Of a stretch of 60,615 nt of DNA, positions 1 through 60,615 are shown piece by piece. Both the position numbers and the translations under genes were made by a program. The notes under the pieces are model-generated. The model saw only the letters and a program-made list of their open reading frames with translations. It made no database searches and was not told where the DNA came from. The stretch's first letter is position 1; each line of letters starts with the position of its first letter. Source of the DNA: Alphaproteobacteria bacterium (GTDB lineage: Bacteria > Pseudomonadota > Alphaproteobacteria > GCA-2731375); the NCBI GenBank assembly GCA_030747035.1, contig JASLLM010000003.1:1-60615 (forward strand), in the 5' to 3' direction.

Positions 1-1
1 G

Positions 2-709
2 AATTATGCCCTTGGCACCATTTTTGTCTTTCTTTACGGACTGTTGAGCCTGGCCCCCCTGGTCATGCTGCCGCCCTTCCTGCAGGGTTTACAAGGCTAT
101 CCCATCACCACCGTCGGCGTTCTGATGGCGCCCCGGGGCATGGGCATGATGTTCGCAATGGTGATTTTTGGCCGGCTTGGCGACCGGGTCGATCCCAAAA
201 TCTGGCTGATAGCCGGATTTATCGGCCTGGGGTTGTCATCCCTGGCCATGTCGGACTGGAATTTGCAGGTCAGCGCCTGGCAGGTGTCCTGGACCGGCTG
301 GATCCAGGGCATGGGTGCCGGATTTGTGATCGCGCCCCTGGGTTTGATCACCTTCGCCACCCTGGACGTACGCCACCGCACGGAAGCTTCCTCGGTCTGG
401 AACCTGATCCGCAGCCTGGGCAGCAGCATGGGCGTCGCCATCGCGCTGGCGATCCTGGTTCGGATGAGCGGCACTTCACATGCGGGTCTGAACGAATTCT
501 TCAATCCCTACAACAAGATACTCTGGTCGGTGGGCGGTCCCTGGTTGCCCTTGCCAGGGGCCGAGGGTCTGCCCCAGGTGCAGGCCGAAATCACCCGCCA
601 GGCCGTCATGATCGGCTATGTTGATGTGTTTTATCTCTCGGCCATGACATCCGTGGTGGTCATTCCGCTGGTTCTGCTGATCAGAAAACCCCCAGTACCG
701 GCCAACTAA
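2..709 (+). CDS. DHA2-family MFS efflux transporter (C-terminal part, cut by window edge)
   Basis: The frame is open from the first bases, so the gene begins left of the window; an in-frame TTG at 44 is not a credible start. The visible 235 residues are very hydrophobic, with several membrane segments. They carry features of the C-terminal half of 14-helix EmrB/QacA drug:proton antiporters: the PPFLQGLQGYP segment, then APRGMG and the loop GRLGDRVD between helices. Members of this family export toxic compounds across the inner membrane, usually with an EmrA-type adaptor, which would lie upstream outside the window. The substrate cannot be read from the sequence. The end is a normal TAA, followed by about 100 non-coding bases. 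Confidence 0.85.
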   Translation, partial: NYALGTIFVFLYGLLSLAPLVMLPPFLQGLQGYPITTVGVLMAPRGMGMMFAMVIFGRLGDRVDPKIWLIAGFIGLGLSSLAMSDWNLQVSAWQVSWTGWIQGMGAGFVIAPLGLITFATLDVRHRTEASSVWNLIRSLGSSMGVAIALAILVRMSGTSHAGLNEFFNPYNKILWSVGGPWLPLPGAEGLPQVQAEITRQAVMIGYVDVFYLSAMTSVVVIPLVLLIRKPPVPAN

Positions 710-814
710 GAATGATTCGCAAGGTAAATATTAACGAATTCAGCGCACCATGATGCTGGATTTCAGTGCATGGATGGATGTCGCGGACATTGCATTGATG
801 ATGGGACACGGCGG

Positions 815-1336
815 ATGAGCATGGCGGGCCAGACGACAGAAACGGAGACCGCGCAGCGGTCCGATACCCAGGACCGGCTGAAGGCCTTGGTTGCGGACAC
901 CAATGTCAACGACGACACCTTTCTGGCCACCGATTATCTCAATCATTTCAACGAGATCGTGATGCTGTTGGAAATGGTCCCCGATATGCCCGACATCCTG
1001 GAAGAAGCCAAGGAATGGCAACCCAAAAGCTATGCCCAGCATTTTCAAGACAGCGCCCTCTCAGACAGCGCAATCACCATTGAGGCCTATGAGAACGCGC
1101 CGGCGGAGTTCCGCGAGCCATTCGACGAAACAATTGCGCGCATGAACGCCGTGGTGTTTAAGGGCATTGCGAACATCGAAGCGGCCCTGGACAGCCGCCG
1201 GCCGGAAGAACTGGCCGCGGTCGCGGCAACCACCTGCCGTCTGCTGCAGCGCCTGGTCGATGTCGCATCCGCCATCATCCACGGCAACACGCCGAAGCTG
1301 GAACAGGACGAAATCGACGACCTGCTGAACGGCTGA
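815..1336 (+). CDS. Hypothetical helical protein with a CheY-docking-like C-terminal peptide
   Basis: 173 residues, no signal peptide or membrane segment, predicted mostly helical. I chose the ATG at 815 (MSMAGQ...) because a start at 770 adds an unconvincing Cys/Arg-rich leader. No enzyme motif is recognised. The last residues read LEQDEIDDLLNG after a short linker. This closely resembles the CheY-binding peptides at the N-terminus of FliM (LSQ.EID.LL) and the C-terminus of CheZ (Q.QVDDLL). A role in chemotaxis or as a CheY/response-regulator partner is therefore possible, but this is inference from a short motif. No other chemotaxis gene is visible nearby. It stands alone between a transporter end and a convergent YkgJ gene. 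Confidence 0.7.
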   Translation: MSMAGQTTETETAQRSDTQDRLKALVADTNVNDDTFLATDYLNHFNEIVMLLEMVPDMPDILEEAKEWQPKSYAQHFQDSALSDSAITIEAYENAPAEFREPFDETIARMNAVVFKGIANIEAALDSRRPEELAAVAATTCRLLQRLVDVASAIIHGNTPKLEQDEIDDLLNG

Positions 1337-1351
1337 TTTCCGCCCTGTCCG

Positions 1352-2077
1352 TTAGGAAACGTCCTCCACCTCCATCGCCGGGGCGAAAAGATCGTCGCCA
1401 TGCAGCCAACGCTGAGCCGCATTGTCGGTCTCGAGGGCAATGTTCAAGCCGGCATTAAACTCCAGATTCTCAACATCATGGCCGCTTTCCGCCAGACCGG
1501 CGATCAAGCCATAGCCGACGCCGTCCGCCGCCATGCCCTGCAGCCGCACCTGGGGCACCGGTTCGGACATGCGGGATGCATAGGCCCGCTCGCAAGCCGG
1601 CAGATCGACCGAGGCCACGGCCCGGCAGCTCAGGGGCCGCACCTTGTGGATGGCACAGCTTCGATCCACCAGCATGGCACAGGGCAGCCGCATGGTCTCG
1701 CGCCGTGCTTCATTCTTGCCCCGGGTCAGATAGTCCATATTGGCGACCCGACGTTTGCTGACCTCCAGTTCCGCCGGCGTCTGGGTCTGACGCAGATGGT
1801 CGGCAACCAGAAGGATTTCCGGCGGACTGGCAGTCAGGCGGATATGACAGCAAAAGGGGCAGCCGGCACCGCAGGCGACGGGCTTTTCCGGCGGCACAAG
1901 TTTGTTAACCCGGTCAATGGCACGGTCGGCCCGCGCCAGGGCCGCCCTGGTCATCGCCAGCAGCCGCTTGACCGACGGGTGCCCTGTAAAAACCTTGCCG
2001 GTTGCCTGGCGCTGCGCCTCGGCCACCCGGCCGATCAGGGCCGCCGCCCGCTCGCCCGCCGTGGCCTTGGCCGCCAT
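1352..2077 (-). CDS. YkgJ-family cysteine cluster protein
   Basis: 241 residues. The diagnostic cysteines of the YkgJ (zinc/iron-chelating, CxxxCxxCC) family are present: CGAGCPFCC near residue 70, then a later set in CAMLVDRSCAIHKVRPLSC and a Cys near LPACERAY. The N-terminal third is basic and helical. The family is thought to bind Zn or Fe-S clusters; the biochemical role is unknown for most members. It is the last gene of an apparent three-gene unit with the small protein at 2087-2383 (9 bases away) and the M20 hydrolase upstream of that. A convergent gene ends at 1336. Confidence 0.85.
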   Translation of the reverse strand: MAAKATAGERAAALIGRVAEAQRQATGKVFTGHPSVKRLLAMTRAALARADRAIDRVNKLVPPEKPVACGAGCPFCCHIRLTASPPEILLVADHLRQTQTPAELEVSKRRVANMDYLTRGKNEARRETMRLPCAMLVDRSCAIHKVRPLSCRAVASVDLPACERAYASRMSEPVPQVRLQGMAADGVGYGLIAGLAESGHDVENLEFNAGLNIALETDNAAQRWLHGDDLFAPAMEVEDVS

Positions 2078-2086
2078 TACCGGCCG

Positions 2087-2383
2087 CTAGCCCGCCGGCG
2101 TCGACAGCGCCATGGCGATCTCGTCCCATTCCGCCTCCAGCGAGGAAGTGCATTCCGCCCTCTCGGCGCGGCGATACCAATAGGCGGCATTGGACAAATC
2201 GCCTTCTACCCGGTGCAAATGGGCATGCACCCAGGCGCCGACGGCATCGTCCTGTTCCTGGGCCAGCTTGTGGGCCCGGTCCCACTCCCCCTTCGACACC
2301 CGCCATAGCGCCTCCATTGCCTTGTCCAGGCCCCGAGGCGGGGTTTCCTCCGATAGCGATGCCTTGAATGCGGCAAAATCCAT
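2087..2383 (-). CDS. Small conserved hypothetical protein (TPR-like helical)
   Basis: 98 residues starting MDFAAFK. The start codon shares one base with the stop of the preceding hydrolase (TAATG), and GGAGGCGGG just upstream is a strong ribosome site, so translation is probably coupled. A longer reading frame starting at 2464 overlaps the hydrolase and is unlikely. The composition is Ala/Trp/His-rich and helical, with a KGEWDRAHKLAQ...AYWYRRA pattern like a tetratricopeptide helix pair. This recalls small alphaproteobacterial proteins of unknown role. No catalytic motif is seen. Confidence 0.75.
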   Translation of the reverse strand: MDFAAFKASLSEETPPRGLDKAMEALWRVSKGEWDRAHKLAQEQDDAVGAWVHAHLHRVEGDLSNAAYWYRRAERAECTSSLEAEWDEIAMALSTPAG

Positions 2384-3639
2384 TATCCCGCCTCCGAAGT
2401 CGCTCGCGGCGCATTGGCCCGGTCGATGATGGCATGCAGCAGAACATTGCAGCCGGCGGCGCAATGTTCCTGGGTGGCGCTTTCCACTTCGTTATGGCTG
2501 ATGCCGTCCTTGCAAGGCACAAAGATCATGCCGGTCGGCGCCAGAGTGGATATATGGCAGGCATCGTGGCCGGCGCCGGAAACGATTTTCATGGCCTCCA
2601 GGCCGGCGGCCTCGGCCCCCGCTCGCACCGCCGCGACGCAATCGGCATCGAACACGATCGGCGGCTGGTACCAGATTTCCCGGCAGTCCAGCTCCAGGCC
2701 GCGGGCCGAGGCGGCGGCATCGCAGGCGCTTTCAAGGGCTGCCTTCATGGCGGACAGGCGTTCATCGTCGGGATGGCGGAAATCGACGCTGAAGGCGACC
2801 CGGCCCGGAATGGTATTGCGGGAGTTGGGGCTGACATCGAATTGTCCGACGGTGGCGCAGGCACCCGGTTGAAACTCCAGGCCAATGCGGTTGACGGCGG
2901 CCACGATCTCGGCCGCGCCGACCAACGCGTCACGCCGGGTCTTCATCGGCGTCGGGCCGGCATGGGCTTCCTGCCCCACCAGGGTAACGTCGAACCAGCG
3001 CTGTCCCTGCGCCCCCTGGACAATGCCGATGGTCTTGTCCTCGTCTTCCAGGATCGGGCCCTGTTCGATATGCACCTCGAAGAAGGCAGCCACATCGCCG
3101 ACCTCCGCCGCCTCCGGCCCCAGATAGCCGATTGCCTCCAACTCGTCGCGGAAGGTCTTGCCCTCGGCATCGGCCAGGGCATAGATCTCATCAAGATCGA
3201 ATTTGCCAATCGCCACGCCGGATCCCATCATGGCGGGGGCAAAGCGGCAGCCCTCTTCGTTGGTCCAGACGGTGACTTCCACGGGCCGTTCGGTTTCGTA
3301 GTTCATATCGTTCAAGGTGCGGATTACTTCCAGACCCGACAGGACGCCAAAGACGCCGTCATATTTGCCGCCCGTGGGCTGGGTATCGAGGTGGCTGCCC
3401 GTCATCACCGGGGCCAGGCTGTCGTCCTTGCCCGGGCGCCGGGCATAGATGTTGCCCACGGCATCAACCCTGACGGTGCAGCCCGCCGCCTCGCACCAGC
3501 ACACGAAAAGATCCCGGCCCTGGCCGTCCAGTTCCGTCAAGGCCTGGCGGTTGACGCCGCCCTTCGCGGTGGCGCCAATCTGCGCCATCTCCATCAGGGA
3601 TGCCCACAAACGGTCGCCGTCGATTGCCAGATTTTGCAT
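2383..3639 (-). CDS. M20-family Zn-dependent amidohydrolase (N-carbamoyl-L-amino acid hydrolase / allantoate amidohydrolase type)
   Basis: 418 residues, the usual length for the AmaB/HyuC/AllC group. Metal-site and dimer-interface motifs are in order: GSHLDTQPTGGKYDGVFG (metal His/Asp), NEEGCRF, HIEQGP, a QGQRWFDV lid region, GQEAHAGPTPM, NTIPGRV and GAGHDA near the end. These enzymes remove a carbamoyl group from N-carbamoyl amino acids or ureides in the cytoplasm, releasing CO2 and ammonia. The exact substrate is undetermined. I chose the second ATG of an ATGATG pair, after a GGGGCAGGGGCAGG ribosome site; the upstream extension is not family-like. It leads the unit with the small protein and YkgJ gene. 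No hydantoinase is adjacent. Confidence 0.9.
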   Translation of the reverse strand: MQNLAIDGDRLWASLMEMAQIGATAKGGVNRQALTELDGQGRDLFVCWCEAAGCTVRVDAVGNIYARRPGKDDSLAPVMTGSHLDTQPTGGKYDGVFGVLSGLEVIRTLNDMNYETERPVEVTVWTNEEGCRFAPAMMGSGVAIGKFDLDEIYALADAEGKTFRDELEAIGYLGPEAAEVGDVAAFFEVHIEQGPILEDEDKTIGIVQGAQGQRWFDVTLVGQEAHAGPTPMKTRRDALVGAAEIVAAVNRIGLEFQPGACATVGQFDVSPNSRNTIPGRVAFSVDFRHPDDERLSAMKAALESACDAAASARGLELDCREIWYQPPIVFDADCVAAVRAGAEAAGLEAMKIVSGAGHDACHISTLAPTGMIFVPCKDGISHNEVESATQEHCAAGCNVLLHAIIDRANAPRATSEAG

Positions 3640-3775
3640 CATCCTGCCCCTGCCCCATGCCACGAATATATTTGCCAACGGTAACCGAGCCCGAGGATGG
3701 GGGAAAGAGGCATTCGCCTATCGCGCCGTTCCATGGGACATGAAATACTCAGCCCTGAAACAGGGGAGTACGCCC

Positions 3776-4570
3776 ATGCCATTCCAAACCATCACCGTCG
3801 ACGACCAGGACAGCCATGTCGCCATCACCTTGAACCGCCCGGAGGCCCTGAACTCCATCTCGCCGGATATGACCGACGATCTGAACGCCGCGCTGGACGG
3901 TATTGAAGACCGCCGTCTGCTTTGCGCCTTGATCATCAGTGGCAGCGGCCGGGCATTCTGCGCCGGGGCCGATCTGAAGGCGGCGCAGTCGCGAATGACG
4001 GGCGAGGACGCGGCCAGCGTGAACAGCCAATTCCTGGATGATTTGCGGCGCCTTCTGTTGCGCATAGAGAATTTTCCCGTCCCGGTGATCGCGGCGGTCA
4101 ATGGCCTGGCCCTGGCCGGTGGCTTGGAACTGGTCATGGCCTGCGATCTGGTCATCGCCGTGGAAAGCGCCAAACTGGGCGACGCCCATGCCAACTACGG
4201 CCTGGTGCCGGGGGGCGGAAACTCGGTCCGCCTGCCGCGCAAGATCGGCCCGACCCGGGCCAAGCAATTGATCTATACAGGCGAATTTCTGCCCGCCCGG
4301 CAGATGCTGGAATGGGGTATGATCAACCAGGTGGTGCCCGACGATGGCCTTTCGCAAGGCGTTGCCGACATGGTCGCGAAGCTGGCGAACAAAAGCCCGA
4401 TCGGCCTGCGCCGGATGAAACGCATGGTCGATGACGGCCAGGAACAATCCCTTGAAGCCGCCCTGCGCTACGAGCTGGCCCTCAATGCCCAGCACGCGGC
4501 CTCGGAAGACCGTATCGAGGGCCTGGCCGCCTTCAACGAAAAAAGACAGCCGAAATTCAAGGGTATCTAG
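3776..4570 (+). CDS. Enoyl-CoA hydratase/isomerase family protein
   Basis: 264 residues of the crotonase superfamily. The start at 3776 (MPFQTIT) follows GGGGAG with good spacing; the open frame upstream is antisense to the hydrolase. Motifs: LNRPEALNS, the first oxyanion-hole segment SGRAFCAGADLKA, the second NGLALAGGLELVMACDL, and GLVPGGG in the position where hydratases carry a catalytic Glu. That Glu is replaced (GLVPGGGNSVRLPR), so isomerase, hydrolase or another crotonase chemistry is possible. The C-terminal FNEKRQPKFKG tail is typical. Transcribed divergently from the M20 hydrolase; a cupin gene follows. Confidence 0.9.
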   Translation: MPFQTITVDDQDSHVAITLNRPEALNSISPDMTDDLNAALDGIEDRRLLCALIISGSGRAFCAGADLKAAQSRMTGEDAASVNSQFLDDLRRLLLRIENFPVPVIAAVNGLALAGGLELVMACDLVIAVESAKLGDAHANYGLVPGGGNSVRLPRKIGPTRAKQLIYTGEFLPARQMLEWGMINQVVPDDGLSQGVADMVAKLANKSPIGLRRMKRMVDDGQEQSLEAALRYELALNAQHAASEDRIEGLAAFNEKRQPKFKGI

Positions 4571-4625
4571 AACGCTTTTCCGTGACTGAGCGGTGCGCTA
4601 AGCTGACCCTCAGGGGGAAAAGCAC

Positions 4626-5405
4626 ATGATACACGCCAGGGCATTCCGCGACGTCACGCCATCCCGCTTTGTCGGCAAGCTATTCAACGGCCATACCTAC
4701 GCGCGGACAAACTATCTGGGCTCCGATACCTCGCACCGCGATACACCTCAGGCACTATTGGTGGAGCAATCGGCCAATTCGGTGATACCGCCGCATTTTC
4801 ACGGTATCGATCAATTCCAGGTCATCGTTCATGGCGGCGGCAGCCTGGGCAAACACGCGGTCAAGCCGGTCTGTGTTCATTATGCCAACGCCTACTCCGG
4901 CTATGGCCCCCTGAACGCCGAGGAGGAGGGCATTTTCTATTTCACCCTGCGGGCGCAGTCCGAACCGGGCGCCTTCTTCTTCCCCGAGGGCCGCAAATTT
5001 CAAAAAGCCAATGAGCGGCGCAATCTTACGGCGGAGGTGGACACCGCCCCGGACGACGCTACCCTGGCCGCATGCCGGGGCGTCGAGCAGACCGTCATCT
5101 TTGCCCAGGAGGACGGCGGCCTTTCGGCCCGCGCCGTGCGCATGGGCCCCGGTCAGAGCTATACCGGCCCCGACCCCGCCCTTGGCGGTGGGCAGTATTA
5201 TGTGGTGCTGCGCGGCAACCTAATCCTCGAAGGCGAGAGATATGAAAAATGGTCCTGCATATTTGTCGAGCCGCCGGAACAGCCCCTGACGGTCGATTCA
5301 GACGCGTCGGGGTTGGAGGTCCTGGTGCTGCAATACCCGTTTTGGGAAACCGGGACCGAATTGGCGGGCGATGCACCATTGTATGCAGAAGAAAAAGTAG
5401 ATTAA
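4626..5405 (+). CDS. Cupin-domain protein
   Basis: 259 residues with a cupin metal-binding motif, IPPHFHGIDQFQVIVHGGG, near residue 60 (two His, then Gln/Glu-like position). A second half-barrel in the C-terminal region (GQYYVVLRGNLILEGERYEKW) suggests a bicupin arrangement. There is no signal peptide. Cupins of this form bind Fe, Mn or Ni and act as small-molecule dioxygenases or isomerases, or simply bind ligands; no specific function can be assigned. A GGGGGAAAAGCAC ribosome site precedes the ATG. It lies 55 bases after the crotonase in the same orientation and may be co-transcribed. Confidence 0.8.
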   Translation: MIHARAFRDVTPSRFVGKLFNGHTYARTNYLGSDTSHRDTPQALLVEQSANSVIPPHFHGIDQFQVIVHGGGSLGKHAVKPVCVHYANAYSGYGPLNAEEEGIFYFTLRAQSEPGAFFFPEGRKFQKANERRNLTAEVDTAPDDATLAACRGVEQTVIFAQEDGGLSARAVRMGPGQSYTGPDPALGGGQYYVVLRGNLILEGERYEKWSCIFVEPPEQPLTVDSDASGLEVLVLQYPFWETGTELAGDAPLYAEEKVD

Positions 5406-5409
5406 GCAA

Positions 5410-5421
5410 TAGTAATTACTA
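5410..5421. promoter_or_regulatory. Perfect 12-bp palindrome TAGTAATTACTA upstream of an XRE regulator
   Basis: A perfect AT-rich palindrome in the 115-base gap between the cupin stop and the XRE/S24 gene, in otherwise GC-rich DNA. Position and symmetry fit an operator, perhaps for autoregulation of the downstream XRE gene. No second copy was noticed, so this is tentative. Confidence 0.3.
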
Positions 5422-5520
5422 AATATACGAACAATTCAGGTTCTAAGTGAGATTCCCAGGCGAATTCGCGTGGTTTAGCGGATGCAAGCCCAGGGGCCCG
5501 GCGCTATTCTATATCTCACT

Positions 5521-6246
5521 ATGGCCAATCGATTGCGCATGATCCGGGAAAAACGAGGGCTGTCCGTGGACCAGCTGGCCCAGCGGGTAGGAGCCTCCCG
5601 TTCCAAGATCTACAAGTTGGAGAATGGCAGCCAGCGCCTGACCGACCTTTGGATCACCCGTCTGGCGGCCGCACTTGACGCGGCGCCGGCGGATTTTCTT
5701 TCGGCGGGCGGGCCTTCGATCCCCGTAAGCCATTATATTTCCGCCGCTTTTTCCGACCTCGCCTCTTTTGATATGCCACAGCCCATCGAGCAGCTGTCAC
5801 CTCCCCGCAGATTGAGCCGTCCCGAGGATTGTCTTGCCTGCGAGGTACACGACGATAGCTGTGACGGTATCTATCCGAAGGGCAGCCTCGTCATTCTGCG
5901 GCGCACATCCGGTTTGACGAAACCGCTGAAACCGGGAGACAGGATCGTGGTGCGCCACTACATCGACAATATGGACGATGGCCGGGTCATGGAAATCCTC
6001 CTGGGTCATCTGGGCCGGAACAACGCGGGCGATCTTGTCCTTCTGACGCGCTCCAACAACCGGCAACTGCCCGCCACCATTACCATCCGCCGCGCGGGCC
6101 CTCCCGACGCCAGTCTGGCGGAAGCACAGGGCAAATTCGTGCCGGCGGATGATGCCGCCCTGGCCGGCTATCGCCCGGAAGGTGATGATCAGGCAGAGAT
6201 TCTTGGCGTCGTCGCCATGGTCATTCAGCCTGAAATAGCCGCATAA
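5521..6246 (+). CDS. XRE-family transcriptional regulator with S24/LexA-like C-terminal domain
   Basis: 241 residues. The N-terminal helix-turn-helix runs from MANRLRMIREKRGLSVDQLA through VGASRSKIYKLENGSQRL. The C-terminal half (GIYPKGSLVILRR...LKPGDRIVVRHYI) resembles the LexA/S24 beta fold found in CI-type and SOS-linked repressors. I could not identify the Ser/Lys catalytic pair with confidence, so it may sense without self-cleavage. Start: the ATG at 5521 gives a normal HTH N-terminus, but neither it nor the alternative at 5482 has a clear ribosome site; TATTCT/TATATC lies just upstream, so a leaderless message is possible. A second XRE gene follows 73 bases later. Confidence 0.8.
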   Translation: MANRLRMIREKRGLSVDQLAQRVGASRSKIYKLENGSQRLTDLWITRLAAALDAAPADFLSAGGPSIPVSHYISAAFSDLASFDMPQPIEQLSPPRRLSRPEDCLACEVHDDSCDGIYPKGSLVILRRTSGLTKPLKPGDRIVVRHYIDNMDDGRVMEILLGHLGRNNAGDLVLLTRSNNRQLPATITIRRAGPPDASLAEAQGKFVPADDAALAGYRPEGDDQAEILGVVAMVIQPEIAA

Positions 6247-6280
6247 GAGAATTTATGATTGCTCACTGACATTAAAGTAG

Positions 6281-6310
6281 TTGAACTTTCATATTGATAA
6301 ACCGTATATT
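6281..6310 (+). promoter_or_regulatory. Predicted promoter TTGAAC-N18-TATATT of the second XRE gene
   Basis: TTGAAC at 6281-6286 and TATATT at 6305-6310 with an 18-base spacer. Transcription would start about 6317, only a few bases before the ATG at 6320, implying a leaderless or nearly leaderless mRNA. No Shine-Dalgarno sequence is present, in agreement with this. Confidence 0.5.
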
Positions 6311-6327
6311 GTCTCCATTATGGAGAC
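6311..6327. promoter_or_regulatory. Perfect inverted repeat GTCTCCAT-T-ATGGAGAC across the XRE start codon (likely autoregulatory operator)
   Basis: Two 8-base arms are perfectly complementary around one central T. The right arm begins with the ATG of the XRE gene, and the left arm abuts the predicted -10. A repressor bound here would block the transcription start, so negative autoregulation is the simplest reading. Confidence 0.5.
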
Positions 6328-6736
6328 AGATTTTTCACGCGGCGAAGGTGGGCGACCGCCTGAAAATGACCAAATCGACAAATATGTCGGCGCCAGACTG
6401 CGTCTACGGCGCAAGTTACTCGGCTTTAGTCAGACAAAACTGGCCGATGCGGTCGGACTCACATTCCAGCAAATTCAAAAGTACGAGCGTGGGAAAAGTC
6501 GGATCGCCGCCTCCCGCCTTTGGACGCTGGCACATGCCATGCGGGTTCCCGTCTCGTATTTCTTTGACGGTTTGGATGAACCCGCCCCGATCATCGACGA
6601 ACCCTTGGGCGCATCGGAACTGCGCCTCTGTCACGCAATGCGTCGCCTGCCGCAACAGCAGCGGAGAAGACTTCACGACATGGTCATGGCATTCGCCGAA
6701 CCGTCCGGTCCCGACGAAGGCCCCCAGTCCGGTTAG
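6320..6736 (+). CDS. XRE-family regulator, VGARLRLRR type
   Basis: 138 residues, single HTH domain at about residues 20-75 (VGARLRLRRKLLGFSQTKLA, then LTFQQIQKYERGKSRI), followed by a short Pro/Asp-rich linker and a C-terminal helix (LRLCHAMRRLPQQQRRRLHDMV). This architecture is common and multi-copy in Rhodospirillales and Rhizobiales; the C-terminal helix is probably for dimerisation. No ribosome site precedes the ATG; the start is placed by the HTH and by the promoter/palindrome described separately. An in-frame TTG at 6281 is the -35 element of that promoter and is not favoured. The targets are unknown. Confidence 0.88.
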   Translation: METDFSRGEGGRPPENDQIDKYVGARLRLRRKLLGFSQTKLADAVGLTFQQIQKYERGKSRIAASRLWTLAHAMRVPVSYFFDGLDEPAPIIDEPLGASELRLCHAMRRLPQQQRRRLHDMVMAFAEPSGPDEGPQSG

Positions 6737-6758
6737 GCGTAGCCGCCAGCCCGGCGCC

Positions 6759-7430
6759 TTAGCCCACGATGACATGTTCCTCGGTTATTATTGAGCCGAT
6801 GTGCCCCGGCTCCAGAAAGTTTATTTCGTCCGCCTTGGTGCGCGCATAGGCGTCCGAGTTGGCGGATAGCCGCATGTCCCCCACTGAATCGAACCAGGCC
6901 ATGGGCAGGCCATCCAGGACGGGGGGTTCCGCCTTGCCATAGGCGCCCAGGCGAACCGGACATTGGATATAGCGGCGTAGGGTTTCGATGCCGGCGGCGA
7001 TGGGGCCGTGGTGCTCGCGCCAGTATTTCTGTCCCTCCGCCGGGTCCATGCCGGCCTTGAACTTCAGCAACGAGATGCTCTTAACGCCATTCGCGGGGAT
7101 CGGGCCGACCTTGATCACCACCTCGGTCGTCAGCAATTCCACCAGGCGGTCACCATCGATAAAATTCGGCTCGTCCCGCTTGGCGGCGGCGAACTCCGCC
7201 GTCTGACTCATGGCGCGCAGGGCCTCCTTGTCGTCAACCCAGATCTCGGCGATGCCGTCGCAGATCAGCTCGCCATGGCGATATCCCGCCAGCTTGGGAT
7301 GGCATTGCACATAGCGCCTGATGCCCGGCAGGCGCGCCACGATCGGACCGTGTGTGCCAAGCCAATAGGACTGAAAATCCTCGACCCCCATGCCGGGTTT
7401 GCGGTAGGCCACCTCGCAGATTTTTATCAT
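6759..7430 (-). CDS. Protein with two tandem EthD domains
   Basis: 223 residues forming an internal duplication. Residues ~1-105 and ~110-223 each carry the EthD/dimeric alpha-beta-barrel pattern: KP.M..EDFQSYWLGTHGPIVARLPGIRRYVQC, and later KYWREHHGPIAAGIETLRRYIQC. Single EthD proteins dimerise to form a small-molecule pocket (ethyl tert-butyl ether degradation, polyketide cyclases, dehydratases). Here the dimer is likely built intramolecularly. Histidines in THGP and HHGP are conserved in both halves. No substrate can be named. It ends facing the XRE gene (22-base gap), so the two are convergent. Confidence 0.85.
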   Translation of the reverse strand: MIKICEVAYRKPGMGVEDFQSYWLGTHGPIVARLPGIRRYVQCHPKLAGYRHGELICDGIAEIWVDDKEALRAMSQTAEFAAAKRDEPNFIDGDRLVELLTTEVVIKVGPIPANGVKSISLLKFKAGMDPAEGQKYWREHHGPIAAGIETLRRYIQCPVRLGAYGKAEPPVLDGLPMAWFDSVGDMRLSANSDAYARTKADEINFLEPGHIGSIITEEHVIVG

Positions 7431-7566
7431 TGCCGCCTCACATTCCTGCCCAAAGCAGATCCATTCTAGGTCACAATATAGCAGGTGGCGTAACCGAATT
7501 TTGACTTGCGGCCCGCTTGCCCGCCGCTAGTGTGAAGAACAACAATGACCATAGGGGGATAAATAG

Positions 7567-7977
7567 ATGACCGAAAGCAGGACCGGCGGCTGCCTGTGCG
7601 GCGCCGTGCGCTACGAATTGACGGCGGAACCGATCACGACCATGGTCTGCAATTGTACCATCTGTCAGAAAAGCAGCGGCAGCGCCCTCTCCACCATTGC
7701 CCTGGTGTCCCGCGAGGCCTTGGAAGTGACCGGCGAGTTAAAGGGCTATGAATATGCCGGCGACAGCGGCAACAAACTGGAAATCAACTTCTGCCCCAAT
7801 TGCGGTGCCCCGGTACTGTTGAACATCCGCCGCATGCCCGACATCGTCTCCATCAAGGTCGGAAGTTTCGACGATACCTCGTGGTTCAAGCCAAAACTCA
7901 ACATCTGGACCGACAGCGCCCAAGCCTGGCTGCCCGAGATCGCCGACTGTCAGGCTTTTGCCAAGAATTCCCGCTGA
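7567..7977 (+). CDS. GFA-family (CENP-V/GFA domain) zinc protein
   Basis: 136 residues with the complete GFA cysteine set: GGCLCGAVRY at the N-terminus, CNCTICQKSSGS near residue 30, and CPNCGAPV near residue 75. The family was named for glutathione-dependent formaldehyde-activating enzyme, but most members have no proven activity; they bind Zn and probably handle glutathione or thiol adducts in the cytosol. A second GFA protein lies at 38909-39286. An AGGGGGATAAATAG ribosome site precedes the ATG. The MBL-fold gene follows at 49 bases and may share its transcript. Confidence 0.9.
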   Translation: MTESRTGGCLCGAVRYELTAEPITTMVCNCTICQKSSGSALSTIALVSREALEVTGELKGYEYAGDSGNKLEINFCPNCGAPVLLNIRRMPDIVSIKVGSFDDTSWFKPKLNIWTDSAQAWLPEIADCQAFAKNSR

Positions 7978-8025
7978 CCGGCGGCTTGGCAATCACGAGC
8001 GCCAACATCGAAAGGGGAACCGATC

Positions 8026-8886
8026 ATGTACCGTTATCTCAAGCTATGCCTTGCTGTTCTGTTTTTCACCGCCGGCGGCGTCGCGGCATCGGCCCAGGAT
8101 GCCCCGAAGCGGAGCATCACGAAGATCAGCGGCGATCTCTACCGCTTTCAGAATAATTTTCACTATTCGGTCTTCCTGGTCACCGCCGACGGCGTGATGG
8201 TCACCGATCCCATCAACGCCGGCGCCGCCCGCTGGCTGAAGGCGGAAATCGCCAAGCGTTTCGCCAAGCCGATCCGCTATGTCATCTACAGCCACGACCA
8301 CCGGGACCATATCGCCGGCGGCGAGGTTTTCGCCGAAGACGGTGCGCTGGTGGTGGCGCATGAACGGGCCAAGGCGGTAATCATCGGCGAAAAACGCCCC
8401 ACGGCGGTGCCGCAAATAACCTTCCGGCGGAAGCTGACCCTTGAGCTGGGCGGCCAGGTGGTGGAACTGGTGCATGTGGGCCGGAATCATTCCAACAACA
8501 TGATCGTCATGCGCTTTCCCAAAGAAAGAGTCCTGTTCGCCGTGGACTTCATCCCCGTCAAGACCGTGCCTTACCGCAATCTGTCCGACAGCTATCTGCC
8601 GGAATGGATCCGCTCCCTGCGCCGGGTCGAGTTCATGGATTTCGATATCCTCGCCCCTGGTCACGGCGCCATGGGCACGAAAGCGGACGTTGCCGCCATG
8701 CGCGGCTACCTGACCGACCTCTACAAACAGGTTTTGGCCCAGGCCCGCATGGGCAAGAGCCTGGCGGAAACGAAGGCTGCCGTCGATCTATCGCAATACA
8801 AAGATTGGGGGCAGTTCCAAGCCTGGTCGCCGCTGAATATCGAAGGTGCCTACAGGCAGGTGCAAATGCACCGGCGTGGGAATTGA
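8026..8886 (+). CDS. Exported MBL-fold metallo-hydrolase
   Basis: 286 residues beginning with a clear signal peptide (MYRYLKLCLAVLFFTAGGVAASAQ), so the enzyme is periplasmic. The MBL metal motif is SHDHRDHIAGG (HxHxDH variant with Asp at the second position) near residue 90; later ligands are in VGRNHSNN and LAPGHGAMG. The length and layout match the quinoprotein-relay/SoxH-like MBL proteins rather than true beta-lactamases. The substrate is unknown. An AGGGGAACCGATC ribosome site lies upstream. It follows the GFA gene in the same direction. Confidence 0.88.
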   Translation: MYRYLKLCLAVLFFTAGGVAASAQDAPKRSITKISGDLYRFQNNFHYSVFLVTADGVMVTDPINAGAARWLKAEIAKRFAKPIRYVIYSHDHRDHIAGGEVFAEDGALVVAHERAKAVIIGEKRPTAVPQITFRRKLTLELGGQVVELVHVGRNHSNNMIVMRFPKERVLFAVDFIPVKTVPYRNLSDSYLPEWIRSLRRVEFMDFDILAPGHGAMGTKADVAAMRGYLTDLYKQVLAQARMGKSLAETKAAVDLSQYKDWGQFQAWSPLNIEGAYRQVQMHRRGN

Positions 8887-8914
8887 TGGGAAAGCGCCGA
8901 CGCGCCGGTTCGAA

Positions 8915-9337
8915 CTATTGTGGTTTTTCCACCACGATAATGGGTTCGTTCTTGTAGCGTCCCTCGCATTCGGAGATGGAATTTTTCACCAGGGCCGGTT
9001 TCATGCCCATGTCGTAATCCAGCCAGCGGTCTTTTAGCTGCTCCGGCACGTTTGCCTCGTCCAGGGCTTCCTCGAGCAGGATGTGCCGGGTGAAAAAGAC
9101 CTCCTCGGTGATATACATGTGGATATGGGCGGTTTGCGGTGGCCTGCCGCCATATATTTTTGGCCCGCCGAACATGCCGGCCATGAATTCCGTTTGCTGG
9201 GATTCCAGATGATCGCGGGGCACGCCCTTGAAGAAATCCTTAAGCCAGGGATGGCTCAGCAATTTGTCGTAAAAGATCGAATGAACTTTTACGATGCCCG
9301 GCATGCCGCCAAGTTGCTCGAATAATGTTTCCGTCAT
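8915..9337 (-). CDS. Truncated haemoglobin (bacterial-like globin)
   Basis: 140 residues, 2-over-2 globin size. Features: LFEQLGGMPGI at the N-terminus, FYDKLLSHPWLKDFF, GGP..YGGRPPQTAH with the proximal-histidine region (AHIHMYITEE), and a C-terminal VKNSISECEGRY extension. Such globins bind O2 or NO and serve in NO detoxification or oxygen handling in the cytoplasm. The ATG at 9337 is preceded by GGGGGTACACGGAC; the 17-residue upstream extension is not globin-like. The last C-terminal residues are unusual (PIIVVEKPQ). Confidence 0.88.
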   Translation of the reverse strand: MTETLFEQLGGMPGIVKVHSIFYDKLLSHPWLKDFFKGVPRDHLESQQTEFMAGMFGGPKIYGGRPPQTAHIHMYITEEVFFTRHILLEEALDEANVPEQLKDRWLDYDMGMKPALVKNSISECEGRYKNEPIIVVEKPQ

Positions 9338-9445
9338 GTCCGTGTACCCCCAATGCGAATGCACTAACCCCACTAATGTAGGTTGCATTAATCACCGTCG
9401 GTTTATCATCGGATTTTGAACAAAGTGTTAAAGCCGTGGCGCCGT

Positions 9446-9985
9446 CTAGAATTCCACCTCGTCGCAGCGGCATACCCGGGCCGGACCGCCGGGGGCAATA
9501 AAATCTGCCCAGATGGCGTTGTGATGTTCGATGATCGCCCGCGCGTTCAAATGCGGCCGGTCCGCCGTCGTGTGACCGTCGCTGGGGGCAATCGTATCGT
9601 ATTCCCGGGCCAGGGCGCTGCGGACCGTGGTGTCGACGCAATAATCCGTGGCGCAGCCGGTCACGATCAACCTGTCAACCTCATGCGCCCGGAGAACATT
9701 CTCCAACGTCGTATCAAGAAAGGCATCGCATGCCGTCTTGGCGACAATCTCGTCAGCCGGCAGGACGCTTAGATCAGGCAGGATATGCCAGCCCGGCAGG
9801 CTGGGATGATGCGGGTCGCCGGCCGGGCCGTCATGGCGAATGAAAATCACCAGGCCGGCGTTTTGCCGTACCCGTTCGGCCAGGCTATTCAGCCGCGCCA
9901 CCAGGCCATCGGCATCATGGCGCGGCGTTTCATCGGTGAAGGAGCCCACCTGCATATCGATGACGATCAGGGCGCTGGCCGCCAT
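9446..9985 (-). CDS. Cysteine hydrolase, isochorismatase fold
   Basis: 179 residues. The catalytic triad of the isochorismatase/nicotinamidase superfamily is readable: Asp in ALIVIDMQ (residue 10), Lys in IVAKTACDAF, and Cys in VTGCATDYCVDTT. The cis-peptide Val-Thr precedes the catalytic turn. Members hydrolyse amides, carbamoyl groups or vinyl ethers. It is the last gene of a four-gene operon and starts 3 bases after the amidase stop, so a role in removing an amide or carbamoyl group released in that pathway is likely. The exact substrate is unknown. Confidence 0.9.
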   Translation of the reverse strand: MAASALIVIDMQVGSFTDETPRHDADGLVARLNSLAERVRQNAGLVIFIRHDGPAGDPHHPSLPGWHILPDLSVLPADEIVAKTACDAFLDTTLENVLRAHEVDRLIVTGCATDYCVDTTVRSALAREYDTIAPSDGHTTADRPHLNARAIIEHHNAIWADFIAPGGPARVCRCDEVEF

Positions 9986-9988
9986 TTA

Positions 9989-11416
9989 CTAGCTACCCTC
10001 CGGCCAAAGATGGGCCCAGGGATGGGCCCGTTCCAGCGTCGCCGCCAGGTGGATGATGCCAGCGTCCGCCATCATGGGTCCGACGATCTGCAGCCCCGCC
10101 GGCAAGCCGTCCGCCATGATGCCGCAGGGCACGGTCATGGCCGGATGCCCGGTCATGTTGAAGGGATGGGTGTAGGGATACCAGGTTTGCCGGATGCCGC
10201 CGGCAACCTGATTGCCGATGGTGATGGGCTGATAGAAATCATGGTCGGCATCGATGGCGGTGCGACTGAGGGTCGGCATCAGCAGGAAATCCACCCGCTC
10301 GAACCAGGACTGGATGCGCCGGAACAGCTGCGTGCGAAAGGTGATCGCCCGTTGCAGCTCGACCGCCGAATAGCTCCGCCCCTCCTCTATCCCGCGCAGC
10401 AGCGTCGGCGTCATGCGGTCGCCGAACTCGGCCAGCTTGTCCTCGAACCGGGCCACCCACAGCGACTGCGTAATGACCAGCCAATAGGGTTCGGTATTTT
10501 CGAAGGGTTCATCGAACGGGATGATCTCGGCCCCCAACGCCGCCAGCGCGTCCCGCCGCAGTGCGCAGGCCTCCAGAACTTCCGGGTCGATCAGATCGTT
10601 GCCCATGTGGCTGATCCAGCCGATCCTGACCCCCGACAGATCGCCCTCCGCTCGGGCGGCGGCGACATAGTTGTCAATGGGCAGGCCATGAGAGTGCGGA
10701 TCGTTGGGATGCGGCCCCGCCATCACGGCAAGCATCATGGCGGTATCCAGCACCGTGCGCGCCATGGGGCCCTGGTTGGAGAAATTGCCGAAGCCGTCAG
10801 GCGCGGTATCGTGGGGCACCAGGCCCATGGTGCCCTTCATGCCCACCACGCCGCAGCAGGCCGCTGGAATGCGGATTGATCCGCCCGCATCGGTGCCGAT
10901 CGACAGCGGCGCCATGCCGGAAGCCAGCGCCGCCGCCGAGCCGCCGGAGGAACCGCCGCTGGTGCGGGTCAAGTTCCAAGGGTTCAGGGTACGGCCGAAC
11001 AGGGGCGATTCATTCATCGGTTTGTGCCCGAACTCAGGCGTGGAAACCTTGCCCACCATGACCGCGCCGGCCTCCTTCATCCGCGCCACGACGATGGAAT
11101 CCCGTTCCGGTATATTGTTTTCCAGAATGGCCGAGGCATAGGTGGTGCGGACGCCGGCGGTGTCCACCAAGTCCTTCACCGTATAGGGCACGCCCAACAG
11201 GGGCGGAAGGTCATCAGCGCCGGAGGCCAGCAACGTCTCCGCCGCCGCCGCTTCCTGGCGCGCCCGTTCCTCACTGATGGTGATGAAGGCATTCAGAGGC
11301 GGATTAGTTTTTTCGATATGGGCCAGGGTGGCGTCCAGAACCTCGCTCGGCGTCAACCGTCCGGCCCGGATTTCGCCGGCCAGGGCCAGGGCGGAAAGCC
11401 GGACGATGTCCTTCAT
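9989..11416 (-). CDS. Amidase-signature-family amidase
   Basis: 475 residues, normal length for GatA-like amidases. The Ser-cisSer-Lys triad is present: Lys in GVPYTVKDLVDTAG, the GGSSGGSAAALASG signature, and the nucleophile region GTDAGGSIRIPAACCGVVG. It is cytoplasmic and hydrolyses a carboxamide to acid plus ammonia. GatA itself is unlikely because gatB and gatC are absent and the neighbours are catabolic. It lies 2 bases after the GST and 3 bases before the isochorismatase-fold hydrolase, which indicates one transcript. Confidence 0.92.
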   Translation of the reverse strand: MKDIVRLSALALAGEIRAGRLTPSEVLDATLAHIEKTNPPLNAFITISEERARQEAAAAETLLASGADDLPPLLGVPYTVKDLVDTAGVRTTYASAILENNIPERDSIVVARMKEAGAVMVGKVSTPEFGHKPMNESPLFGRTLNPWNLTRTSGGSSGGSAAALASGMAPLSIGTDAGGSIRIPAACCGVVGMKGTMGLVPHDTAPDGFGNFSNQGPMARTVLDTAMMLAVMAGPHPNDPHSHGLPIDNYVAAARAEGDLSGVRIGWISHMGNDLIDPEVLEACALRRDALAALGAEIIPFDEPFENTEPYWLVITQSLWVARFEDKLAEFGDRMTPTLLRGIEEGRSYSAVELQRAITFRTQLFRRIQSWFERVDFLLMPTLSRTAIDADHDFYQPITIGNQVAGGIRQTWYPYTHPFNMTGHPAMTVPCGIMADGLPAGLQIVGPMMADAGIIHLAATLERAHPWAHLWPEGS

Positions 11417-11418
11417 GA

Positions 11419-12030
11419 CTAGCCGCCGCGAGCCTTTTTAAAAAGCGGCCGGCCCAGGCAGCGGTCCAGCCAGGCAGTCAAATTCGGCCAGGCGGAAAGA
11501 TCCAACCGGGCGAACTTGGCCCAGCCGGCCACCGCGGCGGTATTCAGATCCGCCACGGTAAAGCGGTCACCGACAAGATACTCCCGATCCGCCAGGGCGC
11601 CGTCCAGCACCGCCAGGGGCTTGGCCAGTTTTTCGGCCGCGGCCGCAACCGCCGCTTCGTCGCGTTCGTCCTCTGGCAGCAACAGCCGATGCTTCAGGGC
11701 ATCCAACGCCGCCGTTTCCACCTCCGTGGCGGCCCAGAAACTCCATTGCATGGCCAGGCCCAATTCGGCCGCGTCTTTCGGTGCCAGTTCGCCGCCATGC
11801 TTGTTGGCCAGGTAAAGGTTGATGGCCAGGGACTCGAACAGGCACAAATCCCCGTCCTGAATGGCGGGCAATGTGCCATTGGGATTGATGGCGAGAAATT
11901 CCGGGGTCTGGGTGCCGCCGGTGCTGTAGTGAAAATTGTTGTGTTCAAAGTCCAGACCCAGTTCCAGGGCCATCCAGATGACCCGGCTGGTCCGGGTGTT
12001 GAAGGCGCCGTGGATTGTCAGATCACTCAT
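11419..12030 (-). CDS. Glutathione S-transferase family protein
   Basis: 203 residues with an N-terminal thioredoxin-like GSH domain (FNTRTSRVIWMALELGLDFE, then NPNGTLPAIQDGD and LFESLAINLYLA) and a C-terminal helical domain ending with VGDRFTVADLNTAAV. Thr/Ser of FNTRTSR is the likely GSH-activating residue. It probably conjugates or de-conjugates glutathione with a small electrophile. Four bases separate it from the crotonase upstream and two from the amidase downstream. Confidence 0.9.
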   Translation of the reverse strand: MSDLTIHGAFNTRTSRVIWMALELGLDFEHNNFHYSTGGTQTPEFLAINPNGTLPAIQDGDLCLFESLAINLYLANKHGGELAPKDAAELGLAMQWSFWAATEVETAALDALKHRLLLPEDERDEAAVAAAAEKLAKPLAVLDGALADREYLVGDRFTVADLNTAAVAGWAKFARLDLSAWPNLTAWLDRCLGRPLFKKARGG

Positions 12031-12034
12031 CTAT

Positions 12035-12832
12035 CTACTCCGCCACTTTACGAAAATCAGGCTTGCGTTTCTCCAGGAAGGCGTTCACCGCCTCCTTGTG
12101 CTCGGGCGTGTCATAGGCGATTTCCAGCGCCTTGGTTTCCCGCTGCAACACCTTGTCCAGGTCATCCTCGCTGCCGTTCTGGGTCAGCAGTTCCTTGACC
12201 ATGCGCAGCTGCCGGCTGGGGTTCTGGGCCATCATATCCGCCAGCGCGATGGCCTCGTCCAACAGATTGTCGTGGGTCACCAGGCGGTCCGCCAGCCCCA
12301 GGCGCACGGCCTCCTCACCGTCCATGGTGCGCCCGGTCAGAGCCGCTTCCGAGGCGTTGCCCCAACCCATGCGCTGAACCAGAAAATGCGACGAGGCCAA
12401 TTCCGTCACCACCCCCATCTTGACGAAGGCGCAGGCGAACCTGGCCTTGTCCGAGGCCATGATGTAGTCGCAGGGTAATATCTGCGTCAGACCGACGCCA
12501 ATGCAGGCGCCATTGATGGCGGCGATCATCGGCTTGGCGGCGCGCACCGCCTTGACCCAGTTGGCGGCGGTGGAAGGCCGGCGCGGCCCATCATCGTCCA
12601 ATTGCTTCTTGAACATCGCGCCAATGTCCGCGCCGGCGCAAAAGCCGCGGCCGGCGCCCGTGACCACCATGGCGCCCATGGCGGGATCATTGTTCACACT
12701 GTCCATGGCATCGAGAAATTCGTCACGCATGTCATGGGTCCAGGCGTTCAGTTTCTCTGGCCGGTTCAGGGTGATCAGGCCAACCGCGCCGTCTGTTCCG
12801 GTTTTTTCGAACAGGATATTTTCATAGTCCAC
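12035..12832 (-). CDS. Enoyl-CoA hydratase/isomerase family protein (first gene of four-gene operon)
   Basis: 265 residues of the crotonase fold: LITLNRPEKLNAW, oxyanion-hole segment GRGFCAGADIGAMF, and NGACIGVGLTQILPCDY. The KMGVVTELASSHFLVQR segment places Glu near the usual catalytic site. The start is a choice: an ATG at 12838 sits only two bases after GGAGG, while the GTG at 12832 has an 8-base gap and gives MDYENILFE, typical of the family, so I prefer GTG. It leads a tight operon with GST, amidase and isochorismatase-like hydrolase. A hairpin (12879-12905) separates it from the upstream luciferase-like gene. Confidence 0.88.
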   Translation of the reverse strand: MDYENILFEKTGTDGAVGLITLNRPEKLNAWTHDMRDEFLDAMDSVNNDPAMGAMVVTGAGRGFCAGADIGAMFKKQLDDDGPRRPSTAANWVKAVRAAKPMIAAINGACIGVGLTQILPCDYIMASDKARFACAFVKMGVVTELASSHFLVQRMGWGNASEAALTGRTMDGEEAVRLGLADRLVTHDNLLDEAIALADMMAQNPSRQLRMVKELLTQNGSEDDLDKVLQRETKALEIAYDTPEHKEAVNAFLEKRKPDFRKVAE

Positions 12833-12878
12833 GATCATTTCCTCCAACCAACTGAAATACATGGCTACCAATAAAGCG

Positions 12879-12905
12879 AAACCACCGCCTTGTCAGCGGT
12901 GGTTT
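12879..12905 (-). terminator. Hairpin terminator after the first luciferase-like gene
   Basis: Perfect 10-bp stem AAACCACCGC / GCGGTGGTTT with a 7-base loop. It lies in the 120-base gap between the luciferase-like gene and the crotonase operon. The stem itself ends in TTT on the minus strand but the following U tract is weak (CGCTTTATT), so termination may be partial. Confidence 0.6.
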
Positions 12906-12952
12906 GCACTCTACTTGGTGCGCCCATGGGAATACATGGGAGCAATGTTGCC

Positions 12953-14026
12953 TTAGGCAGCGGCGTCCTTGCCCAACGCGTCGTTCACCCGGGGGATCAC
13001 TTCCTCGGCGAACAGGCGCATGGAGCGCATGGTGTCTTCATGGTTCATGCCGCCGAATTTCATTTCCGCCATCCAGTGGTTGGTGTTGGCTTCCTCGGCG
13101 TAAGTAATGATGCGCTCCGCCACATGCTCCGGCGTGCCAAAGGCGCTGCCCCAGTCCGCCAGTTGATCGTACGTGACCTTGGCATGCTTCTCGCGCACCG
13201 TGTCATAGATCTCGTAACCCTTGTGGATCTTCTTGCCGGGCGCGCCGGGCAGCACCGACTGCAGCAGTTCGTGGTACCACATGGCATGCTTTTCGGCGAT
13301 ATTTTTGGCTTCGCCATCGCTCTCGGCGACGAAGGTCTGCATCAGCAAGGGCTGATCGATGGCCATGGGATCTCGGCCCGCCGCTTTCATATACTTGCTG
13401 TATTCGGCGAATTGCGACTTCACCAGATCCATGGAGGTAAAGCGCGGTCCCCGCAGAATGGAAAGGCCGTGCTCCGCCGCCAGCTTGTAGGACGGTGGCG
13501 AGACGGCGGCCATATAGATCGGCGGATGGGGATCTTGCACCGGTGAGGGATAAAGCTGCACATCCTCGACCTGCCAGAAGTCGCCCTTGTGGGAGAAACG
13601 CTCGCCGGAAAAACATTTCATCAAGATGTCCATGGACTCGAAGAACATGTCGCGGGAATTATCCGGGTTCTCGCCGAAACCGGCAAATTCGCCCGGCTGA
13701 TAGGCCCGGCCCACGCCGAGGAGCAAGCGGCCCTCGCTCAGACAGTCCACCAAGGCGGCCTGTTCGGCCACCCGGACCGGATGTTGCAACGGCAGCAGCA
13801 CCACCGCCGTGCCGATCTTGATCCTCTTGGTGCGCTGGGCAATGGCAGCGGCCATGGTCAGGGTATCCCCCAACATGCCGTATACCGTGAAATGATGCTC
13901 CGGCAGCCAGATCGAATCGAAGCCGAGCTCCTCAGCCAATTCCACCTCTTCCAGGAACTCCTTGAAAACCTGGGCCTGGGGAATATTGCCGTACTCGGAG
14001 AACAAATACATCATGCCGAACTTCAT
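12953..14026 (-). CDS. LLM-class flavin-dependent oxidoreductase (copy 1 of tandem pair)
   Basis: 357 residues of the bacterial luciferase-like TIM-barrel superfamily: MKFGMMYLFSEYG at the start, FDSIWLPEHHF, KIGTAVVLLPLQHPVRVAEQ, GRLLLGVGRAYQPGEF, and a long C-terminal region. Such enzymes use reduced FMN (or F420) with oxygen or to reduce substrates; no flavin reductase is adjacent. By my count about 90% of residues match the neighbouring copy at 14151-15221, which shows a recent duplication. The start at 14026 follows TTGGAGGAAGGCC; the longer frame adds a non-family leader. A copy of the shared palindrome lies just upstream (14063-14082). Confidence 0.92.
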   Translation of the reverse strand: MKFGMMYLFSEYGNIPQAQVFKEFLEEVELAEELGFDSIWLPEHHFTVYGMLGDTLTMAAAIAQRTKRIKIGTAVVLLPLQHPVRVAEQAALVDCLSEGRLLLGVGRAYQPGEFAGFGENPDNSRDMFFESMDILMKCFSGERFSHKGDFWQVEDVQLYPSPVQDPHPPIYMAAVSPPSYKLAAEHGLSILRGPRFTSMDLVKSQFAEYSKYMKAAGRDPMAIDQPLLMQTFVAESDGEAKNIAEKHAMWYHELLQSVLPGAPGKKIHKGYEIYDTVREKHAKVTYDQLADWGSAFGTPEHVAERIITYAEEANTNHWMAEMKFGGMNHEDTMRSMRLFAEEVIPRVNDALGKDAAA

Positions 14027-14062
14027 GGCCTTCCTCCAATTCATGTTTTTTGATTATTGAAA

Positions 14063-14082
14063 ATTCCAACACTTGTTAGATT
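14063..14082. promoter_or_regulatory. Palindromic operator-like site, imperfect copy, upstream of luciferase-like gene 1
   Basis: ATTCCAACA-CT-TGTTAGATT. The right arm is identical to the perfect palindrome upstream of gene copy 2, and 7 of 9 left-arm bases match its symmetric partner, with the same 2-base spacer. It is centred about 46 bases before the start codon. Probably a site for the same (unidentified) TetR- or MarR-like repressor. Confidence 0.5.
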
Positions 14083-14095
14083 ATGACAAAAAGAA

Positions 14096-14125
14096 GGGCC
14101 CGCCGATAGTGAAACCGGCGGGCCC
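14096..14125 (-). terminator. Strong intrinsic terminator between the two luciferase-like genes
   Basis: Perfect 10-bp GC stem (GGGCCCGCCG / CGGCGGGCCC) with a 10-base loop. On the minus strand it is followed by TTCTTTTTG; on the plus strand by TTCGAGTTTTTTT. It would end the transcript of copy 2 (stop at 14151) and isolate copy 1, which must then have its own promoter. Confidence 0.8.
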
Positions 14126-14150
14126 CTTCGAGTTTTTTTAAGCTGTAGCG

Positions 14151-15221
14151 TTAGGCGGCGTCTTCGCCCAGTTTTTCCTTCACCCGCGGCATCACCTCGC
14201 TGGCGAACAGCTTCATGGAGCGCATGGTGTCCTCGTGGTTCATGCCGCCGAACTTCATTTCCGCCATCCAGTGGTTGACGTTGGCTTCCTTGGCATAGGT
14301 CACGATGCGGTCGGCCACGTGCTCGGGATCACCGAAGGCGCTGCCCCATTCCGCCAGATCATCGTAGGTAACCTTGGCATGGGCTTTGCGCACGGTGTCG
14401 TAGATCTCGTAGCCTTTGTGGATCTCCTTGCCAGGCGCACCGGGCAGCACCACCTGGAACAGGTCGTGGTACCACATGGCATGCTTTTCAGCGATTTTCT
14501 TGGCGTCAGCACTGCTTTCGGCAACGAAAGTCTGCATCAGCATGGGCTGATCGATGGCCATGGGGTCGCGGCCCGCCTCTTTCATGTATTTGCTGTATTC
14601 ACCGAATTGTTCCTGCACCAGATCCAGGGAAGTGAAACGCGGCGCCCGCAGGATCGAAAGGCCATGCTCGGCGGCCAGCTTATAGGACGGTGGCGAGACG
14701 GCAGCCATATAGATCGGCGGATGAGGGTCTTGCACGGGCGAGGGATAAAGCTGCACATCCTCGACCTGCCAGAAATCACCCTTTTGGGAGAAGCGCTCGC
14801 CGGAGAAACACTTCATCAGGATATCCATGGATTCGAAGAACATCTCGCGGGAAACATCCGGGTTCTCGCCAAAGCCGGCGAATTCACCGGGCTGATAGGC
14901 CCGGCCCACGCCCAACAGCAAGCGGCCTTCGCTCAAACAATCAACCAGGGCAGCCTGTTCGGCGACCCGTACCGGATGCTGCAACGGCAACAACACCACC
15001 GCGGTGCCGATCTTGATCTTCTTGGTGCGCTGGGCGATGGCGGCGGCCATGGTCAAGGTATCCCCCAACATGCCGTAGACGGAGAAATGATGCTCCGGCA
15101 GCCAAATGGAATCGAAGCCCAGTTCCTCGGCCAACTCCACTTCTTCCAGGAACTCCTTGAAGACCTGCGCCTGGGGAATTTCGCCGTACTCACTGAATAA
15201 GTACATCATGCCGAATTTCAT
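14151..15221 (-). CDS. LLM-class flavin-dependent oxidoreductase (copy 2 of tandem pair)
   Basis: 356 residues; same motifs as copy 1 (MKFGMMYLFSEYG, WLPEHHFSVYGMLGD, GVGRAYQPGEFAGFGE). The roughly 36 differences are concentrated in residues 200-320 and at the extreme C-terminus, so the two may have diverged in substrate choice while keeping the flavin site. The start at 15221 follows CGGAGGAAACACCTA. Upstream lie a promoter-like TTGACC-N17-AATAAT and a perfect 20-base palindrome overlapping the -10, implying repression by a ligand-responsive regulator. A strong terminator follows the gene. Confidence 0.92.
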   Translation of the reverse strand: MKFGMMYLFSEYGEIPQAQVFKEFLEEVELAEELGFDSIWLPEHHFSVYGMLGDTLTMAAAIAQRTKKIKIGTAVVLLPLQHPVRVAEQAALVDCLSEGRLLLGVGRAYQPGEFAGFGENPDVSREMFFESMDILMKCFSGERFSQKGDFWQVEDVQLYPSPVQDPHPPIYMAAVSPPSYKLAAEHGLSILRAPRFTSLDLVQEQFGEYSKYMKEAGRDPMAIDQPMLMQTFVAESSADAKKIAEKHAMWYHDLFQVVLPGAPGKEIHKGYEIYDTVRKAHAKVTYDDLAEWGSAFGDPEHVADRIVTYAKEANVNHWMAEMKFGGMNHEDTMRSMKLFASEVMPRVKEKLGEDAA

Positions 15222-15253
15222 TAGGTGTTTCCTCCGTTCGTGCTTTTGTAAAA

Positions 15254-15273
15254 AATCTAACAACTGTTAGATT
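15254..15273. promoter_or_regulatory. Perfect palindromic operator AATCTAACA-AC-TGTTAGATT upstream of luciferase-like gene 2
   Basis: Nine-base perfectly complementary arms around two bases, overlapping the predicted -10. A related copy precedes gene 1. The size and symmetry fit TetR-family repressors; no TetR gene is inside the window, so the regulator must be elsewhere. Confidence 0.6.
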
Positions 15274-15299
15274 ATTGCCCGAATCGGTGCCGCGGTCAA
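15271..15299 (-). promoter_or_regulatory. Predicted promoter of luciferase-like gene 2
   Basis: On the minus strand TTGACC (15294-15299) and AATAAT (15271-15276) with a 17-base spacer. The -35 matches the sigma-70 consensus at 5 of 6 positions; the -10 is weaker and overlaps the palindrome. Confidence 0.45.
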
Positions 15300-15393
15300 T
15301 ATCGGTGATCGGTGCCGGGTCTCGGCAATTCCTTTTCAGCGATGATCATGATTGAATGGGATTTTGGCTTAGACCGTGATTGGAAATCCGCCC

Positions 15394-16239
15394 ATGCAGG
15401 GTTTGGTTGTCGTAATAACAGGCGGCAGTGACGGAATTGGCTATGTCTGTGCCCGGGAACTGGCATTGCAGGGCGCCAAGGTCATAATTGTCGGCCGCAA
15501 TAGCCGCAAATGTGCCGACGCCGCGTCGGCATTGCAAAACTCAACGAACAACACCGAAATTTCATTCGAAGTGGCGGATCTGTCGCTCATGCGCGAGGTG
15601 CGGGCACTGGCCCGGCGCCTGTCGGACGGCCATGGTCATATCGATGTCCTGTTGAACAACGCCGGCGCCTACTACCGGCAACGCCAGGAAACCGCTGAGG
15701 GTCTGGAATACACCTTTGCCCTCAACCACATGGCCTATTTTATCCTTAGTGATCTGTTGCTGCCCAGCCTGGGCCGGGCCAAGCAGGGCCGCATCATCAA
15801 TGTCGCCTCCCGCGCCCACCGCAACGGCACGGTGAATTTCGACGATCTGCAAGGCAGCACAAATTATCAGGGCTGGCCCGCCTACTGCCAGTCGAAGCTG
15901 ATGAACATCATGTTCACCCATGCCCTGGCCCGGCGCCTGGAAGATACGGCGATCACCGCCAACAGCCTGCATCCTGGTTTCGTACGCAGCAAATTCGGCC
16001 ACAACAACCCGGGCCTGACGGGCCTGATCGTGCGTCTGAGCCAGGCCTTGCTGGCAATATCTGTGGAGGCCGGAGCGAAAACCTCCGTCCATGCCGCCGC
16101 CGCCCCCGAACTGGCTGAAACCTCTGGCGCGTATTTCAATAAGTGCCGTGCCGTGGCCTCATCGCCCGAAAGTATGGATGAAGCGGCACAGGAAAGGCTC
16201 TGGCGGATCAGCGCCGAAGTCGCCGCCCGTATCTCATAA
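15394..16239 (+). CDS. SDR-family oxidoreductase (retinol-dehydrogenase-like)
   Basis: 281 residues. Cofactor motif VVVITGGSDGIGYVCA (TGxxxGxG), then NNAGAYY, catalytic Ser in NVASRAHR, and YCQSKLMN for the Tyr-x-x-x-Lys pair. The Arg in VGRNSRKC after beta-2 suggests NADP preference. The pattern is of the classical RDH/WW-domain-oxidoreductase-like group. I prefer the ATG at 15394 over GTG 15376 because MQGLVVVITGG starts where family members do; neither has a strong ribosome site. Divergent from the luciferase-like gene and convergent with the ketopantoate reductase. Confidence 0.88.
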   Translation: MQGLVVVITGGSDGIGYVCARELALQGAKVIIVGRNSRKCADAASALQNSTNNTEISFEVADLSLMREVRALARRLSDGHGHIDVLLNNAGAYYRQRQETAEGLEYTFALNHMAYFILSDLLLPSLGRAKQGRIINVASRAHRNGTVNFDDLQGSTNYQGWPAYCQSKLMNIMFTHALARRLEDTAITANSLHPGFVRSKFGHNNPGLTGLIVRLSQALLAISVEAGAKTSVHAAAAPELAETSGAYFNKCRAVASSPESMDEAAQERLWRISAEVAARIS

Positions 16240-16249
16240 CCGGTATTCC

Positions 16250-17170
16250 CTAAGCGGCGCCATTGGCATGCGGCATCAGGGCGCCGAGGACGACGCGGTG
16301 GAACGGCGTGTCGATGCCGTGCTTTTCGCCCAGGCGGCAGATCGCGCCATGCAGCCATTCGACTTCCAGCCGCCGCCCGGCCTCCAAATCGGTTACCAGA
16401 GAGCCGCGCCAGGTCGGTGGCATGAATTCCCGCACGCTTGCGGACGCATTCTGAATATCGATATCGCCCAGGCCCACCCCTTCCGCCTGGGCCACGGCAA
16501 CGACCTCCCCCATCGCCTGCTGCAGCAAATCCCAACTCGCTGGCGTTTCGCGGACCTGGCCCAAGGGCAGCCGGGTCAGGCAACTAAGGCCCGCCGTTGG
16601 TGTCAGGGCCAGCACCTTGCGCCAAAGCTGCGCTTCGATATCTGGGCTTATCACCAGATTCAGGGCGGATTTCTCGCCGAGTGCCTCAAGTGCCGCCAGG
16701 CGCGGGCTGGCGCGGCCATCGGGTTCACCGACGATCAGATCATTCATGGCGTTATGCTGGATCAGCCCAGGCGCCGCGATCTCGCCGTTGATCATGGCGA
16801 TGCCGGGGATGCTGTGTTGCGGCCCGGCGATCCGCGAAACAACGCCTGGCGTATCGATACCGTTTTGCAGCGAGATCACGCCCGTATCAGGGCCCAGCAT
16901 GGGCCGCAGATCGCTGACGGCTTTCTCCACGTCGAACAGCTTGACGCCCAGCAAAATCAAATCCATGGGACCGACTTCGGCCGGATCGTCCGTCGCCGAA
17001 GCTGGATTGATATGGATATCTCCTTCGGGGCTGGTCACCTTCAGGCCATCCTGGCGCATCGCCGCCAGGTGCGGCCCCCGGGCAATGAAGGTCACGTCCG
17101 CCCCCGCCTCGGCCAGGCGCGCGCCGACATAGCCGCCCATGGCCCCGGTTCCCATCACAGCGATTTTCAT
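16250..17170 (-). CDS. panE: 2-dehydropantoate 2-reductase family protein
   Basis: 306 residues. N-terminal Rossmann motif MKIAVMGTGAMGGYVGARLAEAG, FIARG, and GVKLFDVEKAV; C-terminal helical domain with LWRKVLALTPTAG containing the family catalytic Lys, and LEVEWLHGAICRLGE near the end. The family reduces ketopantoate to pantoate with NADPH for CoA synthesis, but paralogues serve catabolic roles, so panE is provisional. The start at 17170 follows GGGGGAGGTGACAAA. It lies 36 bases after the start-side neighbour (nuclease-fold gene) in the same direction. Confidence 0.85.
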   Translation of the reverse strand: MKIAVMGTGAMGGYVGARLAEAGADVTFIARGPHLAAMRQDGLKVTSPEGDIHINPASATDDPAEVGPMDLILLGVKLFDVEKAVSDLRPMLGPDTGVISLQNGIDTPGVVSRIAGPQHSIPGIAMINGEIAAPGLIQHNAMNDLIVGEPDGRASPRLAALEALGEKSALNLVISPDIEAQLWRKVLALTPTAGLSCLTRLPLGQVRETPASWDLLQQAMGEVVAVAQAEGVGLGDIDIQNASASVREFMPPTWRGSLVTDLEAGRRLEVEWLHGAICRLGEKHGIDTPFHRVVLGALMPHANGAA

Positions 17171-17206
17171 TTTGTCACCTCCCCCTTGTTGCGACGAGTC
17201 TAGCAA

Positions 17207-17983
17207 TCAATTCACCCGGTTCAACAGTTCGATCTGTTCCGGATGGGTCGCCTCGATGGATGGTCCGTTGAAATGCTTCAGCCAGCCCCGCACCCGCAGC
17301 CGTTGACCGACCATGGCGCCGTGCGCAAAGCCGGACCGTTCGAATAACTTGCGGTCCCGGGGCGCCACGGTAATGGTGAAATCCTGACGCCAGTCCTGGC
17401 CGAAATTCAGATAGATCCGTCCTCTTATCTGGGCCGTCTTGAGCACCGTGCCCTCAATCAGGAAAAATCCTTCCAAACCACGGTGCAATTCCTCCTGCTG
17501 CCAGATGCGGTACCAACGATGGCCCCAAATCCCCAGCTTGCCCTCCCGCGCCGCCTGCTCCGCCGCCAGCATTTCGGGCACCACGGCCCGGTTGTCGCGA
17601 AAGCTGTAGACCCGCGCCATACCCTGACGCAGCAATTGCTCCTGCAGCCACAGGCCGTCCTCGCGGTGCAGATGCGCCAGCGCACGGCCGTAGCGGTCCG
17701 TGCGCCGGCCGCCGTAGGACAGCTTGACCACTCGGTCCAGGCTCAGGGTTTCCAGGGCCCGCTTGGCCTCCGCCGCCAGCGGCCAGGTTTTGAAATTACG
17801 CCGGCCCAGGGGCAGCTTCGGCGCCTGAATACCGACCAGACGAACCTGCACACCGTCGTCCAGAAACAGGGTATCGCCGTCCACCACTTCAACGACGCGG
17901 CCCTGGCCGCTCTTGACCAGGGGAGCCGCCGCCCCTGGGCCGGTGCAAAGCAGCAGAATGATGATGAATAACCGCATAGCCAT
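17207..17983 (-). CDS. Staphylococcal-nuclease-fold protein, probably catalytically dead
   Basis: 258 residues with an N-terminal hydrophobic signal segment (MRLFIIILLLCTGPGAAA), so it is exported. The SNase domain is clear: VVEVVDGDTLFLDDG with the Ca-site Asp, VRLVGIQAPK, RRTDRYGRALAHL with the second catalytic Arg, and EQLLRQGMARVY. In active enzymes the strand reads R-L-x-x-x-D-x-P-E; here both carboxylates are replaced (IQAPK), which should remove metal binding and general base. A C-terminal extension of about 90 residues follows, with an OB-like segment (GQRLRVRGWLKHFNGPSIE). Likely a nucleic-acid- or envelope-binding protein. Confidence 0.82.
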   Translation of the reverse strand: MAMRLFIIILLLCTGPGAAAPLVKSGQGRVVEVVDGDTLFLDDGVQVRLVGIQAPKLPLGRRNFKTWPLAAEAKRALETLSLDRVVKLSYGGRRTDRYGRALAHLHREDGLWLQEQLLRQGMARVYSFRDNRAVVPEMLAAEQAAREGKLGIWGHRWYRIWQQEELHRGLEGFFLIEGTVLKTAQIRGRIYLNFGQDWRQDFTITVAPRDRKLFERSGFAHGAMVGQRLRVRGWLKHFNGPSIEATHPEQIELLNRVN

Positions 17984-18071
17984 GCCGGCTTATAACACTC
18001 CCGCCCGCGACATGCTTCCCCCGGCACCGGGCCTGCACTAAACTGCGGCGGCATTTGGGAGGATCGACAGT

Positions 18072-18584
18072 ATGAAGCTGCACCCGTTACGACAGATGGT
18101 TTGGGCCTGCGCACTATTTCTGGCTCTGCCGGCTGCATCGGCATGGGCCGATGATCCGGATTTCATCGCGTTCAGCGCCGGCGCCTTTGACATCGGCAAG
18201 GATCAGACGACGGCGGAGGGCCGGTTGGAATACCGCTCCGACATCCGCCTGTGGATCTTCAAGCCCTTCGCCGGCGTCATGGGGACGTCCGACGGCGGGG
18301 CCTATGGCTATGCCGGGGTTCTGGTCGATGTGTTTTTCGGCAACCGCATCGTTAGCACCATCAGCTTCGCGCCCGGCGCCTATGCCAGGGGCGATGGCAA
18401 GGACCTGGGCCACGATTTGGAGTTTCGCAGCCAGTTGGAAGTCGCCTACCGTTTCGATGACCGGGCCCGCCTGGGCCTCTCCATCTCGCATATGTCCAAC
18501 GCCTCCATCGGCGACAAGAACCCGGGCGCGGAGAGCCTGATGCTGACCTACGCCCTGCCGGTCGGCAACTTGTTTGGCGATTAG
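18072..18584 (+). CDS. pagL: Lipid A 3-O-deacylase (PagL-type acyloxyacyl hydrolase)
   Basis: 170 residues with a signal peptide ending near AASAWADD. The rest alternates as an outer-membrane beta-barrel. The PagL active-site segment is present near the C-terminus: SHMSNASIGDKNPGAE supplies His, Ser and the downstream Glu of the catalytic triad. The enzyme removes the 3-O acyl chain from lipid A at the outer membrane, usually altering envelope charge and immune recognition. GGGAGGATCGACAGT precedes the ATG. The divergent SNase-fold gene is also exported. Confidence 0.85.
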   Translation: MKLHPLRQMVWACALFLALPAASAWADDPDFIAFSAGAFDIGKDQTTAEGRLEYRSDIRLWIFKPFAGVMGTSDGGAYGYAGVLVDVFFGNRIVSTISFAPGAYARGDGKDLGHDLEFRSQLEVAYRFDDRARLGLSISHMSNASIGDKNPGAESLMLTYALPVGNLFGD

Positions 18585-18593
18585 GGGGCGATC

Positions 18594-19664
18594 GTGCGCG
18601 TATATACCGAACTTGTTCTTGGCAAGACGGACCCTGGCCTGCGGGCGCCGGAGATGCCCATCGATATCACCAAGGCCTATGACAGCGCGGCCTTGATCGA
18701 TACCCTTGGTTTCGACGGCATTGTCTCGACGGAGACCAAGGAAGACCCCTTCATGGTCCTGGCCCTGGCGGCCCAGGCCAGCGAAAAGGTATCGCTGGCC
18801 ACCTCGGTGGCGATCGCCTTTCCGCGCAGCCCGGCGGTTACCGCGATGTCGGCCTGGAACCTGCAACGGCTGTCGGCGGGGCGCTTCACCCTGGGCCTCG
18901 GGCCCCAGGTCCGGGGCCACATCAAGCGCCGCTTCGGGTTGGAGCCGCACCCCATGGGGCCATGGATGCGCGACTATGTCCGCGCCGTGCGGGCGGTATG
19001 GGATTGCTGGCAAAACGGCACACCGCTGGATTTCGACAGTGAACATTACAAGCTAAACCTGATGGTGCCGCTGTTTGATCCCGGCCCCATCGAACATCCC
19101 GACATTCCCATCCATCTGGCGGCGCTCAACACCTATATGTGCCGGGTCGCCGGTGAAGTGGGCGACGGCATGCGGCCCCATCCCGTTTGCACGCCGAAAT
19201 ATATCCAGGAGGTCATGAAACCGGCCTTCGCCAAGGGCGCCGGGATCGCCGGCCGGGACCCGAACGCCCTGGCGATCGCCATGAAGCCGCTGGTCGCTAC
19301 CGCGCCGGACGAGGACAGCCTGCAAGCCAGGATCAGGGAGGTGCGGGCGCGGGTGTCCTTTTATGCTTCCACACCGGCCTACCGCAAGGCCTTCGAAATC
19401 TATGATCTTGGCGATCTGGCGGAAAAACTCAGCCACCTCTCACGGGCGCAGAAGTGGGACGAGATGCCCGATCATATCGATGACGATGTGCTGAACAAAT
19501 ACGCGGTTGTCGGCACATATGAAGAGATCGGGCAAAAAATGGTTGAGCGGTTCGACGGCGTACTGACCGACGTGGGCTTTTCCATCCCAGTCAACTCCGA
19601 TAGGGACAGGGACGTGCTGGCGGAAATGCTGAACGATATACAGGCTGGCAACCGCGCCGCCTGA
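18594..19664 (+). CDS. LLM-class oxidoreductase (TIGR03617/F420-type-like)
   Basis: 356 residues, GTG start after TTAGGGGGCGATC, 9 bases after pagL. Luciferase-like TIM barrel: FDGIVSTETKEDPFMVLALAA, VSLATSVAIAFPRSPAVTA, SAGRFTLGLGPQVRGHIKRRF, and VGTYEEIGQKMVERFDG near the end. It belongs to a different branch from the tandem pair at 13-15 kb (no strong match outside the fold) and resembles members annotated as F420-dependent, but whether the organism makes F420 cannot be judged here. The substrate is unknown. Confidence 0.87.
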   Translation: MRVYTELVLGKTDPGLRAPEMPIDITKAYDSAALIDTLGFDGIVSTETKEDPFMVLALAAQASEKVSLATSVAIAFPRSPAVTAMSAWNLQRLSAGRFTLGLGPQVRGHIKRRFGLEPHPMGPWMRDYVRAVRAVWDCWQNGTPLDFDSEHYKLNLMVPLFDPGPIEHPDIPIHLAALNTYMCRVAGEVGDGMRPHPVCTPKYIQEVMKPAFAKGAGIAGRDPNALAIAMKPLVATAPDEDSLQARIREVRARVSFYASTPAYRKAFEIYDLGDLAEKLSHLSRAQKWDEMPDHIDDDVLNKYAVVGTYEEIGQKMVERFDGVLTDVGFSIPVNSDRDRDVLAEMLNDIQAGNRAA

Positions 19665-19797
19665 AGCGGCCCGCGACCCCATGTCACACCGTTAACTTTT
19701 TCGTATTGCACTAGATATAAAGTCAGTGTTTGCGCACGGTCGGCGCGGAACGAGTTGGGACTAGGCCCGGTTCGGCGCACCGGCCATAGGAATGAAG

Positions 19798-19962
19798 ATG
19801 CAAAAAAACAACGAAACTGCGATTTGGAGCACCGTGGCCCTGGGCATGGTCCTTTACGTGTCCACTTTTATCATGGCCTGGGACTCCACGTCGGAATACC
19901 GCGAGAACGTTCAGCGCCCCATGACATCAGCCTCGGTGACCGTTCAAAGCAGCCTGAATTAA
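19798..19962 (+). CDS. Small single-pass membrane protein (54 aa)
   Basis: A short frame with normal coding character: MQKNNETAIWSTVALGMVLYVSTFIMAWDS, then a polar tail ending SSLN. One membrane segment (about residues 9-27) with an N-in/C-out-like charge layout. I chose the ATG at 19798 because AGGA precedes it by six bases; the ATG at 19792 is too close. A TTAACT-N18-TATAAA promoter-like pair lies at about 19691-19720, and a strong hairpin follows the stop, so it may be a stand-alone transcription unit. The function is unknown. Confidence 0.5.
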   Translation: MQKNNETAIWSTVALGMVLYVSTFIMAWDSTSEYRENVQRPMTSASVTVQSSLN

Positions 19963-19989
19963 TACCAAATTGCGGCCACAGCTTCCCAA

Positions 19990-20019
19990 ATGGGGCCCCG
20001 CAACAGCGCCGGGCCCCAT
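19990..20019. terminator. Hairpin between the small membrane protein and the convergent acyl-CoA dehydrogenase
   Basis: Perfect 9-bp stem ATGGGGCCC / GGGCCCCAT with a 12-base loop. It lies between two convergent stops (19962 and 20035), as expected for a shared bidirectional terminator, although neither side has a long U tract. Confidence 0.55.
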
Positions 20020-20034
20020 ATTTACGGAAGAAAT

Positions 20035-21240
20035 CTAGTTCAACGAGCGCAGTTCCAGTTTAGCAATGGCTTCCCGGTGCACTTCATCCGGACCGTCGCC
20101 AATGCGCAAGTAACGCGCTTCGGAAAAGGCATGGGCCAGGCCAAAGTCATCGGAAACACCGCCCCCCCCATGGATCTGAATGGCCCGGTCCAGGACGCCC
20201 TGCGCCATCAGGGGCACAACCACCTTGATCATGGCGATTTCCTTGCGGGCGCCCTTGTTGCCCAGTTTGTCCATCTTCCAGGCGGCGTCCAGCACCAATA
20301 GACGGGCCTGATCGATCTCGCAGCGGGAATTGGCGATATCGGCCCGAACCGTGTCACGCTCCGCCAACGGCTTGCCGAAAGCGACCCGTGCCTTGGCCCG
20401 GCGCATCATCTCCTCCAGGGCGCGTTCCGCCTTGCCGATCAGGCGCATGCAATGATGGATACGTCCCGGCCCCAGTCGGCCCTGGGCGATTTCGAAACCG
20501 CGCCCCTCGCCCAGCAGCATGTTCGTGGCCGGCACGCGGACATCCTTGAAGACGACCTCGCCGTGACCGTGGGGGGCATGTTCGTAACCAAACACCGGCA
20601 ATAGGCGAACCACTTCCATGCCCGGCGTATTGGTCGGCACCAGGATCATGGATTGCTGCTTGTGCCTCTCCGCCGTGGGATCGTTCTTGCCCATGACGAT
20701 GGCGATCTCGCAGGCCGGATGGCCGATGCCGCTGCTCCACCATTTGCGCCCGTTGATGACGTATTCGTCGCCATCCCGGTCGATGCTGGTTTCGATATTG
20801 GTGGCGTCGGACGAAGCCACGTTGGGTTCCGTCATGCAAAAGACCGAGCGAATTTCGCCTTCCAGCAATGGCGTCAGCCAGCGTTTCTGCTGCGCTTCGT
20901 TGCCGAATTGTGCCAGCACTTCCATGTTGCCCACATCCGGCGCGGCACAATTGAAGACCTCCGGTGCCATGGGCGTGCGGCCCAGAATTTCCATGATCGG
21001 GGCGAATTCATAGTTCGACAGACCGGGGCCAAATTTCTCCTCGGCGATGAACATGTTCCACAGCCCCTCGGCCTTGGCCTTGGCCTTCAACTCCTGCAGG
21101 ATCGGCGGAAAGCCGTTCCATTGGGTTTCGTGCTCGTGGGTCTGCTCCGCATAGATCTGCTCCGCCGGATACACATGCTTGTCCATGAAGACCTGCACCC
21201 GCTCCAGGTAGTCCTTGCAGCGATCCGTAAACTCATACAT
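20035..21240 (-). CDS. Acyl-CoA dehydrogenase, ACAD10/11-like subfamily
   Basis: 401 residues. Start at 21240 ([20 protein letters not shown]) after GGAGAGAGCAA; the upstream extension overlaps the divergent gene and is unlike the family. Motifs: [18 protein letters not shown] (FAD/substrate loop), [47 protein letters not shown]. The region equivalent to YEGT in classic enzymes reads IGDGPDEVH, with Asp as likely base, as in the ACAD10/11 group. It oxidises an acyl-CoA to the enoyl-CoA with FAD, passing electrons to ETF. A close paralogue lies at 28268-29476. Confidence 0.92.
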
Positions 21241-21307
21241 TTGCTCTCTCCGCGGTAAACTTGGGGTATGCTTGCGGCCAGTATAGACGAAGTATGGGAG
21301 TGGCGTC

Positions 21308-22438
21308 ATGACAAGCTTCGATCACGCGGCGTTAAAGACTGAAGTCGCGGAATTTGCGCAAAGAGAGATTGCGGTCCGCCAGGGGCTGGGGGAACAGCAC
21401 GACTTCCCCGCCGATCTGTGGGCGGCCATGGGCGAAGCCGGCCTGATGGCCATAGCCCTGCCTGAAGAATACGGCGGCCGCGGCGGCAATTACCGCGCCC
21501 TGGCCCAAACCCTGGAGACCCTGGCCGATGTGGGCGGCTGCCAGGGTGTGGCCATATCCTGGATGGGCCAGGCCCTGAATGCCCGTTTGCATATCCTGGG
21601 CCTGGGAACCGAGGCGCAGAAAGCGCAATTCCTGCCGGGCATGGCGGCGGGCGAACATACTGCCTGCATGGCGATCTCGGAACCAGGCGCCGGCGCCCAT
21701 CCGAAACGCCTTTCCACGCGCGCCGAATTCGTCGGCGACGACGTCATCTTGAACGGGGAGAAAGCCTATCTGACGAATGGTCCCCTGGCCGATCTGTTCC
21801 TGGTGCTGGCGATCACGGACGAAGTGGACGGCCGCCGTTCCTTCACCTCCTTCATCGTGCCCAAGGATAGCGCCGGGTTGGAGATTACCGCCGGGGTCGA
21901 GGTTGATTTCCTGCACCCCTCACCCCATTGCGGCCTGAAGCTCACCAACGTGCGGATACCGGCGGCGAACCGCCTTGGCCCCCTGGGCGATGCCTTCAAC
22001 GCCATTTCCCTGCCCATGCGCCGGGTCGAGGACGCCATGGGCGCGGCCAAGACAGCCGGTGCCATGCGGCACCGGTTCCGCCTGCTATGCCGGGCGGCGG
22101 CGGAAAAACCGCTTGCGGCGGAAATGGAGCTGTCCCTGGGCCGCCTTGTCGCCATGCCCGAAGCGCTGTCCGCGATTGGCCTGAGAGCGGCGGATTTGCT
22201 GGACAGCGGCCGCGACGATGTGGACGAGACGCTGTCGCTGCTCGCCGCCGCCGCACGGGAAACAGCCAGAAATGTCGAGGCGGAGGTTGAGGCATTCATC
22301 AACACGTGGGATATAGAGGTGCCGGCCGCGCTTTCCGTTGCCAATCGAGACCTTGTGAAGTCCCTGGGTATCGCCGCCACGGCGCGTGATCTCCAGGCCC
22401 GCAAGCGTGGCCAGGCCCTGTTGACCGGTGCGTCATAG
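21308..22438 (+). CDS. Acyl-CoA dehydrogenase-like protein lacking the catalytic C-terminal motif
   Basis: 376 residues. The N-terminal and middle domains are typical: [59 protein letters not shown]. The C-terminal helical domain diverges, and no EGT/DGPDE segment bearing the catalytic acid is present; it ends [17 protein letters not shown]. It may be the non-catalytic partner of a heteromeric dehydrogenase, as known for paired mycobacterial FadE proteins, or a redox-inactive relative. Divergent from the complete dehydrogenase at 20035-21240, with 67 bases between starts, and preceded by GGGAGTGGCGTC. Confidence 0.85.
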
Positions 22439-22477
22439 GACCGAAGCCCGTAATTGATAGTTAGTGAAAAGAGACCC

Positions 22478-23446
22478 ATGACCGATCCCAACGCCGCCAA
22501 ATTCGAAAATGTCGACAACATTGTCGCCGGCCTGCTTGAGCAGGGCTATATCGCCTCCCGGCAGATCGCCACTGCTATTTTTGTCGCTGAGAATTTGACC
22601 AAACCGATCCTGGTGGAAGGTTCCGCCGGCGTGGGCAAGACCGAACTGGCCCTGGCCAGTGCGGCCTGGCTGGGTCTGCCCCTGATCCGCATGCAATGTT
22701 ACGAGGGACTGGACGAGTCCAAGGCGCTGTACGAATGGAAGTACGGCAAGCAACTGCTGTATACCCAGATCCTGAAGGACAAGATGGGCGATGTGCTGGG
22801 CGATGCACCGGGCCTGGACGACGCCATGAAGAAGCTGCACGGCTTTGGCGATCTGTTTTTCTCCGAGGAGTTCCTGGAGCCCCGGCCCCTGTTGAAGGCC
22901 TTGCGCCAGAAGCATGGGGCGGTGCTTTTGATCGACGAAATCGACAAGTCCGACGAGGAGTTCGAGGCCTTTCTGCTGGAAATTCTCTCCGCCTATCAGG
23001 TGACCATACCCGAGATCGGCACGGTGACATCGACGGTGCCGCCTCTGGTTTTCCTCACTTCCAACAACATGCGCGAGATGGGCGATGCCCTGAAACGGCG
23101 TTGTCTGCATCTCTATATCCCCCTGCCCGATGCCAGGCTGGAAGAGCAGATCGTGGCCGCGCGGGTGCCTAATATCGAGGAGAAGCTGCGGCGCAAGCTT
23201 GTTTCCTTCGTGCAAAGGCTGCGGGAGCTGGATTTGAAGAAGCTGCCCTCGATCTCCGAGACCCTGGACTGGGCCCGGGTTCTGCTGCTGCTGCATGCCG
23301 ACGACCTGGCCCCCGATATGGTGCGCGACACCTTGAATGTTCTGTTGAAGTTCGAAACGGATATCGACGCGGTACGCCCGCAGATCGCAGAGTTGACCCG
23401 CAAGGCCCGTCAGGACGGAGACCGAGGCTATGCAACGTCCTCTTGA
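22478..23446 (+). CDS. MoxR-family AAA+ ATPase
   Basis: 322 residues. Walker A EGSAGVGKTELA, Walker B AVLLIDEIDKSDEEFEAFLLE, sensor-1 LVFLTSNNMREMGDALKRRC (arginine-finger region), and sensor-2 at ETLDWARVLLLL. MoxR ATPases act as chaperones that insert cofactors or mature partner complexes, usually together with a VWA protein. The downstream VWA gene overlaps it by 17 bases, so the two are translationally coupled. The pair resembles CoxD/CoxE; no CO dehydrogenase or methanol dehydrogenase genes are in the window, so the client is unknown. The ATG at 22478 is the likely start. Confidence 0.92.
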   Translation: MTDPNAAKFENVDNIVAGLLEQGYIASRQIATAIFVAENLTKPILVEGSAGVGKTELALASAAWLGLPLIRMQCYEGLDESKALYEWKYGKQLLYTQILKDKMGDVLGDAPGLDDAMKKLHGFGDLFFSEEFLEPRPLLKALRQKHGAVLLIDEIDKSDEEFEAFLLEILSAYQVTIPEIGTVTSTVPPLVFLTSNNMREMGDALKRRCLHLYIPLPDARLEEQIVAARVPNIEEKLRRKLVSFVQRLRELDLKKLPSISETLDWARVLLLLHADDLAPDMVRDTLNVLLKFETDIDAVRPQIAELTRKARQDGDRGYATSS

Positions 23447-24827
23447 GAACTTCTTCCGGGCCCTGCGCGCGGCCGATATCCGCGTCTCGCCGGCGGAAAG
23501 TATTGACGCCCACCGCACGGTGGACGTGGTTGGCTACGGCGACAGGCAATTGTTCAAGGATGCGCTCTGCGTGGCGCTGGCGAAAACGCCGGACGAGGTC
23601 GCCAACTTCGATGAATGTTTCGAAATGTTCTTCCAGCGCGATGAATTCGGCGAGCGGGAAGACGGCGACGAAGACGGCGAAGGCAGCCAACCGCCCGAAG
23701 GCGCGGAAAGCGATGCCGACTTCGCCGACCAGTTGGGCAATGTGCCCCTGGCGGAGATGGTCCTGGACGCCGACGGCAGCGAACTGGCGGCGGCGATGGA
23801 GCGGTCGGCGAACCAGGTCGGGGCGACGGATATCAAATTTTTCAGCCAGCGGGGCTACTTCGCCCGGCGTATTCTGGACGACATGGGCCTGCGCGACCTG
23901 GAACGCCTAATCGCGTCCCTGCGGCGCAGCGGCGAAGGCGACGAGGACGGCGAGGGCGATGCGGCCAGGGATCTGGCGCAACGGCTGGAGCAGGGCCGGC
24001 GTTACCTTTTGGATGAATCGCGGCAATACGTGGAACGGCAGTACGAGCTTTATGCCCGCGCCAACGGCGAAAACCTGCGCGAGGAATTCCTCATGGAAAC
24101 GCGCATGTCGAACCTGGAACACCGAGATTTCGACCGCATGCACCGTATCGTCCGCCGCATGGCCAAGCGGCTCGCCTCACGCTACAGCCACCGGCGCAAG
24201 CATACCCGGCGCGGCCAGTTGGATATTCGCCGGACCATGCGCCGCAACATGCCCCACGACGGCATTCCGTTCGAGGTTCTGTGGAAACAGATCAAGATCG
24301 AGCGGCCCAAGATCGTGGTGATCTGTGACGTTTCCAAATCCGTCGCTGCAGCGGCGCGGTTTCTCTTGCTGTTCCTCTATTCCCTGCACGAGGTTATCGC
24401 CCATCTGGAGGCCTATGCCTTTTCCGACGGCCTGATCAGCGTCGGCGAGATCCTGGAACAGAATGATGTGGAGCAGGCGATCCCAGAGATCATGAACGCC
24501 ATCGGTTTCCGCTCCACCGACTACGGCCAGGCCCTGGCCGACTATGAAGAAGGCTTCATGGAGACCCTGGACCGCCATACCACGGTGATCATCCTGGGTG
24601 ATGGCCGTTCAAACTTCACCGATCCGCGCATCGATATCATGCGTCGCATCCATGACCAATCGCGCAGCGTCATCTGGCTCAATCCGGAACCGCAAACCTT
24701 CTGGGGTACCGGCGACAGCGAGATGCCCCGCTACCGCCAATTCTGCCATGTGGCCAAGACATGCAGCACGGTGCTGCATCTGGAACGGGTGGTGGATGAT
24801 ATTTTGAAGAGTTACGCGCGGGCGTAA
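23430..24827 (+). CDS. VWA-domain protein (CoxE-like), partner of MoxR ATPase
   Basis: 465 residues. N-terminal helical region, a highly acidic Gly/Glu/Asp stretch at residues ~70-95, then a basic HRRKHTRRGQLDIRRTMRRN segment before the C-terminal VWA domain. The MIDAS motif is intact: VVICDVSKSVAAAARF (DxSxS), with FSDGL and ILGDGRSNFTDP supplying the later Thr/Asp positions. It binds Mg2+ and a protein client in the cytoplasm. GGAGACCGAGG precedes the ATG within the 3' end of the MoxR gene, so stoichiometric expression is likely. Confidence 0.9.
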   Translation: MQRPLENFFRALRAADIRVSPAESIDAHRTVDVVGYGDRQLFKDALCVALAKTPDEVANFDECFEMFFQRDEFGEREDGDEDGEGSQPPEGAESDADFADQLGNVPLAEMVLDADGSELAAAMERSANQVGATDIKFFSQRGYFARRILDDMGLRDLERLIASLRRSGEGDEDGEGDAARDLAQRLEQGRRYLLDESRQYVERQYELYARANGENLREEFLMETRMSNLEHRDFDRMHRIVRRMAKRLASRYSHRRKHTRRGQLDIRRTMRRNMPHDGIPFEVLWKQIKIERPKIVVICDVSKSVAAAARFLLLFLYSLHEVIAHLEAYAFSDGLISVGEILEQNDVEQAIPEIMNAIGFRSTDYGQALADYEEGFMETLDRHTTVIILGDGRSNFTDPRIDIMRRIHDQSRSVIWLNPEPQTFWGTGDSEMPRYRQFCHVAKTCSTVLHLERVVDDILKSYARA

Positions 24828-24876
24828 ATCGAAAGCTTGGAAATGGGCCGGCGCCCGGTTTCACGTCTACGCCGGT

Positions 24877-25761
24877 CTACTGATTGACGGCGATATTTTC
24901 CGGAATCTCTTCCGCCATGACCTTGTTGCGGCCGGCCGCCTTGGCACTGTAGAGGGCGGCGTCGCTGCGTTCGATCAGGCCGTTGAGGGATTCGCCGGGC
25001 CGGTAAGACGCCACACCGCCGGAAATCGTGATGTTGGCGAAAATCTCGCCCGAACTCTTGCGGACAAGGCGGCGCTTCGCCACCATGGCGCGGATATCCT
25101 CGGCAACCTTAAGGGCGTTTTTCAATACGGCGCCGGACAGGATAATGGCGAATTCCTCGCCGCCATAGCGGGCGACAATATCACGGCCCTTGACGCATTC
25201 CTTCAGGGTCCGGCTTACCAGGCGCAGCACCTGATCGCCAATCTGATGGCCATGGGTGTCGTTAAAAATCTTGAAATTGTCGACGTCGAACATCAACAGG
25301 CACAGGGGTTCACCCGATTCCTTGGCGGTTTCAGTCATCTCCCGCAGTTTGACATCGAAGTACTTGCGGTTGCCGACGGTCGTCAGGGCGTCAATGGTGG
25401 CTTCCCGCTTCACCTCTTCAAGATCGCCGCGCAGTTGGTCGATCTCGCCGGATGATTGCGCCAATTGATCGCGGAGCAAATTATTCTGCTCTTGCATTTC
25501 CTGAGTATGACGCAGCATTTGCGCGATCAGGGCCTGCGCCTCCTCGCCGCCCTCGGCCAGGATTTTTTCGCCGAACTCAGCAAGGGCATCGCCGTAGGCG
25601 CTGGCATCCGAACTGGCGGTTTCCAGCACTTCGTCAATCCGGCCAACGGACTCGACAATTTTTTCACCTGCGGCAATGACCTGCCCAGTGGCTTCAAGAT
25701 CGTCCAGATCCTCGTTGTCCGGCTCTTGGCCGTGATTATTATTTTGGCTGCCCGATGCCAT
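24877..25761 (-). CDS. GGDEF-domain diguanylate cyclase
   Basis: 294 residues, no membrane segment. The N-terminal ~120 residues are acidic and helical, ending in a coiled coil (EMQEQNNLLRDQLAQ...LEEVKREAT). The GGDEF domain follows (DALTTVGNRKYFD, FDVDNFKIFNDTHGHQIGD) with an intact active site ARYGGEEFAIIL. The inhibitory I-site would need RxxD just upstream; here it reads KGRD, so product inhibition may be absent. It makes c-di-GMP from GTP, controlling attachment or motility. The start at 25761 follows GGGGAGAGAAGAAAAGCTT. No EAL domain or sensory domain is recognisable. Confidence 0.92.
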   Translation of the reverse strand: MASGSQNNNHGQEPDNEDLDDLEATGQVIAAGEKIVESVGRIDEVLETASSDASAYGDALAEFGEKILAEGGEEAQALIAQMLRHTQEMQEQNNLLRDQLAQSSGEIDQLRGDLEEVKREATIDALTTVGNRKYFDVKLREMTETAKESGEPLCLLMFDVDNFKIFNDTHGHQIGDQVLRLVSRTLKECVKGRDIVARYGGEEFAIILSGAVLKNALKVAEDIRAMVAKRRLVRKSSGEIFANITISGGVASYRPGESLNGLIERSDAALYSAKAAGRNKVMAEEIPENIAVNQ

Positions 25762-25863
25762 AAGCTTTTCTTCTCTCCCCGAATTCGTAGGCAAACGCAT
25801 GCCCTTCGGCCTATGCAAATATGAGGACGATAAGCTAATTTCTTATTAAGGTGACCGTTACAA

Positions 25864-26019
25864 ATGTACGAAATTGGCGAAAAATTTGGCTCCGAATTCG
25901 CCATGCGCTTAGCCCATAAACTGGACAACGCCAACGTCAATTTGGCTTCATTTCAGATCACGACGGCAATGCAATCGGTTGCCATATATCTAATAAATTC
26001 GATTATAATACTTATATAG
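25864..26019 (+). CDS. Candidate small ORF (51 aa), uncertain
   Basis: An ATG at 25864 preceded by AAGGTGA at good spacing opens a frame of 51 codons in the AT-rich 289-base gap between the diguanylate cyclase and the DUF2817 gene. The product is polar at first and ends with a hydrophobic stretch (VAIYLINSIIILI). Codon use is less GC-biased at third positions than neighbouring genes, so it may be chance. No homologue is recognised. Confidence 0.25.
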   Translation: MYEIGEKFGSEFAMRLAHKLDNANVNLASFQITTAMQSVAIYLINSIIILI

Positions 26020-26050
26020 TGAATTGTTTTTGCATCATAATTTTATATCA

Positions 26051-27106
26051 CTATGCGTCGGCAAGCCCTTTGATGGCGTCGGAAGAAATCTGCAAGCCGC
26101 GCTCGACCACCGATGCCTCCCAGGCCGCATCGTCGCGGCAAAAGGCCGCACGGAAGTTCTTCTTGACCGTAACATTGCCGGGCGCTTCGCCCTGCCGCCA
26201 CAGAGCATGCTCGTCGCGCAACGCCGCCAGCACGCCGTCGAAGGGCAAGGTGCCGAATTCCAGGGTCAGGCAGATGACCCGCGCCGGTGCCAGGGCCTCC
26301 ATGGCGCCATTGCCGGTCTTGCCGTGATTGATCTTGGCCGCCGCCGCGGTGACGTCCTTGCCCCACCATTGCCGCGCCAGGGCAAAATCATCCGTCTTCG
26401 GCGTGTGATAGCACATTGGGCTGCCGTAGCCCGCCGGCCCCAGGCCGGTATGGATATCCACATAGGCCGCCAGCTTTACCGCCGGCAGCAGCCTGGGCAG
26501 AAATTCGCGCAGGGCCCGGTTCGACCAGACCGGCACCCGGCCGCCATAGAACATCCCCTCGGGATCATCGTACTGACCGCCGACGGCGCGCATGATATTC
26601 AAATGCCCCATTTCCGTGCTCAGGCGCTCCATCTCCCGGTCGGCATCGGCCCGTTCAGGCCCCGAAAGAGCATCAAGCGCCAGAACATGGGCGATCTTTG
26701 CGTAACCTTCATTGTGAGGATGTTCATCCTCGTGGTCGATGAAGTTTCGGTTCAGGTCCACGTTGATTTCATTGACCCGGCGCAGATGCGCGAAGCCGAA
26801 GGCGTTCAGGCCGTGCACCATGACGACCGCCATATTTTCGGACAACGGGACCTGCGCCATCAGCCAGGCGCATTGAATGGCGGAGCCCGCGAAGCCTTCC
26901 GCCCCGTGGGTGCCGGAAACCAGGATTAGGGCCCGTTCGGCATTCGCCGGGCCGAGGCGCAGGAATTCCGTGCTCAGGTCCAGCCCGCCCGGACCCGGCG
27001 CCGGATTTTTGGCCCGCAACAGTTCGCCGCCCGATGCCGCGGCCAGATCCAGGAAATAGCCCCGGCAGGCGGCATAGTCGGGCCGGAAATGTTCGCTGGC
27101 GCTCAA
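26051..27106 (-). CDS. DUF2817 M14-like metallopeptidase (second of tandem pair)
   Basis: 351 residues. Zinc-site motif GTHGAEGFAGSAIQ (H-x-x-E), NEINVDLNRNF, third ligand region YVDIHTGLGPAGYG, and TLEFGTLPFDGVLAALR carrying the probable general-base Glu. The fold is carboxypeptidase-like; substrates of this family are unknown. I chose the TTG at 27106, which overlaps the stop of the upstream paralogue by four bases (TTGA) and follows GGAAAG; the longer frame overlaps that gene by 73 bases. The tandem paralogue at 27103-28188 shares the same motif order, so this is a duplication with coupled translation. Confidence 0.85.
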   Translation of the reverse strand: MSASEHFRPDYAACRGYFLDLAAASGGELLRAKNPAPGPGGLDLSTEFLRLGPANAERALILVSGTHGAEGFAGSAIQCAWLMAQVPLSENMAVVMVHGLNAFGFAHLRRVNEINVDLNRNFIDHEDEHPHNEGYAKIAHVLALDALSGPERADADREMERLSTEMGHLNIMRAVGGQYDDPEGMFYGGRVPVWSNRALREFLPRLLPAVKLAAYVDIHTGLGPAGYGSPMCYHTPKTDDFALARQWWGKDVTAAAAKINHGKTGNGAMEALAPARVICLTLEFGTLPFDGVLAALRDEHALWRQGEAPGNVTVKKNFRAAFCRDDAAWEASVVERGLQISSDAIKGLADA

Positions 27107-28188
27107 CTTTCCGACAGGCCCTTCACGGTCTTGCGCGCGATATCCAGGCCCCGCTGCCAGACATCGTCGTTCCATTGGCTGTCCTCACCATAAAACGCGG
27201 CCCGGACCTGCCGCTTGATTTCCCGGCCCACCGGGGAAGCAACGTCGCCGTGCAAATACAGCCAGTTATCGGCGCGCAGGGCCTGCAACACCTCCTCTGG
27301 CGGCAGGGTGCCGAATTCAATGGCAATGGTGGTGCTTTCCGTATTCTCCAGCAGGGCATGATATCCGGTCTCGATGGTGCCATTGACCTTGGCCGAGACA
27401 CTGTCGCCCGAGCCGGGGATCCGCACCTCGTCGCCGTACCATGCCACCGTACGCAAATGCTCCGGACCGCCCGGCGCATCGACCGAGATCAACTCGCCAA
27501 AACCTCTTGGTCCTAGGCCGGTATGGAAATCGATCAACGCCACATGGCTACGGCCGCGCAAATGTTCCCGGGCCAGGCGTTCAATGGCCTGCCGCGACCA
27601 GGTTGGCGCCTGGCCGCCGAAGAACAAGCCGTCGGGATGTCCGTGCTGGCCGCCACTGACCGCCGCCTGAAACGCAAACATGCCGTGGGCATCGATGAAG
27701 GCCTCGATCGCCGCATCCGCCGCCTGCCGGGCCGGGCCATCCCAATCATCGGGCACCAGCCAGGGATGGACCTCGTCATAGGCGCTGTTTTCGGGTAACG
27801 GCGCGCTGAAATCGACAAAATTGCGGTTCAGGTCGACGTTGTCTTCGGTGACCCGCCGTTCGTGGGCGAAACCGTGCGGGTTGTGGGCATGCACGTGCAT
27901 CACCGCCATGTCCCCGGGCAACCCACCATGCAGTGCGTCTTCCAAGAATCCCACCTGGCAGCCGGAGCCGCAGAAACCCTCAACCCCATGGGTGGCCGAC
28001 GCGGTTACCAGGACCTTCGCCGCATCAGGCGGACCCAGATAAGCCAGATCCAGGGCCAGATCGCCGCCGTCGGGGCCCTTCAGGGGATGGGGATAGCTCG
28101 TCAGGTCCGCACCGGCAGCCTGGGCCGCGGCCAGGAATTTGGCCCTCGCCTCGCCATAGCTGGCGGAAAACCAATCATCGATTGCCAT
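27103..28188 (-). CDS. DUF2817 M14-like metallopeptidase (first of tandem pair)
   Basis: 361 residues with the same motif series as its neighbour: ATHGVEGFCGSGCQ (zinc H-x-x-E), TEDNVDLNRNFVDF, LIDFHTGLGPRGFGE and IEFGTLPPEEVLQALR. The start at 28188 follows GGGAGACGAC. It is cytoplasmic by sequence (no signal peptide). Overall similarity to the second copy is moderate, so the duplication is older than that of the luciferase-like pair. The upstream neighbour is an acyl-CoA dehydrogenase 79 bases away in the same direction. Confidence 0.88.
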   Translation of the reverse strand: MAIDDWFSASYGEARAKFLAAAQAAGADLTSYPHPLKGPDGGDLALDLAYLGPPDAAKVLVTASATHGVEGFCGSGCQVGFLEDALHGGLPGDMAVMHVHAHNPHGFAHERRVTEDNVDLNRNFVDFSAPLPENSAYDEVHPWLVPDDWDGPARQAADAAIEAFIDAHGMFAFQAAVSGGQHGHPDGLFFGGQAPTWSRQAIERLAREHLRGRSHVALIDFHTGLGPRGFGELISVDAPGGPEHLRTVAWYGDEVRIPGSGDSVSAKVNGTIETGYHALLENTESTTIAIEFGTLPPEEVLQALRADNWLYLHGDVASPVGREIKRQVRAAFYGEDSQWNDDVWQRGLDIARKTVKGLSES

Positions 28189-28267
28189 GTCGTCTCCCAT
28201 AGCCTCGAGAAAAGCAAAGGCGGAGCCGGATCGACCGGCCCCGCCCAACTATAATCACCACGGGCAT

Positions 28268-29476
28268 TTAATTCCAGCGGCGCAACTCCAACCGTCCGAT
28301 CTGTGCCCGATGCACCTCATCGGGACCATCAGCGAAACGCAAGGTGCGGGAATGGGCATAGGCATGGGCCAGATTGAAGACCTGGCTGACACCACCGCCG
28401 CCATGGACCTGCATGGCCACGTCGACCACACGGCAGGTCATGTTCGGCACCGCCACCTTGATCATGGCGATTTCCTTGCGCGCCTCCTTGTTGCCCACGG
28501 TATCCATCTTGTGGGCCGCGTACAGGACCAGCAGACGGGCCTGATCGATGGCGATCCGTGCTTCGGCGATCCGCTCGGTCGTGACCGACTGCTCGGAAAC
28601 CAGTTTGCCGAAGGCGAAACGGGATTTCGCCCGTTTGCACATATTCTCCAAGGCACGCTCGGCAACCCCGATCTGACGCATGCAGTGATGGATCCGTCCT
28701 GGCCCGAGGCGGCCCTGGGCGATCTCGAAACCGCGCCCCTCGCCCAGCAGGATATGATCGGCGGGCACGCGGACATTTTCGAACAGCACCTGGCCATGGC
28801 CATGCGGCGCATCGTCATAGCCGAAGACATGCAGCATCTTTTCCACCGTGATTCCCGGCGTGTTGCGCGGTACGACGATCATCGACTGCTGGCGGTAACG
28901 GTCGGCATTATCCGGATCCGTCTTGCCCATCAGGATCAGCACTTCGCAACGGGGATCACCGATGCCGGAAGTCCACCATTTGCGGCCGTTGATGACGTAT
29001 TCATCGCCCTCGCGCACGATGGCGGTTTCAATGTTGGTGGCATCGGACGAGGCCACGGCGGGCTCGGTCATGGCGAAGGCGGAACGGATCTTGCCGTCCA
29101 GCAGCAGCTTCAGCCAGCGTTCCTTGAGCTCGGCATTGGCATAGCGGGTGAAGACTTCCATGTTGCCCGTATCAGGTGCCGAGCAGTTGGTGGATTCAGC
29201 CGCGATGGGCGAACGGCCCATGATCTCGCACAGCGGGGAATAGTCGAGGTTGGACATCGGCTCCACCTCGTCACTCTCCGGCAGGAACAGGTTCCACAGG
29301 CCCTGTTCGCGGGCCTTGGCCTTCATCTCCTCCAAAACCGGGGGCACGCTCCACCGCTCCGCGCTCTGCTCGAGCTGTTCGTGGTATAGGTCCTCGTTCG
29401 GGTAGACCGTATCGTCCATGAATTTCAGCAGCCGCTCCTGCAAATCCTTTGAGCGGTCGGAAAATTCTGGGATCAT
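28268..29476 (-). CDS. Acyl-CoA dehydrogenase, ACAD10/11-like subfamily (paralogue)
   Basis: 402 residues, clearly paralogous to 20035-21240: [86 protein letters not shown] (Asp as probable base). FAD-dependent oxidation of an unidentified, possibly branched or long-chain, acyl-CoA in the cytoplasm. GGAAGGATAGGTAAGAG precedes the ATG. It is divergent from the selenoprotein gene, with about 160 bases between starts. Confidence 0.92.
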
Positions 29477-29639
29477 CTCTTACCTATCCTTCCTTTCGGA
29501 CACAGCCGTGCCCGGATCTTCGTCTATGGTTTATTGCATCCCGACAATGTAGCGCCACGCGCCGCCGGAGTCTCCTATGAGTTTACGGGGCAGTATGTGT
29601 TATGATGCCGCAGCAATGATTTTCCGAAAGGATGCCAGA

Positions 29640-30605
29640 ATGGCGAAACGATCAGCAGAGGACGAAGCCCTGGGCTTTGCTCCGCCGCACGACCTGCCGG
29701 TGCCCTATATGCAGCGATTGCGGGATTATTACCTGGCCCTGGGCTACGGCAACCCCTACCGCTGGGCCCAGTATACGGACGTTCCCTTCACGCCGCTGGA
29801 CAAGCCGTTGCGCGAGACCAAGGTTGGCCTGGTAGTCACCTGCGCCCCCTATCAGCCGGATCGGGGCGATCAGGGCCCGGGCGCGGCGTACAATGCGTCG
29901 GCCAAGTTCTATCAGGTCTATTCCGATAGTATCGAGAACGAACCGGACGTGCGGATTTCCCATCTTGGCTATGACCGGAAATACACCACCGCCGCCGATA
30001 TCAATACCTACTTCCCCCTGGCGCAATTGAAGCAGGCCGCCAACGAGGGCCGCATCGGCGGTCTGGCGGGGCGCTTCCACGGCACCCCGACCAACCGCAG
30101 CCAGGTCACCACGGTGGAGCAGGATTGTCCGGAGGTTCTCCGCCGTCTACGGGAGGATGGCGCCGAAGCGGCGGTCATTGTCGCGGCTTGACCGGTGTGC
30201 CATCAGACCGTGAGTCTGACCGCACGTTACCTCGAAGCCAACGGCATCCCCACTGTCATCATGGGCTGTGCCAAGGATATCGTTGAACAATGCGGCGTGC
30301 CGCGTTTCCTGTTCAGCGACTTCCCCCTGGGCAATGCGGGCGGCAAGCCCGGCGACACGGATTCGCAAGCCCAAACCATGGCCCTGGCCCTGGATCTGCT
30401 GGAAAGCGCCGTCGGCCCCCGCACCACCCTGCAATCACCGCAGCGCTGGAACGAGGACGGCGAGTGGAAGCTCGATTTCCAGAATGTCGAGCGGATACCG
30501 GCGGAGGAAATTGCCCGCCGCCGGGCCGAGTTCGACGAGGTCAAGCGCATCGCCAAGCAGCGCCGCGACGATGCGGCGGAGCCACAGACCGACGCAGCGG
30601 AGTAG
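29640..30605 (+). CDS. Selenoprotein of the glycine/sarcosine/betaine reductase B (GrdB-like) family, read through UGA
   Basis: One frame of 321 codons interrupted only by TGA at 30189-30191. Start MAKRSAED after AAAGGATGCCAGA. The upstream half (VGLVVTCAPYQPD..., HLGYDRKYT) and the downstream half (CHQTVSLTARYLEANGIPTV, FLFSDFPLGNAGGKPGD) together make one GrdB-type protein. The UGA gives VAA-U-PVCHQT, i.e. the U-x-x-C redox motif of this family. A SECIS-like hairpin begins two bases after the UGA (30194-30231). The downstream part has no plausible start or ribosome site of its own. In clostridia GrdB acts with glycine reductase; here GrdA/GrdC are absent, so the substrate is unknown. A nonsense mutation is the alternative, but the position in the active site argues strongly for Sec. 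Confidence 0.85.
30189..30191 (+). other. In-frame UGA predicted to encode selenocysteine
   Basis: The flanking frame stays open for 549 bases upstream and 414 downstream. The codon aligns with the catalytic Sec/Cys of the U-x-x-C motif. The next stop is TAG at 30603-30605. Confidence 0.85.
30194..30231 (+). promoter_or_regulatory. Bacterial SECIS-like hairpin
   Basis: Folding by eye: GGU-GUGC-CA-UCAGAC-[CGUGA]-GUCUGA-CC-GCAC-GUU-ACC. The upper 6-bp stem closes a 5-base loop containing GU, as in SelB-recognised elements; the lower 4- and 3-bp helices are separated by a small internal loop and a GUU bulge. The loop GU lies about 19 bases after the UGA, within the usual bacterial range. The element is inside the coding sequence, as is normal for bacteria. 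Confidence 0.65.
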
Positions 30606-30614
30606 AGCCGTATC

Positions 30615-31808
30615 ATGAGCAGACCGTTCGAGGGCGTCCGCGTCCTGGATTTCACCCAGGTTTTCGCGGGGCCCTTCGGCACCTATCAACTGGCGGTGCT
30701 GGGCGCCGACGTGATCAAGGTGGAGCGGCCCGGCGGCGAGGAAATGCGCAACGGCCCCCTATCCAAGGAATGGAGCGACCGGGGCATGGCGCCGGGCTGG
30801 ATCTCCATCAACGCCAACAAGCGCAACATTGCCCTGGATATGAAGGATCCGAAGGCGGTGGAGATCGTCAAGCGCCTGGTCAAGACCGTTGACGTGGTGA
30901 CGGAGAATTTCCGCCCAGGCGTCATGGACCGCCTTGGCATCGGTTACGAAGCCCTGTCGGCGATCAATCCCGGCCTGGTCTATTGCGCGGTCTCGGGCTT
31001 CGGCCAGAACGGCCCGGAACGCAACACGCCCTCGTACGACGGACGGATTCAGGCGGTCTCGGGCATCATGTCCATAACCGGCCATGAGGGCACGGGGCCG
31101 ACACGGGCGGGTTTCGCGGTCTGCGACGCCATCGGCGGTATGACCTCCGCCTTCGCCATCGCCTCCGCCCTGTTTCAGCGCAGCCAAACGGGCAAGGGCC
31201 AATGCATCGATGTGGCGATGCTGGATGCCACTCTGGCCTTCCTCTCGCCCTTGGTCAGTGAGCACACCACCACGGGGCATGTGCATGGCCAATACGGCAA
31301 TCAAGCGATCAGCCGCCGCCCCACCGCCAATCTGTTCAAGGTGGGCAAGGACAATTTGTTGCTGGCGGTGAATACGGAGAAGCAGTTCCAGGCCCTGATG
31401 CATGCCATCGGCCAGCCGGAATTGCTCGACGATCCCCGGTTCGCCGATTGGCACGGCCGGACGGAACACGAACCGGCCTTGCGGCAGATCATCGAAGACG
31501 CCTTCGCGTCCGACGATATCGCCACCTGGGAGGCCCGTTTGGCCGAGGCGGGCGCTCCGGCCTCTCAGGTACGGAATATCGCCGAGGCCGTCGCGCACCC
31601 GCAATTGCAGCACCGTGACGTCATGCAAAGCGTGGAGAGCCCCTTCGGCACCTTGAACCTGGTCGCCAACGGTTTCCGCCTGGCCCATGGCGGCGCCTCC
31701 ATCGACCGCGCGCCGGTGGCGCCCGGCGCCGACGCCGAGGAAATTCTGGCTGAAGCCGGTTACGACAGCGGTGAGATCGAGGCTTTTCGAGCCGAAGGCG
31801 TGATTTAA
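30615..31808 (+). CDS. CaiB/BaiF family class III CoA-transferase
   Basis: 397 residues. Family features: VRVLDFTQVFAGPFGTYQLAVLGADVIKVERPGG at the N-terminus, NKRNIALDMKDPKA, VDVVTENFRPGVMDRLGIGY, AVSGFGQNGPERNTPSYDG, GKGQCIDVAMLDATLAFL, and ASQVRNIAEAVAHPQ. These enzymes move CoA between carboxylic acids through an aspartyl-CoA intermediate. It starts 9 bases after the selenoprotein stop in the same direction, so the two are probably one operon and may act on the same pathway. A convergent haemerythrin gene ends four bases away. Confidence 0.92.
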   Translation: MSRPFEGVRVLDFTQVFAGPFGTYQLAVLGADVIKVERPGGEEMRNGPLSKEWSDRGMAPGWISINANKRNIALDMKDPKAVEIVKRLVKTVDVVTENFRPGVMDRLGIGYEALSAINPGLVYCAVSGFGQNGPERNTPSYDGRIQAVSGIMSITGHEGTGPTRAGFAVCDAIGGMTSAFAIASALFQRSQTGKGQCIDVAMLDATLAFLSPLVSEHTTTGHVHGQYGNQAISRRPTANLFKVGKDNLLLAVNTEKQFQALMHAIGQPELLDDPRFADWHGRTEHEPALRQIIEDAFASDDIATWEARLAEAGAPASQVRNIAEAVAHPQLQHRDVMQSVESPFGTLNLVANGFRLAHGGASIDRAPVAPGADAEEILAEAGYDSGEIEAFRAEGVI

Positions 31809-31812
31809 GGGT

Positions 31813-32211
31813 TTAGACCGTCGTTGCCAGGTCCCTGTCGGAGGTGATGACGTGATTGATCACCCAGGCCTGTAGCTGAAATTCCAGATTGTCGCGGCGC
31901 TCCGGCTCGGGACTATCGAGAATGCCCTTGGCGAGTTCGACAAGAACTTCCAGGAATTCATCATGTTCGTCCTTGTGGGCCTCGTAGCCGGCGAACTTGT
32001 TGGCGCGCATATATTGTTCTTCCAGCGCGAAGTGTGACTCCACGCGGGCATGGATCTCGCCCAAGCAATCTTCTATCGCTTCAAGATCATCGCTCTTGGC
32101 CAGGGCATCGTGCAATTCGTTGAGCCGCTGAAACAGATCCTGGTGCTCCCAATCCAGCTCGTCGACGCCGATCAGGTATTCGTCGCGCCAGATCAATCGT
32201 TGGGTCGCCAT
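31813..32211 (-). CDS. Bacteriohaemerythrin
   Basis: 132 residues forming the four-helix haemerythrin fold. Iron ligands are visible: WEHQDLF (His), LNELHDAL (His), ESHFALEEQYM (His and Glu), AHKDEHDEF (His) and WVINHVITSDRDL (His and Asp). It binds O2 reversibly at a di-iron site and serves as oxygen carrier or sensor in the cytoplasm. No signalling domain is attached. It is transcribed alone, convergent with the CoA-transferase. Confidence 0.93.
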   Translation of the reverse strand: MATQRLIWRDEYLIGVDELDWEHQDLFQRLNELHDALAKSDDLEAIEDCLGEIHARVESHFALEEQYMRANKFAGYEAHKDEHDEFLEVLVELAKGILDSPEPERRDNLEFQLQAWVINHVITSDRDLATTV

Positions 32212-32282
32212 GGAACACTCTCCGCCTCAATTGCGAATGCGTCGTCCCCAAATCCTCCCCCGCTGACCCGGATTCTAGCCGA

Positions 32283-32744
32283 TTATCGCCGTTCCTGGAA
32301 GAAGTCCCGTAACAGCGTGGCCGCCGCGTCCTCGCCAATGCCTGGATAGAGTTCCGGCCGGTGGTGGCAGGTTGGCTGATGAAATATCCGGGGCCCGTGT
32401 TCAACACCGCCGCCCTTGGAGTCCGCCGCGCCATAGTAGAGGCGCGCCAGCCGGGCGAAGGAGATCGCCGTGGCGCACATGGGACAAGGCTCCAACGTGA
32501 CATAGAGGGCGCAGTCGGGCAGCCGTTGTTCCCCCCGCGCGGCACAGGCCTGACGGATCACCTCCATCTCCGCATGGGCCGTGGGGTCTGATCGTTCTTC
32601 GCTGCGGTTGCCGGCCTGGGCCAGGACATTGCCGTCGCCGTCAACCAGAACCGCACCTATTGGCACTTCGCCACGGGCCGCCGCCGTCCGGGCCTCTTCC
32701 AGGGCCAGGTTCATGAAGGTTGATTTCGTCGGCTTAATGCGCAT
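32283..32744 (-). CDS. tadA: tRNA adenosine(34) deaminase TadA
   Basis: 153 residues. Zinc-deaminase motifs: TAHAEMEVIRQ (His and catalytic Glu) and EPCPMCATAI (PCxxC). EVPIGAVLVDGDG and RNRSEERSDPT-like substrate-loop residues agree with TadA, which converts A34 to inosine in tRNA-Arg(ACG). I chose the ATG at 32744 (MRIKPTKSTFMNLALEEA) because TadA proteins carry several residues before the F-M-x-L-A-L helix; a shorter start at 32714 is possible. Neither has a ribosome site. The start codon lies inside a 14-bp perfect palindrome shared with the divergent rluB-like gene. Confidence 0.92.
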   Translation of the reverse strand: MRIKPTKSTFMNLALEEARTAAARGEVPIGAVLVDGDGNVLAQAGNRSEERSDPTAHAEMEVIRQACAARGEQRLPDCALYVTLEPCPMCATAISFARLARLYYGAADSKGGGVEHGPRIFHQPTCHHRPELYPGIGEDAAATLLRDFFQERR

Positions 32745-32756
32745 GTTGGCCAACAT
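32743..32756. repeat. Perfect palindrome ATGTTGGCCAACAT at divergent tadA/rluB starts
   Basis: The 14-base palindrome reads ATG TTG GCC AAC AT on both strands, so each gene can begin Met-Leu-Ala-Asn-Met. It contains or touches candidate start codons of both genes (32744/32756 on minus, 32743/32755 on plus). It may be coincidental or an operator for coordinated control. Confidence 0.5.
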
Positions 32757-33558
32757 GAATAGCAACACCAAAGCGGTCAAGCCGGAAGACGGGGAGCGCA
32801 TAGCCAAGCGCCTGGCGCGGGCGGGGCTCTGTTCCCGCCGCGAGGCGGAGCACTGGATCATCGCCGGCCGGGTCAAGGTGGATGGCAAGGTGCTGGCAAC
32901 CCCGGCTTGCGTCGTGACGGCAAGAAGCCGCATCGAAGTCGATAACAAGCCCCTGGCAGGGGCCGAACCGACGAGACTGTGGCGTTATCACAAGCCCAAG
33001 GGCCTGTTGACCACCAACAAGGATCCCGAAGGCCGCGCTACGGTATTTGAAAAGCTGCCCCCCACCCTGCCCCGGGTCCTTTCGGTGGGGCGTCTGGATC
33101 TAAATACCGAAGGGTTGTTGCTGCTGACCAACGATGGCGATCTGGCCCGCTATCTGGAACTGCCCGCCACGGGCTGGCGCAGGCGCTATCGGGTGCGGGT
33201 GCATGGAACGGTGGATGAAAAGGCCCTGACCCGCCTGGCCGGCGGTATTCGTATAGACGGCATCTCCTATGGCGGCATCGAGGCCAAACTGGACAGCCAC
33301 AAGGGCGCCAATTCCTGGCTCAGCCTGTCCTTGAAGGAAGGCAAGAACCGGGAAATCCGCCGTGTCATGGAGCATTTGAACCTGCAGGTGACGCGGCTGA
33401 TCCGCCTTTCCTACGGTCCGTTTCAACTGGGTGATTTGGCCAAGGGCGACATCGCCGCCGTGCCCCGGCGCATCCTGCGGGATCAATTGGGCGGCCAGGC
33501 CGGCCGCTTTGGCCTGGCCGAAACGTCTGGCGATGCCAAGCGGCAGAAGAAGAAATAG
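32755..33558 (+). CDS. rluB: Ribosomal large-subunit pseudouridine synthase (RluB-like)
   Basis: 267 residues. N-terminal S4 RNA-binding domain (RIAKRLARAGLCSRREAEHWI...GRVKVDGK) followed by the RsuA/RluB catalytic domain: YHKPKGLLTT, the catalytic Asp in VGRLDLNTEGLLLLTNDGDLA, and LKEGKNREIRRVME. It isomerises uridine in 23S rRNA (position 2605 in E. coli RluB). RluE/RluF cannot be fully excluded. The start is uncertain: no ribosome site precedes either ATG (32743 or 32755). The gene is divergent from tadA and 5 bases from rsmD, a common arrangement in alphaproteobacteria. Confidence 0.9.
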   Translation: MNSNTKAVKPEDGERIAKRLARAGLCSRREAEHWIIAGRVKVDGKVLATPACVVTARSRIEVDNKPLAGAEPTRLWRYHKPKGLLTTNKDPEGRATVFEKLPPTLPRVLSVGRLDLNTEGLLLLTNDGDLARYLELPATGWRRRYRVRVHGTVDEKALTRLAGGIRIDGISYGGIEAKLDSHKGANSWLSLSLKEGKNREIRRVMEHLNLQVTRLIRLSYGPFQLGDLAKGDIAAVPRRILRDQLGGQAGRFGLAETSGDAKRQKKK

Positions 33559-33563
33559 CATCC

Positions 33564-34130
33564 ATGCGGATCGTCGGCGGCAAATTCAAGGGCCGGCGCC
33601 TGTCCGGACCGGCGGGCCAGGATATTCGCCCCACCTCCGACAGGGCGCGGGAGGCGCTGTTCAACATTCTCTCCCACGGCGGCTATGCCGGCCCCGACGG
33701 CCCCATGCCCCAGGGCATGGCGGTATTGGATGTCTTTGCCGGCACCGGCGCCCTGGGGCTGGAGGCATTGTCCCGAGGCGCGGCCTCGGTGTGCTTCATT
33801 GAAAAAAACCGTGCCGCGGCGCGGGCGATCGAGGCGGCGGTGGAGGAGATCGGCGAAAGCGCACGGGCCGAGATATTGACCCGCGATGCGACACAGCCCG
33901 GAGCGGCAAGCAATGCCTTTAATCTGGTCTTGATGGATGCGCCCTACCGCACCGGTCAGTCGGAACCCAGTCTGGCCGCCCTGGCCGAATTGGGCTGGCT
34001 ATGCCCCGGCGCGATCTGCTGCGTCGAGTTGGCGAAAAAGGAAAGCTTCGAACCCGGGCCCGGCTTCACCCGCTTGGACGAGCGCACCTATGGCGCCGCC
34101 CGTATGGTCATCCTGCAATTTGGCGATTGA
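33564..34130 (+). CDS. rsmD: 16S rRNA (guanine(966)-N2)-methyltransferase RsmD
   Basis: 188 residues. MRIVGGKFKGRRLSGP at the N-terminus and RPTSDRAREALFNIL are hallmark segments. The SAM motif I is VLDVFAGTGALGLEALSRGA. Motif IV, normally (D/N)PP(Y/F), reads LMDAPYRTG, with the first Pro replaced by Ala; the Asp and Tyr are kept, so activity is probably retained. It methylates G966 of 16S rRNA during 30S assembly. Co-transcribed with the pseudouridine synthase. Confidence 0.92.
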   Translation: MRIVGGKFKGRRLSGPAGQDIRPTSDRAREALFNILSHGGYAGPDGPMPQGMAVLDVFAGTGALGLEALSRGAASVCFIEKNRAAARAIEAAVEEIGESARAEILTRDATQPGAASNAFNLVLMDAPYRTGQSEPSLAALAELGWLCPGAICCVELAKKESFEPGPGFTRLDERTYGAARMVILQFGD

Positions 34131-34140
34131 GGCAGAGGCG

Positions 34141-34998
34141 CTACAGGCCGTAACGGGCCCAAATCGCCCGCACCTCGGCCGTGGCCAGCAGATCACCGGC
34201 CAGATTGATTTCCGGCAGGCGCGAGCCGAGCCCCAGGCGCCGTTGCAGCCAACTCTTGTCGGCCCCGACCACGGGCAGACGGACTTTGTCGCCGAATTTC
34301 TCCCGCATTACGGACTTCAAATCACCTATGCCGTCGATCAGGCCCAGCCCCTCGGCCTTGGTTCCGGTCCAGAATTCGCCGGAGAACAGCTTTCGCTCTC
34401 CCGCCTTCAGGCGTCCCTCCCGCCGCGTGCGGACATGGCGTTTGAAGCTATCGTGAATTTCCTTTTGCAGGGCGGCAAGGCGCTTTTGGTCGTCCTCTTC
34501 CATGGGCAGGAACGGGTCCAGCAGGCTTTTCTTATCCCCAGCGGTGAAAAGCCGCCGTTCGATCCCCAGTTTCTCCAGCGCGCCCTCAAAGCCGAAGGTC
34601 GCCGCGATGACCCCGATGGAGCCGATGATCGAGCCTTCGGAAGCATAAATTTCATCGCCCGCACAGGCGATCCAATAGCCCCCCGAGGCCGCCACATCCT
34701 CGCAAAAGACATAGACCGGCAATTCCTTCTCGTCCGCCAGCAGGCGGATACGGTCATGCAGCAGGGCCGATTGCACCGGCGAGCCGCCCGGTGAATTGAT
34801 CGCCAGGGCCACGGCCCTGGCGCCTTTCATGGCAAATGCCCGTTCAATCGGACCCGCCAACGCCGCGATATTGAGGGCCGGGCGCAAGGGCGAGCCCTGC
34901 GCCGCGATAACGCCGTCCAGACGCAGCACCGGCACCAGCGGCACCCGGTCCCGCAGCGCCTTGATGGGCAGTCGGCTGAGAATTCCATCCATGTTCAT
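34141..34998 (-). CDS. S49-family serine peptidase (SppA-like, single domain)
   Basis: 285 residues, the size of short SppA/SohB-type enzymes. AVALAINSPGGSPVQSALLHDRI, then the nucleophile in EDVAASGGYWIACAGDEIYA and the catalytic Lys in FTAGDKKSLLDPF. Members cleave leftover signal peptides or act on phage-shock membrane proteins. There is no obvious N-terminal membrane helix, so it may be cytoplasmic and membrane-associated. ATG 34998 (MNMDGILSRL) is preferred over the longer Arg-rich frame; the ribosome site is weak. It ends 10 bases from the rsmD stop (convergent). Confidence 0.88.
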   Translation of the reverse strand: MNMDGILSRLPIKALRDRVPLVPVLRLDGVIAAQGSPLRPALNIAALAGPIERAFAMKGARAVALAINSPGGSPVQSALLHDRIRLLADEKELPVYVFCEDVAASGGYWIACAGDEIYASEGSIIGSIGVIAATFGFEGALEKLGIERRLFTAGDKKSLLDPFLPMEEDDQKRLAALQKEIHDSFKRHVRTRREGRLKAGERKLFSGEFWTGTKAEGLGLIDGIGDLKSVMREKFGDKVRLPVVGADKSWLQRRLGLGSRLPEINLAGDLLATAEVRAIWARYGL

Positions 34999-35138
34999 GC
35001 TTGGCAAAATGGGCTGTCGGCGGCGCGAACGCAAGGCCCCGGCTGCTGATTAGGGCAACATATTTCCCATCGCCCAGGAAAAGCCGTTTGGCGCGGTGAA
35101 GATTTGCTACCATGAGCGTGAAACCAAGGGAAAAGAGA

Positions 35139-35768
35139 ATGAAGCTCTATGTCACGCTAACCTCGCCTTATGCGCGCTTGGCCCGCGCGGTCATCATTGA
35201 AAAGGGTCTGCAGGACCGGGTCGAGGTCATACCCATTCAGACCCGCACGCCGGATAGTCCCCTCTATGCCATCAATCCATCCGGCCGCGTCCCGACCCTG
35301 GTAACCGACGACGGCACCATGTTCGAGGATTCGGGCCTGATTTGCGCCTATCTCGATCATCTGGACGGATCACCGCTGTTCGAGATACAGCGCACCGCGG
35401 AGGGCTGGGCCGCATTGCGCGCGGAAGTGCGGGTGCGCAGCATGCTGGATGGCATCGCGGTGTGGGGACGGGAGTTGTACCGTCCGCCCACGGAACGCTC
35501 GCCCGGGATCATCGCGCACGAAACGGCGCGGGCGCAGCGCATGGCGGCTGCCCTGGACGGCGATGTCGCGGCGGGATTGTTCGATGGCCCGCTCAGCATC
35601 GCGCAACTGTTGCTGGCCTGTACCCTGCATACACGGGAGGATCGCCTGCCGGATTTTCAATGGCGCCAGGGCAACGATCATCTAAGCGCATGGGTCGACC
35701 GCTTTTCGGAACGGCCGTCCATTCAGCAGACCACGCCGCCGCCGCATCCGTCCGAAACCGCGCATTAG
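35139..35768 (+). CDS. Glutathione S-transferase family protein
   Basis: 209 residues. Thioredoxin-like N-domain (MKLYVTLTSPYARLARAVIIEKG, INPSGRVPTLVTDDGTMFEDSGLICAYLD) with a Ser-Pro at the usual catalytic site, then an all-helical C-domain. The SPYARLAR pattern resembles beta/YfcF-like GSTs. GGGAAAAGAG precedes the ATG. Ten bases separate its stop from the crotonase start, so they probably form an operon; the GST may handle a reactive enoyl intermediate, which is only an inference. Confidence 0.88.
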   Translation: MKLYVTLTSPYARLARAVIIEKGLQDRVEVIPIQTRTPDSPLYAINPSGRVPTLVTDDGTMFEDSGLICAYLDHLDGSPLFEIQRTAEGWAALRAEVRVRSMLDGIAVWGRELYRPPTERSPGIIAHETARAQRMAAALDGDVAAGLFDGPLSIAQLLLACTLHTREDRLPDFQWRQGNDHLSAWVDRFSERPSIQQTTPPPHPSETAH

Positions 35769-35778
35769 GGAGACAGAC

Positions 35779-36549
35779 ATGCCGATTATCATTGAACGTG
35801 ACGACGCCATCACCACGGTCACCATCAACCGCCCGCAAGCCCGCAACGCCGTCAACCCGGAAACGGCGGATGAACTGCGCGAAGCTTTTCGGGAATTCGA
35901 TGCCGACGAGGCCCAATCCGTCGCCATCCTGACCGGGGCCGAGGGGACCTTCTGCGCCGGCTATGATCTAAAGGCTGTCGCCCAGGGCAGCGCCAGTATC
36001 ATCGCGAAACCAGGCGATGACGGCGCCCTGGGCCCCTCGCGGATGCTGCTATCAAAACCGGTCATCGCGGCGGTGGAAGGCCATGCTGTCGCGGGCGGCC
36101 TGGAATTCGCCCTTTGGTGCGACATGCGTGTGGCTTCGGAAACGGCGGTTTTTGGCGTCTATTGCCGGCGCTGGGGCGTGCCCTTGATCGACGGCGGTAC
36201 CATCCGCCTGCCCCGCCTGATCGGCCATAGCCGGGCCCTGGACATGATCCTCACCGGACGCGGCGTGGCGGCGGAGGAAGCGCTTCAGTTTGGCCTAGCC
36301 AACCGGCTGGTTCCCGGCGGTCAGGCGCTGGCGGCGGCCCAGGAACTGGCCCGCGAGATCGCGAAATTCCCGCAGCTTTGCATGCGCGCCGACCGAATGT
36401 CATCCTATGAGCAATGGAGCCTTAACCTCAACGAAGCGCTCCTAAATGAAGCGGTAGGTGGCGAAAAGCCAAGGACCGAGGAGGCGCAGGCGGGTGCCGC
36501 CCGCTTCGCCGCCGGCAAGGGCCGGGGCGGCGATTTCAAGAGTATCTAG
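35779..36549 (+). CDS. Enoyl-CoA hydratase/isomerase family protein
   Basis: 256 residues: TVTINRPQARNAVNPETADELREAF, oxyanion segment EGTFCAGYDLKAV, EGHAVAGGLEFALWCDMRVA, and RRWGVPLIDGGTIRLPRLIG. The catalytic Glu of hydratases is not evident at the usual place (GVPLIDGG), so other crotonase chemistry is possible. Follows the GST with AGGGAGACAGAC as ribosome site. Convergent with the aminotransferase gene. Confidence 0.9.
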   Translation: MPIIIERDDAITTVTINRPQARNAVNPETADELREAFREFDADEAQSVAILTGAEGTFCAGYDLKAVAQGSASIIAKPGDDGALGPSRMLLSKPVIAAVEGHAVAGGLEFALWCDMRVASETAVFGVYCRRWGVPLIDGGTIRLPRLIGHSRALDMILTGRGVAAEEALQFGLANRLVPGGQALAAAQELAREIAKFPQLCMRADRMSSYEQWSLNLNEALLNEAVGGEKPRTEEAQAGAARFAAGKGRGGDFKSI

Positions 36550-36572
36550 GTGCTCCGAAGGCTGGGAATAGC

Positions 36573-37496
36573 TCAAAGATTAGCCAGATATTGCCCCACG
36601 TAATCGGTGCCCACCTCGGCCCTATAAGCCTCCATCAATTTCGACGTGACGGGTCCTGGCACGGTGCCGTCGCCAATGGCGGCATTGTTGAAACTGCGCA
36701 TGGGGCAAAGGCATAGGGAAGTAGAGGTGATGAAGGCCTCATCCGCCGTTGCCGCATCGTAGGGTGCCAGGTCATCCTCGACGATCTCTATCCCTTCCTG
36801 GCCGCACAACTCCATGGTCACGGCCCGGCTGACTCCGGCCAAAACGTACTGCGCCTTGGGCGTGCGCACCTTGCCGTCGTGGACGAGAAAAATATTGCTG
36901 CCGCTGCCCTCGGTCAGGAAACCACGGGTGTCCAGCAATACCGGCCAGGCATCGGGGCTGGTATCCTGGGTCTCCAGGCTGGCCACGATCAGGTTCAGGT
37001 AATTATGGGTCTTGGCGGCGGGATTGAGGGACTCGGGCGGCGTACGCCGGGTCGATGGCACGACCACGTCAATACCGTCACGGAACAACGGCGCCCGCTT
37101 GGCCAGCGGCAGCGGCACGCAGGTGACGATCACCGTGGCACCCGCATCCGCGCCCGGTCCGTCGGGATAGTTGGGGCCGCGTGTGACGCGAAGGAAGACC
37201 CAGTAATCTTCCCCCGTACCCAACAGATGCAGGTTGCGTTCCACGACCTCTTCCGAAATGGCGCAGAATTCCGCCGAACTCAGGCCGGGATCGATCCGCA
37301 CATAGCGGAGCGAACGGAGCAGACGGTCCACATGCTCCTGTAGCCGATAGATCTTTCCGCCGAAGGTCCGCGCCGTATCGAACACCGCATCCCCGTAGAT
37401 GAAACCACGGTCAGAAATGGACACGGTGGCGCGGGATTCAGGAACATACTCGCCATTGAGATAGACCACCCGTTCATTCAACAATGGTTCGTTCAT
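36573..37496 (-). CDS. Class IV PLP-dependent aminotransferase (D-amino acid / branched-chain type)
   Basis: 307 residues. YLNGEYVPESRATVSISDRGFIYGDAVFDTARTFGGKIYRLQEH is the class IV N-terminal pattern; the PLP Lys is in NPAAKTHNYLNLI; DTRGFLTEGSGSNIFLV and AGVSRAVTMELC bind the cofactor phosphate. The set fits D-alanine transaminase or branched-chain transaminase-like enzymes; ilvE is not certain. The ATG at 37496 follows TGGAGGTGCGCC. Twenty bases separate it from the Fe-S oxidoreductase upstream, so they are probably one operon. Confidence 0.88.
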   Translation of the reverse strand: MNEPLLNERVVYLNGEYVPESRATVSISDRGFIYGDAVFDTARTFGGKIYRLQEHVDRLLRSLRYVRIDPGLSSAEFCAISEEVVERNLHLLGTGEDYWVFLRVTRGPNYPDGPGADAGATVIVTCVPLPLAKRAPLFRDGIDVVVPSTRRTPPESLNPAAKTHNYLNLIVASLETQDTSPDAWPVLLDTRGFLTEGSGSNIFLVHDGKVRTPKAQYVLAGVSRAVTMELCGQEGIEIVEDDLAPYDAATADEAFITSTSLCLCPMRSFNNAAIGDGTVPGPVTSKLMEAYRAEVGTDYVGQYLANL

Positions 37497-37516
37497 GGCG
37501 CACCTCCACCCGTTTC

Positions 37517-38824
37517 CTATTTGCTGGCGAACTCTTCCAGGCCGCCCTTGAATTCCGTCTGGCCGAAGAGATCCGGCAGCAGGCCCTTCAGCCAATCCCG
37601 GTCCAGATCAACGCCGTTGGCCTTCAGGTAGATCTCGCCCTCGTCCAGCACCATGTCGAAATCATCCTGCATGCGGTAGCGCTTGGAAATATCGTCGTGG
37701 GGCTGCTGGCCCAAGGCCTGAACCAGTAATTCCGTCCAGTTGATGACCTGGAAATCACCCTTGGCCTCCAACCCCGAGAGCTGGCCGTGGCAGCCGTGGT
37801 AGAGCGAGACCAGAATATCCACATCATCGGCCTCGGCCCGGGCCAGGGTGGCTGCCCGCGCCGCCGCCTTCAGGCCCGGCGAGCGGTCGGCGCCCGAACC
37901 GCCGCAGGTATAGCCCGGCTCCGATGCGGTGCCGACAAGCGTCAATCCAGGAATGGCGGAGAGCATTTCAGCGACGTTGCGGCCAACCTTGTCCATGCCG
38001 TCGTGGCTGTGCAGCAGCACCCGCTTTTTCACCGGCTGGATGAATTTGCCCGCCAGGCCCCCGGCGCGCTGCACCAGAAAATTCGTCACATGGTCAAACT
38101 CGAAACTGGCGCTGCGGAAACCGGAAATGGTCTCGCCCAGGTGCAGTACGCAAGACGGACACCAGCTCAGCACCTCCTTGGGCTGGAAGCCGGCGAAGCG
38201 GCTGATGGTGCCAACCACCACTTTTTCCGCCGAACCCTGATCGCCTTCCCATTTCGATTGGATAATGCCGCAACAGGCACCGGGCCCGCCGACCACTTCG
38301 TAATCCACTTCCAGGGCATCCAGAATGGTCATGGCGTTGAACAGCAGATGCGGCGTGCGGATCGGATTGCAGCCGGTATAGAAAACCACGTCCGCCGGAT
38401 GGGCCCGCGGGGTACGCAGCAGCCTGTCGAACTCCGGCGGCGCCAATTGCATCGCCGCCATGATGCGGATGGCGCGGGACATCTTGCGGAACAGTTGCGG
38501 TGTGGGGCTGTCCTGCTCCGCCTCCACCGTATTGGCCAGCATCAGCATGCGCCGGGGATTGATCGCCTCGGGACAGGCCGGAATGCAAAGACCGCAGCCA
38601 TTGCATTGGCTGGCCCAGTCCTGAGCCGCGCCAGACATGGGCGTACCGTCGCGCAACAGCGCCAACACGCCATTGATGACGCCCGGTTCATCGCCGGCTT
38701 TGAGGTCGGTAAAGGGCGTGACCGGGCAAACCTCGACACATTTGCCGCACGCCGTGCAATCGGAGACCAGGCCCTCGCGCGCCTGCCCCAGGAAGTCGTC
38801 CAACGATTGTTTTGCTGTTCCCAT
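37517..38824 (-). CDS. Fe-S-binding oxidoreductase subunit with two CCG domains (HdrD/GlpC-like)
   Basis: 435 residues. Two 4Fe-4S ferredoxin motifs in the N-terminus (CTACGKCVEVCP and CNGCGLCIPACP), then two CCG-type domains: YTGCNPIRTPHLLFN ... GGPGACCG and LLHSHDGMDKVG ... YTCGGSGADR. This is the architecture of heterodisulfide-reductase D, GlpC and LutA-like electron-transfer subunits in cytoplasmic or membrane-linked dehydrogenase complexes. No flavoprotein partner is adjacent; the aminotransferase follows. The redox partner is unknown. Confidence 0.88.
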   Translation of the reverse strand: MGTAKQSLDDFLGQAREGLVSDCTACGKCVEVCPVTPFTDLKAGDEPGVINGVLALLRDGTPMSGAAQDWASQCNGCGLCIPACPEAINPRRMLMLANTVEAEQDSPTPQLFRKMSRAIRIMAAMQLAPPEFDRLLRTPRAHPADVVFYTGCNPIRTPHLLFNAMTILDALEVDYEVVGGPGACCGIIQSKWEGDQGSAEKVVVGTISRFAGFQPKEVLSWCPSCVLHLGETISGFRSASFEFDHVTNFLVQRAGGLAGKFIQPVKKRVLLHSHDGMDKVGRNVAEMLSAIPGLTLVGTASEPGYTCGGSGADRSPGLKAAARAATLARAEADDVDILVSLYHGCHGQLSGLEAKGDFQVINWTELLVQALGQQPHDDISKRYRMQDDFDMVLDEGEIYLKANGVDLDRDWLKGLLPDLFGQTEFKGGLEEFASK

Positions 38825-38908
38825 AGGAGCAGTGTTTCCCGGTCGGCGGTCCAGGTCAAGTGGACCGAACCTGTCGATTTGTCTAGGTTGTTGCCAATGG
38901 AGGGCGCC

Positions 38909-39286
38909 ATGGTAACCCGGACTGCTTCATGTGCCTGCGGACAGCTTGACGTCGACTGCGTTGGTGAGCCGCAAAAGGTTTCGCTCTGTCATTGCCTGGA
39001 TTGTCAAAGGCGGACGGGCAGCACCTACGGAATTGCCGCCTTTTATCTCCGCGACGATGTCACGGCCAAGGGCCGCACGAACACCTATCAGCGTTCATCC
39101 GACAGCGGCCACGGGGTCAAATTTTATTTTTGTCCCGAATGCGGCTCGTCGGTGTATTGGCAACCTGAAAGAATGCCAACCTTAATCGCCGTAGCCGTCG
39201 GATCATTCGCCGATCCGTCATTTCCCGCGCCGACGCAATCGGTCTGGAACGAACGGCGGCATCCTTGGGTGCCCGCTCAAGACTGA
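38909..39286 (+). CDS. GFA-family (CENP-V/GFA domain) zinc protein
   Basis: 125 residues with the GFA cysteine set: SCACGQLDVDC, LCHCLDCQRRTGS and FCPECGSSVYW. GGAGGGCGCC precedes the ATG at 38909. A far longer open frame begins at 37787 but it is antisense to the Fe-S gene and not coding. The role is likely thiol- or glutathione-adduct chemistry; no activity is proven for this branch. It is divergent from the Fe-S oxidoreductase. Confidence 0.88.
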   Translation: MVTRTASCACGQLDVDCVGEPQKVSLCHCLDCQRRTGSTYGIAAFYLRDDVTAKGRTNTYQRSSDSGHGVKFYFCPECGSSVYWQPERMPTLIAVAVGSFADPSFPAPTQSVWNERRHPWVPAQD

Positions 39287-39290
39287 CGGT

Positions 39291-39650
39291 TTAGGGACGC
39301 TTCTTGCCACCCTTGGCGGCATCGGCACGCAGGGCCGCCTCCGCCGCCCGCCGGGCCCAGGTGAGGAATTCATCCTCGTTGTCCAGCACGTCCACCGGCA
39401 CGGTCCAATAGCTGTTCAGACCCCGTTTTTTGCCCTGGCGCATATAGCTGAAGGGCTGCATGCCCTCGGCCTCGTAATCGGGACGGTTTTCATCATCCAC
39501 CTTGAAATGCAGTACGTCCCTGGCGATCAGGGCGAACATCAGGCCGCGATAGAACACCCCCAGCCCGCCGAACATACGCCGCGTGCTGACATGCCCCAGG
39601 GGCGCCACGAGATCTTCGATATAAGCGCGGTATTCCGGCGAAACGGCCAT
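39291..39650 (-). CDS. TfoX/Sxy N-terminal-domain protein
   Basis: 119 residues: YIEDLVAPLGHVSTRRMFGGLGVFYRGLMFALIARDVLHFKVDD and MQPFSYMRQGKKRGLNSYWTVP match the TfoX_N family. In gammaproteobacteria TfoX helps activate competence genes with CRP; isolated TfoX_N proteins in alphaproteobacteria have no known role. The C-terminal tail is Lys-rich. It is the last gene of an apparent operon with the nitrilase-family and ThDP enzymes (14 bases from the former). Confidence 0.88.
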   Translation of the reverse strand: MAVSPEYRAYIEDLVAPLGHVSTRRMFGGLGVFYRGLMFALIARDVLHFKVDDENRPDYEAEGMQPFSYMRQGKKRGLNSYWTVPVDVLDNEDEFLTWARRAAEAALRADAAKGGKKRP

Positions 39651-39664
39651 GGCTGCTCTTGCCG

Positions 39665-40537
39665 CTATTTGTACAGCGGCACCTGGTCCTTGGGCTTGCC
39701 GATGTGGCTGTACATATCCGGGCGCCGTTGATCCATCAGGGGGTAGCGGCGCTTGACCTCGTCGGCGAAGCTCAGGTCGATCTCGGTGGTGATCACGCCC
39801 TCTTCATCGGACGCCGTCGCGACCACCGTGCCCCAGGGGTCGACCACCATGGAGCGGCCGACGAAGGCGATGCCCGATTGCGGCTCGACGCCGTATTGGC
39901 CCGATGCCACCACCCAGCATTGGTTTTCGGTGGCGCGGGCGCGCAGGAAGAACTCCCAATGATCAAAACGCGGGCTGAGGAAGGCGGAGGCACAGACGAT
40001 GACCTCGGCGCCCTTCAGGGCCAGTTCCCGATAGACCTCCGGAAAGCGCAGGTCGGAACAGACCGAAACCCCCACCTTGGCCGGATCGGTCTGAAAGACC
40101 GGCAGTTCCGTCCCCGCCTCCACATGGTCGGATTCCCGAATGCCACCCTTGATATCGGGCCGGTTCGGGGCATCGAACAGATGGGTCTTCCAGTATTTGC
40201 CCATGATCTCACCCTCCGGCGAGATCAGCGGCGAGGAATTGTAATGCTGGTTGCCTTGCCGCTCATACATGGAACCGACGATATACATGCCATACTTCCG
40301 GGCCTTCTCGGCCAGCAGATCGGTCGTGGGTCCGGGGATCGGCTCGGCCAGATCCAAATAGACATCATCCGTGGACAGCCCCGCGCCGGTCCAGATTTCC
40401 GGCAGTACCACCAGTTCGGAGCCGCGCCGCCCGGCCACATCCAGGAAACCCATCATCCTTTCAACCGTGGCATCCTTGGCGGCGTCATCCGAGGTGATCT
40501 GGATGGCGGAGACGGTCATGGGGCGTGGCGTGGTCAT
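39665..40537 (-). CDS. Carbon-nitrogen hydrolase (nitrilase superfamily)
   Basis: 290 residues. Catalytic Glu in VLPEIWTGAG, Lys in MGKYWKTHLFD, and Cys in VSVCSDLRFPEVYRELALKGAEV. WEFFLRARATENQCWVV and SMVVDPWG are also typical. The product is an amide or nitrile hydrolase (omega-amidase, carbamoylputrescine-type or aliphatic amidase); the branch cannot be fixed by eye. TAGGAGCAGATGCC precedes the ATG. It is 11 bases after the ThDP enzyme in an operon, which suggests joint metabolism of one N-containing substrate. Confidence 0.9.
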   Translation of the reverse strand: MTTPRPMTVSAIQITSDDAAKDATVERMMGFLDVAGRRGSELVVLPEIWTGAGLSTDDVYLDLAEPIPGPTTDLLAEKARKYGMYIVGSMYERQGNQHYNSSPLISPEGEIMGKYWKTHLFDAPNRPDIKGGIRESDHVEAGTELPVFQTDPAKVGVSVCSDLRFPEVYRELALKGAEVIVCASAFLSPRFDHWEFFLRARATENQCWVVASGQYGVEPQSGIAFVGRSMVVDPWGTVVATASDEEGVITTEIDLSFADEVKRRYPLMDQRRPDMYSHIGKPKDQVPLYK

Positions 40538-40548
40538 GGCATCTGCTC

Positions 40549-42183
40549 CTATAGACTAAAACGCGAGATTTCGACTTCCTTGTCGGTGATGAATTCCAGC
40601 AAGGCCGGCACCCCGGCTTCCGTCTGGGCGATGCCGCGCTGGATGGCGGGAATAATCTCGGCCGGGTCCGTCACCCGTTCGCCATAGCCGCCAAAAGACC
40701 GTGCCATGGCCGCGTAATTGCCGGAGATATCGGTGGAGCGGTATTTCTCCGTCGAAACTTCCATGATCTTCAACTCAATCGCCATGGAGAAGTTGTTCAG
40801 CAGGATCGACAGAATGGGAATACGCTCCCGCACCGCGGTTTCGAAATCCATGCCCGTGAAGCCAATGGCCGCATCGCCCCAGACATTGATACACAGGGCA
40901 TCGGGCCGGGCCAGTTTGGCCCCCATGGCCAGGCCCAGGCCATAGCCCAACTGGGTGGTCTTGCCCCAGCCGAGATAGCTGAGCGGCTTGGTCGCCCGCC
41001 AGAACGGTGAGAGCTGATCCCGCGGCGAGCCGGCATCATGGGTGATGATGATGTTGTCCTTGTCCACCGTGTTCTGCAAATCCCACAGCACCCGATAAGG
41101 CGTCATGGGATTCTGATCCGAGGTCAATTTCGGCATCCACTGGGCCAGCCATTCCTCGTACACAGCGGCGATTTCCGCCGCCACGGGGGCATTGTCCCGC
41201 GGCCCGTCAATCAGGCCTTCCACCGCCCCAATCAGGGCCTCCAGGGTCAGGGCGGCATCGCCCAGCAGACCCATCTCGATCTCCACGTCCTTGTTCAGAT
41301 CAAGCGGATCCAGGGTGGCGTGAATAATGCGTTTGCCCTTGGGCATGGCAATGCCGAAGGAAGTTTCGGTGAAACTGCAACCAACGCCCAGAATCACGTC
41401 GGCGGCGTGCAGATATTGATGCACCGCCTTGGGCGAGGCCAGGCCGCCGGCGCCCAGGGAAAGGGGATGATCCTCCGGGAAGGCACTCTTGCCGCTCAAC
41501 GAGGTGCAGACCGGAATGGCCAGCAATTCGGCCAATTGCTTCAGTTGCGGCCAGGCCTCGGCGAAGTGCACGCCGCCGCCGGCATAGATCACCGGATCCT
41601 TTGCCGCGACCAGCATTTCCGCCGCCTTGGCCACATCGGCGCCGTCGGGGCCATAGCGGGTGGAGGTAACGGGGCTGTAATGAAGCTTGCTGGAAAGCTC
41701 CTCGTTCATGACATCGGTGGGGATCTCCACCACGCAGGGGCCGCCCCGGCCATGACGCAACTGGGTGAAGGCCCGGCGCATGATATTGGGCACTTCATCG
41801 GCCGACGTCACCGGCTCCGTCGTCTTGGCCACGGGGGCCATGGCCTCGGTCGAATTGAAATTCGGGCGGATATGGGCGATGCGCCGCGCATAGCCCATGG
41901 GCAGCACCAAAATCGGCACGCCCTCGCCGAACGCCTGGGCCACGCCGCCAAAGGCGTTTTCCGAGCCGGGACCATGCTGCATGGCGAAGACGCCGATATT
42001 CTTGCCCGACGACAGGCGCGACATGGCATCCGCCATATGCAGGCCGATCCGTTCCTGTCGCACGATGATGGGCCGGATGTCCCAACGCGCGGCATATTCC
42101 AGAACATGGTTGACGGGATAGCCGATCAGGCATTCGACCCCTTCCCGCTTGAGAATTTCAACAACGGCTTCGACGGCTTTCAT
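40549..42183 (-). CDS. Thiamine-diphosphate-requiring enzyme (acetolactate-synthase superfamily)
   Basis: 544 residues in the three-domain ThDP layout. N-terminal Pyr domain: AVVEILKREGVECLIGYPVNHV with the activating Glu in IIVRQERIGLHMADAMSR. Central domain: YAGGGVHFAEAWPQL, GVGCSF. C-terminal PP domain: the Mg/ThDP motif NVWGDAAIGFTGMDFETAV...LLNN. Decarboxylases, ligases and sulfoacetaldehyde or glyoxylate carboligases share this layout, so no specific product is claimed. The ATG at 42183 (MKAVEAVVEI) gives a normal N-terminus. It leads the operon with nitrilase and TfoX genes. Confidence 0.9.
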   Translation of the reverse strand: MKAVEAVVEILKREGVECLIGYPVNHVLEYAARWDIRPIIVRQERIGLHMADAMSRLSSGKNIGVFAMQHGPGSENAFGGVAQAFGEGVPILVLPMGYARRIAHIRPNFNSTEAMAPVAKTTEPVTSADEVPNIMRRAFTQLRHGRGGPCVVEIPTDVMNEELSSKLHYSPVTSTRYGPDGADVAKAAEMLVAAKDPVIYAGGGVHFAEAWPQLKQLAELLAIPVCTSLSGKSAFPEDHPLSLGAGGLASPKAVHQYLHAADVILGVGCSFTETSFGIAMPKGKRIIHATLDPLDLNKDVEIEMGLLGDAALTLEALIGAVEGLIDGPRDNAPVAAEIAAVYEEWLAQWMPKLTSDQNPMTPYRVLWDLQNTVDKDNIIITHDAGSPRDQLSPFWRATKPLSYLGWGKTTQLGYGLGLAMGAKLARPDALCINVWGDAAIGFTGMDFETAVRERIPILSILLNNFSMAIELKIMEVSTEKYRSTDISGNYAAMARSFGGYGERVTDPAEIIPAIQRGIAQTEAGVPALLEFITDKEVEISRFSL

Positions 42184-42370
42184 CTGCGTGGACACTCCAA
42201 ATTCCGGACGCCACGGGCGCCCGTCCGTTTCGGTTCTGGTCCGATGATGCCACGACGGCGCGCCACCGCCAAATGCGGAATTTGGTATGCAGGCCACTAT
42301 GGCGGTACCTATGCTTGATCGCCCGGGATAAACTGGCCAGTACGGCGCGGCAACAGAGGAACAAGACGAC

Positions 42371-43000
42371 GTGGCGAAGAAACTGGATGGCTTTGTCGCC
42401 AGGTTGACGGCCCTAGGCGGCGGTTCGGGTTCGTCCTTGGATATCTATGAGGACTGGGCCCCGACCTACGAGGATAATCTACTACAGGACTATGGCTATA
42501 TTGCTCCCCGTATTGCCGCGGATGCGTACGCCGCGCACTGCGGCGATCAGGACGGACGCATTCTGGACCTCGGCTGTGGCACGGGATTGGTGGGCCAGGA
42601 ACTCAGCGCCCGGGGTTTCCGCCACATGGATGGACTGGATATCTCGCCGGCCATGTTGGAACAGGCGCGGCGCAAGGGAATTTATGGCGAGCTACTGGAA
42701 CGCGACATGACTGTTGCCATTGATCTGGGTGGGCGGCGTTATGATGCGGCGATCGGCGTTGGCTGTTTTGGCGGCGGACACCTGGGCCCGCAACATCTGG
42801 CGGGGATTATCCGCTGCGTCCGGCCAGGCGGATTGCTGATTTTTTACATCAATGCCATCCCCTATGACGAAGATGACTATCCGGCGCATTTCCGCGCACT
42901 GGAAGAAGACGGCATCTGGCGCTTGGCATCGACCGAGCCATCGAACTACATGCAAGCCCTGGACCGCCCCGGCTGGGTCGTGGCGGCGCATCGCACATGA
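42371..43000 (+). CDS. Class I SAM-dependent methyltransferase
   Basis: 209 residues, GTG start after AGAGGAACAAGACGAC. SAM motif I: RILDLGCGTGLVGQEL; later LDISPAMLEQARRKGIY and VRPGGLLIFYINAIPYDED. The N-terminus (YEDWAPTYEDNLLQDYGY) resembles Williams-Beuren/WBSCR27-like methyltransferases. The substrate is unknown. The M19 peptidase gene starts 19 bases downstream on the same strand. Confidence 0.88.
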   Translation: MAKKLDGFVARLTALGGGSGSSLDIYEDWAPTYEDNLLQDYGYIAPRIAADAYAAHCGDQDGRILDLGCGTGLVGQELSARGFRHMDGLDISPAMLEQARRKGIYGELLERDMTVAIDLGGRRYDAAIGVGCFGGGHLGPQHLAGIIRCVRPGGLLIFYINAIPYDEDDYPAHFRALEEDGIWRLASTEPSNYMQALDRPGWVVAAHRT

Positions 43001-43019
43001 CCATGCGGGTATCAACAAA

Positions 43020-43973
43020 ATGCTGATCTGGGACGCCCATGCCGGCTTCGAAACGCGGAGCGCCGACGATCTCGCCACACTTGAAATTTGGAAGGCCGCA
43101 GGCGTCGATTTTCTCTCGGTCAACGTCGGCTATGACGTCAATACCTGGCAGGATACCATTACGGCGCTAGCCCTGGCCCGCGGCTGGCTGCGCCGCACGG
43201 ACGGCTACCGTTTGGTTGCCGGCGTGGAGGATATCGACCTAGCCATCGCAGCGGGCGAGATGGCGGTGGCTTTCGACATCGAGGGCATGAATGCCCTGAA
43301 CGGCTCCGTCGAGATGGTACGTTTCTATTACGATCTGGGCGTCCGGCAGATGCTGTTCGCCTATAACCTGAACAATGCGGCAGGCGGAGGCTGCCACGAC
43401 GAGGATATCGGCTTGAGCGCATTTGGCCGGGAAGTGGTGGCGGAAATGAATGCGGTGGGCATGGTGATCGATTGTTCCCATTGCGGCTATCGTACCACCA
43501 TGGAGGCGATGGAAATCTCCCGCGATCCGGTGGTTTTTTCCCATTCGAACGCCCGCGCCCTACGGGATCACGAACGCAATATTCGCGACGATCAGGCCAG
43601 GCGCTGCGCCGCGACGGGCGGCGTGGTCGGGGTCAACGGCATCGGGCCGTTCGTGGGCACGGACGATATCTCCACCACCTCGATCACCGATCACATTGAG
43701 TATTATCTGGATTTGATCGGGGCCAAGCATGTGGGCATCGGATTGGACTATTTCCATGCCACGGGGAATGGAGACAGTTTCAGCGATACTCTGTCGCAAA
43801 ACGATCATTTCTGGCCCAAGTCGCAGTATCCCGACAGCGAGATCCGTTGCGCCGCACCTATGCAATTTGGCGAAATCGCCGAAGAATTGGCCCGGCGAAA
43901 CCACCGTGACGAAACTGTTCGGGCTGTACTTGGCGGCAATTACCGGCGCGTTGCCAGGCAGGTCTGGAAGTGA
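43020..43973 (+). CDS. M19 membrane-dipeptidase-family protein with altered first metal motif
   Basis: 317 residues. Family segments: MLIWDAHAGFE at the start, VAFDIEGMNAL (bridging Glu), MVIDCSHCGYRTTME (His ligand), VVFSHSNARAL (His ligand), GIGLDYFHATGN. In renal dipeptidase the first pair is H-x-D; here it is HAG, so one zinc ligand is missing, possibly leaving a mononuclear site. The branch LIWDAH(A/S)GF is known in Rhodospirillales relatives as I recall, so the change is probably a subfamily trait and not an error. ATG 43020 has a weak ribosome site. Confidence 0.85.
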   Translation: MLIWDAHAGFETRSADDLATLEIWKAAGVDFLSVNVGYDVNTWQDTITALALARGWLRRTDGYRLVAGVEDIDLAIAAGEMAVAFDIEGMNALNGSVEMVRFYYDLGVRQMLFAYNLNNAAGGGCHDEDIGLSAFGREVVAEMNAVGMVIDCSHCGYRTTMEAMEISRDPVVFSHSNARALRDHERNIRDDQARRCAATGGVVGVNGIGPFVGTDDISTTSITDHIEYYLDLIGAKHVGIGLDYFHATGNGDSFSDTLSQNDHFWPKSQYPDSEIRCAAPMQFGEIAEELARRNHRDETVRAVLGGNYRRVARQVWK

Positions 43974-44019
43974 CCTTGGCGGTGCCGATAATGACAGGGG
44001 CAAAAGGAGCGCGGAGCGG

Positions 44020-44766
44020 CTACTTCGGCGCCTCGCAGTTGAGGGCCTGATGCAGGCTTTCGGGCGAAATAATGCTGCGGGCCAGGTTGGCGCGCCATAG
44101 ATCGGTGCCCTGCTGGTTGGCCGATGACAGATCCGCCTCGATCAAGTTGGCCTCGGTCAGGGAGGCGGAGGAAAGATTGCTGTCGGTCAGGTTGGCACCG
44201 CTCAGATCGGCGCCGGTCAAATCCGCACCCACCAGCTTGGCCCCGCGCAGGCGCGCGCCGGAGAGTTTGGCATTGGTCAGGCTGACGTGGCTTAAATCCC
44301 GGCCCTCGAGGTTGACCTCGCTTAAATTTTCATCCGACAGATCGGCCCGGACGCCCTCGCTGTCGCCCTGCAGCCAACGGTGATGGGCCGTCAAGGTGCG
44401 CAGCAGGCGGCGGTTACGCTCCGCCGTGCGGCGGCGCTGTTCTTCCTCGACGATATTCTTTTCGACGATACGGGTATCGGTCGGCAGCTGGGTGACGCCC
44501 AGAATGACCCGCAACTGGCGCTGGGCGTGCTTCATATCAAAAGCTTCCAATTCGCCCGTGGTCAGGCTGCCGCCCGGATGGAAGCGCACTTCGTAAAGGT
44601 ATTCGATCAATTTCGGCTGATTTTGCTCCGCCGTTTCGGCCTCCGCCGCGCGCAAGGCGGCCAGTTCCGCCTCCAATTCCTCCGGCGGGGCATAATTGCT
44701 GTTGTGGCCGATACCCGGCTGCCAGTCCGCGACCGTGTCTTCGGATTCCCTGCGTGCTCTCGCCAT
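44020..44766 (-). CDS. Pentapeptide-repeat protein
   Basis: 248 residues. N-terminal ~140 residues are helical and charged (EELEAELAALRAAEAE; EEEQRRRTAERNRR coiled coil). From about residue 145 there are A(D/N)Lxx repeats: ADLSDENLSEVNLEGRDLSH, ARLRGAKLVGADLTGADLSG, ANLTDSNLSSASLTEANLIE, forming a right-handed beta-helix. The ATG at 44766 (MARARRES) is set by GGAGGCAGCACCG; the longer frame at 44832 is less likely. Function is unknown; some relatives mimic DNA and protect gyrase, others are scaffolds. Confidence 0.88.
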   Translation of the reverse strand: MARARRESEDTVADWQPGIGHNSNYAPPEELEAELAALRAAEAETAEQNQPKLIEYLYEVRFHPGGSLTTGELEAFDMKHAQRQLRVILGVTQLPTDTRIVEKNIVEEEQRRRTAERNRRLLRTLTAHHRWLQGDSEGVRADLSDENLSEVNLEGRDLSHVSLTNAKLSGARLRGAKLVGADLTGADLSGANLTDSNLSSASLTEANLIEADLSSANQQGTDLWRANLARSIISPESLHQALNCEAPK

Positions 44767-44887
44767 CGGTGCTGCCTCCGTTTGCATGCCCGATACAAGG
44801 ACCTCCCCCAAGGAGCCCCCGGCATGCCTCACCTAATGGCTAAAAAGATAAATATACATCCTTAACAAAGGCTTATTCGAACAATGC

Positions 44888-47341
44888 TCAAGCGCGGATT
44901 CGCAAGCTTTTCGGATCGTAAAGCGGGCGCAGCGAGGCTGTTGCCGCGACCTGCTCGCAGGCCACCTCGATGGCGTAATCGCCGGCATTGACGAATGCGG
45001 CATCGACCACGCCGCCGGCGGGATCCGAGACATAGCCCAGACCGATGGCGGCGCCCAGGCTGTGACCGTAGTTTCCCGAACGCAGATGACCCACGATAAC
45101 GCCGTCACGCCAGATCGGTTCGTTGTGGTAGAGCAGCTTTTCCGGATCCTCCAGCTTGAACTGCACCAGGCGCTGATGGGGGCCGGTTTCACGCTGGGGC
45201 AACAGCGCCTCGCGCCCGATGAAGCCGCCCGCCTTGTCCCAGGCCACGGCGAAGCTCAAACCGGCCTCGATGGGGGTATCTTCGTCGGTGATGTCATGGC
45301 CCCAATGGCGGTAGGCCTTTTCGATACGCAGGGAATCCAGGGCATGATAGCCGGCATGGCGCAGGCCAAAACCCGCCCCCGCCGCGACGATTTCGTCATA
45401 GACGCCTTGGGCCAGTTCCGTCGGAATATAAAGCTCCCAGCCCAATTCCCCCACATAGGTCAACCGCGTGGCACGCAACGTGGCGTAGGCAATATCGATT
45501 TCGCGGGAGGCCCCAAAGGGAAAGGCCTGGTTGGAGATATCCGCATCCGTGATGGATGCCAACAGATCGCGCGAATTCGGCCCCATGACCGACAACACCG
45601 CCTGGGCCGAGGTGATATCTACCAGATGGGCATGGGCATCGTCGGGAATATGCGACTTCAGCCAATGATAATCCCGCATTTGCGAGGTGGCGGAGGTGAC
45701 GATCAGGAATTCGTCCTCGGCCGTCCGGGTCACAGTCAGGTCGGCCTCGATGCCGCCCCGCTCGTTCAGCCATTGGGTATAGACCGTGCGGTCCACCGCC
45801 ACATCGACCTGATTGGCACAGACCTGGTTCAACACTGCCAGGGCGTCCCGGCCGGCAAGCTGGAACTTGGCGAACGAGGATTGTTCGAACAGCGCCACGC
45901 CTTCGCGGACCGCCATGTGTTCCGCGGCCGAGTGTTCGAACCAGTTCTGCCGGCCGTAGCTGTATTCATACTCGGGCGCGGTCTCGCCAGGGCTATACCA
46001 GTTGGCCCGCTCCCAGCCCGCCGTTTCGCCGAAACAGGCACCGGCCTGGGCCAGGCGGTCATGCATGGGTGATTTCCGCACGCCCCGCGCGGTGCGGTAC
46101 TGATAGAACGGCCAATGGGGGGCATACAGCAGGCCCAGGCATTCACTGACCCGTTCGCGCAGATAGCGGGCGTTGCTTTGATGCGGCAGGGTACGGCGGA
46201 TATCCACGTCCCACAAATCCAGGGGCGGATAGCCATCGCGGATCCATTCCGCCATCACCTTGCCGACGCCGCCGGCCGATTGAATGCCGATGGAATTGAA
46301 GCCGCAGGCCACGAACAGACCCTTGGTTTCCGGCACTTCGCCCAGGTGATAGCGGTTGTCGGGGGTGAAACTTTCCGGGCCGCAGAACCAGGTCCGGATG
46401 CCCGTTTCCCGTAGTGCCGGCATTCGCTTCAGGGCCCTCTCCAACACGGGCATGAAATGCTCCATGTCGTTGGGCAGTTCGTCGAAGCAGAAATCCTCCG
46501 GTATCCCATCCATGCCCCAGGGCTTGGCCTCCGGCTCGAAGGCGCCCAGCAGGATCTTGCCCGCGTCCTCCTTGTAATAGGCATAATTGTCCGTATCCCG
46601 CAGCACCGGCAGGCCGGCATGCACGCCCTCGATCGGATCGGTCACCACATAGAAATGTTCGCAGGCATGCAGGGGCACCAGGGCCTTGGTCATCGCCCCC
46701 ACTTCCCGACCCCACATGCCCGTACAGTTGACCACGATATCGGCTTTGATCTGGCTGCCATCAACCATGACGCCGGTGACCTTGCCCTGATCCACCAGAA
46801 TATCCGTCACCTTGGTGTTTTCCAGAACCGTGGCACCGCCGGCGCGGGCGCCCTTGGCCAGGGCCTGTGTCAAATCGGTTGGGTTGATCTGGCCATCCTT
46901 GGGTAGAAACACACCGCCGACCACGTCATCCACGGACAACAGCGGATACATGCCAAGAATGTCGTCCTGGCCGATCTCTTCCACCGCCAGGCCGAACACC
47001 CGCGCCATTGAGGCGCCCCGGCGCAACTCCTCCAGCCTTTCGTTACTGGTGGCGAGCGAGATGGAGCCGTTTTGTTTGAAGCCCGTGGCCTGCCCTGTCT
47101 CGGCCTCCAGACCGGCATAAAGCTCGGTCGAATATTTCGCCAACTGGGTCAGGTTCTGGGTCGCCCGCAACTGCCCGACCAGGCCTGCGGCATGCCAGGT
47201 GGTACCCGACGATAGCTGCTTGCGCTCCAGCAACAGCACATCCGTGATGCCCAGCTTGACCAGATGATAGGCGATGGAACAACCGACGACGCCGCCGCCG
47301 ACGATCACGACAGAGGCTTGGCTGGGCGGGGATTTTGCCAT
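44888..47341 (-). CDS. FAD-dependent oxidoreductase fused to aminomethyltransferase domains (dimethylglycine/sarcosine dehydrogenase-like)
   Basis: 817 residues. N-terminal FAD domain: SVVIVGGGVVGCSIAYHLVKLG (GxGxxG), covalent-flavin region SSGTTWHAAGLVGQ with the His often carrying FAD, and VVNCTGMWG. The C-terminal half has GcvT folate-binding domains: EQSSFAKFQLAG, TQWLNERGGIEADLTVTR, GPNSRDLL, GELGWELYIP, and GHLRSGNYGHSLGAAIGLGYV. The whole matches dimethylglycine/sarcosine dehydrogenase, which oxidises N-methyl groups and hands the one-carbon unit to tetrahydrofolate. The ATG at 47341 follows TAGGGAGCGTGTC. The substrate is not proven. Confidence 0.92.
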   Translation of the reverse strand: MAKSPPSQASVVIVGGGVVGCSIAYHLVKLGITDVLLLERKQLSSGTTWHAAGLVGQLRATQNLTQLAKYSTELYAGLEAETGQATGFKQNGSISLATSNERLEELRRGASMARVFGLAVEEIGQDDILGMYPLLSVDDVVGGVFLPKDGQINPTDLTQALAKGARAGGATVLENTKVTDILVDQGKVTGVMVDGSQIKADIVVNCTGMWGREVGAMTKALVPLHACEHFYVVTDPIEGVHAGLPVLRDTDNYAYYKEDAGKILLGAFEPEAKPWGMDGIPEDFCFDELPNDMEHFMPVLERALKRMPALRETGIRTWFCGPESFTPDNRYHLGEVPETKGLFVACGFNSIGIQSAGGVGKVMAEWIRDGYPPLDLWDVDIRRTLPHQSNARYLRERVSECLGLLYAPHWPFYQYRTARGVRKSPMHDRLAQAGACFGETAGWERANWYSPGETAPEYEYSYGRQNWFEHSAAEHMAVREGVALFEQSSFAKFQLAGRDALAVLNQVCANQVDVAVDRTVYTQWLNERGGIEADLTVTRTAEDEFLIVTSATSQMRDYHWLKSHIPDDAHAHLVDITSAQAVLSVMGPNSRDLLASITDADISNQAFPFGASREIDIAYATLRATRLTYVGELGWELYIPTELAQGVYDEIVAAGAGFGLRHAGYHALDSLRIEKAYRHWGHDITDEDTPIEAGLSFAVAWDKAGGFIGREALLPQRETGPHQRLVQFKLEDPEKLLYHNEPIWRDGVIVGHLRSGNYGHSLGAAIGLGYVSDPAGGVVDAAFVNAGDYAIEVACEQVAATASLRPLYDPKSLRIRA

Positions 47342-47471
47342 GACACGCTCCCTACAGGAATTCATTGCCCGTCACCCTAGCGAATTGCCCCTGGCGGGGC
47401 CATGATGACGTTAGGAAAAAGAGACTGAAATTGGGGGACAGCCCGGGTGAGCGGCAATATCAGCCTTCGTC

Positions 47472-48491
47472 CTACGCCGCCTTCATCGCCAATATCTGCT
47501 CATACAGGGCCATCGGGCATTCGACACCCTGTTCCTTGGAGGCTGCCCGGTTGGCATAGCGGCGGTCGCCGGGAATGCGGGTGCCGTCCTGCGCCAGGAT
47601 GCGGTCAAACAGGCCTTCTATCCGGCCGAGAAATTCGCCGTGATAGCCCGCCGGATCAATCAGGATAATAATCTCGCCCGCGTGCGCGGGCCCGCTGTCG
47701 GCGCTGCCGAAATTGGCGGCCTGATCCTCCGCCTCGAAGCAGAAATTGGCCCCCGTCAGGCCCGATGCCAGTAATTCCACCATGATGATGATGGCGTTAC
47801 CCTTGTGGCCGCCAAAGGGCAGTTGCACGCCTTCCAGGGCAGCGTTGGCATCGGTCGTGGCATTGCCGTCCTTATCCAGCGCCCAACCTTCGGGGATGGC
47901 ATGCCCTTCGCGTGCGGCCACCTGGATCTCACCGCGCGCGGAGGCGGAGGTGGCAAAATCGAAAACCAGCGGCGGCTTATTATCACGGGGGCAGGCAAAG
48001 GCGATGGGATCGGTACCGAACAGAGCCGTATCTCCCCCCCATGGCGCCACATAAGACCTAGTGGTGGACATTGCGATGGCGATCAGCCCGGCTTCGCCAA
48101 ATGACTCCACGTCCCACCAAAGGGCATTCAGATTGCCGTTGTTACGAAAACCCAACGCGGCGATCCCTTGTGATTTCGCTTCCTTGATCGCCAGGGGCCG
48201 GCCCGCTACGATGGCGGGCGGGGAAAATCCATTCTTGGAATCGACGGCGACAAGGCCCGGGGCGGCATTGGAGACCTCCGGCACGGCTTTGCCGTCGACC
48301 CGGCCGTTTATCATGCATGAGACATAGCCGGGCACCCGGAACAAGCCGTGGGAATGGGTACCGTCGCCCTCGGCCGCGGTCACCACATCGGCGATGACCT
48401 GTGCATTGGACGGCGACATACCGTTGGCGGTAAACACCTCCGTCGACAGATCGTGAATCTCATCCAGGCTCATCCGAACCGTATCGGGCAT
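47472..48491 (-). CDS. Ldh-family NAD(P)-dependent oxidoreductase (malate/L-lactate/ureidoglycolate type)
   Basis: 339 residues. SLDEIHDLSTEVFTANGMS, DGTHSHGLFRVPGYV with the catalytic His, NGNLNALWWDVE, AFACPRDNKPPLVFDFATSASARGEI, and PFGGHKGNAIIIMVELLASGLTGA are hallmark segments of the Ldh_2 superfamily. It reduces or oxidises a 2-hydroxy acid or imine (ureidoglycolate, delta1-pyrroline-2-carboxylate, malate), with the substrate not readable here. The ATG at 48491 follows AAAGGACAATATG at the best spacing among three candidate Met codons. Confidence 0.9.
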   Translation of the reverse strand: MPDTVRMSLDEIHDLSTEVFTANGMSPSNAQVIADVVTAAEGDGTHSHGLFRVPGYVSCMINGRVDGKAVPEVSNAAPGLVAVDSKNGFSPPAIVAGRPLAIKEAKSQGIAALGFRNNGNLNALWWDVESFGEAGLIAIAMSTTRSYVAPWGGDTALFGTDPIAFACPRDNKPPLVFDFATSASARGEIQVAAREGHAIPEGWALDKDGNATTDANAALEGVQLPFGGHKGNAIIIMVELLASGLTGANFCFEAEDQAANFGSADSGPAHAGEIIILIDPAGYHGEFLGRIEGLFDRILAQDGTRIPGDRRYANRAASKEQGVECPMALYEQILAMKAA

Positions 48492-48555
48492 CATATTGTC
48501 CTTTTGCATGGCGCCAATGGAGCAAGCCAATAATGGGCGATTACTATCGCCAGCG

Positions 48556-48738
48556 CTATTGCAAATACGGCAGGGAGGTAACGATCAGGGCGGCGCCTAT
48601 GATGATCACCGCGAAGATGATCTGGCCCCGTCTCGTGGTCCAGCTTTTCGGCACGCCCAGCAGCATCGCGATACGGCGGGCGCCGAGCCACCAGACCAGG
48701 CCGCCCACGACGATCAGCAATAACAGCACGACCTTCAT
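48556..48738 (-). CDS. Small two-helix membrane protein (60 aa)
   Basis: MKVVLLLLIVVGGLVWWLG, a basic loop (RRIAMLLGVPKSWTTRRG), and a second helix QIIFAVIIIGAALIVTSLPYL. Two membrane segments with the basic loop in between suggest an N-out, loop-in hairpin. The codon use matches its neighbours. The gene lies 15 bases after the alpha/beta hydrolase stop in the same direction and is probably co-transcribed. No Shine-Dalgarno site is seen and the function is unknown. Confidence 0.72.
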   Translation of the reverse strand: MKVVLLLLIVVGGLVWWLGARRIAMLLGVPKSWTTRRGQIIFAVIIIGAALIVTSLPYLQ

Positions 48739-48753
48739 GGTTGGGGGCCGTGA

Positions 48754-49404
48754 TCAGGCAGCGTCGTCTTTCAGATTGGCATCCAGATAGTTGCCGACTT
48801 CCTTGCTCACCCGGTCCATCTTGCCCTGGAAGAAATGGGTTGCGCCGGGGATCTTGCGGTAGTCGATAACGATACCGCGTTGCGCCTGCAAGCGTTCCGC
48901 CAGGGCGGCCGCATCGGCCTCGGGCACCGTATCGTCCCGGCTGCCATGCACGATCAGGCCGGAGGCGGGACAGGGTGCCAGAAAGGTGAAGTCGAAATTG
49001 TTGGCCGGCGGCGCGATGGAGATAAAGCCCGCAATCTCGGGCCGGCGCATGAGCAGTTGCATGGAGATCCAGGCGCCGAACGAATAGCCGCCGATCCAGC
49101 ATGTCGTGGCGTTGGCATTGATGCTTTGCAGCCAATCCAGGGCCGAGGCGGCATCGGACAACTCGCCGATGCCATTGTCATATGTGCCCTGGCTGCGCCC
49201 GACGCCGCGAAAATTGAAGCGGAGGGCGGAAAATCCCCGCTCCACGAAAGACTGATACAGGTTGTAAACAATCTTGTTGTTCATGGTGCCGCCAAAACGC
49301 GGATGAGGGTGCAGCACAATGGCAATCGGGGCGTTGGTCGCCTTGCTTTCGTGATAGCGCCCTTCCAGCCGACCGACCGGACCGTTAAAAATGACTTCAG
49401 GCAT
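48754..49404 (-). CDS. Alpha/beta hydrolase (DLH/YdjC-like serine hydrolase)
   Basis: 216 residues: IVLHPHPRFGGTMNNKIVY, FSALRFNFRGVGRSQGTYD, the nucleophile elbow WIGGYSFGAWISMQL (GxSxG), and LIVHGSRDDTVPEADA (Asp region), with His in ATHFFQGKM near the end. It is a cytosolic carboxylesterase-like enzyme of the family with PHP(R/L)xGGxM motif, found in many proteobacteria, with unknown physiological substrate. ATG 49404 follows ATGGAGTGCCCAAAATC. It heads an operon with the small membrane gene. Confidence 0.87.
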   Translation of the reverse strand: MPEVIFNGPVGRLEGRYHESKATNAPIAIVLHPHPRFGGTMNNKIVYNLYQSFVERGFSALRFNFRGVGRSQGTYDNGIGELSDAASALDWLQSINANATTCWIGGYSFGAWISMQLLMRRPEIAGFISIAPPANNFDFTFLAPCPASGLIVHGSRDDTVPEADAAALAERLQAQRGIVIDYRKIPGATHFFQGKMDRVSKEVGNYLDANLKDDAA

Positions 49405-49576
49405 GATTTTGGGCACTCCATATGGTCGATGCTGCAACCTGACCAATGATATCACGGGTACGGGGAGCTACCGACTGCTTCCAGATTCGTCATATAAGGC
49501 ACCGGGCGGCAATATCGCAAGCCTTTGCGACGAAATTGTGTTGAATCGGCGAAATATTTCCCATTCTCACCGCATC

Positions 49577-49615
49577 TTGAACATTTACCTCAGTCTAACT
49601 AGGTTAAACCCTAGT
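49577..49615 (+). promoter_or_regulatory. Promoter-like element with palindrome ACTAGG-TTAAAC-CCTAGT before cysE
   Basis: TTGAAC at 49577-49582, 17-base spacer, TAGGTT, with the palindrome at 49598-49615 (six-base perfect arms) overlapping the weak -10. This looks like an operator for a dimeric repressor controlling the cysE-desulfurase-ferredoxin operon. I cannot match it to a known IscR/Rrf2 site. Confidence 0.4.
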
Positions 49616-49697
49616 CCAGGTTTGTCGCCCTATGCGGACGGCATTCTTTTCTTGCGTCAAATCCCGACGCCAGCGCTAGACAGTTCGGAGATGTATG

Positions 49698-50468
49698 ATG
49701 TTCAAAACGTTTAGCCAAGATATCGCCGCCTGCATGGCGCGCGATCCCGCGGCGCGCTCCAAACTGGAAGTCATACTGGCCTACCCGGGATTTCATGCGG
49801 TGGTCTACTACCGCATCGCCAAATGGTTCTGGCAGCGCAAATTCTTCCTGTTGGGCCGGGTCATCTCGCACATCGGGCGGATGCTGACCGGTATTGAAAT
49901 TCATCCCGGCGCCACCATCGGCAAGGGCTTTTTCATCGATCACGGGTTGGGCGTGGTGATCGGCGAAACGGCTGAAATCGGCGATAATGTTACCCTTTAT
50001 CATGACGTCACCCTGGGCGGCATCGCGCCGTCGGTGGATTCGGACGCACAGCGTCAGCGCAAACGCCATCCCACCCTGTGCGACGATGTCATTGTTGGTT
50101 CCGGGGCCCAGATCCTAGGGCCCATCACGGTCGGCAAGGGCGCCCGCGTAGGCGCCAATTCCGTCGCCTTGCGCGATGTGCCCCCCGGCGCCACGGTCGT
50201 CGGCATTCCCGCCAAGATCGCCCGCGGCCGCGCGCCCGAGAAGGAGGCCGATCACGTCGCCTTCACCGCCTACGGCACCCAGGCCGACATCCCCGATCCG
50301 GTACAACGGGTCATCGATGCCTTGCTGGATAAAGTACAAGGCCTGTCCATGCAGGTAGAGGAATTGGAGCGCCGGCTGGGTGATCCCACCAAGGCGCAAT
50401 GGGATCTGGCGGAAGACGATGAACCCGGCGAGACCGAAGGCAGCGGCTGTACCGACAGAAATAACTAA
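49698..50468 (+). CDS. cysE: Serine O-acetyltransferase CysE
   Basis: 256 residues. The N-terminal helical domain ([19 protein letters not shown]) and a left-handed beta-helix of hexapeptide repeats: [44 protein letters not shown]. The catalytic His are in FIDHGLG and LYHDVTLGG. It acetylates serine for cysteine synthesis. GGAG precedes an ATGATG pair; the second gives 7-base spacing (49698). The protein has a C-terminal extension ending in a coiled coil ([11 protein letters not shown]) and an acidic tail. It is followed 9 bases later by a cysteine desulfurase, so cysteine supply is coupled to sulfur transfer. Confidence 0.93.
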
Positions 50469-50477
50469 GGGCCCTTT

Positions 50478-51614
50478 ATGAGCGCCGCCGACCCGATCTA
50501 TCTGGACTATAACGCCACCGCGCCTATCCGCCAGGAGGTGATGGCGCTGGTGATGGAAATCATGGCCACGGTGGGCAATGCCTCCTCGGTACATCAGGCC
50601 GGACGCAAGGCGCGGGCCCGGGTCGACACCGCCCGCCAACAGGTTGCCGACTTGGTCGGGGCGCCGGCTAAGAACGTCATCTTCACCGGCGGCGGGACAG
50701 AGGCGGACAACCTGGCCCTGCGCGGCTTCGGCCCGCGTCATCTGATCGTTTCAGGATTTGAACATGGCGCCATTCTGGCTCCGGCCCTGCTGCTGGACAG
50801 GGACGCGACGGTGGTCGCGGTGGATCGACAGGGCCGGATCGACCTGGCCGCCTTGGAGGTTGCCCTGGCCGCCTCGGACGGCCCCACGCTGGTCTCGCTG
50901 ATGCTGGCCAACAATGAAACCGGCGTCATACAGCCGGTTGCCGAGGCCGCGGACATCGTCCATGCCCATGATGCCCTGCTGCATTGCGACGCCATCCAGG
51001 GGATTGGCAAGATCGCCGTCGATATCAATGAACTGGGCGCGGATCTGCTTTCCATCTCGGCCCATAAATTCGGCGGCCCGCAGGGCGTGGGCGCCTTGGT
51101 GATGCGCGAGGACCGCACCGTCATGGCGCAAATGGTCGGCGGTGGCCAGGAAATGGGCCGCCGCTCCGGCACCGAAAATGTCGCCGGCATCGCTGGATTC
51201 GGCGAGGCGGCAAGACTGGCTGGCGCGGAACTGGAAGAATTCGCCAAGCTTGCCATCCTGCGCGATGGCTTGGAGGACCGCCTGGCCAAGATTGCGCCGG
51301 CCCGCGAGGTGATTGGCGGCGATGTCGACCGCGTACCCAACACCTCATGCGTGACCATGCCGGGGGTTCGTTCCGACACCCAGGTTATGGCCCTGGATCT
51401 GGCCGGTATCGCGGTCAGCGCGGGCTCGGCCTGTTCGTCTGGAAAGGTTGCCGCCAGTCATGTCCTTGACGCCATGGGAATGGATCGTGATGAGGCCATG
51501 AACGCGATCCGAGTTAGCCTGGGCAGGGATACCACATCGGCCGAGATTGAAGGTTTCCTGACCGCCTGGGCGGAAATCTATCGCCGCAACAGCGCCCATA
51601 CCGATGCCGCCTGA
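50478..51614 (+). CDS. Cysteine desulfurase (NifS/IscS-like)
   Basis: 378 residues: IYLDYNATAPIRQEV, GNASSVHQAGRKARA, TGGGTEADNLAL, the PLP Lys in ISAHKFGGPQGVGAL, MVGGGQEMGRRSGTENVAG, and the active-site Cys loop AGSACSSGKVAASHVL. It removes sulfur from cysteine as a persulfide for Fe-S clusters or tRNA thiolation. Some IscS segments vary, so I leave the symbol open. The ferredoxin gene follows 18 bases later. Confidence 0.93.
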   Translation: MSAADPIYLDYNATAPIRQEVMALVMEIMATVGNASSVHQAGRKARARVDTARQQVADLVGAPAKNVIFTGGGTEADNLALRGFGPRHLIVSGFEHGAILAPALLLDRDATVVAVDRQGRIDLAALEVALAASDGPTLVSLMLANNETGVIQPVAEAADIVHAHDALLHCDAIQGIGKIAVDINELGADLLSISAHKFGGPQGVGALVMREDRTVMAQMVGGGQEMGRRSGTENVAGIAGFGEAARLAGAELEEFAKLAILRDGLEDRLAKIAPAREVIGGDVDRVPNTSCVTMPGVRSDTQVMALDLAGIAVSAGSACSSGKVAASHVLDAMGMDRDEAMNAIRVSLGRDTTSAEIEGFLTAWAEIYRRNSAHTDAA

Positions 51615-51632
51615 TCCGGGCCGAGCCGTTCC

Positions 51633-51965
51633 TTGCCCCAGATAATCTTTGTCAGCCATGACGGCTCCCGCCAACAAGCTGTCGAGGCGCCCATTGGCGA
51701 CTCGGTCATGGAAATTGCCGTCCGCAACGGCATTGACATGGAAGGTGCCTGTGAAGGCAACATGGCCTGCTCCACCTGTCATGTCATCGTGGATCCGGAT
51801 TGGGACCGCAAGCTGCCCCCTCCCAAGGTTGAGGAGGAAGACATGCTCGACCTTGTCTTCGGCCTGAAACGCACGTCTCGGCTATGCTGCCAGATCATCA
51901 TGACGGCCGAACTGGACGGCCTGACGGTGCGCCTGCCCGGTGAGAGCCGAAATCTGTTGGATTAG
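51633..51965 (+). CDS. 2Fe-2S ferredoxin (adrenodoxin/Isc-Fdx type)
   Basis: 110 residues with a TTG start (MPQIIFVSHDG). Cluster ligands are GACEGNMACSTCHV and the last Cys in RLCCQIIM; the spacing is that of the adrenodoxin/Isc ferredoxin branch. In Fe-S assembly it donates electrons to IscU-type scaffolds, and its place after a cysteine desulfurase supports that role. TTG is unusual: no ATG or GTG lies near the conserved N-terminus, and there is no clear ribosome site, so translation may depend on the upstream gene. Confidence 0.92.
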   Translation: MPQIIFVSHDGSRQQAVEAPIGDSVMEIAVRNGIDMEGACEGNMACSTCHVIVDPDWDRKLPPPKVEEEDMLDLVFGLKRTSRLCCQIIMTAELDGLTVRLPGESRNLLD

Positions 51966-52109
51966 CGCGTTTTCGTCATTTTCCTGGGACCGCTGACGTC
52001 GGCCCGCGGAAGCAAAGGATTCGTACCCGGTGGCCGGATTGGCTATATTTGCTGCCGTTTTCACCGGCAAGATTGTTGCGGCAATTTGCGCAAACAAAAT
52101 GGGGCAGCC

Positions 52110-53741
52110 ATGACAGAGAAACCTTGGGCCAAACATTACGAACCGGGAGTCCCGCACCAGATTGACGCCGACGCTCATGCCTCCGTTTGGGCGATGTCGG
52201 CGGCGGCCATCGCCAAATACCGTGATGCGCCGGCGTTCAGCAACTTTGGCGCCGATTTGAGCTTCAATGACATCGACCGGCTGTCCAGAAATCTGGCGGC
52301 CTATCTGCAGACCGAACTGGGTCTGAAGAAAGGCGACCGGGTCGCCATCATGTCGCCCAATATCATGGCCTTTCCCGTCACCCTGTTCGCCAATATGCGG
52401 GCCGGGCTGGTGCAGGTTAACGTCAATCCGTTGTATACCCCGCGCGAGTTGCAGCATCAGCTCAACGACGCAGATACCGACACCATCATCATTTTCTCCG
52501 GCTCCACCCCGGTGCTGGCGGAGATTATCGGCGAGACCAAGGTGAAAAACGTCATCGTCGCCGACCTGGGCGATTGCGGCAACGGTGCCCTGCCCAGCCC
52601 GCCGGCGGACGAACGCCTCTCAGGCGTGGTGAAGTTCGCGGACGCCCTGGCGGCGGGAGAAAACCTTGATTTTGCGCCCGTCGATATTTCCGGCGATGAT
52701 CTGCTGTTTCTGCAATACACCGGCGGCACCACCGGCCTGTCCAAGGGCGCCGTGCTGACCCACCGCAATCTGGTCGCCAATATCATCCAGATCACGGCAT
52801 TCCTGGGCGAGAGGGTGCGCGAGGGCGAGGAAGTGGTGATCACCGCCATTCCGCTCTATCACATCTTCGCCCTGATGGTGAATTGCCTGACCTACTTCAC
52901 CAAGGGCGGGCGCTGCGTGCTGATTACCAATCCGCGCGACATGCCGGGCTTCGTCAAGGAATTGAGCAACGCGAAGTTCTCGGTAATTACCGGAGTCAAT
53001 ACTCTGTTCAACGGCCTTCTGCACACGCCGGGCTTTGCCGAGCTGGATTTCTCCGCCCTCAATCTGGCGGCGGGTGGCGGTACCGCCATTCAGGAAGCCA
53101 TATCCAACAAATGGCGCGAGGTGACCGGCCATCACATCACCGAGGGCTATGGCCTGTCGGAAACCTCGCCCGTTGTCTCCTTCAACGTGGCGGGACGGGA
53201 CGAATTCACCGCCACCATCGGCGTCCCAATGCCATCGACGGATGTCTCCCTGCGCGACGATGACGGCAACGAAGTGGCCCCGGGCGAGCCGGGAGAGCTG
53301 TGCGTCAAGGGGCCCCAGGTGATGACGGGGTACTGGCGCCGGGAGGAAGAGACGGCAGCGGTGACCACGGCGGACGGCTATTTCCGCACCGGCGATGTGG
53401 CCATTCTGACCGAGGAAGGCCGCTTCAAGATCGTCGACCGCAAGAAGGACATGATCCTGGTCTCGGGCTTCAACGTTTATCCCAACGAGATCGAAGGCGT
53501 GGTGGCGAACATGGACGGCGTACTGGAAGCCGCCTGCGTCGGTGTGCCCGACGCCCAGACGGACGAAGCGGTGAAGCTGTTCGTGGTCAAGACGCCGGAT
53601 GGGCAGGTCGGCGCCGACGAAGTCATCGCCTTCTGCCGGGAGAACCTGACCGCCTACAAGGTGCCGAAACAAATCGCCTTCATCGACGAATTGCCGAAAT
53701 CACCCGTGGGCAAGATCCTGCGGCGGGAGCTGCGCGACTAG
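52110..53741 (+). CDS. fadD: Long-chain-fatty-acid CoA ligase (AMP-forming)
   Basis: 543 residues: LFLQYTGGTTGLSKGAVLTHRNL (phosphate loop), GYGLSETSPVVSFN, GYFRTGDVAIL, DRKKDMILVSGFNVYPNEIEGVV and the catalytic Lys in KSPVGKILRRELRD. It activates fatty acids as acyl-AMP then acyl-CoA; chain-length preference is not readable. ATG 52110 follows GGGGCAGCC; an in-frame TTG at 52086 is unlikely. Its stop shares CTAG with the stop of the convergent GST gene. It is the probable supplier of acyl-CoA for the dehydrogenases and crotonases in the window. Confidence 0.92.
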   Translation: MTEKPWAKHYEPGVPHQIDADAHASVWAMSAAAIAKYRDAPAFSNFGADLSFNDIDRLSRNLAAYLQTELGLKKGDRVAIMSPNIMAFPVTLFANMRAGLVQVNVNPLYTPRELQHQLNDADTDTIIIFSGSTPVLAEIIGETKVKNVIVADLGDCGNGALPSPPADERLSGVVKFADALAAGENLDFAPVDISGDDLLFLQYTGGTTGLSKGAVLTHRNLVANIIQITAFLGERVREGEEVVITAIPLYHIFALMVNCLTYFTKGGRCVLITNPRDMPGFVKELSNAKFSVITGVNTLFNGLLHTPGFAELDFSALNLAAGGGTAIQEAISNKWREVTGHHITEGYGLSETSPVVSFNVAGRDEFTATIGVPMPSTDVSLRDDDGNEVAPGEPGELCVKGPQVMTGYWRREEETAAVTTADGYFRTGDVAILTEEGRFKIVDRKKDMILVSGFNVYPNEIEGVVANMDGVLEAACVGVPDAQTDEAVKLFVVKTPDGQVGADEVIAFCRENLTAYKVPKQIAFIDELPKSPVGKILRRELRD

Positions 53742-54502
53742 AAATCCAGCGGCAAACTCAAGTGGCGTTGGTACATCGTGTCCCGGTGGCGCAGTAAGAT
53801 GGGTTCGATCTTCACGCTGTCAGGCGCCGTATAGGGCCCTCGCAGGCGTTCAGGCATGGGGTTCAGATCCTCCGCCATGGGGGCGACCAACTGTGAGAAG
53901 CAGGCCCAGTACAGATCGGCGGCGGTAAATTCATCGCCGACGAAATAGTCGCTGCCCCGCGCCGCCTGCGCCCCCAGCTTGCCGGCCAGCATGGCCAGTA
54001 TGTCGGTACAGACCTCGTTCGCCCTTGCCGCCGCGTCGCTGCTGTAGCCGTAGCGATCCGCCAAAGTATCGGGAAGCTGCCGCGCCTTTGGATCGGTGAT
54101 CGCCGCCCGCATGACATCGATCATCGCCAACCGTCGCTGCCAGGCCAATCCACCCTCGGATGCCATCTCCGTCATAAGCCCGAACATCTCCGCCCGCGCG
54201 GCGGATGAAGCAGGCACCAGCCTGGGCTCGGGTGCAAGACGCTCGGCCAGCATGACGATTTCGTACCAGCCCACCCTGGGCATCTCGTCCTCATAGACCG
54301 CGACGGGGGCATTGCGGTGGCCGGTCCAGGCAAATAATTCGGGGTTTTCCTGGGCGCCCTTCTGGCCCACGGCAATGAAGGGATAGTTCTTGTATTGGAA
54401 AAGATACTTCGCGGCCTGGCTCCAGGGCCCCGGCACGCCCATGGTCAGGGCCAGGCGCAAACCCAGCTGATCCTTGGCGTCGTTCACATAGGCGTAGTCC
54501 AC
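53738..54502 (-). CDS. GST-fold protein of uncertain class
   Basis: 254 residues, GTG start after GGAGCAGGAGC. The C-terminal half contains SDYFVGDEFTAADLYWACFSQL, the characteristic GST C-domain segment; the N-terminal half (LGLRLALTMGVPGPWSQAAKYLF...GHRNAPVAVYEDEMPR) is a divergent thioredoxin-like domain in which no CxxC or GSH-activating Ser is obvious. It may bind glutathione or serve as a fold relative without transferase activity. Convergent with the acyl-CoA ligase (stops overlap) and divergent from greB. Confidence 0.82.
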   Translation of the reverse strand: MDYAYVNDAKDQLGLRLALTMGVPGPWSQAAKYLFQYKNYPFIAVGQKGAQENPELFAWTGHRNAPVAVYEDEMPRVGWYEIVMLAERLAPEPRLVPASSAARAEMFGLMTEMASEGGLAWQRRLAMIDVMRAAITDPKARQLPDTLADRYGYSSDAAARANEVCTDILAMLAGKLGAQAARGSDYFVGDEFTAADLYWACFSQLVAPMAEDLNPMPERLRGPYTAPDSVKIEPILLRHRDTMYQRHLSLPLDF

Positions 54503-54561
54503 GCTCCTGCTCCCAATTTCGCCGTATTTGTGGCATTCTTGAGGCTGGAGAATAGCCGATC

Positions 54562-55110
54562 ATGAGCAAAGCGTTCACAAAAGAATCCGATGGCGAAGAC
54601 GACGACCTGCCCGAGGCCGCCGCGCCCCTGCCCGCCGGGGCCAAGAATTATCTGACGCCCGAGGGTCACGCCCGCCTGACGGACGAGTTGCAGCAATTGC
54701 GCCGGGTCGAGCGGCCAAGGGTGGTCGATATCGTCTCCTGGGCGGCGGGAAATGGCGACCGTTCGGAAAACGGCGATTATTTGTATGGCAAGAAACGCCT
54801 GCGGGAGATTGACCGCCGGGTGCGCTACCTGATGAAGCGCCTAGAAATCGCCGAGGTGGTGCATTTGGAGCGGCAAAAAAACCGCGACTGGGTCTTCTTC
54901 GGCGCCACGGTGACCTATGCCGACGCCAACGACAGCGAACGCACCGTGCGCATTGTCGGCGCCGACGAGGCCCGTCACGATCAGGGCGAGGTCAGTTGGG
55001 TCTCCCCCATCGCCCGGGCCCTGCACAAGGCATCGGAAGGCGACATCGTCAAATTGCGCACGCCGTCTGGCGTCGAAGAGATCGAAGTCGTCGAAATCAG
55101 CTATGGTTAG
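54562..55110 (+). CDS. greB: Transcription elongation factor GreB
   Basis: 182 residues. The N-terminal coiled coil (LTDELQQLRRVERPRVVDIVSWAAGNGDRSENGDYLYGKKRLREIDRRVRYLMKRLEIAEVV) has the acidic tip DRSENGDY that enters the RNA polymerase secondary channel and stimulates backtracked RNA cleavage. The C-terminal FKBP-like domain has VTYADANDSERTVRIVGADEARHDQGEVSWVSPIARAL. An acidic leader of about 25 residues (EDDDLPEAA) precedes the coiled coil. The GDYLYGKKR loop indicates GreB rather than GreA. Confidence 0.95.
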   Translation: MSKAFTKESDGEDDDLPEAAAPLPAGAKNYLTPEGHARLTDELQQLRRVERPRVVDIVSWAAGNGDRSENGDYLYGKKRLREIDRRVRYLMKRLEIAEVVHLERQKNRDWVFFGATVTYADANDSERTVRIVGADEARHDQGEVSWVSPIARALHKASEGDIVKLRTPSGVEEIEVVEISYG

Positions 55111-55145
55111 CCAGCCGAAGTAACGTTTCAGTGGAGTAAGATAGA

Positions 55146-56255
55146 ATGAGCGACCCCCTCCCTCTCAGCGGCGTCCGCGTTTTCGAGTTGGGCAGCAATC
55201 TCTCGGGGCCCTACGGCACCTGGATTTTGGCGGCCCTGGGCGCCGATGTTGTGAAGGTGGAACGGCCCGGTGGCGGCGACGATGCGCGGAACTGGGGCCC
55301 GCCGTTCTGGAACGGCGCGGCGACGGTATTTCATACCACCAACCGGGACAAGAGCTCCATCACCGTCGATCTGAAGGACGCGGAAGCCCTGGCCGCTCTA
55401 CGGCGGCGCATCTTGGATGAAGCGGATGTTGTGTTGCAGAATTTTCGCCCCGGCGTGGCCGAGAAACTCGGCCTGGGCTCGACGCAAATGTGTGCCGAAA
55501 AACCGGCGCTGATTTATTGCAATCTATCCGCCTTCGGCGCCAAGGGGCCATTGTCGGAGCGGCCCGGTTTCGATGCCCTGATGCAGGCCTTTGGCGGCAT
55601 CATGTCGGTCACGGGCGAGGACGGCCAGGCGCCGGTGCGGGCGGGGGTTTCAGTGGTCGACATGGGTACGGGGATGTGGTGCGCCATCGGCATCCTGGCC
55701 GCCCTGAACCGCCGCCGCGACACGGGCCGGGGCGGCGTTGTCGATACTTCGCTGTACGAAACCGCCCTGGGCTGGAGCACATATTACACCGCCGATGTGC
55801 AAGTCACCGGCGTAGCGCCGAAACGCCACGGCTCCGGCGTGCGGGGCATCGCGCCCTATCAGGCCTATGAATGCGCCGACGGCTATCTGGTGGTCGCGGC
55901 CTCCAACGACCGCCTGTTCGCCGGCCTGGCGCGGGAATTGGAACACGGCGAATGGCTGGACGATCCCCGCTTTGCCGACAACCCGTCGCGCTCCAACAAC
56001 CGCGAGGCATTGAACGCCATGCTGATGCCTATCTTCAAGGCGGAACCTCGAAGCCATTGGCAGGAACGTCTCGATGCCGTGGGCGTGCCCAACGCGCCGA
56101 TCCAACATGCGGGCGAGGTGATCGAACATCCGCAGACCCAGGCCCTGGGCATCATGCAGGACACGGGCCAGGGCATGGCCCTGACCGGCCTGCCGATTTC
56201 ATTTGATGGCGAACGCCCGCCCTTGCGCAACATCGCGCCGGACTTGAAAGAATAA
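55146..56255 (+). CDS. CaiB/BaiF family class III CoA-transferase
   Basis: 369 residues: LSGVRVFELGSNLSGPYGTWILAALGADVVKVERPGGG, RDKSSITVDLKDAEALAAL, ADVVLQNFRPGVAEKLGLG, YCNLSAFGAKGPLSERPGFDALMQAFGGIMSVTG, GGVVDTSLYETALGW, NAPIQHAGEVIEHPQTQ. Same family as 30615-31808 but clearly a separate branch. CoA transfer between small carboxylates; the acceptor is unknown. A ribosome site is weak (GGAGTAAGATAGA). It ends two bases before the convergent universal stress gene. Confidence 0.92.
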   Translation: MSDPLPLSGVRVFELGSNLSGPYGTWILAALGADVVKVERPGGGDDARNWGPPFWNGAATVFHTTNRDKSSITVDLKDAEALAALRRRILDEADVVLQNFRPGVAEKLGLGSTQMCAEKPALIYCNLSAFGAKGPLSERPGFDALMQAFGGIMSVTGEDGQAPVRAGVSVVDMGTGMWCAIGILAALNRRRDTGRGGVVDTSLYETALGWSTYYTADVQVTGVAPKRHGSGVRGIAPYQAYECADGYLVVAASNDRLFAGLARELEHGEWLDDPRFADNPSRSNNREALNAMLMPIFKAEPRSHWQERLDAVGVPNAPIQHAGEVIEHPQTQALGIMQDTGQGMALTGLPISFDGERPPLRNIAPDLKE

Positions 56256-56256
56256 T

Positions 56257-56685
56257 CTAATCCCTGACCACCAGGACCGAGCAATTGGCGTGGCGCACCA
56301 CCCTGGCCGCATTCGGACCCAGCAAATAATCCTCCATATTCGGCCGGTGTGAACCCATCACGATCAGCTCGCACGAGATTTCACCCGCCACCCGCAGGAT
56401 CTCCTCGTACGCCGTACCGTGACCGACGATGTGCTGGACCGGGATATCCTTGGGCACGTTGGCGGCCGCCCATTCGTGGAGTTTCTCCATGGCCAGATCC
56501 AGGGCCTTTTTCTCGTGCCCCTTGGGAAAAAACGAGCCGACGATACTCATGCCGAAATCCGGCACCACGGTCATCAGGTGCAGGGTGGAACCGAACGCCT
56601 GGGCATACTCGATCGAAGTCGGCAGCGACTTGGCCCAGGTCTTGTCATGCTCCAAATCGACGGCGAGAAGAATATGTTTGAACAT
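56257..56685 (-). CDS. Universal stress protein (UspA family)
   Basis: 142 residues: FKHILLAVDLEHDKTW at the N-terminus and LIVMGSHRPNMEDYLLGPNAARVVRHANCSVLVVR at the C-terminus. The second motif resembles UspF/G; the phosphate-binding tail (normally G-S-N/T) reads GPNA, so ATP binding is uncertain. It lies 14 bases after the TRAP permease stop, in the same direction, and TRAP-linked Usp proteins (TeaD type) are known to tune such transporters. Confidence 0.9.
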   Translation of the reverse strand: MFKHILLAVDLEHDKTWAKSLPTSIEYAQAFGSTLHLMTVVPDFGMSIVGSFFPKGHEKKALDLAMEKLHEWAAANVPKDIPVQHIVGHGTAYEEILRVAGEISCELIVMGSHRPNMEDYLLGPNAARVVRHANCSVLVVRD

Positions 56686-56699
56686 TGGCGTTTCTCCTC

Positions 56700-59528
56700 T
56701 CAGGCCGCCGGCGCGGATGCGGTCTCGGCCACCGCGCCATTGCGGCGGCGTTGCAGCAGCACGATCAATCCCAACAGCAATAGCGCTGGAATGAACATTA
56801 GTTGTTTTATCGGTTGATCCGCCGGCGCCATGACGGTCAGGATCTTCTGATCGAAATCCAGTCCGGCCTTTTGCGCCGCGCTATCGAAGGCTGCGTTATC
56901 AATGGTGACGCCGCCGTCCTCGATCAGCAGTTCCAGACCGTAAGCCTCCAAACGCTCCGCCCCCGTCGGCTCGTCGGGCACCGCCAGCAGCGCCGTGAAG
57001 ACCACCGGTTCGCCGACATCGTTCTCGCCCTGGACGATCAGGCGCAACTCCGACCCTGGTGCCGCCTTGCCCACGACTTCGACAATTGCAGCCGGTTTTT
57101 CCTCAACAAACGGCGGCACGATCAGGTCCATCCAGAATCCCGGCCGGAATAGGCTGAAGGCAATCAGCACCAGCAGCACGGATTCCCAGATTTTACAGCG
57201 CGCCAGGAAGAAGCCCTGGGTGCCGGCGGTGAACAATAATATCGCCGCCGTGGCCACGACGAAGACGAAGGCGCCTTCGATCAGGGTCACGTCGATCAGC
57301 AACAGATCCGTGTTGAAGATAAAGAGGAACGGCAGCAGCGCCGTGCGCAGGGAATAAATGAAGGCGACAATACCGGTGCGGATCGGGTCGCCCCCCGAAA
57401 CGGCGGCGGCGGCGAACGAGGCCAGGCCAACGGGCGGCGTCACATCCGCCATGATGCCGAAATAGAAGACGAACAGGTGCACCGCGATCAACGGCACGAT
57501 CAGGCCGTTTTGTTGGCCGAGGCTGACGATCACCGGCGCCAACAGGGACGACACCACGATATAGTTCGCCGTGGTCGGCAGGCCCATGCCCAGGATCAGG
57601 CTGAGGATGGCAGTGAAGATCAGGATCAACAGGATCTGACCTTGCGAAAGGATCTCCACCAATTCCGCCAACACCAGCCCGACGCCGGTTTGCGAGACCG
57701 TGCCGACGATGACACCCGCGGCAGCGGTGGCGATGCCGATGCCGATCATGTTGCGGGCGCCTGAAATCATGCCGTCGATCAGCTCGTTAAAGCCCTGGGA
57801 AATCTTGCCGCTCAAATTCTCCTTGCGGAACATGGCGAACAAGGTCCGCTGGGTCAGAAGGATGAAAATCATCAGGGTGACGGCCCAGAAGGCGGACAGT
57901 TCAGGCGACAGCCGCTCCACCATCAGACACCAGATCAGCACCGAGACAGGCAACAGGAAATGCAGGCCCGCCATGACCGTCGGGCCCGGTTCCGGCAGGG
58001 CCACGATCGGCGCATTGGGATCATCGACCACCAGATCGGGATGGGCGGCGCACTTCGAAATCAGCCAGACGTAGATCACCAGAATGGCCGCCCCCGCAAT
58101 CCACGGGGTCAAGGTTGCGCCTGCCAGATCGCGGATCAGGTTGATGGCGAAAAAGGCCGCGAAGGCGCCAATGACGATGTTGCACAGAATGATGGCGCCG
58201 GTGGACAGCATCTTCTCCCGCGTGCCCTCCCCGGCCTGGGCGTTGAAGGTCTTCAGAACCCCGAACTCCAACGCCACCAACACCGCGATCACCAGCACCC
58301 GGTTGAGATTGCTCTCCAGCAGACTGAAGGCTTCCGACAGGTAATACAGCGCCCCGCCCATGGCCAGGATCGCCGCCAGGGTGATCCCGAACGACAACAG
58401 GGCCAGTTTCGCCGGTTTCGGCACCGTGGCCCGGGGCAGGCCCTGCATGTTCATCTTCATGGCTTCCAGATGCACGATGTAGACCAGAGCGATATAGGAA
58501 ATGATTGCCGGAACGAAGGCATGCTTGACCACTTCGAAATAGCTGATGTCCACATACTCGACCATCAGGAAGGCCGCCGCCCCCATCACGGGCGGCATGA
58601 TCTGGCCGTTGACCGAGGAGGCGACTTCCACGGCGCCGCTTTTCTCGGCCGAGAATCCGACCCGTTTCATCATCGGAATTGTAAAGGTACCCGTGGTCAC
58701 CACATTGGCAATGGAGGAGCCGGAGATAAGACCGGTCATGCCCGAAGCCACCACGGCGGCCTTGGCCGGTCCGCCGCGCATATGGCCCATCAGGGAAAAC
58801 GCCACCTTGATGAAATAGTTGCCGGCACCGGCTTTATCGAGAAGCGCACCAAACAGCACGAAGAGAAAAACCAGGCCCGTGGATACCCCCAGGGCAATAC
58901 CGAAGACGCCTTCCGATGACAGCCATTGATGATCGGCCACGGCGCCAAAGCTGGCGCCCTTCCAGGCCAGGATGCCCGGCGCGTATGGGCCAAGAAAGGT
59001 ATAGCCCAGGAACAGCGTCGCCACGACCATCAAGGGCGGGCCCAGGGCCCGCCGCGTAGCTTCCATCAGGACCACAATGCCAACACAGGCCACGACGATA
59101 TCCCAGGTATTCGGGTTGCCGGGCCGGTCCGACAGGCGGGAGCCCAGCAGTCTGTCCACCAGGGCGCTATCGAAGACGAACAGATACATGGTGGCCGCGA
59201 TGCCGATCAGCGCCAGGGCCCAATCGGCGGCCGGTATTCTGTTGCGCGGTGAATTCTTAAAGGCGGGATAGGCGAGAAAGGCCAGCAGTATGGAAAACGC
59301 CAGGTGTACCGGACGCGCTTCCTTGCCGGAAAAAACCCCCCAGTGCAGCATGAATGGCAGGGGCGAGGCGATCCAGACCTGCCACAGGGACCAGATCAAC
59401 GCCGTGGCGGCTAGAAAACGGACAATCAGGACATTGTCAGGCGTCCGCCCGCCGGTATCGGTTGATGCAACAAGATCGTCCAGTTCTTCCGTGCTTAACG
59501 GCCCGGTGGATTGGTCCCCGCTGCTCAT
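56700..59528 (-). CDS. TRAP transporter fused small/large permease (DctQM, TAXI type)
   Basis: 942 residues, very hydrophobic. An N-terminal soluble leader (about 40 residues) is followed by a DctQ-like block of four helices (residues ~40-180), then a DctM block of about 12 helices (IVVLMEATRRALGPPLMVVATL, IAAAAGVIVGTVSQTGVGL, LGMGLPTTANYIVVSSLLAPV, ADVTPPVGLASFAAAAVSGG). A C-terminal extension of about 170 residues (PPFVEEKPAAIVEVVG...) is periplasmic-like, followed by one last helix (LMFIPALLLLGLIVLL). The unit imports an organic acid using an ion gradient with the TAXI binding protein encoded upstream. It is 70 residues or more longer than many fusions. Confidence 0.93.
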   Translation of the reverse strand: MSSGDQSTGPLSTEELDDLVASTDTGGRTPDNVLIVRFLAATALIWSLWQVWIASPLPFMLHWGVFSGKEARPVHLAFSILLAFLAYPAFKNSPRNRIPAADWALALIGIAATMYLFVFDSALVDRLLGSRLSDRPGNPNTWDIVVACVGIVVLMEATRRALGPPLMVVATLFLGYTFLGPYAPGILAWKGASFGAVADHQWLSSEGVFGIALGVSTGLVFLFVLFGALLDKAGAGNYFIKVAFSLMGHMRGGPAKAAVVASGMTGLISGSSIANVVTTGTFTIPMMKRVGFSAEKSGAVEVASSVNGQIMPPVMGAAAFLMVEYVDISYFEVVKHAFVPAIISYIALVYIVHLEAMKMNMQGLPRATVPKPAKLALLSFGITLAAILAMGGALYYLSEAFSLLESNLNRVLVIAVLVALEFGVLKTFNAQAGEGTREKMLSTGAIILCNIVIGAFAAFFAINLIRDLAGATLTPWIAGAAILVIYVWLISKCAAHPDLVVDDPNAPIVALPEPGPTVMAGLHFLLPVSVLIWCLMVERLSPELSAFWAVTLMIFILLTQRTLFAMFRKENLSGKISQGFNELIDGMISGARNMIGIGIATAAAGVIVGTVSQTGVGLVLAELVEILSQGQILLILIFTAILSLILGMGLPTTANYIVVSSLLAPVIVSLGQQNGLIVPLIAVHLFVFYFGIMADVTPPVGLASFAAAAVSGGDPIRTGIVAFIYSLRTALLPFLFIFNTDLLLIDVTLIEGAFVFVVATAAILLFTAGTQGFFLARCKIWESVLLVLIAFSLFRPGFWMDLIVPPFVEEKPAAIVEVVGKAAPGSELRLIVQGENDVGEPVVFTALLAVPDEPTGAERLEAYGLELLIEDGGVTIDNAAFDSAAQKAGLDFDQKILTVMAPADQPIKQLMFIPALLLLGLIVLLQRRRNGAVAETASAPAA

Positions 59529-59576
59529 GGCGTGCCCCCCGCGATTGCAGACGAATTCAACAGATATAAAGGAAGC

Positions 59577-59602
59577 GGGGCGGCGTTTTCAGGCGCCGCC
59601 CC
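59577..59602 (-). terminator. GC-rich hairpin between TAXI receptor and TRAP permease
   Basis: Perfect 9-bp stem GGGGCGGCG / CGCCGCCCC with an 8-base loop (CCTGAAAA on the minus strand). It sits in the 87-base gap. The U tract is poor, so it may be an attenuator or mRNA-stabilising element giving more receptor than permease, a common arrangement for binding-protein transporters. Confidence 0.55.
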
Positions 59603-59615
59603 ATCCAGTTGGTTT

Positions 59616-60614
59616 CTACATCCAACCTTGTTCCTTGTAGTAGCGGAGCGCACCTTCATGCAGGGGCGCGGACAGATTGTTCACGATCATCTTCTTGGGA
59701 TCGAGATGGGCAAATGCCGGATGCATCTTGCGGAAACGCTTGATGTTGTCGAACACGGCCTTGACGATCTGATAGACCGTATCGGCATCCGTCGCGGTCG
59801 AGGAGACAAAGGTCGCGCCGACGCCAAACGTCGTGACGTCACCCTTGGTGCCCTTGTACATGCCGCCCGGAATGGTCGCCATGGCATAGTAGCCATTGTC
59901 GGCGGCCAGTTTCTGGATCACCGCGTTATCCACGTTGACGATCACCGCATCACAGGACGTGGTGGCTTCCTTGATCGAGCCATTGGGATGGCCAACCGTG
60001 AAGACCATGGCATCGATCTTGTTGTCGCACAGAGCAGCGGACTGCTCGGAGGATTTCAATTCCGAAGCCAGGGCGAAGTCGCCCATTTTCCAGCCCATCT
60101 TGTCCATCACCACTTCCATGGTGCCGCGCTGGCCGGAGCCGGGATTGCCGATGTTGACGCGCTTGCCCTTCAGGTCATCGAAATTCTTGATGCCGCTATC
60201 AGTGCGGGCAACGACGGTGAAGGGTTCGGGATGTACCGAGAAAACCGCGCGCAGGCCCTTGAAGGCACCTTTCGGAAATTGCTTCGGCGCGGTGCCGTTA
60301 TAGCCATGGTACTGCCAGTCGGATTGGGCCACGCCCATGTCCAGATCACCGGCGCGGATGCCATTGATATTCTTGGTCGAACCACCCGTGGTATGGGTGC
60401 ATTTGATATTGTGGTTCTTGGTCCCCTTGTTCACCAGCTTGCAGATCGCGCCGCCCACTTGATAGTAGACGCCGGTCTGACCGCCGGTCCCGATGGTGAT
60501 GAATTTCTGCGCCGCCTGGGCGCCCGTAAAGCTAACGGCTAGCTGTGGAGTCTCAATAGGTTGTTCACATCCAAGCCTGAACGGCTGATTGGTGGTTTTC
60601 TTTTTATCCCGGCA
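59616..60614 (-). CDS. TAXI-family TRAP transporter solute-binding subunit (5' end beyond window)
   Basis: At least 333 residues visible; no start codon exists in frame before the window edge, so the gene is cut. Segments: AQKFITIGTGGQTGVYYQVGGAICKL, THTTGGSTKNINGIRAGDLDMGVAQSDW, AVFSVHPEPFTVVARTDSGIKN, LKGKRVNIGNPGSGQRGTME, and KMHPAFAHLDPKKMI near the end, all typical of TAXI receptors. It is periplasmic and delivers the solute to the downstream fused permease. The readable upstream residues (KKKTTNQPFRLGCEQPIETPQLAVSFTGAQA) look unlike a normal signal peptide, see findings. Confidence 0.9.
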   Translation of the reverse strand, partial: CRDKKKTTNQPFRLGCEQPIETPQLAVSFTGAQAAQKFITIGTGGQTGVYYQVGGAICKLVNKGTKNHNIKCTHTTGGSTKNINGIRAGDLDMGVAQSDWQYHGYNGTAPKQFPKGAFKGLRAVFSVHPEPFTVVARTDSGIKNFDDLKGKRVNIGNPGSGQRGTMEVVMDKMGWKMGDFALASELKSSEQSAALCDNKIDAMVFTVGHPNGSIKEATTSCDAVIVNVDNAVIQKLAADNGYYAMATIPGGMYKGTKGDVTTFGVGATFVSSTATDADTVYQIVKAVFDNIKRFRKMHPAFAHLDPKKMIVNNLSAPLHEGALRYYKEQGWM

Positions 60615-60615
60615 T

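Follow-up and report, generated by a model that had tools for sequence, protein, structure and literature searches.

The closest described relatives of the gene considered here are the Sec-containing reductase proteins PrdB and GrdB. Among the partner subunits of these enzymes, PrdA provides a pyruvoyl group. Glycine reduction is believed to involve a carbonyl group that holds the amine during selenolate attack on the carbon, and the same selenolate attack has been proposed for a GrdB-like protein acting on fluoroacetate, where no such hold is possible (PMC10838667). That protein, FarB, is the fluoroacetate reductase of Cloacibacillus, a GrdB-like selenoprotein with a proposed carboxylate attack and a non-amine leaving group, and the Cloacibacillus genome contains eight copies of grdB (PMC10838667). 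The motif of GrdB has been named as UxxCxxC (PMC13188914). Proteins with the shorter UxxC motif were classed as PrdB in two marine surveys, with 42 selenoproteins and 1 Cys homologue from the Sargasso Sea (PMC1088965) and 235 selenoproteins and 110 Cys homologues from the GOS survey (PMC2398784). In a survey of more than 5200 organisms, 110 had proline reductase selenoproteins, 131 in all, and anaerobes made up 78.3% of the selenoprotein-rich species (PMC5029168).

Catalogues have listed marine UxxC "PrdB" selenoproteins since 2005, so the selenoprotein analysed here is as such no discovery. Its expanded, apparently partnerless and CoA-transferase-linked form looks like a variant of the PrdB-type selenoproteins. 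By their description, the surveyed proteins are similar in family, UxxC motif and marine origin, and differ in being metagenome reads presented there with no gene context (PMC1088965, PMC2398784). FarB is similar as a GrdB-like selenoprotein with many copies per genome, but it comes from an anaerobic member of the Synergistota, has a GrdE-like subunit as its partner and, according to the proposal, passes its product on to GrdA and GrdC; its operon, as far as that source describes it, has no CoA-transferase (PMC10838667).

A PrdB-like gene interrupted by UGA

The window, meaning the whole stretch of DNA analysed, comprises 60,615 nucleotides from an alphaproteobacterial genome. The features that matter here are these:

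28268..29476, - strand: divergent acyl-CoA dehydrogenase (Pfam); functional link unsure
29628..29632, + strand: likely ribosome-binding site AAGGA, 7 nt upstream of the ATG, read by eye
29640..30605, + strand: PrdB-like selenoprotein gene, 321 residues, Sec184 (UPVC), from the translation and matches to Pfam GRDB and NCBIfam TIGR04483
30189..30191, + strand: UGA codon, almost certainly read as selenocysteine; TGA (36) or TGC/TGT (44) in the best 80 of at least 557 relatives
30203..30219, + strand: conserved SECIS upper stem-loop, from comparative stem counts and folds
30615..31808, + strand: family III CoA-transferase, 397 aa, start 9 nt past the selenoprotein stop (PF02515, 380.6 bits)

Translation confirms the statement of the preliminary description that the frame 29640-30605 is open for 321 codons save for a single TGA, which falls within the sequence UPVCHQT; the frame terminates at a TAG (30603-30605). 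That description also assigned the product to a GrdB-like family of UxxC selenoproteins. The UxxC motif is there and the Pfam GRDB profile (PF07355) is matched at 33.5 bits against a gathering cut-off of 22, over profile positions 209-345 of 347 only, but the nearest characterised family is PrdB rather than GrdB. The top NCBIfam match is TIGR04483 (PrdB), which covers residues 50-255 at 92.5 bits, far under its curated cut-off of 300, and its model has 238 positions as against 321 residues here. The GrdB-type NCBIfam families score 39-47 bits, all under their cut-offs, with GrdB proper (TIGR01917) at 39 bits against 602.2. The protein shares with PrdB a Sec-containing UxxC motif and its best NCBIfam match, and with GrdB membership of a Sec-containing family at the Pfam gathering score, while it departs from the UxxCxxC of GrdB (PMC13188914) in having T190 at the third position.

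In an alignment of 44 homologues (the window protein and 43 of the best 80 of at least 557 relatives from named genomes), 57 columns are invariant, and most of these lie away from the UxxC motif. A predicted model places the Sec-Pro-Val-Cys pair immediately before a helix in an alpha/beta fold; a fold search gave no informative match.

Decoding of the UGA and the downstream hairpin

On comparative sequence evidence, SelB and tRNA-Sec almost certainly insert selenocysteine at the UGA at 30189 under the direction of the downstream hairpin. A scan of named genomes confirmed at least 557 relatives, and the best 80 were kept for counts of codons and neighbours. As the preliminary description had anticipated for aligned homologues, the codon at the site is TGA or Cys in every one of these 80 (TGA 36, TGC 35, TGT 9, other 0), an outcome favoured by one of the two scan patterns, which contains the motif, while the other pattern lacks it. 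When the window's own genome and 60 relatives were searched, 17 of the 61 genomes gave matches, in 99 stretches; 97 of these contain exactly one TGA, and the remaining two are fragments that lie beyond residue 184. A sequencing error at 30189, a concern raised at the outset, is very unlikely, since the same aligned TGA recurs in orthologues from ten other species of the genus.

The preliminary description had also proposed a two-step hairpin with a GU-containing apical loop about 19 nt from the UGA. The loop (CGUGA, 30209-30213) lies 17 nt after the UGA, close to that figure, and the upper step holds: CAGAC at 30204-30208 pairs with GUCUG at 30214-30218, with an outer pair, 30203-30219, at the wobble base of a His codon. 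The lower step is absent from the consensus fold of 71 distinct 44-nt TGA copies, which retains the upper stem alone. When identical 51-nt stretches are counted once, 80 of the 81 TGA copies keep the 5-bp stem unbroken, versus 1 of the 42 Cys copies; the former set is what remains of 87 distinct TGA stretches after removal of 3 frames due to chance and 3 distant copies (one with UPNCT, two with UPLCT), and the latter derives from 44 Cys copies. Codons +7 and +8 read GTG followed by AGT, TGT or GGT in 77/81 TGA copies and 0/42 Cys copies, and in 3 TGA copies both sides of the stem have changed, a compensatory replacement of G-C by A-U. The wobble base of the His codon covaries in the TGA copies with the first base of codon +10 (C/G 41, C/A 7, T/A 33, T/G 0), with a Fisher value of 3e-16 that is not a strict probability because the rows are related to each other; the corresponding value for the Cys copies, 0.12, is not significant.

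The folding energy of the single window copy is modest evidence. The sequence after the UGA folds at -15.4 kcal/mol (z -2.37), and 2 of 200 dinucleotide shuffles are as stable, but this energy is not rare against synonymous codons: 383 of 5000 synonymous-codon versions are as stable, and 125 of 5000 form the six-pair upper stem. Five TGA-interrupted frames in the window resemble coding sequence in composition and stay open for at least 70 codons on either side; the frame at 30189 is the only one of them with UxxC at its TGA, and it has the lowest downstream folding energy (-6.0 to -11.5 for the other four). What decides for a SECIS element is the conservation of the stem across copies.

The preliminary description had pointed to selA, selB, selD and the tRNA-Sec gene as genes to seek, and all four are present in the window's own genome (4.3 Mb in 351 contigs, 84.68% complete). 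SelA and SelB are matched, the frame of selD itself holds one TGA, and the tRNA-Sec scores 66 bits against Rfam, with agreement from ARAGORN (C315:12389-12480). The tRNA-Sec gene and selA/selB lie on different contigs (C315 and C295), and this differs from some Alphaproteobacteria in which tRNA-Sec is reported to be nested in selB (PMC8124441). A further stretch (L002, C281:75-160) scores 49.6 bits against the Rfam tRNA-Sec gathering cut-off of 47, and ARAGORN calls it tRNA-Ser. A comparison of genomes carrying either form sampled 50 of the 71 loci L095-L165 (24 of 27 TGA, 26 of 44 Cys), and L096 was dropped to leave 23 and 26. A selA match over the cut-off was found in 20 of the 23 genomes with TGA copies versus 14 of the 26 with Cys copies; the three TGA genomes that fell short comprise one whose match is truncated by the end of a contig and two that gave no match.

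Neighbours, paralogues and host

The gene immediately downstream encodes a CoA-transferase, and in 63 of the best 80 of the at least 557 relatives tblastn located a family III CoA-transferase on the same strand, no more than 185 nt past the match end, at 31 of 36 Sec loci and 32 of 44 Cys loci. Fifty-nine of the 63 are 56-91% identical to that of the window, and 4 are 30-34% identical. The other 17 of the 80 lack an adjacent CoA-transferase, one of them having just 287 nt downstream. The own genome has 54 CoA_transf_3 matches, so that adjacency in one genome is weak evidence, and only its conservation across lineages is strong. The outer genes in the sampled loci are of unrelated kinds, and the selenoprotein and CoA-transferase pair therefore looks like the conserved unit. 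The CoA-transferases tested against named families exceeded no cut-off, and so no substrate is indicated. In the literature searched, we recognised no report of a link between a PrdB-like selenoprotein and a CoA-transferase.

The acyl-CoA dehydrogenase neighbour recurs in 8 of the best 80 relatives, all of them among the nearest (L086-L093). Beside it in the window are two tandem DUF2817 genes on the - strand (26051-27175 and 27103-28248; 403.5 and 298.4 bits), and relatives of one of these were found by tblastn in 7 of the same 80 loci. A CmcJ/NvfI-family oxidoreductase (296.2 bits against a cut-off of 80) comes after the pair in one relative (L103:10267-11109) and is a possible clue to the substrate.

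Each of eleven genomes of the genus contains 6 to 11 matching stretches, fragments counted. In the own genome there are five further PrdB-like copies with one in-frame TGA each (contigs C9, C45, C61, C101 and C292; loci L037, L040, L036, L038 and L039, respectively), which score 78-136 bits against TIGR04483; the C292 copy reads UPNCT and the C45 copy UPLCT, both in longer frames. Depending on the paralogue group, the neighbours are an AMP-binding acyl ligase, another CoA-transferase, an MFS transporter with an AraC regulator, or a luciferase-like monooxygenase, and some groups have none of the queried neighbour genes nearby. In four genomes of the genus, the window gene's orthologue has a second, more distant Sec copy 4-7 kb away (G007:C113, G002:C38, G009:C84, G010:C25); the window contig gave no second match of that kind.

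Relatives at E 1e-20 or better were found in 13 of 142 genomes drawn from the class, the own genome included. Among the matches listed, the named relatives ranked nearest belong to Rhodospirillaceae and to other alphaproteobacterial metagenome genomes, and named strains that carry relatives include Bradyrhizobium, Belnapia and Desertibaculum. The form in Desertibaculum subflavum contains Sec and is accompanied by the CoA-transferase, whereas that in Bradyrhizobium strains contains Cys. On a 128-row tree (84 Sec, 44 Cys), a quick tree with long-branch warnings, the Sec/Cys label changes at least 6 times, with two changes forced by well-supported branches. In one genome outside the genus, a Sec copy and a Cys copy occur together, both at 65% identity to the window protein. 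A Cys form at L166 (G133:C321), perhaps a decayed copy, carries a TAG in frame midway through the gene, at a position that is Tyr in relatives.

A full-length match to the COX1 family supports an oxygen-respiring host, in keeping with the apparently aerobic character suggested in the preliminary description. That description also held that the rest of a glycine reductase was missing. This agrees with the searches, in which PrdA (TIGR04480) gave no match in the own genome and neither PF09338 nor GrdA (PF04723) gave any in 15 genomes, ten of them of the genus; as none of the three models matched in any control genome either, the partner subunits are best described as likely absent. The CoA-transferase neighbour and the COX1-bearing host distinguish the locus from PrdB; the lack of a PrdA match, subject to the same limit on controls, would be a further difference from PrdB, and that of a GrdA match one from GrdB.

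Proposed function and its alternatives

The best explanation of the locus as a whole, to which we assign a probability of roughly 85%, is that it encodes a PrdB-like selenoprotein; we propose that this is a selenol-dependent reductive enzyme whose action would be coupled to the activation of a carboxylate by CoA. The UxxC motif, the homology and the position next to the CoA-transferase gene are observed, and from these we infer the mechanism as follows. The selenolate would attack or reduce a small substrate, a selenenyl-sulfide would then form with Cys187, and cellular thiols would reset the Sec184/Cys187 pair, a cycle that we consider somewhat probable. With similar confidence we place the selenoprotein and the CoA-transferase in one pathway, the latter presumably transferring CoA to or from the carboxylate group of the substrate or product. 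The most likely chemistry, itself rather doubtful, would be that of GrdB and PrdB, in which selenolate attack reductively removes a substituent from a carboxylate, here with no amine-holding partner subunit. If such a subunit is indeed lacking, a substrate that already has a good leaving group is the simplest fit, for example an acid of the betaine, sulfonium or halogenated type, and its activation by the CoA-transferase would come before or after the selenolate step.

A different function, which we consider unlikely, is that of a general thiol-disulfide redox protein whose UxxC reduces other proteins or peroxides, with the CoA-transferase as a bystander. UxxC is indeed common to several redox selenoprotein families (PMC1088965), and the 17 of 80 loci with no adjacent CoA-transferase would fit a bystander. 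However, the homology is to substrate-cleaving reductases, most of the 57 columns invariant in 44 homologues are away from the motif, and there are several diverged paralogues per genome whose differing neighbours suggest different substrates.

It is much less probable still that the protein is a true D-proline reductase subunit PrdB engaged in Stickland-type proline reduction, as might be supposed from the best NCBIfam match and from the survey papers that class marine UxxC relatives as PrdB (PMC1088965, PMC2398784); the score falls far below the family cut-off, PrdA and PF09338 are unmatched in the genomes searched (as in the controls), and both the CoA-transferase context and the COX1-family oxidase argue against it. 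Least probable of all is an ordinary stop, whether in a pseudogene or between two separate proteins that meet at the TGA. By itself, the part after the TGA does give a 136-aa ORF that starts with a GTG at 30195, and the hairpin energy of the window copy is unexceptional, but the restriction of the site to TGA or Cys, the preservation of the frame in the genus and of the stem in TGA copies only, and the full Sec machinery all speak for selenocysteine.

The suggestion in the preliminary description that the chemistry of the selenoprotein is new is taken here as a hypothesis. Carrying the preferred reading of a reductive, CoA-linked enzyme further, we propose tentatively that lone PrdB-like proteins, at 6-11 stretches per genome in one alphaproteobacterial genus, may constitute an unrecognised selenoenzyme class of oxygen-respiring bacteria, in which the selenolate would cleave or reduce CoA-linked or CoA-bound carboxylates with no pyruvoyl partner, and in which the paralogues would have different substrates and CoA-activating enzymes. 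PrdB-type proteins are among the more abundant selenoprotein families in the seawater surveys, and are named after an enzyme of anaerobic amino-acid fermentation (PMC1088965, PMC2398784). A form that is apparently partnerless, expanded and linked with a CoA-transferase in several lineages, and that exists in natural Sec and Cys versions, makes the true role of these proteins testable. With its likely aerobic host and its Sec and Cys versions, it would also be a system for asking why oxic waters keep selenium.
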